From a virus: a stretch of 21,752 nt of DNA. This document shows positions 1-21,752 of the stretch, one piece after another. Below the pieces are notes generated by a model. It ran no database searches and was not told where the DNA came from. It saw only the letters and a program-made list of their open reading frames with translations. How positions within the stretch are numbered: position 1 is the stretch's first letter; each line of letters starts with the position of its first letter. Where the stretch lies: the IMG/VR virus record IMGVR_UViG_3300028563_000077, positions 1 through 21,752 of that record; one strand, written 5' to 3'. Both the position numbers and the translations under genes were made by a program.

Positions 1-19
1 AACTTTCGGCTTCCGTTTT

Positions 20-48
20 CAGGGGCGCGGCCTACGTTCGCGCCCCTG
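20..48. repeat. Perfect 10-bp hairpin just upstream of the tRNA gene
   Basis: The arms CAGGGGCGCG (20-29) and CGCGCCCCTG (39-48) are exact reverse complements around a 9-base loop, and end 5 bases before the tRNA. There is no T-run after either side, so it is not a standard intrinsic terminator. It may be the end of an upstream host gene, a processing signal or a small repetitive palindrome. Confidence 0.5.
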
Positions 49-53
49 GTCAC

Positions 54-143
54 GGAGAGGTGGCAGAGTGGTCGATCGCGCCTGACTCGAAATCAGGTGA
101 GCCCGTGAGGGTTCCGGGGGTTCGAATCCCTCCCTCTCCGCCA
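54..143 (+). tRNA. tRNA-Ser (anticodon CGA), CCA encoded
   Basis: The acceptor arms GGAGAGG (54-60) and CCTCTCC (133-139) pair fully; G140 is the discriminator and CCA (141-143) is encoded. The anticodon arm reads CCTGA-CTCGAAA-TCAGG, giving anticodon CGA, which reads UCG serine codons. The long variable arm is typical of class II tRNA-Ser, and the T-loop TTCGAAT is canonical. A serine tRNA directly in front of an integrase gene is a classic phage integration site; the gene is complete here, as expected if the phage carries a copy of the 3' end that restores it. Confidence 0.97.
118..143 (+). other. Presumed prophage attachment site (attL) in the tRNA 3' end
   Basis: The 3' part of the tRNA gene (T-arm, acceptor strand, CCA) is the usual core sequence for tyrosine integrases that use tRNA genes, and an integrase of this class starts about 150 bases downstream. 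The matching right-hand copy (attR) would lie outside the window, so the core boundaries are guessed. Confidence 0.45.
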
Positions 144-291
144 TTATCATCCAAAGACTTAGCAACTTGCGGAAGCAGAGAGGGCAAGAAAGTGGAGCGG
201 TTTGCGGTTTCGTGAAATCCCCGCATATCCCCATTTACCACCCGGTTTAACCGCTTGACCATCGATCACACCTGACGCATTTCAGGTTGTC
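144..291 (+). promoter_or_regulatory. Intergenic region between tRNA and integrase with short repeats
   Basis: The hexamer CGGTTT occurs three times (198-203, 205-210, 243-248), and AGCGGTT (196-202) is the reverse complement of AACCGCT (249-255). Another small palindrome, ACCTGA-N6-TCAGGT (270-287), ends 4 bases before the integrase start. These could be integrase or excisionase arm-type sites or an operator over the integrase start. No convincing promoter hexamers or ribosome binding site were seen. Confidence 0.3.
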
Positions 292-1398
292 ATGCCCCGA
301 ATCAACCGCGCTCTCACGCCGGAGGAAAAAGCCGATGCACGCTCGGCAATCGCGCTGCTCGAGGGGACGGAAATCTCGCTGATGGAGGCGGCACGGCGCG
401 CGGTGAAAGGACAACGCGCGCTGCGGCGGGCGGAATTTGCCACAGCGGTCGATGAGTTTGTGCTGTCGCGGATCCACGCCGGGCTGCGCCGCTCCTCGGT
501 GGACTGGTACGATGAGAGGCTGCGCCCGCTGGCGGACAGTTTCGGCGCGCGGATCGTGGACACGATCAGCCGGGCAGAGTTGAAGGAGCAGCTCGAGGCG
601 ACATTCCCCACGCTGCCGGCGCGCGCCGCGGCGGCCCGGGCCTGCCGCGCGCTCTGGCGCTGGGGCATGCGCGCCGAGCCGGCCATCGCCGGCGCCGACA
701 TCACGATCGGCCTGCAGTTCAAGGCGGCGGCGAGCAACCAGGCGATGGTGAAGGTGCTGACCGTCGAGCAGTGCCGGGCCGGCCTGGCCGGGTCGGGCAC
801 GCACACCGCCGCGCTGGCGGCGATGCTGTTTGCCGGCGTGCGGCCAGAGGAGGTGGCCGGCCCGCAGAAGGACTGGCTGCGGTGGGAGCATTTCAACGTG
901 GCGGAGAAATACGTGCGGATCCCGGCCGAGATCAACAAGACCGGCCGGAAGCGCGGGCAGGCCCGGGTGATCGAGGGCCTGCCGCCCACGCTGTGGAAAT
1001 GGCTGAAACCGGGCGCGCTGACCGCTTCGCTGGCGCCCTGCAGCGCGATCGGGCTGGTGCATGGCTTCGCCAAGCGGGCGGGGTATCGCCACCGCGGCCG
1101 GCCGGCGGATGCCCCGCGCTGGCCCCAGGATGCCTTGCGGCACACCTTTGCCACGTATGCTCTGGCGCTGACCAAGGATCCCGGCCAGGTGGCGCTGTGG
1201 CTGGGCCACGAGGGCAACCCGCGCATGCTGTACGTGCACTACCGTGGCGAGCGCACGGCCGACGGGCCGGTGACGGAGGCGCAGGCCAAGAAGTTCTTCG
1301 CCCTGCGGCCCGAGAAGGCACCCGCCCGCCAACTGCGCCCTCACGGCGCAGTTGGCTTACCGCAAGGCATCGCGCAGGTTGCTGTCACTCCGCCCTGA
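292..1398 (+). CDS. Tyrosine recombinase (phage integrase)
   Basis: This 368-residue protein would cut and rejoin DNA at the attachment sites to insert and excise the prophage. The N-terminal half holds a probable arm-binding and core-binding region; the catalytic domain covers roughly residues 150-345. Visible catalytic positions are R184 (AGVRPEEV), R283 in DALRHTFATY, H306 in LWLGHEG, and Y317 in MLYVHYRG. The usual first histidine of the HxxR box is D280 here, a substitution I recall from integrases of this subtype. Its place next to tRNA-Ser fits the role. The last ~25 residues are translated through a 12-bp hairpin and overlap the end of the convergent gene by 42 bases, so the extreme C-terminus may be a late extension. 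The ATG at 292 has no clear ribosome binding site. Confidence 0.95.
   Translation: MPRINRALTPEEKADARSAIALLEGTEISLMEAARRAVKGQRALRRAEFATAVDEFVLSRIHAGLRRSSVDWYDERLRPLADSFGARIVDTISRAELKEQLEATFPTLPARAAAARACRALWRWGMRAEPAIAGADITIGLQFKAAASNQAMVKVLTVEQCRAGLAGSGTHTAALAAMLFAGVRPEEVAGPQKDWLRWEHFNVAEKYVRIPAEINKTGRKRGQARVIEGLPPTLWKWLKPGALTASLAPCSAIGLVHGFAKRAGYRHRGRPADAPRWPQDALRHTFATYALALTKDPGQVALWLGHEGNPRMLYVHYRGERTADGPVTEAQAKKFFALRPEKAPARQLRPHGAVGLPQGIAQVAVTPP
1328..1356. terminator. 12-bp perfect hairpin between convergent genes
   Basis: GCCAACTGCGCC (1328-1339) and GGCGCAGTTGGC (1345-1356) are exact reverse complements with a 5-base loop. The hairpin abuts the stop codon of the minus-strand gene (1357-1359) and lies inside the 3' end of the integrase gene. 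Position and symmetry suggest a two-way stop for the converging transcripts, although neither side has a T-run. Confidence 0.5.
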
Positions 1399-1650
1399 TC
1401 CCTTGGGCGCGGTCGGCAGATCGGGCTCGCCGAAGCGGGCCCGGCAATGCGGGCAGACGGTGGCCTTTTTGTCGACCTTGCCGCGGCAGTCGGAACACAG
1501 GTGCACATTGGCCTTCAATCCGCCTACGATGAGCAGCGGCAGGCCGAGGATCAGGCCATAGGGGAAGGCGATGACGCAAAACACGACACCCAGCAGCTGG
1601 ATGAACATGCCGGCACCGGCGAACTCGGATTTTTTGATGATATTTGCCAT
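1357..1650 (-). CDS. Small zinc-ribbon membrane protein
   Basis: A 97-residue protein of unknown function. Residues ~12-46 form one long or two short hydrophobic segments broken at a Pro-Tyr-Gly turn; behind them comes a zinc ribbon with C52-x2-C55 and C66-x2-C69. The C-terminal tail is polar. This build (membrane hairpin plus cytoplasmic zinc ribbon) is common among small bacterial and phage membrane proteins; an immunity or superinfection-exclusion role is possible given the position beside the regulators, but this is only inference. It starts 3 bases after the stop of an open frame that continues from the RHH gene upstream, so the two are probably co-transcribed. Confidence 0.7.
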   Translation of the reverse strand: MANIIKKSEFAGAGMFIQLLGVVFCVIAFPYGLILGLPLLIVGGLKANVHLCSDCRGKVDKKATVCPHCRARFGEPDLPTAPKGSGRSDSNLRDALR

Positions 1651-1652
1651 GA

Positions 1653-1815
1653 TTATGCGGGGGACTCCCTGAGTGGGTACGGCGATCCATGCGGCTCTCT
1701 CAGGATGCGAATTTGTTCGAGGTCTGCCCTTTTCTCCAGTTGGCCCTCGAGCTCGGACAGACCGGGGAACTCGATTAGGCGGCCCTCAACTGGCTTTCCG
1801 TTTTGATTTATCGGG
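1653..1815 (-). other. Possible frameshifted C-terminal extension of the RHH regulator
   Basis: After the RHH gene stop (1786-1788) a second minus-strand frame stays open to a TAA at 1653-1655, just before the zinc-ribbon gene. Its translation looks protein-like (contains LSELEGQLEKRADLEQIRIL, a likely charged helix) but has no ATG, GTG or TTG of its own near the junction. Loss of one base from the six-G run at 1813-1818 would fuse it in frame to the RHH protein. It may be a real frameshift, an assembly error or chance. Confidence 0.3.
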
Positions 1816-2007
1816 GGGCCTTTCTTTTGGCCCGTTGAGAGGTTGCGTTGTATATTGCCCGGGGTCCTCCCTGACGGTTTTTGCCAGATCGTATTCAATG
1901 AGCGTGGCCACATAAGCGGCAAATGATCGCCGCTGGGCCTTGGCCTGTTTCTTGGCCAGATCGGCGGTGACAGGGTCGAGATTGAGGGTGAGCCGGCTCC
2001 ATTTCAC
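1786..2007 (-). CDS. Ribbon-helix-helix transcription regulator (minus strand)
   Basis: A 73-residue protein starting at a GTG. The first ~45 residues fit an RHH/Arc-MetJ-type fold: a short beta strand (SRLTLNLDP), then a basic helix (TADLAKKQAKAQRRS) and a second helix (FAAYVATLIEYDLAKT). Such proteins bind DNA as dimers through paired beta strands in the major groove. The tail is basic and disordered. It is divergently oriented to a second RHH gene with 85 bases between them, a layout typical of a regulatory switch. A one-base change in a G6 run would extend its C-terminus. I cannot tell whether it represses lytic genes or acts as an antitoxin-like partner; no toxin gene is obvious. Confidence 0.75.
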   Translation of the reverse strand: MKWSRLTLNLDPVTADLAKKQAKAQRRSFAAYVATLIEYDLAKTVREDPGQYTTQPLNGPKERPPDKSKRKAS

Positions 2008-2050
2008 AGCAGCAGTGTCGAGGAGAACGGAAAAAAGTTAAAGAATTTTC

Positions 2051-2092
2051 TTGCGCTACGGTTATGCAGCGTTATGCACAGAACATAACGAT
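2051..2092. promoter_or_regulatory. Candidate operator/promoter between the divergent RHH genes
   Basis: GTTATGCA occurs at 2061-2068 and again at 2071-2078, one DNA turn (10 bases) apart, and CATAAC (2084-2089) is the inverted form of GTTATG. A possible promoter for the plus-strand gene overlaps them: TTGCGC (2051-2056), 16 bases, TATGCA (2073-2078). RHH dimers commonly bind tandem sites about one helical turn apart, so autoregulation by one or both neighbours is likely. Binding is inferred, not shown. Confidence 0.5.
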
Positions 2093-2380
2093 ATGGCACG
2101 CCTCACCATCTCCCTGCCCGAAGATTTAGCCACGGCTGCGGCCGCGCACGCCGCCACCCAGAAACGCTCGGCCAGTGCTTATGTGTCACTGTTGATCGAG
2201 GCCAATCTGCAGGCAGCCGGGCTATTGCCGACCGCCCAATCAGCCGAGTTTGCCGAGACGCTCGCCAAGGTTTCCGACCTTCTTACCCGGAAACCGGCCC
2301 TCAAGCCTGCTCTGGAGAAATTCCTCCGCGATGCCCAACGGCCCAGCAAGGCCAGGTGTCTGTCGCCCGCTGCCGCGTGA
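2093..2380 (+). CDS. Ribbon-helix-helix (CopG-like) transcription regulator
   Basis: A 95-residue protein. The start MARLTISLPEDLA is a textbook RHH strand-helix opening, followed by a helix through ~residue 22, a turn at KRSASAY and a second helix to ~residue 40. The rest is helical with a basic end. The ATG at 2093 is preferred over the upstream TTG at 2051 because the RHH motif begins right there and the putative operator lies directly upstream. With the divergent RHH gene it forms the only pair of clear DNA-binding regulators near the integrase, so it is a candidate repressor or antirepressor of the prophage. No toxin partner is evident downstream. Confidence 0.8.
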   Translation: MARLTISLPEDLATAAAAHAATQKRSASAYVSLLIEANLQAAGLLPTAQSAEFAETLAKVSDLLTRKPALKPALEKFLRDAQRPSKARCLSPAAA

Positions 2381-2455
2381 ACCCTTTTTTTGCCCGTCTC
2401 AGAAAACACCCCATATACGCCCGCCCGGATTTCTGAACAGCAGCCCCGCCCAACC

Positions 2456-2704
2456 ATGGAAAACCGCCCCATTATTCCCACAAAACCTTTCGCCAGCCGC
2501 TCCCGGCTAATGGCCGCGCTGCTTGGCCTGCTCGGCGCCGGCTTCTCCACGACATCCGCGGCCTACAAGCAGACCATGAAAGTGGGGTTTGCCTCCGGCA
2601 AGCATAACGGCCGCACCATGGGCGCCTTTGGCGGCCCCCGCCGTGCCAAGCCGCACCGTGCCCTCTTTGTCGCCGCCCTACAGCCCAAGAAATCCGCCAC
2701 TTGA
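2456..2704 (+). CDS. Small basic protein of unknown function
   Basis: 82 residues from the ATG at 2456. A hydrophobic stretch (LMAALLGLLGAGFSTTSAA, ~residues 18-36) follows a basic N-terminus, which could be a signal-anchor or a membrane-inserted helix. The remainder is rich in Lys, Arg, Gly and His. The frame is open from 2390, but the upstream residues look like leader sequence. The next gene starts 4 bases after its stop, suggesting an operon. Not recognised; may be a small membrane-associated phage protein. Confidence 0.5.
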   Translation: MENRPIIPTKPFASRSRLMAALLGLLGAGFSTTSAAYKQTMKVGFASGKHNGRTMGAFGGPRRAKPHRALFVAALQPKKSAT

Positions 2705-2708
2705 TCCG

Positions 2709-3026
2709 ATGCCCTTCATCCACGAATTGAAGACCCATCTCGCCGGGCTGCTGCCCGGGCTGCGGCGTCGGCGGGCCTATGCCGACCTGCTCCAGGTCGA
2801 GGTCGCCATCGACATCACGGCCGATGCCGCCACCGAGCAGGCCCGGGCCGGCCGGCTGGCCTACACCGCTGAGCAGGCCGACCGCGAGGCGGAGCAGATA
2901 TTGCGCACGGTGCTCGCCGACAACCGCGTGACGCCCGAGGAAATCCCACTGCTCAGGACCGCCCTGCGGAACATCCACCACAGCGCCGAGGCTGACCACC
3001 GGCTGGGAGACACCCTTCATGTTTGA
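2709..3026 (+). CDS. Small helical phage protein of unknown function
   Basis: 105 residues from the ATG at 2709. The middle (residues ~35-105) is predicted helical and rich in Ala, Glu and Arg (ADREAEQILRTVLADNRVTP), resembling the small helical proteins often found before phage early membrane genes. It ends in a His/Asp-rich tail. Its stop overlaps the start of the next gene (ATG at 3019), implying translational coupling. I do not recognise a family. Confidence 0.6.
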   Translation: MPFIHELKTHLAGLLPGLRRRRAYADLLQVEVAIDITADAATEQARAGRLAYTAEQADREAEQILRTVLADNRVTPEEIPLLRTALRNIHHSAEADHRLGDTLHV

Positions 3027-3261
3027 GGTTCCGGCCATCATCCTCGCCAGCATGGCCGGCTTTGCCGTCGGCCTGCTGGCGGGCATGGTGCTGATGGCCT
3101 GGCTGACGCGCCGGTGGCTCCGCTCGGCACTGATGGTCCATGCCGTGCGCCCGCCGGCGCCGTCCCCCACCGCGCACGTGTTCCACCACGTGCGCCACGA
3201 TGTGCACCACCACGCCCCGGACAAGCTGCCGGGCGACGAGTGGAAAAGGGGTGGCGCATGA
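3019..3261 (+). CDS. Single-pass membrane protein with histidine-rich tail
   Basis: 80 residues. Residues ~5-29 form one transmembrane helix (glycine- and alanine-rich), followed by a positively charged stop-transfer segment RRWLRS, placing the tail in the cytoplasm. The tail has seven histidines between residues 53 and 65 (HVFHHVRHDVHHH), enough for metal binding. Function unknown. The start overlaps the preceding gene by 8 bases and its stop overlaps the following ATG, so it belongs to a coupled cassette. Confidence 0.6.
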   Translation: MFEVPAIILASMAGFAVGLLAGMVLMAWLTRRWLRSALMVHAVRPPAPSPTAHVFHHVRHDVHHHAPDKLPGDEWKRGGA

Positions 3262-3518
3262 GCCTCACCATCCTGCCGCCCGACCAGGAGGCCCTCGCAC
3301 GCCGCATGGCCGAGCTGGTGCTGGCCACCAAGCGGCCGGTGCTGAACCGGGCCGAGGCCATCCTGCACGTCGGGCTGGGCAGTGATTCCGCCTTTGACCG
3401 ATGGTGCCAGCGCCTGCGCGTGCGGCCCTGCGCCCACGGCCGCTATGCCCGCGGCCAGCTCGACCGCGCCATGCTGCGCGAGGCCGGCCAGCGGGGCACC
3501 CGGAGGAAAGTCGCGTGA
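3258..3518 (+). CDS. Small phage protein of unknown function, possibly DNA-binding
   Basis: 86 residues from an ATG in an ATGA overlap with the gene before. The body is helical and ends with a strongly basic segment (residues ~55-86). The arrangement SAFDRWCQRLRVRPCAHGRY followed by a helix is reminiscent of small excisionase- or AlpA-like proteins that choose a site by a compact helix-turn-helix with a wing, but the match is too weak to claim. Confidence 0.6.
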   Translation: MSLTILPPDQEALARRMAELVLATKRPVLNRAEAILHVGLGSDSAFDRWCQRLRVRPCAHGRYARGQLDRAMLREAGQRGTRRKVA

Positions 3519-3883
3519 GCCACTACAAGCCCAAGCCGCAGTATCGCTCGCAGGATGCCTCGAAGTATGCGCACGAGTTCTGCGAGGCGCTGCAGCCGTG
3601 GATCTGCGAGGCCATGACCGGGCAGAAGCGCCACCGGCTGGCCTCCAACAACTGCAGCGTGGTGAACCGGGCGGCCGACGACATCCTGTGCGACTGCGCG
3701 CAGGTGCTCGCCGCCAGCGCGGAGTGGGAGGGGGCGCTGCTGGCGCACGGACTGGCCGAGCGCGGCTGGCCGATCGACGTCGAGCTGGTGCGCGCCTGCC
3801 ACAGCTGGAGCTGCGGGCTGATGGACGCCATCATGGTGCGCTGGCGCAACCGCAGCGGAGAACTCAACCCCGCCCGCCGATGA
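3515..3883 (+). CDS. Cysteine-containing protein of unknown function
   Basis: 122 residues, begun by a GTG in a GTGA overlap; a good ribosome binding site (GGAGG, 3501-3505) sits about 9 bases upstream and decides the start. Seven cysteines are spread through the chain (for example FCEAL, WICEAM, NNCSV, ILCDCAQ, HSWSCG). It looks like a compact all-helical soluble protein. No family recognised; it is part of the chain of overlapping small genes. Confidence 0.65.
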   Translation: MSHYKPKPQYRSQDASKYAHEFCEALQPWICEAMTGQKRHRLASNNCSVVNRAADDILCDCAQVLAASAEWEGALLAHGLAERGWPIDVELVRACHSWSCGLMDAIMVRWRNRSGELNPARR

Positions 3884-4011
3884 TCATTCTCGCCCACATC
3901 TTTGCCACCGTGGGGTTGCTGCTCGGCCTGGCGGCCGTGGCCGGCATCGGCTGGGCGGTGTGGAGCTTCGAGGCGGCCGGGCACGATATTGACGAGGAGC
4001 GCGACCTATGA
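3880..4011 (+). CDS. Tiny single-span membrane peptide
   Basis: 43 residues from an ATG in an ATGA overlap with the gene before, ending in an ATGA overlap with the gene after. Residues ~3-30 are almost wholly hydrophobic (a transmembrane helix), with a short acidic tail HDIDEERDL. The size would allow a holin-like or regulatory membrane role, but there is no lysis gene nearby, so the job is unknown. Confidence 0.55.
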   Translation: MIILAHIFATVGLLLGLAAVAGIGWAVWSFEAAGHDIDEERDL

Positions 4012-4351
4012 CCGCCGCCACCCGAGGAACAGAGGCCGGAAACCGCCGGCAGGCCGCAGGGCGCTTCCCCCTGATCCCCGACTGCCCCGGGCTCAAGCGC
4101 ACGGCGCGCGGGGCGATGTTAAGGATGCCGCCGGCCAGCTGCACGACCTGGGCACCGAGAAGCGGCTGCGGCCGAAGGAGGTCGCCGCCGACACCCGCGT
4201 GGCGCTGACGCCCGAGGATGTGCGCGGCCTGATCGCCGCGGGCGAGCTTTACCCCGTGTTCCGCCGCAATGCCCGCCGCATCGAGGTGTTTGCCTGCGCC
4301 ATCGGCGACTGGTGGCTGCGGCAGGGCCTGCGCGAAATCCCCACCACCTGA
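4008..4351 (+). pseudogene. Frameshifted small helix-turn-helix (excisionase/AlpA-like) gene
   Basis: The ATG at 4008 overlaps the preceding stop (ATGA) and opens a frame that is protein-like to about residue 35 (RFPLIPDCPGLKRTARG). The protein-like signal then moves to another frame, which runs to the stop at 4349-4351 and has no usual start codon between about 4080 and 4200. Adding one G to the GGGG run (4110-4113) joins them into a 114-residue product. The second half, ALTPEDVRGLIAAGELYPVF then a basic stretch and IGDWWLRQGL, resembles the compact HTH-plus-wing of excisionase/AlpA-like proteins. So either an assembly slip, a programmed shift or a decayed gene. Confidence 0.5.
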
Positions 4352-4353
4352 CC

Positions 4354-4596
4354 ATGCCCTCCCGACCCTTTGCCCACCGCGGCCGCCCGGCCCGCAACTC
4401 CCGCTCCGGCGGCTCAGCCGCCGCCATGGCCGGATGCGTCGGCCTGCCCGATCCCACCGGCTATGTGCGGCTGGGCGATGGCGGGCTCTCCGCCTTCTGC
4501 CACCTGGTGAACGAGCGGTTTGACGAGATGGCGGCGACCACCCGGCCCGAGTTCCGCAGCTTTGCCCGAGCGGAGCGCGAGGCCCGCTGCACCTGA
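4354..4596 (+). CDS. Small protein of unknown function
   Basis: 80 residues from the ATG at 4354, 2 bases after the preceding stop. The first ~30 residues are Arg/Ser/Gly-rich and probably disordered; the rest (GYVRLGDGGLSAFCHLVNER onward) is more protein-like and helical. No family recognised and no clear ribosome binding site. It closes the cassette of tiny genes; the hairpin-rich stretch begins directly after it. Confidence 0.4.
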   Translation: MPSRPFAHRGRPARNSRSGGSAAAMAGCVGLPDPTGYVRLGDGGLSAFCHLVNERFDEMAATTRPEFRSFARAEREARCT

Positions 4597-4834
4597 CCAT
4601 GAGCGCGCCGCTGACAACCCTTTACTCCGGTCCCAAATGCGCCTTCGGGCGCATCCCTGGCCGAGTCAAAACACAGAGAGCCGCACTATGCGGCCATGGC
4701 GGTGAAAGGCCGCTCCTCGAGGGAGGCGCAAGCCTTCAAACTCCGGTCAAGCCCTCCGCGATCACCTGCGCAGTGACGGGGGCGGTGGAATGCCGCACCG
4801 ACTGGCCCGGTCGTAACAACGGGCAAAATTTCCC
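4597..4834 (+). promoter_or_regulatory. Hairpin-rich intergenic region
   Basis: Between the small-gene cassette and the DUF2303 operon lie 238 bases with no convincing gene. A UUCG-capped hairpin has arms ATGCGCC (4637-4643) and GGCGCAT (4648-4654). Further on, GCCGC (4680-4684) can pair with GCGGC (4690-4694), while GCGGCC (4690-4695) can instead pair with GGCCGC (4708-4713), so the two hairpins exclude each other. This could be a structured leader, attenuator or small RNA. An open frame crosses it but reads like noise. Confidence 0.4.
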
Positions 4835-5257
4835 ATGAAAAACCCACCCGCCGCCGAGGGCAAGGCCCCGGCACCCGTTTCCACGTCTTCGGGCGTGTTC
4901 GTATCAACCCTGTCCGCCCTCAAGAACGGCACCTTTCTCGTGCAGGCCGATGACGCGCTGCGCGAGCTCACCAGCAAGGTGCAGCAGAAGCAGATCAAGG
5001 GCAAGCTGACCATCACCCTCGAGGTGATCCCGAATGGCGTCGGCGTGGGCGAGGTGCCGCTCCTCAAGGTCGTGCCCGACTGCTCCATCACGCCGCCGAA
5101 GGAAAAGGCGAAGGGCGAGACGTTCTTCGCCGACGACGACAACAACCTCACCCGCCGCCACCCCGGCCAGGGCGAGATGAAGCTGACGCTGGTCAGCGAG
5201 GCCACGGGCGCCGCGCCCGGCGTGGCCGCCGCCCAGGCCGCGGCGGGCGGCAAATAA
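4835..5257 (+). CDS. Conserved phage protein of unknown function upstream of DUF2303
   Basis: 140 residues. The start MKNPPAAEGK is followed by a flexible N-terminus, then a beta-rich core (~residues 20-115) with regular alternation (KGKLTITLEVIPNG, EMKLTLVSEATG), and an Ala/Gly-rich tail. Small beta proteins at this position beside DUF2303 genes occur in other prophages, and a nucleic-acid-binding role is conceivable, but I do not recognise a family. The next gene begins 12 bases later. The start is preceded by TTTCCC, not by a Shine-Dalgarno sequence. Confidence 0.75.
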   Translation: MKNPPAAEGKAPAPVSTSSGVFVSTLSALKNGTFLVQADDALRELTSKVQQKQIKGKLTITLEVIPNGVGVGEVPLLKVVPDCSITPPKEKAKGETFFADDDNNLTRRHPGQGEMKLTLVSEATGAAPGVAAAQAAAGGK

Positions 5258-5269
5258 CACCTTTCCCCC

Positions 5270-6133
5270 ATGGAAACCAACAACAAGACGGAAGCGCAGA
5301 CCGTCGCCGAACTCTGCGCCAGGCTCAACCAGCCCACCCTCAACGTCAAACGAGAGGGTGTGGCCGTGTTCCCCAACGGAACCATCATCTCGCTCGAAAA
5401 CGAGCTGCTCGCCGACAACCCGAAGCGCAAGCGCGCCAAGGTCGGCCTCTATGAGGCCGAGTCGTTCATCGAATACGTGAAGCGGTTCATCCGGCTGGGC
5501 TGCTCCATCATCTTCGGCGCGGCATCGGAAACCGGCGGGGCGTTCAAGGCCATCCTCGACTATCACGCGGCCGAGGCCGGTGGCGATGGCGCAGCTCACT
5601 GGGGCGAGCACATCTGCACCCTGACGCTGGCCACCACCCCGGAGTGGGCCCGCTGGCTGGGCAAGAACAACAGCCCGATGACGCAGGAGCAGTTCGCCGA
5701 CTTCATCGAGGACAACGCGCCCGACATCGTTTCGCCCGATGCGGCGGTGCTCCTGGACATGGCGACCATGCTGCAGGGAAAGAAATCCGTCACGTTCAAG
5801 AGCAGCCGCAACCTGCGCAACGGGTCCATCGAGCTCGCCTATTCCGAGCAGGTGGAGGAGACGAGCGGCCGCCGCGAGGACGCCATGCAGCTGCCCGACC
5901 GGATCATCGTGAAGATGATTCCGTTTGTCGGCTGCGTCGGCGTGGAGATCCCGGCGCGGCTGCGGTTCCGCATCGGCGACACCGGCAAGGTGTCGTTCAC
6001 CTACATCCTCGACCGGCCGTTCAAGGTGCTCGAGGCGGCGTTCAACGCCGTGGCCGCCCAGATCGAGGCGGAGACATCGATTCCCGTCATGCTCGGCATC
6101 GGCGATGTTACACCCCCGCCCACGATCAAGTGA
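5270..6133 (+). CDS. DUF2303 family protein (YfdQ-like)
   Basis: 287 residues. The layout fits the DUF2303 family, known from E. coli prophage YfdQ: an N-terminal part with a short central helix (YEAESFIEYVKRFI), a beta segment (SIIFGAASE) and a conserved middle where a target is presented (AILDYHAAEAGG then TLTLATTPEWARWLGKNNSP), then MTQEQFADFIEDNAPDI and a beta-rich C-terminal half with a long repeat-free sheet region. The family's biochemical role is unknown; it is usually encoded in phage early regions beside recombination or replication genes. The start follows a pyrimidine leader CCTTTCCCCC directly before the ATG. Downstream lies a strong hairpin (6141-6166). Confidence 0.85.
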   Translation: METNNKTEAQTVAELCARLNQPTLNVKREGVAVFPNGTIISLENELLADNPKRKRAKVGLYEAESFIEYVKRFIRLGCSIIFGAASETGGAFKAILDYHAAEAGGDGAAHWGEHICTLTLATTPEWARWLGKNNSPMTQEQFADFIEDNAPDIVSPDAAVLLDMATMLQGKKSVTFKSSRNLRNGSIELAYSEQVEETSGRREDAMQLPDRIIVKMIPFVGCVGVEIPARLRFRIGDTGKVSFTYILDRPFKVLEAAFNAVAAQIEAETSIPVMLGIGDVTPPPTIK

Positions 6134-6140
6134 AACACCC

Positions 6141-6170
6141 GGGCCCGGCGGATCAACGCCGGGCCCTTCC
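6141..6170 (+). terminator. Hairpin after the DUF2303 gene
   Basis: GGGCCCGGCG (6141-6150) and CGCCGGGCCC (6157-6166) are exact reverse complements with a 6-base loop, then TTCC. The stem is strong but the trailing T-run is weak, so it may be a partial terminator or an mRNA-stabilising 3' end that trims expression of the small genes behind it. Confidence 0.6.
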
Positions 6171-6177
6171 CCTTCCA

Positions 6178-6354
6178 ATGCTCAAGACCACCAAGACCAG
6201 GAACCAGCGCCAGCCGCAGCCGCGGTTTGAGGCGACGATGCAGGAGCTCAAGCGCGATGCGGAGGCGGGGGTGGCCTATTTCTGGGGCCGCCGGCCGCAC
6301 CTGCACATGCCGGCCACGGCCTTCGACACCAATCTGCGCCGCCGCACGGCCTGA
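6178..6354 (+). CDS. Small basic protein of unknown function
   Basis: 58 residues from the ATG at 6178, directly behind the hairpin and a pyrimidine-rich leader (CCCTTCCCCTTCCA). The N-terminus is basic (KTTKTRNQRQPQPRFE), the middle is a short helix (EATMQELKRDAEAGVAYFWG) and the end is His/Arg-rich. Not recognised. The next gene starts 5 bases after its stop, so it is likely in the same small operon. Confidence 0.55.
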   Translation: MLKTTKTRNQRQPQPRFEATMQELKRDAEAGVAYFWGRRPHLHMPATAFDTNLRRRTA

Positions 6355-6359
6355 TCCCC

Positions 6360-6641
6360 ATGCTCACCCCCAAGCACTACGAGCGCAGCATCCTGGCGGC
6401 CGAGGCGGCCGACTTCCCGCACTATGCCAGCGTGCTGCGGTCGCACTACGCCCTCGATTTCCCCGAGCCCGCCGCGGCGTTTGCCGCGCAGCGCCAGCCG
6501 CCGGCGCCGCTGCCGGTGTTTCGGAATGTGACCGGGCCGGCCTTCGGCGTGGCGATGGCCGCCGCCCGGGCCCGGGGCAACCATGTGAGCCTGCAGATCC
6601 AGGCGCACCGCGCCCGGCTGCACAGCCCCCGCATCTGCTGA
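6360..6641 (+). CDS. Small protein of unknown function
   Basis: 93 residues. The N-terminal half looks like a compact helical unit (MLTPKHYERSILAAEAADF), followed by a linker rich in Pro and Ala and a basic, helical end. It lies between two other small genes of the same strand with short gaps. No family recognised; the leader before the ATG is CCTGATCCCC with no Shine-Dalgarno match. Confidence 0.55.
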   Translation: MLTPKHYERSILAAEAADFPHYASVLRSHYALDFPEPAAAFAAQRQPPAPLPVFRNVTGPAFGVAMAAARARGNHVSLQIQAHRARLHSPRIC

Positions 6642-6651
6642 ATTTTCCCCC

Positions 6652-6948
6652 ATGAAAACCACAAAACAACAGCACGTCATCGTGCGCACACACATCGCCG
6701 GCGTTTTCGCCGGTGTTCTCAAGTCACGCAAAGGCAGCGAAGCGATCGTCACCAACGCCCGGCGGCTTTGGTATTGGTCGGGCGCGGCCTCGCTGTCCCA
6801 ACTCGCCGTCGAAGGCACGAGCAACCCGTCCGGTTGCAAATTCCCGGTGGCGGTCCCCGAGGTCACGCTCCTCGGCGTGATCGAGATCCTGCCGCTGTCG
6901 GACAAAGCCAAGGCCAGCATCGACAGCGTGCCGGTCTGGAAAAGCTGA
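6652..6948 (+). CDS. DUF6948-type phage protein
   Basis: 98 residues. The pattern HVIVRTHIAGVFAGVLKSRK, then TNARRLWYWSGAASLSQLAV, then EGTSNPSGCKFPVAVPEVTL, and a closing GVIEILPLSDKA matches what I recall of the DUF6948 family: a small, strand-rich phage protein with an absolutely typical NARRLWYWxGAxSLSxLA centre. The role is unknown. It sits 6 bases before the Gly-X repeat gene; from memory such Gly-rich ORFs can neighbour this family, so the two may work together. The start has the pyrimidine leader TTTTCCCCC before the ATG, like the DUF2303 operon starts. Confidence 0.8.
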   Translation: MKTTKQQHVIVRTHIAGVFAGVLKSRKGSEAIVTNARRLWYWSGAASLSQLAVEGTSNPSGCKFPVAVPEVTLLGVIEILPLSDKAKASIDSVPVWKS

Positions 6949-6954
6949 ACAGCC

Positions 6955-7236
<282 letters not shown>

Positions 7237-7247
7237 TTTTGCCTCGG

Positions 7248-7300
7248 CCGGAAATGCCGAGTGCGCTGCGCGCCCACGGCATTTCCGGTCATCCATTTTT
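7248..7300 (+). terminator. Intrinsic terminator after the Gly-X gene
   Basis: CCGGAAATGCCG (7248-7259) and CGGCATTTCCGG (7277-7288) form a perfect 12-bp stem with a 17-base loop, followed by a T-rich stretch (ATTTTTCTTAT). It lies 12 bases past the Gly-X stop. This makes the GTG at 7261, inside the hairpin, an unlikely start for the next gene. Confidence 0.8.
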
Positions 7301-7314
7301 CTTATCCTCACATC

Positions 7315-7797
7315 TTGAAACCCACCGACTACAGAAACCTGACCTGGCGCGAGGTGCTGACGCACCTCACGGAGGACATGGTGCGCGTGCATCTGGCGTG
7401 GCAGGCCTTCGGGCCGGGGACCACGCGCGAGGTGGCGCAGCGGAGCGGGATCAGCCTGCTCACTTTGCGGCCGCGGACCACCGACCTGGGGAAGCTCGGG
7501 CTGGTGACGCTGGCCGGCGGCAAGGGCACCGAGGGCGGGATCTACGCCTACGTGCCCCGCGAGGAGGCCGAGGCGAGCGCGATCTGGCGCGAGCAGGCGG
7601 ATTTCCGGGGGAAGGAGCAAGGGGCGGAGCCGACGGCCAAGCCGGTCGGTTTTGTGACCGTGGAGCAGGCGGTGGCGTCGATGGCTCCCGAGGAGCAGGC
7701 CCAGCTCGGGGCCCGGCTGCTGGGCCGCTACGGGCACCTGCTCAAGAAGCGCGAGGCCGCGGCCGGTGCGCGCCAGCTCGACCTTTTGCCCGCATGA
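7315..7797 (+). CDS. Winged-helix (HTH) phage regulator or early protein
   Basis: 160 residues from a TTG at 7315, chosen because the frame's earlier GTG (7261) lies inside the terminator hairpin. Residues ~34-62 form a helix-turn-helix (TTREVAQRSGISLLTLRPRT then LGKLGLV) followed by a short wing-like strand (GGIYAYVP). A helical middle and a longer C-terminal helix (QAQLGARLLGRYGHLLKKRE) follow. It heads the long translationally coupled gene chain of replication and modification genes, so it may regulate that operon or act in replication initiation. Family not certain. The next gene begins in an ATGA overlap. Confidence 0.7.
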   Translation: MKPTDYRNLTWREVLTHLTEDMVRVHLAWQAFGPGTTREVAQRSGISLLTLRPRTTDLGKLGLVTLAGGKGTEGGIYAYVPREEAEASAIWREQADFRGKEQGAEPTAKPVGFVTVEQAVASMAPEEQAQLGARLLGRYGHLLKKREAAAGARQLDLLPA

Positions 7798-7964
7798 CTG
7801 CGTTTCCACTTTTAGAATCTCTCGGGATGATCACCCGGGCCCAAGCACCCGACAACCGCGGGCGCTGGGTACGTTCGCGGGCCCACAATCGTCGCCACCA
7901 GTCCGCCACAATCAAGGGCCACCGGCGCTACGTGGTATATCCATCGCAGTTGAAAACTGCCTGA
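7794..7964 (+). CDS. Small basic protein of unknown function
   Basis: 56 residues from the ATG in an ATGA overlap with the HTH gene. Rich in Arg and His; the sequence LLESLGMITRAQAPDNRGRW followed by basic residues looks like a compact DNA- or RNA-binding unit, perhaps a truncated HTH. The stop is 3 bases before the DUF5131 gene. Not recognised. Confidence 0.5.
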   Translation: MTAFPLLESLGMITRAQAPDNRGRWVRSRAHNRRHQSATIKGHRRYVVYPSQLKTA

Positions 7965-7967
7965 ACC

Positions 7968-8936
7968 ATGGCCGACACCACTAAAATCCAATGGGCCGAT
8001 GCCACGCTCAACCCGTGGGGCGGCTGCACCAAGGTCTCGTCCGGCTGCGCCAAATGCTACGCTGAGCACGCCACGCCCGTTCGCGCCATGGGCATCGGCT
8101 GGGGCAAGGGTGTGCCCCGGCATCGCTTCACCGGTTTCGAGGTCAACGCCCTGCGCCTCGACCGCAAGGCCGCCAAGATCGGCCGGCCCCTGCGCGTGTT
8201 CCCCTCCCTGTGCGACTGGCTCGATGCCGAGGTCCACGCCGAGTGGCTGGCCGGCTTTCTCGACGTGGTGCTGCGCACTCCGCACCTGACGTGGATCCTG
8301 CTCACCAAGCGCCCGGAGTTGTGGCGGGAGCGCCTTGCTGAGGCTTGCGCCTTTGCGGGCGCTTTCCGCGAGGATGAGAAGTGGGCGGCAGTGGGCGCCT
8401 GGTGTGACCGTTGGCTGCAGGGCGAGGCCCCGGCCAACGTCTGGTTTGTTTTCAGCGCCGAGGATCAACGCACCTTTGACCTCCGCGTGCCAGCCGCGCT
8501 GGCCGTGCCGGCCGTCATCCGTGGCGTCAGCCTCGAGCCCTTGCTCGGCGAAATCGACGTGCGCGACTGGCTCGGCGCGGTGCTGCCCTCCATCCACGGG
8601 CAAAGCAATTTCCCGATCGATGGCCTCCAATGGGTCATCACCGGCGGCGAGAGCGCCGCGCCTGGCGACACGCCGCGGCGGTGCGAGGTGTTCTGGATTT
8701 GGGCGATCGTGGCGGCCTGCGCCCGGGCTGGCGTGGCGTGCTTCGTCAAACAGCTCGGCGGCTTCTGCACCACGGGCAACGCCAACGCCCACGACTGGCC
8801 CGATGAGACGGTGTTCACTGAGGGAGGCACTGCCTTTGCCGAGGCCCGCGTGCGTCTGAGTCATCCCAAGGGCGGTGACCCGGTGGAATGGCCGCCGGAG
8901 CTGCACGTGCGCCAGTGGCCGGAGGTGAAGCCATGA
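7968..8936 (+). CDS. DUF5131 family protein (phage Gp37/Gp68)
   Basis: 322 residues. The opening MADTTKIQWADATLNPWGGC and C20/C27/C30 (GGCTKVSSGCAKCYAE) are the signature of the DUF5131 family found in mycobacteriophages (Gp37/Gp68) and many prophages. The three cysteines resemble a radical-SAM-type iron-sulfur cluster site, but the spacing is not the classic CxxxCxxC, so that function is a hypothesis. LTWILLTKRPE, VVLRTPHL and VSLEPLLGEI follow in the usual order of the family, and ITGGESAAPGD (the family's GGE(S/T) box) and a C-terminal FVKQLGG are also seen. It sits among replication and methyltransferase genes, which suggests a role in DNA modification. Overlaps the next gene by ATGA. Confidence 0.9.
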   Translation: MADTTKIQWADATLNPWGGCTKVSSGCAKCYAEHATPVRAMGIGWGKGVPRHRFTGFEVNALRLDRKAAKIGRPLRVFPSLCDWLDAEVHAEWLAGFLDVVLRTPHLTWILLTKRPELWRERLAEACAFAGAFREDEKWAAVGAWCDRWLQGEAPANVWFVFSAEDQRTFDLRVPAALAVPAVIRGVSLEPLLGEIDVRDWLGAVLPSIHGQSNFPIDGLQWVITGGESAAPGDTPRRCEVFWIWAIVAACARAGVACFVKQLGGFCTTGNANAHDWPDETVFTEGGTAFAEARVRLSHPKGGDPVEWPPELHVRQWPEVKP

Positions 8937-9070
8937 GCCGCGGCATTCACACCCATCCTTACAAACGCGGTTTTTGCCTTGGGATCGAGCGCGAGGGCTG
9001 GCTGCGGCTCTACGTGTTGCTGTGGAAATGGGAGGCATGGGTGCACATCCACCCGCGCACCGGCCCATGA
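8933..9070 (+). CDS. Small protein of unknown function
   Basis: 45 residues from the ATG at 8933, in an ATGA overlap with DUF5131. A good ribosome binding site GGAGGTG lies 6 bases upstream, supporting the start. The sequence is rich in Trp, Tyr and His (GWLRLYVLLWKWEAWVHIHP), possibly a small beta hairpin protein. The stop overlaps the next gene's ATG. Not recognised; such tiny genes are common inside phage replication operons. Confidence 0.55.
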   Translation: MSRGIHTHPYKRGFCLGIEREGWLRLYVLLWKWEAWVHIHPRTGP

Positions 9071-9879
9071 TCCTACCCGACCGCATGTTCTCGGCGGAGT
9101 GGATCCACGACCGCCGCCTGCGCCGGCTGCCGCCCCAGGTGCAGCTGCTGCTTATTTTTGTCCGCCCGCTCTGCGATCGCAACGGGCGTTTCGAGTTCAA
9201 CCCCGCGCTCATTCACATGGCGCTCTACGCATCCGCAGATTGCGGCAACGTGTCGGTTCGGGACGTGGAAGCCTGGCTGGAGATCCTCCGGTCAGGCGGT
9301 TACGTCAAGTCCTACACCGGGGCCGATGGCCGGAGGGTAGGCGAAGTGGCGAAGGAGTATTGGCGGCAGAAGTTGACATTTGGCAAGCAGGTCTACGAGC
9401 CCGAGTCGGACCAGCCCGAACTGGTGCTGCCCGACGCAGACCCACCGCAGCGCCGGATGAGAAGTGATATGAAGGGAGGGGGACACCGCCCGCCCCCAAT
9501 GCCTGCGGCCTTGCCGGACGCTGCCGCGCTGCGCGGACATGCCTTGCCGGCCGAGGATGATGCCGCGTGGATGGCCCGCCTGGCGCGCGAATGGCCCGGC
9601 GTCGACATCGCGGCCCAGCTCGAGAAGGCGCACCGTAAACGGCGCGGCGACGTGGAGCGCGGCTGGTTTGAGGCGGTGTGGCTGCCCGGCGTGACCCCGC
9701 GGGCGCCGCGGCCGGCGGAGAGCCGAGGACAGAGGACGGAAGTCAGAGGGCAGACCATCGACCCTATGGCGGCCGAGGCGGCGCTGGCGGAGCGGCGGGC
9801 CCATTTTGCGGCGATGGCCGAGCCCACGCCGGGCACGCTCGACCATACCCTCTGGGAGGAGGCGAGGAAAACGGCATGA
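9067..9879 (+). CDS. Phage replication initiator/organiser-like protein
   Basis: 270 residues. The N-terminal ~100 residues (MFSAEWIHDRRLRRLPPQVQ, LLLIFVRPLCDRNGRFEF, VEAWLEILRSGGYVKSY) look like a winged-helix domain of phage replisome-organiser proteins, which bind the origin and hand over the helicase. The middle is disordered; a C-terminal part (AAQLEKAHRKRRGDVERGWF then a second helix) is like the helicase-loader contact region. A low-complexity segment around residues 218-230 (SRGQRTEVRGQ) comes from a purine-only DNA tract and was probably inserted. It is in ATGA overlap with its neighbours. No origin was recognised in the gene. Confidence 0.65.
   Translation: MILPDRMFSAEWIHDRRLRRLPPQVQLLLIFVRPLCDRNGRFEFNPALIHMALYASADCGNVSVRDVEAWLEILRSGGYVKSYTGADGRRVGEVAKEYWRQKLTFGKQVYEPESDQPELVLPDADPPQRRMRSDMKGGGHRPPPMPAALPDAAALRGHALPAEDDAAWMARLAREWPGVDIAAQLEKAHRKRRGDVERGWFEAVWLPGVTPRAPRPAESRGQRTEVRGQTIDPMAAEAALAERRAHFAAMAEPTPGTLDHTLWEEARKTA
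9718..9754 (+). repeat. Purine-rich low-complexity tract inside the replication gene
   Basis: An almost purine-only stretch built of GAGGAC and GGAAGTCAGAGG-like units, translated as SRGQRTEVRGQ. It resembles the tracts at 11010-11036, 13651-13684 and 14992-15020 in composition though not in exact sequence, suggesting repeated insertion of a mobile-like simple repeat in coding regions. Confidence 0.55.
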
Positions 9880-10997
9880 AACCATTCCCTTTCGCTGATC
9901 TGTTTTGCGGGGCCGGCGGCACATCCACCGGCGCCAGCGAGGCCATAGAATCGCTCGGCTACCGCCCGGTGCTCACGGCGGTGAACCATTGGCCCGTGGC
10001 CGTGGCCACGCACGAGAAGAACCATCCCGGCGCCCGTCACCTCTGCGCCAGCCTGGACGCGCTGAACCCCCGCGAGCTATTCAAGCCCCGCGAGCTCAGG
10101 CTGCTTTTGGCCAGCCCCGAGTGCACGAATCACTCCCGGGCCCGGCGCGGCCGGCACATCAACGAACAATCGCGGGCCACGGCCTGGTGCGTGATCCGCT
10201 GGGCCGATGCCCTGCGCCCCGACACCGGTTTGGTGGAGAACGTGCCGGAGTTCCGCAACTGGCCATCCTTCCCCGCATGGATTGCCACGCTTGAATCCTT
10301 GGGCTACCGGGTGGAACACCGCATCCTGGTGGCTGCCGATTACGGCGACCCGACCACCCGCCGCCGCCTTTTTATCCAGTATCAGCACGGCCGGCGCCGG
10401 ATCGTATGGCCGGAGCCGACGCATGCGAAAAACAGCGATTTTTTCGGGGCCCGGCTCCCATGGGTGCCGGCCAGAGCCATCATCGACTTTTCCCTGCCGG
10501 CGCAGAAAGTGAGCGAAAGGAAGCGCCCCCTCGCTCCGCGCACCATCGAACGGATCCGCGAGGGACTGCAGAAGTTCGGCGGGGCCGAGTTCCTGATCTG
10601 CATGGAGCACGGCGGCCGGGTGGTTTCAGCCAGCGAGCCATTTCCCACCGTCACCACGGCCAAAGGTGGGGCAATGGCCATCTGCCAGCCATTCCTGATC
10701 AAATACTACGGCACCGCCGGTGCCCGCAGCATCGGCCAGCCATTCGACGCCATCACATGCCGGGATCGGTATGCCCTGGTGATCCCCGAGGCTGGCGACG
10801 TGCGGATGCGGATGATCGCGGCGAAGGAATATGCCGCGGCGCAGGGTTTCCAGCCCGGCTACCAATTCACCGGCACGGGCAGCGAGATCACCAAGCAGAT
10901 TGGCAACGCCGTGCCACGGCGGCTGGCCCGGGCCCTCGTGGCCGCGGCCGTCGGCCAGCAGAGCGACGTGACGCGTCACATGGAGGTGGCAGCGTGA
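9876..10997 (+). CDS. C5-cytosine DNA methyltransferase
   Basis: 373 residues. Motif I, FADLFCGAGGTSTG (residues 6-19), binds S-adenosylmethionine; the catalytic cysteine is C83 in ASPECTNHS, where the usual PC is replaced by PEC as in many phage C5-methyltransferases. Motif VI is ENVPEF (121-126) and motif VIII is TTRRRLF. Motif X appears near the end as KQIGNAVPRRLARAL. The recognition region is between motifs VIII and IX. No restriction endonuclease is adjacent, so it is likely an orphan enzyme protecting phage DNA from host restriction. It overlaps both neighbours (ATGA, GTGA), in one operon with a second methyltransferase. Confidence 0.93.
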   Translation: MKPFPFADLFCGAGGTSTGASEAIESLGYRPVLTAVNHWPVAVATHEKNHPGARHLCASLDALNPRELFKPRELRLLLASPECTNHSRARRGRHINEQSRATAWCVIRWADALRPDTGLVENVPEFRNWPSFPAWIATLESLGYRVEHRILVAADYGDPTTRRRLFIQYQHGRRRIVWPEPTHAKNSDFFGARLPWVPARAIIDFSLPAQKVSERKRPLAPRTIERIREGLQKFGGAEFLICMEHGGRVVSASEPFPTVTTAKGGAMAICQPFLIKYYGTAGARSIGQPFDAITCRDRYALVIPEAGDVRMRMIAAKEYAAAQGFQPGYQFTGTGSEITKQIGNAVPRRLARALVAAAVGQQSDVTRHMEVAA

Positions 10998-12247
10998 GCA
11001 CGATCAGCACAGAGCAAGGAACGGAGAGCAGGGAGCCCATCAAGGCACCGTTTCCGTGGTTTGGTGGAAAGTCGCGGGCGGCGGAGCTTATCTGGTCGCG
11101 GCTGGGGAACGTGCCGAACTACGCCGAACCGTTCGCCGGCTCGCTCGCCGTGTTATTGCGTCGGCCTCATGCACCAGGTAACGAAATTGTCAACGATCTC
11201 GACTGCTATGTGGCCAATGCCTGGCGGGCGATGAAACACGCGCCGGCGGACGTAGCCGCGCATTGCGACTGGCCGGTGAACGAGGCCGACCTACACGCCC
11301 GCCACCGCTGGCTGCATGGCCGGCTGGAGTTTCGCGCCCGGATGGAGGCCGACCCGGAGTTCTATGACGTGCGGATCGCGGCCTGGTGGATCTGGGGCAT
11401 ATCATGCTGGATCGGTGATGCGTTTTGCCGCCCATCGCGGCAAGGTGCGGTGCCAAATATCGCGGGTGAAAAGGGCGTGGCCCGGAAAGTGCCGCACCTG
11501 ACCGGCGGGAAGGGCGTGGCCCGGAAAGTGCCGGCCACACCCGCCGCCATGAGCCCCGATGCGCGAAGCGGCACTCCCCACGGCGAAGCCGTGGTGTCGC
11601 CCAGCGGGGCCGCGATAGCGGAACCGCTGGAGGAAGCGCGGGCAGGTCGTGGCCCGGGTGAATCGTTGACCACATGCGTGGCAAGTGCCGCACCTGACCG
11701 GCGGGAAGGGCGTGGCCCGGAAAGTGCCGCCGGCACCATTCCAAAGCAATTGCCTGACGTCATCGGCACCTATGGCGCGCTCACCCATCGCGGACAACCC
11801 GGCGGAAAAGGCACATGCGGAAAACAGGGCGAAGCGCTCGCGGCGTGGTTTGATGCGCTGAGCAACCGGCTGCGTTTCACCAAGGTGTGCTGCGGCGACT
11901 GGTCGCGCGTGCTCACCAAGGCCGCGACCTTCGGCCAGGGATTGACTGGCGTGCTGCTGGATCCGCCTTACGATGCCGGCGACAGCCACGATGACGTCTA
12001 TGGCGACATGAGCCGAGGTGTGAGCGCCAAGGTGAGTAAGTGGGCGATTGAAAACGGGAAAAATCCGCTCCTCCGCATCGCACTCTGCGGCTATGAGGGC
12101 GAGCACGAGATGCCGCCGGACTGGGAGTGCGTGGCATGGAAGGCTGCCGGCGGATACGGCAATAGAAATGCGGAAAACCAAAATGCCCGCCGCGAGCGCA
12201 TCTGGTTCAGCCCCGCCTGCCTAAAACCTCAACCGGAGCTATTTTGA
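10994..12247 (+). CDS. Dam-type N6-adenine DNA methyltransferase with internal insert
   Basis: 417 residues from a GTG in a GTGA overlap, with a good ribosome binding site (GGAGG, 10982-10986). The S-adenosylmethionine motif PFPWFGGK (19-26) with YAEPFAGSLAVLL (43-55) and IVNDLD (65-70), plus DPPY at 323-326, are the hallmarks of the Dam class, usually ~270 residues. The extra length is mainly an insert at about residues 155-260 made of repeats (GVARKVP twice, basic Pro/Ser-rich text) flanked by normal sequence. The catalytic parts on both sides look intact, so the enzyme may still work with a large loop. The first 12 residues come from a purine-rich tract. Together with the C5 enzyme it would modify phage DNA in two ways. 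Confidence 0.9.
   Translation: MSTISTEQGTESREPIKAPFPWFGGKSRAAELIWSRLGNVPNYAEPFAGSLAVLLRRPHAPGNEIVNDLDCYVANAWRAMKHAPADVAAHCDWPVNEADLHARHRWLHGRLEFRARMEADPEFYDVRIAAWWIWGISCWIGDAFCRPSRQGAVPNIAGEKGVARKVPHLTGGKGVARKVPATPAAMSPDARSGTPHGEAVVSPSGAAIAEPLEEARAGRGPGESLTTCVASAAPDRREGRGPESAAGTIPKQLPDVIGTYGALTHRGQPGGKGTCGKQGEALAAWFDALSNRLRFTKVCCGDWSRVLTKAATFGQGLTGVLLDPPYDAGDSHDDVYGDMSRGVSAKVSKWAIENGKNPLLRIALCGYEGEHEMPPDWECVAWKAAGGYGNRNAENQNARRERIWFSPACLKPQPELF
11010..11036 (+). repeat. Purine-rich low-complexity tract at the Dam start
   Basis: AGAGCAAGGAACGGAGAGCA then GGGAGC, almost purine-only, encodes TEQGTESREP near the N-terminus. It is one of four similar tracts in the prophage genes and is absent from the core Dam fold. 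Confidence 0.5.
11487..11533 (+). repeat. 47-bp direct repeat, copy 1
   Basis: A perfect copy of the sequence at 11683-11729, 196 bases away. Inside it lies a 22-base unit starting GGGCGTGGCCCGG, which also occurs at 11473-11494, so there are three copies of that unit (11473, 11512, 11708). Copy 1 is read as KVPHLTGGKGVARKVP. Confidence 0.85.
11683..11729 (+). repeat. 47-bp direct repeat, copy 2
   Basis: Identical to 11487-11533. The 196-base distance is not a multiple of three, so this copy is read in another frame (SAAPDRREGRGPESA). The Dam gene stays open through both, which points to selection for an open frame or a recent insertion. Confidence 0.85.
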
Positions 12248-12771
12248 TGACCTTCACCCCACAGCGACCGTGCAAAAGCCCTGGGTGCGGTGCGCTCGTG
12301 CCGATGAATGAGCCGCCCTACTGCTCGGCCCACCGGCGGCTGACGGCGCAGACGGTGGCCGCGGCGGACCGCTGGCGGGGATCGGCCGCGGAGCGGGGCT
12401 ATGGCTGGCAATGGCAGCAGGCGCGGCTGGGCTTTCTGGAAAAGTGGCCGGTGTGCCCCGGCATGCTGACGCCGACGGCATGCTGGTCGCGCGACCAGGC
12501 CATGGTGTTCCACGACCTGCGGGAACGCCAGCAGGCGCAGGGTCTGGTGGTGCGATACCACCCGACGCTGCTGGAATGGCTGGCAAAGAACCCCATCTAC
12601 GACCTGATGCGCGTGGCGACCTGCGCGGCCACCGTGGTCGACCACATCGTGCCCCACAAGGGCGATCCGGACCTGTTCTGGGGCGAGTGGAACTGGCAGC
12701 CGCTCAGCAAGACCTACCACGACCGGAAGACCGGCGCGGAGGAGAGGATGGCCGGAGCAATACGCGAATGA
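12247..12771 (+). CDS. HNH endonuclease (packaging-associated)
   Basis: 174 residues from the ATG in a TGATG overlap with Dam. An N-terminal zinc site C9-x4-C14-x11-C26-x2-H29 is followed by the nuclease core: VVDHIVPHKGD (H133), NWQPLSKTYHDRKTGAEE (N149, H158), the His-Asn-His pattern. The stretch between C70 and C126 is longer than in compact HNH proteins and has extra Trp, Arg and Cys. HNH enzymes encoded just before the terminase genes are needed for DNA packaging in HK97-like phages, so this fits the role; the position one gene before the terminase pair is the expected one. Confidence 0.88.
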   Translation: MTFTPQRPCKSPGCGALVPMNEPPYCSAHRRLTAQTVAAADRWRGSAAERGYGWQWQQARLGFLEKWPVCPGMLTPTACWSRDQAMVFHDLRERQQAQGLVVRYHPTLLEWLAKNPIYDLMRVATCAATVVDHIVPHKGDPDLFWGEWNWQPLSKTYHDRKTGAEERMAGAIRE

Positions 12772-13127
12772 CGCACTCTCTTCAACTTCGACTCGCCCGG
12801 CTGCAGAACGACATGGCAGCCGCCCGGCGGCTGCTGCGACGGGTGCGGCGGCTCTATATCCGCGCCGTCTATCTCGCGGTGATGACCGATCCGACCAACG
12901 GCAGCATCGAGCGCGCCGCCCAGCGGATGCTGGACGTCGGCATGTATGCGTCACTTCAAGGCATGAAGAACGTGCGCTACACGATCCTGCGCCGCTGTTG
13001 GACATTGAACACGGGCAAATCATTTTGGCGCCCGGGTGAGTACGACGGCTGGCACTGCTGGTATCAGCGCCAGGGCTTCATCGGCGGGGAATGGCTGCGG
13101 CCTGAGCAGGAGGCAAAGTCATCATGA
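12768..13127 (+). CDS. Unknown protein between HNH and terminase
   Basis: 119 residues in ATGA overlap with both neighbours. The N-terminal ~55 residues are a basic amphipathic helix (LQLRLARLQNDMAAARRLLR), the C-terminal part is Trp/Tyr-rich (WTLNTGKSFWRPGEYDGWHC then WYQRQGF). It could be a small DNA-binding accessory of packaging, but I recognise no family. Confidence 0.65.
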   Translation: MTHSLQLRLARLQNDMAAARRLLRRVRRLYIRAVYLAVMTDPTNGSIERAAQRMLDVGMYASLQGMKNVRYTILRRCWTLNTGKSFWRPGEYDGWHCWYQRQGFIGGEWLRPEQEAKSS

Positions 13128-13645
13128 GCCGGGGACGCATAGCCAAGCCGACATCGCTGAAACTTTTGCAGGGTAATGCCGGCAAAAGGAAGGACGATGG
13201 CCGGCGGGAGCCGGCCATGCCGGACGGGTCGCCGGAGCCGCCGGGGCACCTGAGCACCGGTGCCCGGCAGGAATGGTTCCGCCTGCTGAAATGGCTGATG
13301 CAGGTGCACGGCCTGCTCTCGCCCACGGATCACGCGGCCATCGGCATTTATTGCTCGTATTACGACCAGTGGCAGCAGGCGGAGGCCGACATCCCGGTTT
13401 TGAAAAAGAAGCTGGCCACGGCGCGGGGGAAGCAGCGCGGCCAGGTGCTGGCATTGCTCAACACCGCCATGGGCGAGCGCAACAAGGCGCGGAAGGAGAT
13501 GCGGCCTTACTTGAGCGAGCTGGGCATCACGCCGGCGGCGCGGTCACGGATCCGGGTCGAAAACGGGCAGCTGGGCCTGCCGGGCTTGGGCGATGGCAAA
13601 ACCGAAAGCCCGCTCGAGCGGGCCGAGCGGCTGGCGGGGGCGTGA
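13124..13645 (+). CDS. terS: Terminase small subunit (P27 family)
   Basis: 173 residues. Opening MSRGRIAKPTSLKLLQGNAG, with basic residues and GNAGK, is typical of P27-type small terminases, which recognise the packaging site and stimulate the large subunit. A helical core (LSTGARQEWFRLLKWLMQ, ADHAAIGIYCSYYDQWQQAE-like helices) follows, then a long helix and a C-terminal tail with ARSRIRV and GLPGLGDGKTE. It begins in an ATGA overlap with an AGGAGG upstream and ends in a TGATG overlap with the large subunit. Confidence 0.9.
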   Translation: MSRGRIAKPTSLKLLQGNAGKRKDDGRREPAMPDGSPEPPGHLSTGARQEWFRLLKWLMQVHGLLSPTDHAAIGIYCSYYDQWQQAEADIPVLKKKLATARGKQRGQVLALLNTAMGERNKARKEMRPYLSELGITPAARSRIRVENGQLGLPGLGDGKTESPLERAERLAGA

Positions 13646-15603
13646 TGAAAGCAAAGAGCCGGGAGCGAGGGGCGGGGAGCAAGCCGCGCGCAAAGCCGCC
13701 GGCATTCCCGCGGGCGGCCCGGGTGCTGAAATACGCTGTCGACGTGGTGGACGGGCGGATCGAGGCGGGGAACTATGTGCGGCTGGCCTGCCGGCGGCAC
13801 CTGGATGACCTCGAGCAGGGACCCAAGCGCGGGCTGATCTGGCAGCCGGCACAGGCGGAGGCCTGCATCGGGTATTTTGAGGATGTGCTTTTCCTAAGCG
13901 AGGGGGTGCCGTTCAAGCTGGAGGATTTTCAGGCCTTCAACGCGGGGAGCCTCTACGGCTGGTGGCGCGAGGATCCCGACGTGCCGGACACGCTGATCCG
14001 GCGATTTCGCACCTTCTACGGGGAAATGGCCAAGGCCAACGGCAAGACGCCTTTCGCGGCCGGGCTGGGCCTCTACGCCTTGTGGATGTGCTTCGACCCG
14101 TCGCCGGAGGTCTACAGCGCCGCGGCGGACAAGCTGCAGGCGCGGATTTGCTTCGACGATGCCACGGCGATGGTCGAGGCCTCGCCCGAGCTGCGGGGGA
14201 AGATCGAGGTGCTGACGCACTCCCTGACGATCCCAAAAAAGCACGCCCGGTTCCTCCCGCTGTCCAACGAGGACCGGGGCAAACACGGCAAGCGTGTGGC
14301 CTTCGCCTCGCTCGACGAGATCCACGTGCACGAGTCGGCGAAGATGGTCCGCGCCATGGTGGCGGGCACCAAGAACTGCAAGAACGCCCTGATCGTGATG
14401 ATCACCAACTCGGGCCACGACCGGCGCTCGATCTGTTGGAGCTACCACGAGACGGCCCGCAAGATGCTCGAGGGCGCGATGCGCAAGGACGACCTGTTCG
14501 CCTACGTGTGCACGCTCGACCCGTGCCCGCAGTGCGCCGCGCATGGGCGGAAGCAGCCGGACCCGAAATGCAAAAAGTGCGACGACTGGCGCAACCCCAA
14601 GACCTGGATCAAGGCCAATCCCGGCCTCGGCACGATCTGCCGCCGCGGCTACGTGGCCGAGCGCGTCGACCTGGCCAAGCAGATGCCGAGCGAACTGAAC
14701 GACGTGCTGCAGCTGAATTTCTGCCAGTGGACGGAGAGCGCCGGCGGCTGGGCCAACATGCACCAGTGGGACAACGCCTGCCAGGACACCGCCCTGCGGG
14801 TGGAGGCATTTGCCGGCCGGCGGTCGGCGCTGGCCATGGACGCGGCCAACCGGGTGGACGTGACCAGCCTCGTGGTGGTGGCGGAGCGTGAGCCCGGAAG
14901 CGGCACCCTGGACGTGGACAAGCTCGACAAGGCCGCCAAGGAGGCCCTCCAGCAATCGATCGCGCGCCAGGTGGCAGAATCGACTGCCAGCGGGGAGCAG
15001 GGAGCGGGAAGCGAGGAGCTGGCAACGCCGCCGGCAGTGCGCGCACTGTCTGCCGCGGGCTACGTCACGTTCAGCTGGCATTTTGTGCCGGAGGCGATGG
15101 TGCGGAATGCGAGCGCGGCCAACCACGAGGCCTATGCGGAATGGGAGGAGAGCGGGGAGCTGATCGTGACGCCCGGCGCGGTGACGGATTTCGACGTGAT
15201 CGAGGCGAAATTGAAAGAACTGGCGGCGCTGCTGAACGTGATCCGGATGCAATACGACCCGCGGGAGCTGGCGTATTTCATGCAGCGGGTGGCAGTGTGG
15301 GCCTCATTCGAGCTGGTGGAGGTGTCGCAATCGCCGGCGATGATCAGTCAGCCGATGAAGGAGGTGGAGGCGCTGATCGCGGCCGGTCTGATCAAGCACG
15401 ATGGCAACCGGGTGATGCGCTGGATGCTGGCCAACGTGGTGCAGAAAACCACGCGGAGCGGCGGACCGATCAAATACTATTTCCCCACGCGGCCGGAGGA
15501 CGGCAAGAAGATCGACGGCGCGGTGGCGATGATCATGGCCGTGGACGGCATGCTGCGCACCGGCGAGCCGGTGGGCGACCCCGGCGTGATCATGGTGGGG
15601 TGA
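13645..15603 (+). CDS. terL: Terminase large subunit (HK97-type)
   Basis: 652 residues. The packaging ATPase: Walker A-like ANGKTPFAAGLGL (G133-K134-T135), Walker B ASLDEIH (D224, E225). The C-terminal nuclease domain begins with ALAMDAANRVDVTSLVVV. Unusual for this protein is a zinc-ribbon-like insert at residues 289-312: C294-x2-C297 (PCPQC) and C309-x2-C312 (CKKC). Two purine tracts lie in the gene: near the N-terminus (SRERGAGSKPRAK) and between ATPase and nuclease strands (SGEQGAGSEELA, about residues 450-458). The nuclease domain beyond it still continues normally. It pumps DNA into the prohead through the portal encoded just downstream. Confidence 0.93.
   Translation: MKAKSRERGAGSKPRAKPPAFPRAARVLKYAVDVVDGRIEAGNYVRLACRRHLDDLEQGPKRGLIWQPAQAEACIGYFEDVLFLSEGVPFKLEDFQAFNAGSLYGWWREDPDVPDTLIRRFRTFYGEMAKANGKTPFAAGLGLYALWMCFDPSPEVYSAAADKLQARICFDDATAMVEASPELRGKIEVLTHSLTIPKKHARFLPLSNEDRGKHGKRVAFASLDEIHVHESAKMVRAMVAGTKNCKNALIVMITNSGHDRRSICWSYHETARKMLEGAMRKDDLFAYVCTLDPCPQCAAHGRKQPDPKCKKCDDWRNPKTWIKANPGLGTICRRGYVAERVDLAKQMPSELNDVLQLNFCQWTESAGGWANMHQWDNACQDTALRVEAFAGRRSALAMDAANRVDVTSLVVVAEREPGSGTLDVDKLDKAAKEALQQSIARQVAESTASGEQGAGSEELATPPAVRALSAAGYVTFSWHFVPEAMVRNASAANHEAYAEWEESGELIVTPGAVTDFDVIEAKLKELAALLNVIRMQYDPRELAYFMQRVAVWASFELVEVSQSPAMISQPMKEVEALIAAGLIKHDGNRVMRWMLANVVQKTTRSGGPIKYYFPTRPEDGKKIDGAVAMIMAVDGMLRTGEPVGDPGVIMVG
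13651..13684 (+). repeat. Purine-rich low-complexity tract at the start of terL
   Basis: Almost purine-only stretch containing GGGAGCGAGGGGCGGGGAGC, encoding SRERGAGSKP. Similar in kind to 9718-9754, 11010-11036 and 14992-15020. Confidence 0.5.
14992..15020 (+). repeat. Purine-rich low-complexity tract within terL
   Basis: GGGGAGCAGGGAGCGGGAAG then CGAGGAGC, in the nuclease half of the large terminase. In frame, encoding SGEQGAGSEE. Probably a recently inserted simple repeat that the protein tolerates as a loop. Confidence 0.5.
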
Positions 15604-15620
15604 CGGGGAGAAATTACCCA

Positions 15621-15803
15621 ATGAACCAAACGAATGAAAAGCCAAGGATTGTAGGCCGGATCTGCTTTGGCGTTCCATCCGGCCAGCCCGCGACACGGGA
15701 GGATATATTCGCCTGGCTGGTCGCCGCCGGCGTGAATGTCAGCCGCGATCAAATATCGGTTTGCAAGCTGCCTCCGCCGGATTCACGGGCAAAAAGTTTG
15801 TAG
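15621..15803 (+). CDS. Small protein of unknown function
   Basis: 60 residues. The ATG at 15621 has a good ribosome binding site (GGGGAG, 15605-15610). The sequence KPRIVGRICFGVPSGQPATR then DIFAWLVAAGVNV and DQISVCKLPPP reads like a short alpha/beta unit. Not recognised. It lies between the large terminase and the portal gene; 101 bases (15804-15904) behind it carry no convincing gene. Confidence 0.55.
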   Translation: MNQTNEKPRIVGRICFGVPSGQPATREDIFAWLVAAGVNVSRDQISVCKLPPPDSRAKSL

Positions 15804-15904
15804 GAGAATGGGGGACTTTGTGGAAGTTGCGTGGAGTATGGGCGGAAAAGGCTGAATTTTCTAGAACGTCTCGCGAATCGGGTCGCGGAGTGGACGCGGG
15901 GTAA

Positions 15905-17275
15905 ATGCGCACTCCTGCCGAACATTCCGAACACGGTGAAGCCGCCAGCAATGGCGGTAGGGGCATGGGTGCGTTTTTCAGAAATGCGCTGTTTGGCTAC
16001 AGGTTCGCCCGCGAGATCCGCAGCGGCACCTCGACCTTCACCGAGCCGGCGGAGTGGCTGCTGCAGGTCTTCGGCACGCAGTCGAAGTCGGGCGCGATCG
16101 TCAACGAGAACTCGGCGCTGACCGTCGCCACCTTCGCGGCGTGTGTGAACATCATGTGCTCGGCGCTGGCCACGCCGCCGCTGCGGCTGATGAAGCGCAC
16201 CCCGGTGGGCGCCATGCCGTGTGACGGGCAGGGGAAGCACCCCTTCCACCCGCTGTATTTCCTCGTGAACCACGAGCCCAACGGTGACCAGACGAGCTAC
16301 CGCTGGCGCTCGTTCCGCCAGGCCTGCCTGTGCCTCGGGGGCAACGCCTACACGCGGATCATCCGCAACAAGTATTTCGAGGTGGAGGAGCTGAAACCCA
16401 TGCTGCCGTTCAAGACGCAGCCGCGGGCGCTCTCGGGCCGCGGGGTGGATGGGCAGGTGGTGTTCCGCTACCAGGGCGAGGTGCTCCAGCCATGGGAGGT
16501 GCTGCACAACCGGGGCATTTCCACCGACGGGTTTTTCGGCATCTCGCCCATCCGCGCCCTGCGCGAATCGCTCGGCCTGGCGCTGACCATGCAGGAGTTC
16601 ACGGCGCGGACCTTCATCAACGGCAACCGCCAGCCCGGCGTGCTCTCGGCCCCGACCACCATGAACGCCGAGAAGATGAAGGAGTTCCTGAAAAACTACA
16701 TGGACGCCAACGCCGGCGCCCAGAACGCGGGCAAGACGCCGCTGTTCACCGGCGGGGTGACCTGGACCGCGGCGGGCTTCTCCAACCAGGACGCCGAGCT
16801 GCTGCTGAACAAGAACTACGAAAAAAGCGAGATCGCCTCGTGGTTCCGCATCCCGCTCGTGCTGCTGGGCGACACCGAAAAGACCTCGAGCTGGGGAACG
16901 GGCATCCAGCAGCTGATGCTCGGCTTCGTCGAATGGACCCTCAAGCCGTGGGCGCGCAGCGACGAGCAGGAGCTGGACCGCTCGCTGCTGACCAAGGAGG
17001 AGAAGCTGGCGGGATATTTTTTCCAGTACGATTTCACCGACCTGCTGGCCGGCACGCCCGGCGACCAGGCGAAGTTTTTCCAGACGCTGTTCCAGTGCGG
17101 GGCCGCGACGAGCAACGAGATCCGCAAGGCCTTTGGCGACACCGAACTGCCCGACGGGCCGGCCAACGGCCGCTACGTGCCGGTGAACATGATGCTCGAC
17201 ACCGATCCTCGCCCGGCCGCCGTGCCCGCCGGCGCCAAGGAACCAGCCAACAAGCCCGGAGAAAACGAACCATGA
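15905..17275 (+). CDS. Phage portal protein (HK97 family)
   Basis: 456 residues from the ATG at 15905 (an alternative ATG at 15965 gives MGAFFRNALFGYRFAREIRS, also a usual portal opening). The dodecameric ring sits at one capsid vertex and is the gate for DNA. Visible landmarks: NSALTVATFAACVNIMCSAL, the conserved part of the N-terminal domain; LQPWEVLHNRGIS and GISPIRALRESLGLALTMQE; a NGNRQPGVL loop; ESLL-type hydrophobics near the end. Its stop overlaps the next gene by 4 bases. The Pro/Ala-rich C-terminal tail (DTDPRPAAVPAGAKEPANKP) is typical. Start choice is uncertain. Confidence 0.93.
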   Translation: MRTPAEHSEHGEAASNGGRGMGAFFRNALFGYRFAREIRSGTSTFTEPAEWLLQVFGTQSKSGAIVNENSALTVATFAACVNIMCSALATPPLRLMKRTPVGAMPCDGQGKHPFHPLYFLVNHEPNGDQTSYRWRSFRQACLCLGGNAYTRIIRNKYFEVEELKPMLPFKTQPRALSGRGVDGQVVFRYQGEVLQPWEVLHNRGISTDGFFGISPIRALRESLGLALTMQEFTARTFINGNRQPGVLSAPTTMNAEKMKEFLKNYMDANAGAQNAGKTPLFTGGVTWTAAGFSNQDAELLLNKNYEKSEIASWFRIPLVLLGDTEKTSSWGTGIQQLMLGFVEWTLKPWARSDEQELDRSLLTKEEKLAGYFFQYDFTDLLAGTPGDQAKFFQTLFQCGAATSNEIRKAFGDTELPDGPANGRYVPVNMMLDTDPRPAAVPAGAKEPANKPGENEP

Positions 17276-18204
17276 AACCCGAATGCCGCGCCCGCAAGGG
17301 CATCGAGAAACGAGAACTGTCCGCCGACGAGAAGGCCGCCGGCCATGTCGGCGCGCTCCGCGGCCAGATCCCCTACAACAGCGACAGCGGCGAGCTGCGC
17401 GACCGCGGGCTGAACAGCGGCCGGCCCTTCATCGAGCGCATGGCGCCCGACTGCTTCAAGCGCAGCCTGGCGGAGGATGCCGACCAGATGGGCTTTGCCG
17501 GGCACACGGACGACCCGCTCTGCGCCTTCGCCCGGGCCGGCGTGAACCTGACCTTCACCGAGAGCCGCGACGGGCTGGCGTGGGAGGCCCTGGTGCCCGA
17601 CACCGCGGCCGGCCGGGACCTGATGCGGCTGGTCGACACCAAGATCATCCGCGGGGCGAGCTTCGAGTTCAACGTCGAGGCGGCCGGGGAGACCTGGGAA
17701 AAGCGCGACGGGAAGGACACGCGCACCATCACCGCCGCGCGCCTCTACACCGTCAACCCCGTGGCATGGCCGGCGTATGACGACAGCGAGCTCACCGTGT
17801 CGATGCGCGGCCTCCGCGGCGGCCGCGACCGCCGCGGGTACTACGCCTACCAGGACGAGGACTACCTGTGGGCCGACGGCAACATGACGCCCGACACGGC
17901 CTATGCGCTCTGCTCGCTCGGCCGCGAGGTGACGGAGCTTTCCGAGGCGCTCGACTACCTGCGCGACAACCCCGCCGGCGCGCACACGGCCTATGCGACC
18001 GCCGAGGCGGCCGAGGCCGCCAAGACCATCACCACGCTCACCGAGTGGCTGGCCGCCAACGGCGCCAAGGTGCCCGAGGCGCTGGCCGACCGCGCCAAGG
18101 CCACGACCACCGAAGCCAGAAAACTTTCCCCGTCCACCGATGCCTCAAGGGAGCGGCGTCGGCGGGCCCTCAGCCTCGCTCCCGTTTCACCGCTAGTTGC
18201 TTAA
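17272..18204 (+). CDS. Prohead protease (HK97 family)
   Basis: 310 residues from the ATG overlapping the portal stop; GGAG 12 bases upstream. Serine protease of the herpesvirus-assemblin fold that matures the capsid. The catalytic His is H78 in MGFAGHTDDP and the Ser is S130 in IIRGASFEFNV, in the usual order and spacing. The C-terminal ~100 residues are low in complexity (Ala-rich helices) and may be a scaffold-like domain. It sits between portal and capsid protein as in HK97-type phages. Confidence 0.92.
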   Translation: MKPECRARKGIEKRELSADEKAAGHVGALRGQIPYNSDSGELRDRGLNSGRPFIERMAPDCFKRSLAEDADQMGFAGHTDDPLCAFARAGVNLTFTESRDGLAWEALVPDTAAGRDLMRLVDTKIIRGASFEFNVEAAGETWEKRDGKDTRTITAARLYTVNPVAWPAYDDSELTVSMRGLRGGRDRRGYYAYQDEDYLWADGNMTPDTAYALCSLGREVTELSEALDYLRDNPAGAHTAYATAEAAEAAKTITTLTEWLAANGAKVPEALADRAKATTTEARKLSPSTDASRERRRRALSLAPVSPLVA

Positions 18205-18216
18205 CCAATCCATCAC

Positions 18217-19611
18217 ATGGACCCGAAGAAGATCAAGGAACTGAACGAACAGCGGGGCGCGAAATACAAAGATTTTGTCGCCCTTTCCGACAAGGACAAC
18301 CTCACCGCCGACGAGAAGACGAAGTTCGGCACCCTCGAGAGCGAGATCCGCGGCATCGATGAACAGCTGACCCGCGCCGCCACGGCGCTGGCGCTCGCCA
18401 GCTCGAAGCCGATCGACCTTTCCGTGCGGGAGGAGCGCGACATCGCGACTTTCGACATCGGCAAGGTGCTTCGCTCGATGGCCGCCAGCCTGGGCGGCCG
18501 CGCCGTCGCGCTCGATGGCGTCGAGAAGGAGATGGTGGAGGAGGGCGACAAGGAGGTGCGCGAGGCCCAGATCGGCGTCTCGAAGGGCGTCACGCTCCCC
18601 CGCGTGCTCTGCCGCCGGCAGGATCGCGGCGTGCGCCGCGGCCTGCGCGAGGGCCGCGCCATGACGGCCACCGGCACCACGTCGACCACGGGTGACCAGG
18701 GCGGCATGACCGTCGCCACCACGCCGCTGGGCCTGCTGGACGACTTCTACAACGCGCTGGTGCTCGAGCAGGCCGGCATCACCGTGCTCGAGGGGCTGCG
18801 CGGCAACGTGAACTTCCCCCGGTTCGTGAAGGACAGCGACCCGGCGCACAAGACGGAGAACGCCAGCGCCGGCGCCTATGCCGGCACCACGGCGATGCTC
18901 TCGCTCTCGCCGAAGCGCCTCCCGGTCTACCAGGACATCTCCGAGCAGCTGCTGATGCAGTCGCCCGCGGCGATCGAGACGGTGATCCGCAACAACCTGA
19001 CCGCCCAGCTCGCGGCGGAGATCGAGAACATGTTCCTGAACGGCTCCGGCGGCAGCGGCCAGCCGGCGGGCATCCTCGATGCCAGCGCCTACACGCTGAG
19101 CACCGTCTATGCCGGCGGCGCCAGCGTGGTCGGCACGAACGCCGACGGTGCGGCGCAGGTCTACCGCGACTGGACCCGCCTGCGGACCGCCGTGGCGAAG
19201 AACAACGCCCTCCGCGGGCGCTGCGCCTTCGTCACCAACTCGCAGGTGGTCGGCCAGGCGTTCGAGACCAAGCGCGGCCTGATCACCCCGAGCGACACCA
19301 ACCCGACCGACTCCCGCATGATCATCGATGATGCGGAGACGATGCGGGTGGCGGGTTTCCCGGTGTTCGAGACCAACAGCTGCCCGGCGACCCTCACGAA
19401 GGGCGCCAGCTCCGGCATCCTCTCGGCCAACGTCTTCGCCAACTGGCAGGACTACTACGCCGGGTTCTGGAGCGGGATCAACCTCGAGCTCCTGCGCGAT
19501 GCCACGATCGGCATCCAGGGCCTCTACCGGCTCGCCCTGGCGGTCTACTACGACGGCGGCATCGTCCGCCCGAAGTCGTTCGCCAAGTGCATCGACATCA
19601 ACGCGCCGTAA
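18217..19611 (+). CDS. Major capsid protein (HK97 fold)
   Basis: 464 residues. The N-terminal ~70 residues are highly charged helix (MDPKKIKELNEQRGAKYKDF on), a scaffolding delta-like domain that the neighbouring protease would remove. The core reads as the HK97 fold: GGMTVATTPLGLLDDFYNAL, NVNFPRFV, the E-loop-like LSPKRLPVYQDISEQLLMQS, a P-domain helix, IENMFLNGSGGSGQPAGILD, and FWSGINLELLRDATIGIQGL near the end. Part of the block portal-protease-capsid and followed by a strong terminator. No cleavage site is obvious by eye. Confidence 0.94.
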   Translation: MDPKKIKELNEQRGAKYKDFVALSDKDNLTADEKTKFGTLESEIRGIDEQLTRAATALALASSKPIDLSVREERDIATFDIGKVLRSMAASLGGRAVALDGVEKEMVEEGDKEVREAQIGVSKGVTLPRVLCRRQDRGVRRGLREGRAMTATGTTSTTGDQGGMTVATTPLGLLDDFYNALVLEQAGITVLEGLRGNVNFPRFVKDSDPAHKTENASAGAYAGTTAMLSLSPKRLPVYQDISEQLLMQSPAAIETVIRNNLTAQLAAEIENMFLNGSGGSGQPAGILDASAYTLSTVYAGGASVVGTNADGAAQVYRDWTRLRTAVAKNNALRGRCAFVTNSQVVGQAFETKRGLITPSDTNPTDSRMIIDDAETMRVAGFPVFETNSCPATLTKGASSGILSANVFANWQDYYAGFWSGINLELLRDATIGIQGLYRLALAVYYDGGIVRPKSFAKCIDINAP

Positions 19612-19635
19612 GCCACGCCGCGTTTTGACCCTTCG

Positions 19636-19667
19636 CCCTGCCGTGCCTTCGGGCCGGCGGGGTTTTT
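19636..19667 (+). terminator. Intrinsic terminator after the capsid gene
   Basis: Stem CCCTGCCG-T-GCC pairs with GGCCGGCGGGG (one bulged T) around a UUCG tetraloop and is followed by TTTTT (19663-19667). A classic rho-independent terminator that closes the capsid operon and separates it from the beta-rich virion genes. Confidence 0.85.
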
Positions 19668-19705
19668 GGGTGAAGAGACCGCCGTAAATTGAACTCAAAC
19701 CACAA

Positions 19706-20545
19706 ATGAAACACCTGAACATCTCGCCCAGCCAGTCACTCGCCGCGACGGGCGGCGGCATCGACGTCGACATCTCCGCGCAAATCAAGCGCGGGCGCTT
19801 TGTCTTCAACTCGCTCAACACCGCCGGCACCGCGCCGACGCATGCCCGCAAGCTGCAGGGCAGCCAGGCCCCCGCCCGCGGCCTGGAGCAGTCCACCGTC
19901 GGCGTCACCGACAACAAGCTGAACAGCGGCGCCACCACCAACGTGAAGCTCGGGCTGGCCTTCACCCAGAGCGGGGCCCGGCAGATCAAGCGCGTGGCGC
20001 TGCGGCTCAAGAATCCCGGCACCATCACCTCGGGCAAGAAGCTCACGCTGACGATCAACACCAACAGCGCGGGCTCGCCCTCGGCCACGGTGCTCGGCAC
20101 GGCCGACACGGTGCTCTGCTCGACCATCGGCACCGCCTACTCGTGGGTGGTCTTCAACTTCGCCAAGCCGGTCGACCTGGCCGACGCCACGCTCTACCAC
20201 CTGGTGCTCGCCTGCGACTACACGGCGGATGCCACCAACTGCATCTACTGGCGCAGCCTCACGGTGGCCAGCAGCGGCACGGTGGAGACCTACAATGCCA
20301 CCAGCTGGGCCGCGGTGACCGCCACCGAGGGCTTCGAGGTATACGTCGACCAATACAACTTTGCCGACATCAGCGGCGCCACGCAGACCGGCGCCAGCGA
20401 CACGGTGACGGTGGACGAGTCCATCGAGGTGGACGTCGACCAGCTGCCGCCGTTCGTGCGCGTGTACGACACGATCGGGGGCTCGAGCAACCCGGCGTTC
20501 GTGGCCAGCTGCAACCTGATCTCGTCCGGCACGGTGCAATCCTGA
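19706..20545 (+). CDS. Beta-rich phage virion protein (choice-of-anchor-like domain)
   Basis: 279 residues. Residues ~75-225 read like a large beta sandwich of a kind often found in virion and surface proteins: LGLAFTQSGARQIKRVALRL, KLTLTINTNSAGSPSATVLG, SWVVFNFAKPVDLADATLYH, LVLACDYTADATNCIYWRSL and an ending EGFEVYVDQYNF. This recalls choice-of-anchor or carbohydrate-binding-like domains. It follows the capsid operon terminator, so it may decorate the capsid or be a tail protein. Not assigned to a named family. Confidence 0.7.
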   Translation: MKHLNISPSQSLAATGGGIDVDISAQIKRGRFVFNSLNTAGTAPTHARKLQGSQAPARGLEQSTVGVTDNKLNSGATTNVKLGLAFTQSGARQIKRVALRLKNPGTITSGKKLTLTINTNSAGSPSATVLGTADTVLCSTIGTAYSWVVFNFAKPVDLADATLYHLVLACDYTADATNCIYWRSLTVASSGTVETYNATSWAAVTATEGFEVYVDQYNFADISGATQTGASDTVTVDESIEVDVDQLPPFVRVYDTIGGSSNPAFVASCNLISSGTVQS

Positions 20546-20550
20546 CCGCC

Positions 20551-20829
20551 ATGGATACGCACCTCCGCATCAAGCAGAACGTGGACTGCCGCGGCCGCCA
20601 CCTGGCGGCCGGGCAGGTCGTGGCGCGGGCCGAGCTCACGCGCAAGCAGCTCGATGACCTGCTGGAGAACGGCTTTGCCGCGCCCTGCCCGGCCCCGGCG
20701 GATCCAACCCCGCCGGCCGCGCCCGTGCTCGAGCAGGCCGCCACGCCGCCCATCGCGAGAAGGCCACCACCCGCCGCCGCGGGTGAATGTAAACCAATAG
20801 TATACTGCCCACCGCCGCCCGAAACATGA
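20551..20829 (+). CDS. Small phage protein, proline-rich tail
   Basis: 92 residues. N-terminal ~45 residues (MDTHLRIKQNVDCRGRHLAA then AELTRKQLDDLLENG) form a compact fold seen in short phage capsid-region proteins of unknown role; the remainder is a disordered Pro/Ala tail. The stop overlaps the next ATG (ATGA). No Shine-Dalgarno sequence is visible. Confidence 0.6.
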   Translation: MDTHLRIKQNVDCRGRHLAAGQVVARAELTRKQLDDLLENGFAAPCPAPADPTPPAAPVLEQAATPPIARRPPPAAAGECKPIVYCPPPPET

Positions 20830-21113
20830 AGACCAACCCGACCCAACTCGACCTCGTGCCGTTGACCGGCAGCCTCACGCCCGGCACGGGCGGCGCCCGG
20901 CTCTCCGCCGTGGACAACTGGGTTTACTCCGTGCTGATCGTGTCGGCGGATGGCGCCACGATCTACGTGGGCGACTCGGTGGCCCAGGTGTCCCCCGCCG
21001 GGGTGTCCTTCCCCGCGCTGCCCGGCTGCGCCTACAACCTGAAAAACATCTGGGTGAAGGGCGCGACGTCGGGCGACGTGGCCAACTGGATGGCCGTGGT
21101 GATCAACCAGTGA
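20826..21113 (+). CDS. Small beta-rich phage protein
   Basis: 95 residues from an ATG in an ATGA overlap. A single beta-sandwich-like unit with alternating strands (WVYSVLIVSADGATIYVGDS, SFPALPGCAYNLKNIWVKGA) and no long helix. The fold type suggests a minor virion or decoration protein, but no family is recognised. Confidence 0.7.
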   Translation: MKTNPTQLDLVPLTGSLTPGTGGARLSAVDNWVYSVLIVSADGATIYVGDSVAQVSPAGVSFPALPGCAYNLKNIWVKGATSGDVANWMAVVINQ

Positions 21114-21124
21114 AAACCCGCACC

Positions 21125-21752
21125 ATGAAAAAGCTGCTCCCCATCCTCGCCCTGGTGCTCGCGCCGCTGCTGTGCGCGCAGAGCCAGCCCCCGCCGCCGA
21201 AGGCCAGCCAGAGCCAGGCGACCACGGGGACGGACAACAACACCTACATGACGCCGCTGCGCACCGCGCAGGCGATCACGGCGCAGGAGGCGGGCAGTGT
21301 CACACTAAACGGAACAAACCATTGGACCGGAGCAAACGATTTCACCCACGTTTCCGGTGTCATTTCCGTGAATCTATCGGCGGGCACTGCGCTGACCATC
21401 GGCACCAGCTATTACGATACGCTCAGCGCCGACCGCACGCTGACGTTTTCAGGGTCTCCGATTGAGGGCAGTCGGATCTCCGTCCTCTTCCTCGTGAGCA
21501 GCGCGCCTACGCTCACGATCCCATCCTGCAAGCGCGTAGGTCAGGCCAACACCACAATCACCAGCTTGGTGATGACCAATGGCGTGCACACGCTCTCGTG
21601 GGAATACAAGAACGCCACCTGGTTGCTCACCGACAGCGTGCCCGGCCTGGTGGATCTGACGGCCCAGGTGACCGGCATGCTGCCCACGGCCAACGGCGGC
21701 CGCGGCACGGCCGGCACCGACTACGCGGCCGCGACCTCGGGATCTTCCGTGC
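21125..21752 (+). CDS. Tail-fibre-like protein with signal peptide (5' part)
   Basis: The open frame starts at the ATG at 21125 and runs off the window (209 codons shown). It opens with a textbook signal peptide (MKKLLPILALVLAPLLCAQS; a possible AxA-like cut after LCA). Next come a disordered Pro/Gln segment, a TPLRTAQAITA motif and beta strands with Ala-Thr-Ser text, and then TGMLPTANGGRGTAGTDYAA, the LPxANGGTG-type repeat of phage tail fibres. A signal peptide on a tail-fibre-type protein is odd, since virion proteins are usually assembled in the cytoplasm. From about 21300 to 21600 the base composition is visibly less GC-rich than the neighbours, suggesting exchange. Confidence 0.75.
   Translation, partial: MKKLLPILALVLAPLLCAQSQPPPPKASQSQATTGTDNNTYMTPLRTAQAITAQEAGSVTLNGTNHWTGANDFTHVSGVISVNLSAGTALTIGTSYYDTLSADRTLTFSGSPIEGSRISVLFLVSSAPTLTIPSCKRVGQANTTITSLVMTNGVHTLSWEYKNATWLLTDSVPGLVDLTAQVTGMLPTANGGRGTAGTDYAAATSGSSV

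Follow-up and report, generated by a model that had tools for sequence, protein, structure and literature searches.

The insert in the adenine methylase gene of this phage contig is a unit of an in-frame tandem array, which fills the presumed target-recognition region of a whole family of phage D12-class methylases. Near-identical phages differ mainly in this array, and the identity between the array copies of one genome is conserved even where one of the copies is read in another frame. We favour the explanation, to which we assign a probability of about two in three, that the array is hypervariable and tolerant of change and that it is homogenised by DNA-level turnover irrespective of reading frame, while selection acts on the catalytic frame. 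The window, that is the whole stretch of 21,752 nucleotides analysed here, is a virus contig of 21.7 kb taken from IMG/VR.

The methylase gene and its repeats

The features of the gene that are needed below are the following:

10994..12247, + strand: D12-class adenine DNA methyltransferase gene, 417 aa, GTG start, containing the array (from the ORF and its translation, Pfam and the EcoDam-like fold of the family)
11048..11143, + strand: N-terminal SAM-binding motifs PFPWFGGK and EPFAGS (from the sequence; conserved in the alignments)
11450..11488, + strand: array copy 1 (VPNIAGEKGVARK), first half degenerate, frame 0; 24-nt identity to copy 2 at a spacing of 39
11489..11527, + strand: array copy 2 (VPHLTGGKGVARK), frame 0; it lies within the repeated 47-mer (11487-11533)
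11534..11682, + strand: spacer of 149 nt, specific to the window
11578-11594: perfect hairpin CCACGGC-GAA-GCCGTGG in the spacer
11638-11657: degenerate 20-nt unit in the spacer
11683..11729, + strand: out-of-frame copy, read +1 (SAAPDRREGRGPESAA); 47/47 identical to 11487-11533
11960..11971, + strand: catalytic motif DPPY, frame 0

The profile match, the motif order and the Dam-like fold identify the gene as a D12-class N6-adenine methyltransferase. Residues 22-88 match Pfam PF02086 with an E-value of 8.6e-8 and 32.7 bits, above the curated cut-off of 22, and the order PFPWFGGK, EPFAGS and then DPPY is conserved across 75 homologues. The modeled structure of one homologue (L039) matched EcoDam, T4 Dam and DpnM (the best Foldseek matches were EcoDam complexes, E 2.5e-6), and the model of the window methylase matched viral adenine methyltransferases. 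The NCBIfam dam model TIGR00571 gave the window methylase 26.5 bits, which is far under its cut-off of 114.85. EcoDam, T4 Dam and DpnM share the same order of FGGK / EPF, recognition region and DPPY. However, the known D12-class enzymes have a single short recognition hairpin, whereas the present family carries a tandem array of 13- or 14-residue units in the recognition region. Judging by the motif order, the array probably follows the segment that corresponds to the Dam recognition hairpin. The window protein and L039, modelled with AlphaFold, have a confident methylase core and a pLDDT below 50 in the array, and the array region is predicted to be disordered.

The sequence-only reading had reported a perfect 47-bp direct repeat in this gene, a 22-base unit occurring a third time and a frame that nevertheless stays open, and all three observations were confirmed. 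Both 11487-11533 and 11683-11729 hold the 47-mer AAGTGCCGCACCTGACCGGCGGGAAGGGCGTGGCCCGGAAAGTGCCG without a mismatch, and neither side adds a further matching base. The 22-mer GGGCGTGGCCCGGAAAGTGCCG occurs at 11473 besides 11512 and 11708, and the ORF 10994-12247 is uninterrupted. As the offset of 196 equals 1 mod 3, the two 47-bp copies are read in different frames and give the peptides VPHLTGGKGVARKVP and SAAPDRREGRGPESAA. Copies 1 and 2 lie 39 bp apart (13 codons, in frame), thus the 47-mer consists of one 39-bp unit and the edges of its neighbours. The unit is open in some frames only, as one alternative frame reads TGA (CACCTGACC). Directly repeated 20-mers occur in the window only in this insert, a GGCTAC microsatellite aside. 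The off-frame match score of the window is 47, and the maximum in 456 codon-shuffle trials on the variable regions of 152 homologues was 14.

Two further readings were rejected. A simple compensated frameshift across the whole insert does not hold, since a TGA stands in the canonical frame ahead of the shifted copy, and internal starts in the shifted frame (ATG or TTG precedes some shifted copies) gave by eye no sensible product. The spacer segment 11639-11658 is 95% identical over 20 nt to 20610-20629, which lies in an unrelated gene downstream of the capsid gene; this likeness may be due to chance in GC-rich DNA. The RNA of the insert (11440-11740) folds more stably than shuffles do (z -3.1), and this may reflect the repeats and the GC content.

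A hypervariable array in a methylase family

In viral homologues that are 60, 58 and 41% identical to the window methylase (best segment), an array lies in the corresponding position, flanked by WIGxxxC and DPPY. Its unit is 39 or 42 bp long and encodes 13 or 14 residues, 'PHLxxxGxGVxRx'. The homologue alignment that had been proposed for finding the insert borders thus shows that the relatives have their own spelling of the unit at this very site (LPHLTGGKGVARQVPHLTGGQGVARQ in L005, LPHLGDGGKGVNRKLPHLGNGTGVNRK in L007), and the earlier description of a repeat-built insert between the SAM motif and DPPY holds for the family. The sequence-only reading had also taken an insert shared by relatives as a sign of age, and by this measure the insert is an old array, because homologues share it. 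Widened searches brought the homologue set to 152 distinct genes whose variable region is complete; 92 of them show in-frame repeats in the DNA itself, the period being mostly 42 and otherwise 39, 51 or 54. Many homologues lacking DNA-level repeats keep just diverged units with the motif PxLxxxGxGV, and a single unit in L099 suggests that the array grew from one unit. A further search for host prophages in 788 genomes of two phyla added 3 genomes with homologues, and the five new loci inspected had zero above-threshold repeats in the variable region.

Comparison of close relatives shows how fast the array changes. The flanks of L194 and L203 are identical at 1831 of 1831 aligned bases, and their arrays differ by 168 nt (4 x 42) with the shifted copy kept; the arrays of L226 and L251 differ by one unit. 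In the metagenome 3300047539, where seven contigs carry the gene, the arrays differ over all pairs by 12.7% substitutions and the flanking parts by 0.8% and 1.4%; the difference between array and flanks is significant for the pair L204 and L205 (Fisher p = 3e-15), and the arrays differ additionally by indels of whole units. Array copy numbers taken from short-read metagenome assemblies may be affected by repeat collapse, to which the point differences are less exposed. The near-identical methylase cores of seven related phage contigs of one metagenome (L204, L205, L208, L210, L217, L231 and L233) were seen with six different mosaic arrays, those of L205 and L208 being the same. The methylase core is under strong purifying selection (for example, dN is 0.04 and dS about 1 between L024 and L175), and therefore the enzymes are very likely functional.

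Copies read in another frame

A significant out-of-frame copy was found in 30 of the 152 homologues. The window, L005, L006 and L014 form one clade with a support of 100 (group A), and all four have such a copy at the 3' edge of the array, with an offset that is always 1 mod 3. In a second clade (group B) 22 of the 27 members have it, likewise at the 3' edge and always at 2 mod 3. Jointly, 26 of the 152 genes carry a 3'-edge out-of-frame copy in a frame that is constant within each clade. In L159, L184 and L247, which belong to another clade, and in L152 out-of-frame partial copies lie at the 5' edge of the array instead. The distance from the previous copy to the shifted one is 40 nt in L006, 43 nt in L014 and 64 nt in L005; as the spacer lengths differ, either the shift is ancestral and later indels preserved it by coming in multiples of three, or the copy originated more than once. 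The constancy of the frame is explained in part by stop codons, which often leave just one alternative frame open: TGA occurs in an alternative frame in group A (L006 excepted) and TAA commonly in group B. The idea that the element was selected to be stop-free is not supported by this comparison, as the alternative frame of group A mostly has the TGA and both alternative frames contain stops in 14 of the 53 arrays that are purely in frame.

The shifted copies resemble the in-frame copies of their own genome. Over 38 positions the shifted copy matches its own in-frame copies at 38 in the window, 36 in L014, 36 in L005 and 31 in L006. Compared with copies of the other genomes, the window's shifted copy matches at 27-31 of 38 and the maxima for L014, L005 and L006 are 31, 31 and 27, while all comparisons of group A shifted copies with the copies of the other three genomes, shifted or not, span 22-31. 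Outside the array, synonymous sites have reached or approached saturation between the window and its three nearest relatives (core pS 0.67-0.85, pN 0.12-0.22). Therefore, the perfect identity within the window must be young, and the suspicion of a recent origin is justified for the shifted copy, which is either recent or recently homogenised. As the shifted copies match their own genome despite these nearly saturated sites, repeat turnover at the DNA level crosses reading frames.

Group B points in the same direction. Its shifted peptide is SDxTSGT or a close variant, found in the same place in 22 phages, and the shifted copy follows the third positions of the Pro, His and Leu codons of its own array in 21 of 22 cases. 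In the shifted frame these spelling changes replace amino acids (SDL, SDP or SDR; T or I; S or L). The agreement has a permutation p < 5e-5 if shared descent is ignored; when descent is taken into account, the Pro site changed about 4-5 times on the tree and the 2-3 independent pairs all agree, a number too small for significance. The conserved property is the identity between copies and neither a particular sequence nor the peptide. Since only this identity is conserved, recombination or re-copying fits the data and a fixed binding site does not.

Explanations, precedents and neighbouring genes

In the explanation that we favour, units would be gained, lost and homogenised as DNA by slippage, unequal exchange or gene conversion between copies, and this turnover would be blind to the reading frame. 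In the window's clade, spacer indels would have shifted the 3'-most copy by +1, the frame that restores the catalytic part would have been retained, and the shifted copy would later have been re-formed or overwritten from the genome's own array, giving near-identical DNA and a different peptide. The region, predicted to be disordered, would tolerate that peptide, while selection would keep the flanking catalytic parts in frame. We infer recombination as the mechanism and tolerance of the shifted peptide by the array, and variation of the array presumably alters or tunes DNA recognition. RecT, considered as a general cause of the homogenisation, was discarded: a search for annealing recombinases in 14 records, many of them fragments, found RecT in 1 and otherwise none.

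A switch function or an altered specificity is possible. In its fullest form, which we consider rather unlikely, the units would be recognition modules that set the target by their number and variable residues, recombination would diversify methylation in the population and the out-of-frame edge copy would serve as the partner for switching off. It is unlikely, too, that the out-of-frame copy as such is a selected recombination partner, whose exchange with an in-frame copy would delete units, shift the frame and turn the methylase off, while exchange between in-frame copies would alter only the unit number. Deletion between the matched copies does give a product that lacks DPPY in 30 of 30 genes, it is the identity between copies rather than their sequence that is preserved, and array length differs among near-identical phages. 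However, zero off alleles occurred among the collected homologues (although the search favours open frames), such a deletion is non-reverting by itself, and 5 members of the second clade have no detected shifted copy. If the shifted peptide itself were selected, for instance for capping the helix that runs to DPPY, the DNA similarity would be incidental. The recurrent peptide of the 22 phages of one clade agrees with this; yet its variable residues track the synonymous spelling of the genome's own array, most relatives with an array have no shifted peptide, and group A uses another frame and other peptides, so that we regard this alternative as quite unlikely.

The variation could also come from a diversity-generating retroelement or from misassembly, as the hypervariation is limited to one stretch of one gene. 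Nevertheless, the reverse transcriptase profile RVT_1 matched in 0 of 14 records, some of which are fragments, and artefacts would not give a pattern that is found in 26 assemblies and two clades with a conserved frame; both origins are very improbable. The mobile or palindromic mini-element that the sequence-only reading had proposed is extremely unlikely. The perfect 47-bp repeat, the small hairpin and the unusual 149-nt spacer would suit such an insertion, but relatives have this unit, each spelled in its own way, at the corresponding site. Additionally, the unit occurs nowhere else in the window's record, its 20-nt core is absent from all other viral contigs searched, and a comparison of the insert with plasmids and phages gave zero matches.

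Repeat instability within a gene is known from phase-variable methylases, which use simple sequence repeats. Unlike in those genes, a change of copy number alone keeps the frame here, because the 39/42-bp unit is a multiple of three; all in-frame periods (39, 42, 51 and 54) behave in this way, and the frame would shift only by exchange with the out-of-frame copy. The multispecific phage C5-methyltransferases SPR and phi3T have a modular variable recognition region. These are C5 enzymes with distinct recognition modules, whereas the present family has a homogenised tandem array. A further likeness is found in the Type I specificity protein HsdS of EcoR124I/II, where the number of short in-frame TAEL repeats varies and changes the recognised spacing (PMC3874165). 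These repeats provide a precedent for specificity being set by short in-frame repeats. The TAEL unit differs in that it is helical, has 4 residues and lies in a separate subunit, between two TRDs, and the passages on these repeats describe no out-of-frame copy (PMC3874165).

Literature searches limited to open-access papers found neither such an array nor methylase repeats homogenised out of frame; this absence is weak evidence and at most a lead to novelty. The finding would be a variant of the known D12 methylases, with a hypervariable tandem array in the presumed recognition region and a repeat that crosses the frame. It offers a clean natural case of concerted evolution in which the likeness of DNA copies is maintained across reading frames, with the effect that a change which is silent in one copy alters an amino acid in another. 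The data indicate that a hypervariable repeat array is widespread in the presumed recognition region of phage adenine methylases, and it may enable phages to alter how their DNA is methylated and so to counter restriction systems.

Several other features of the record were noted. The GGCTAC microsatellite comprises about forty-three copies with GGCGAC variants at 6979-7234, within a small ORF (6955-7236) that codes for YGSGYGSG and DGDGDG and whose product is possibly an unstable low-complexity protein. A DUF2303 protein is encoded at 5270-6133 and a DUF5131 protein (E 3e-48) at 7968-8936. A C5-cytosine methylase gene (PF00145) occupies 9678-10997 and overlaps the first 4 bases of the adenine methylase gene (GTG at 10994); the two methylases are likely a translationally coupled pair.
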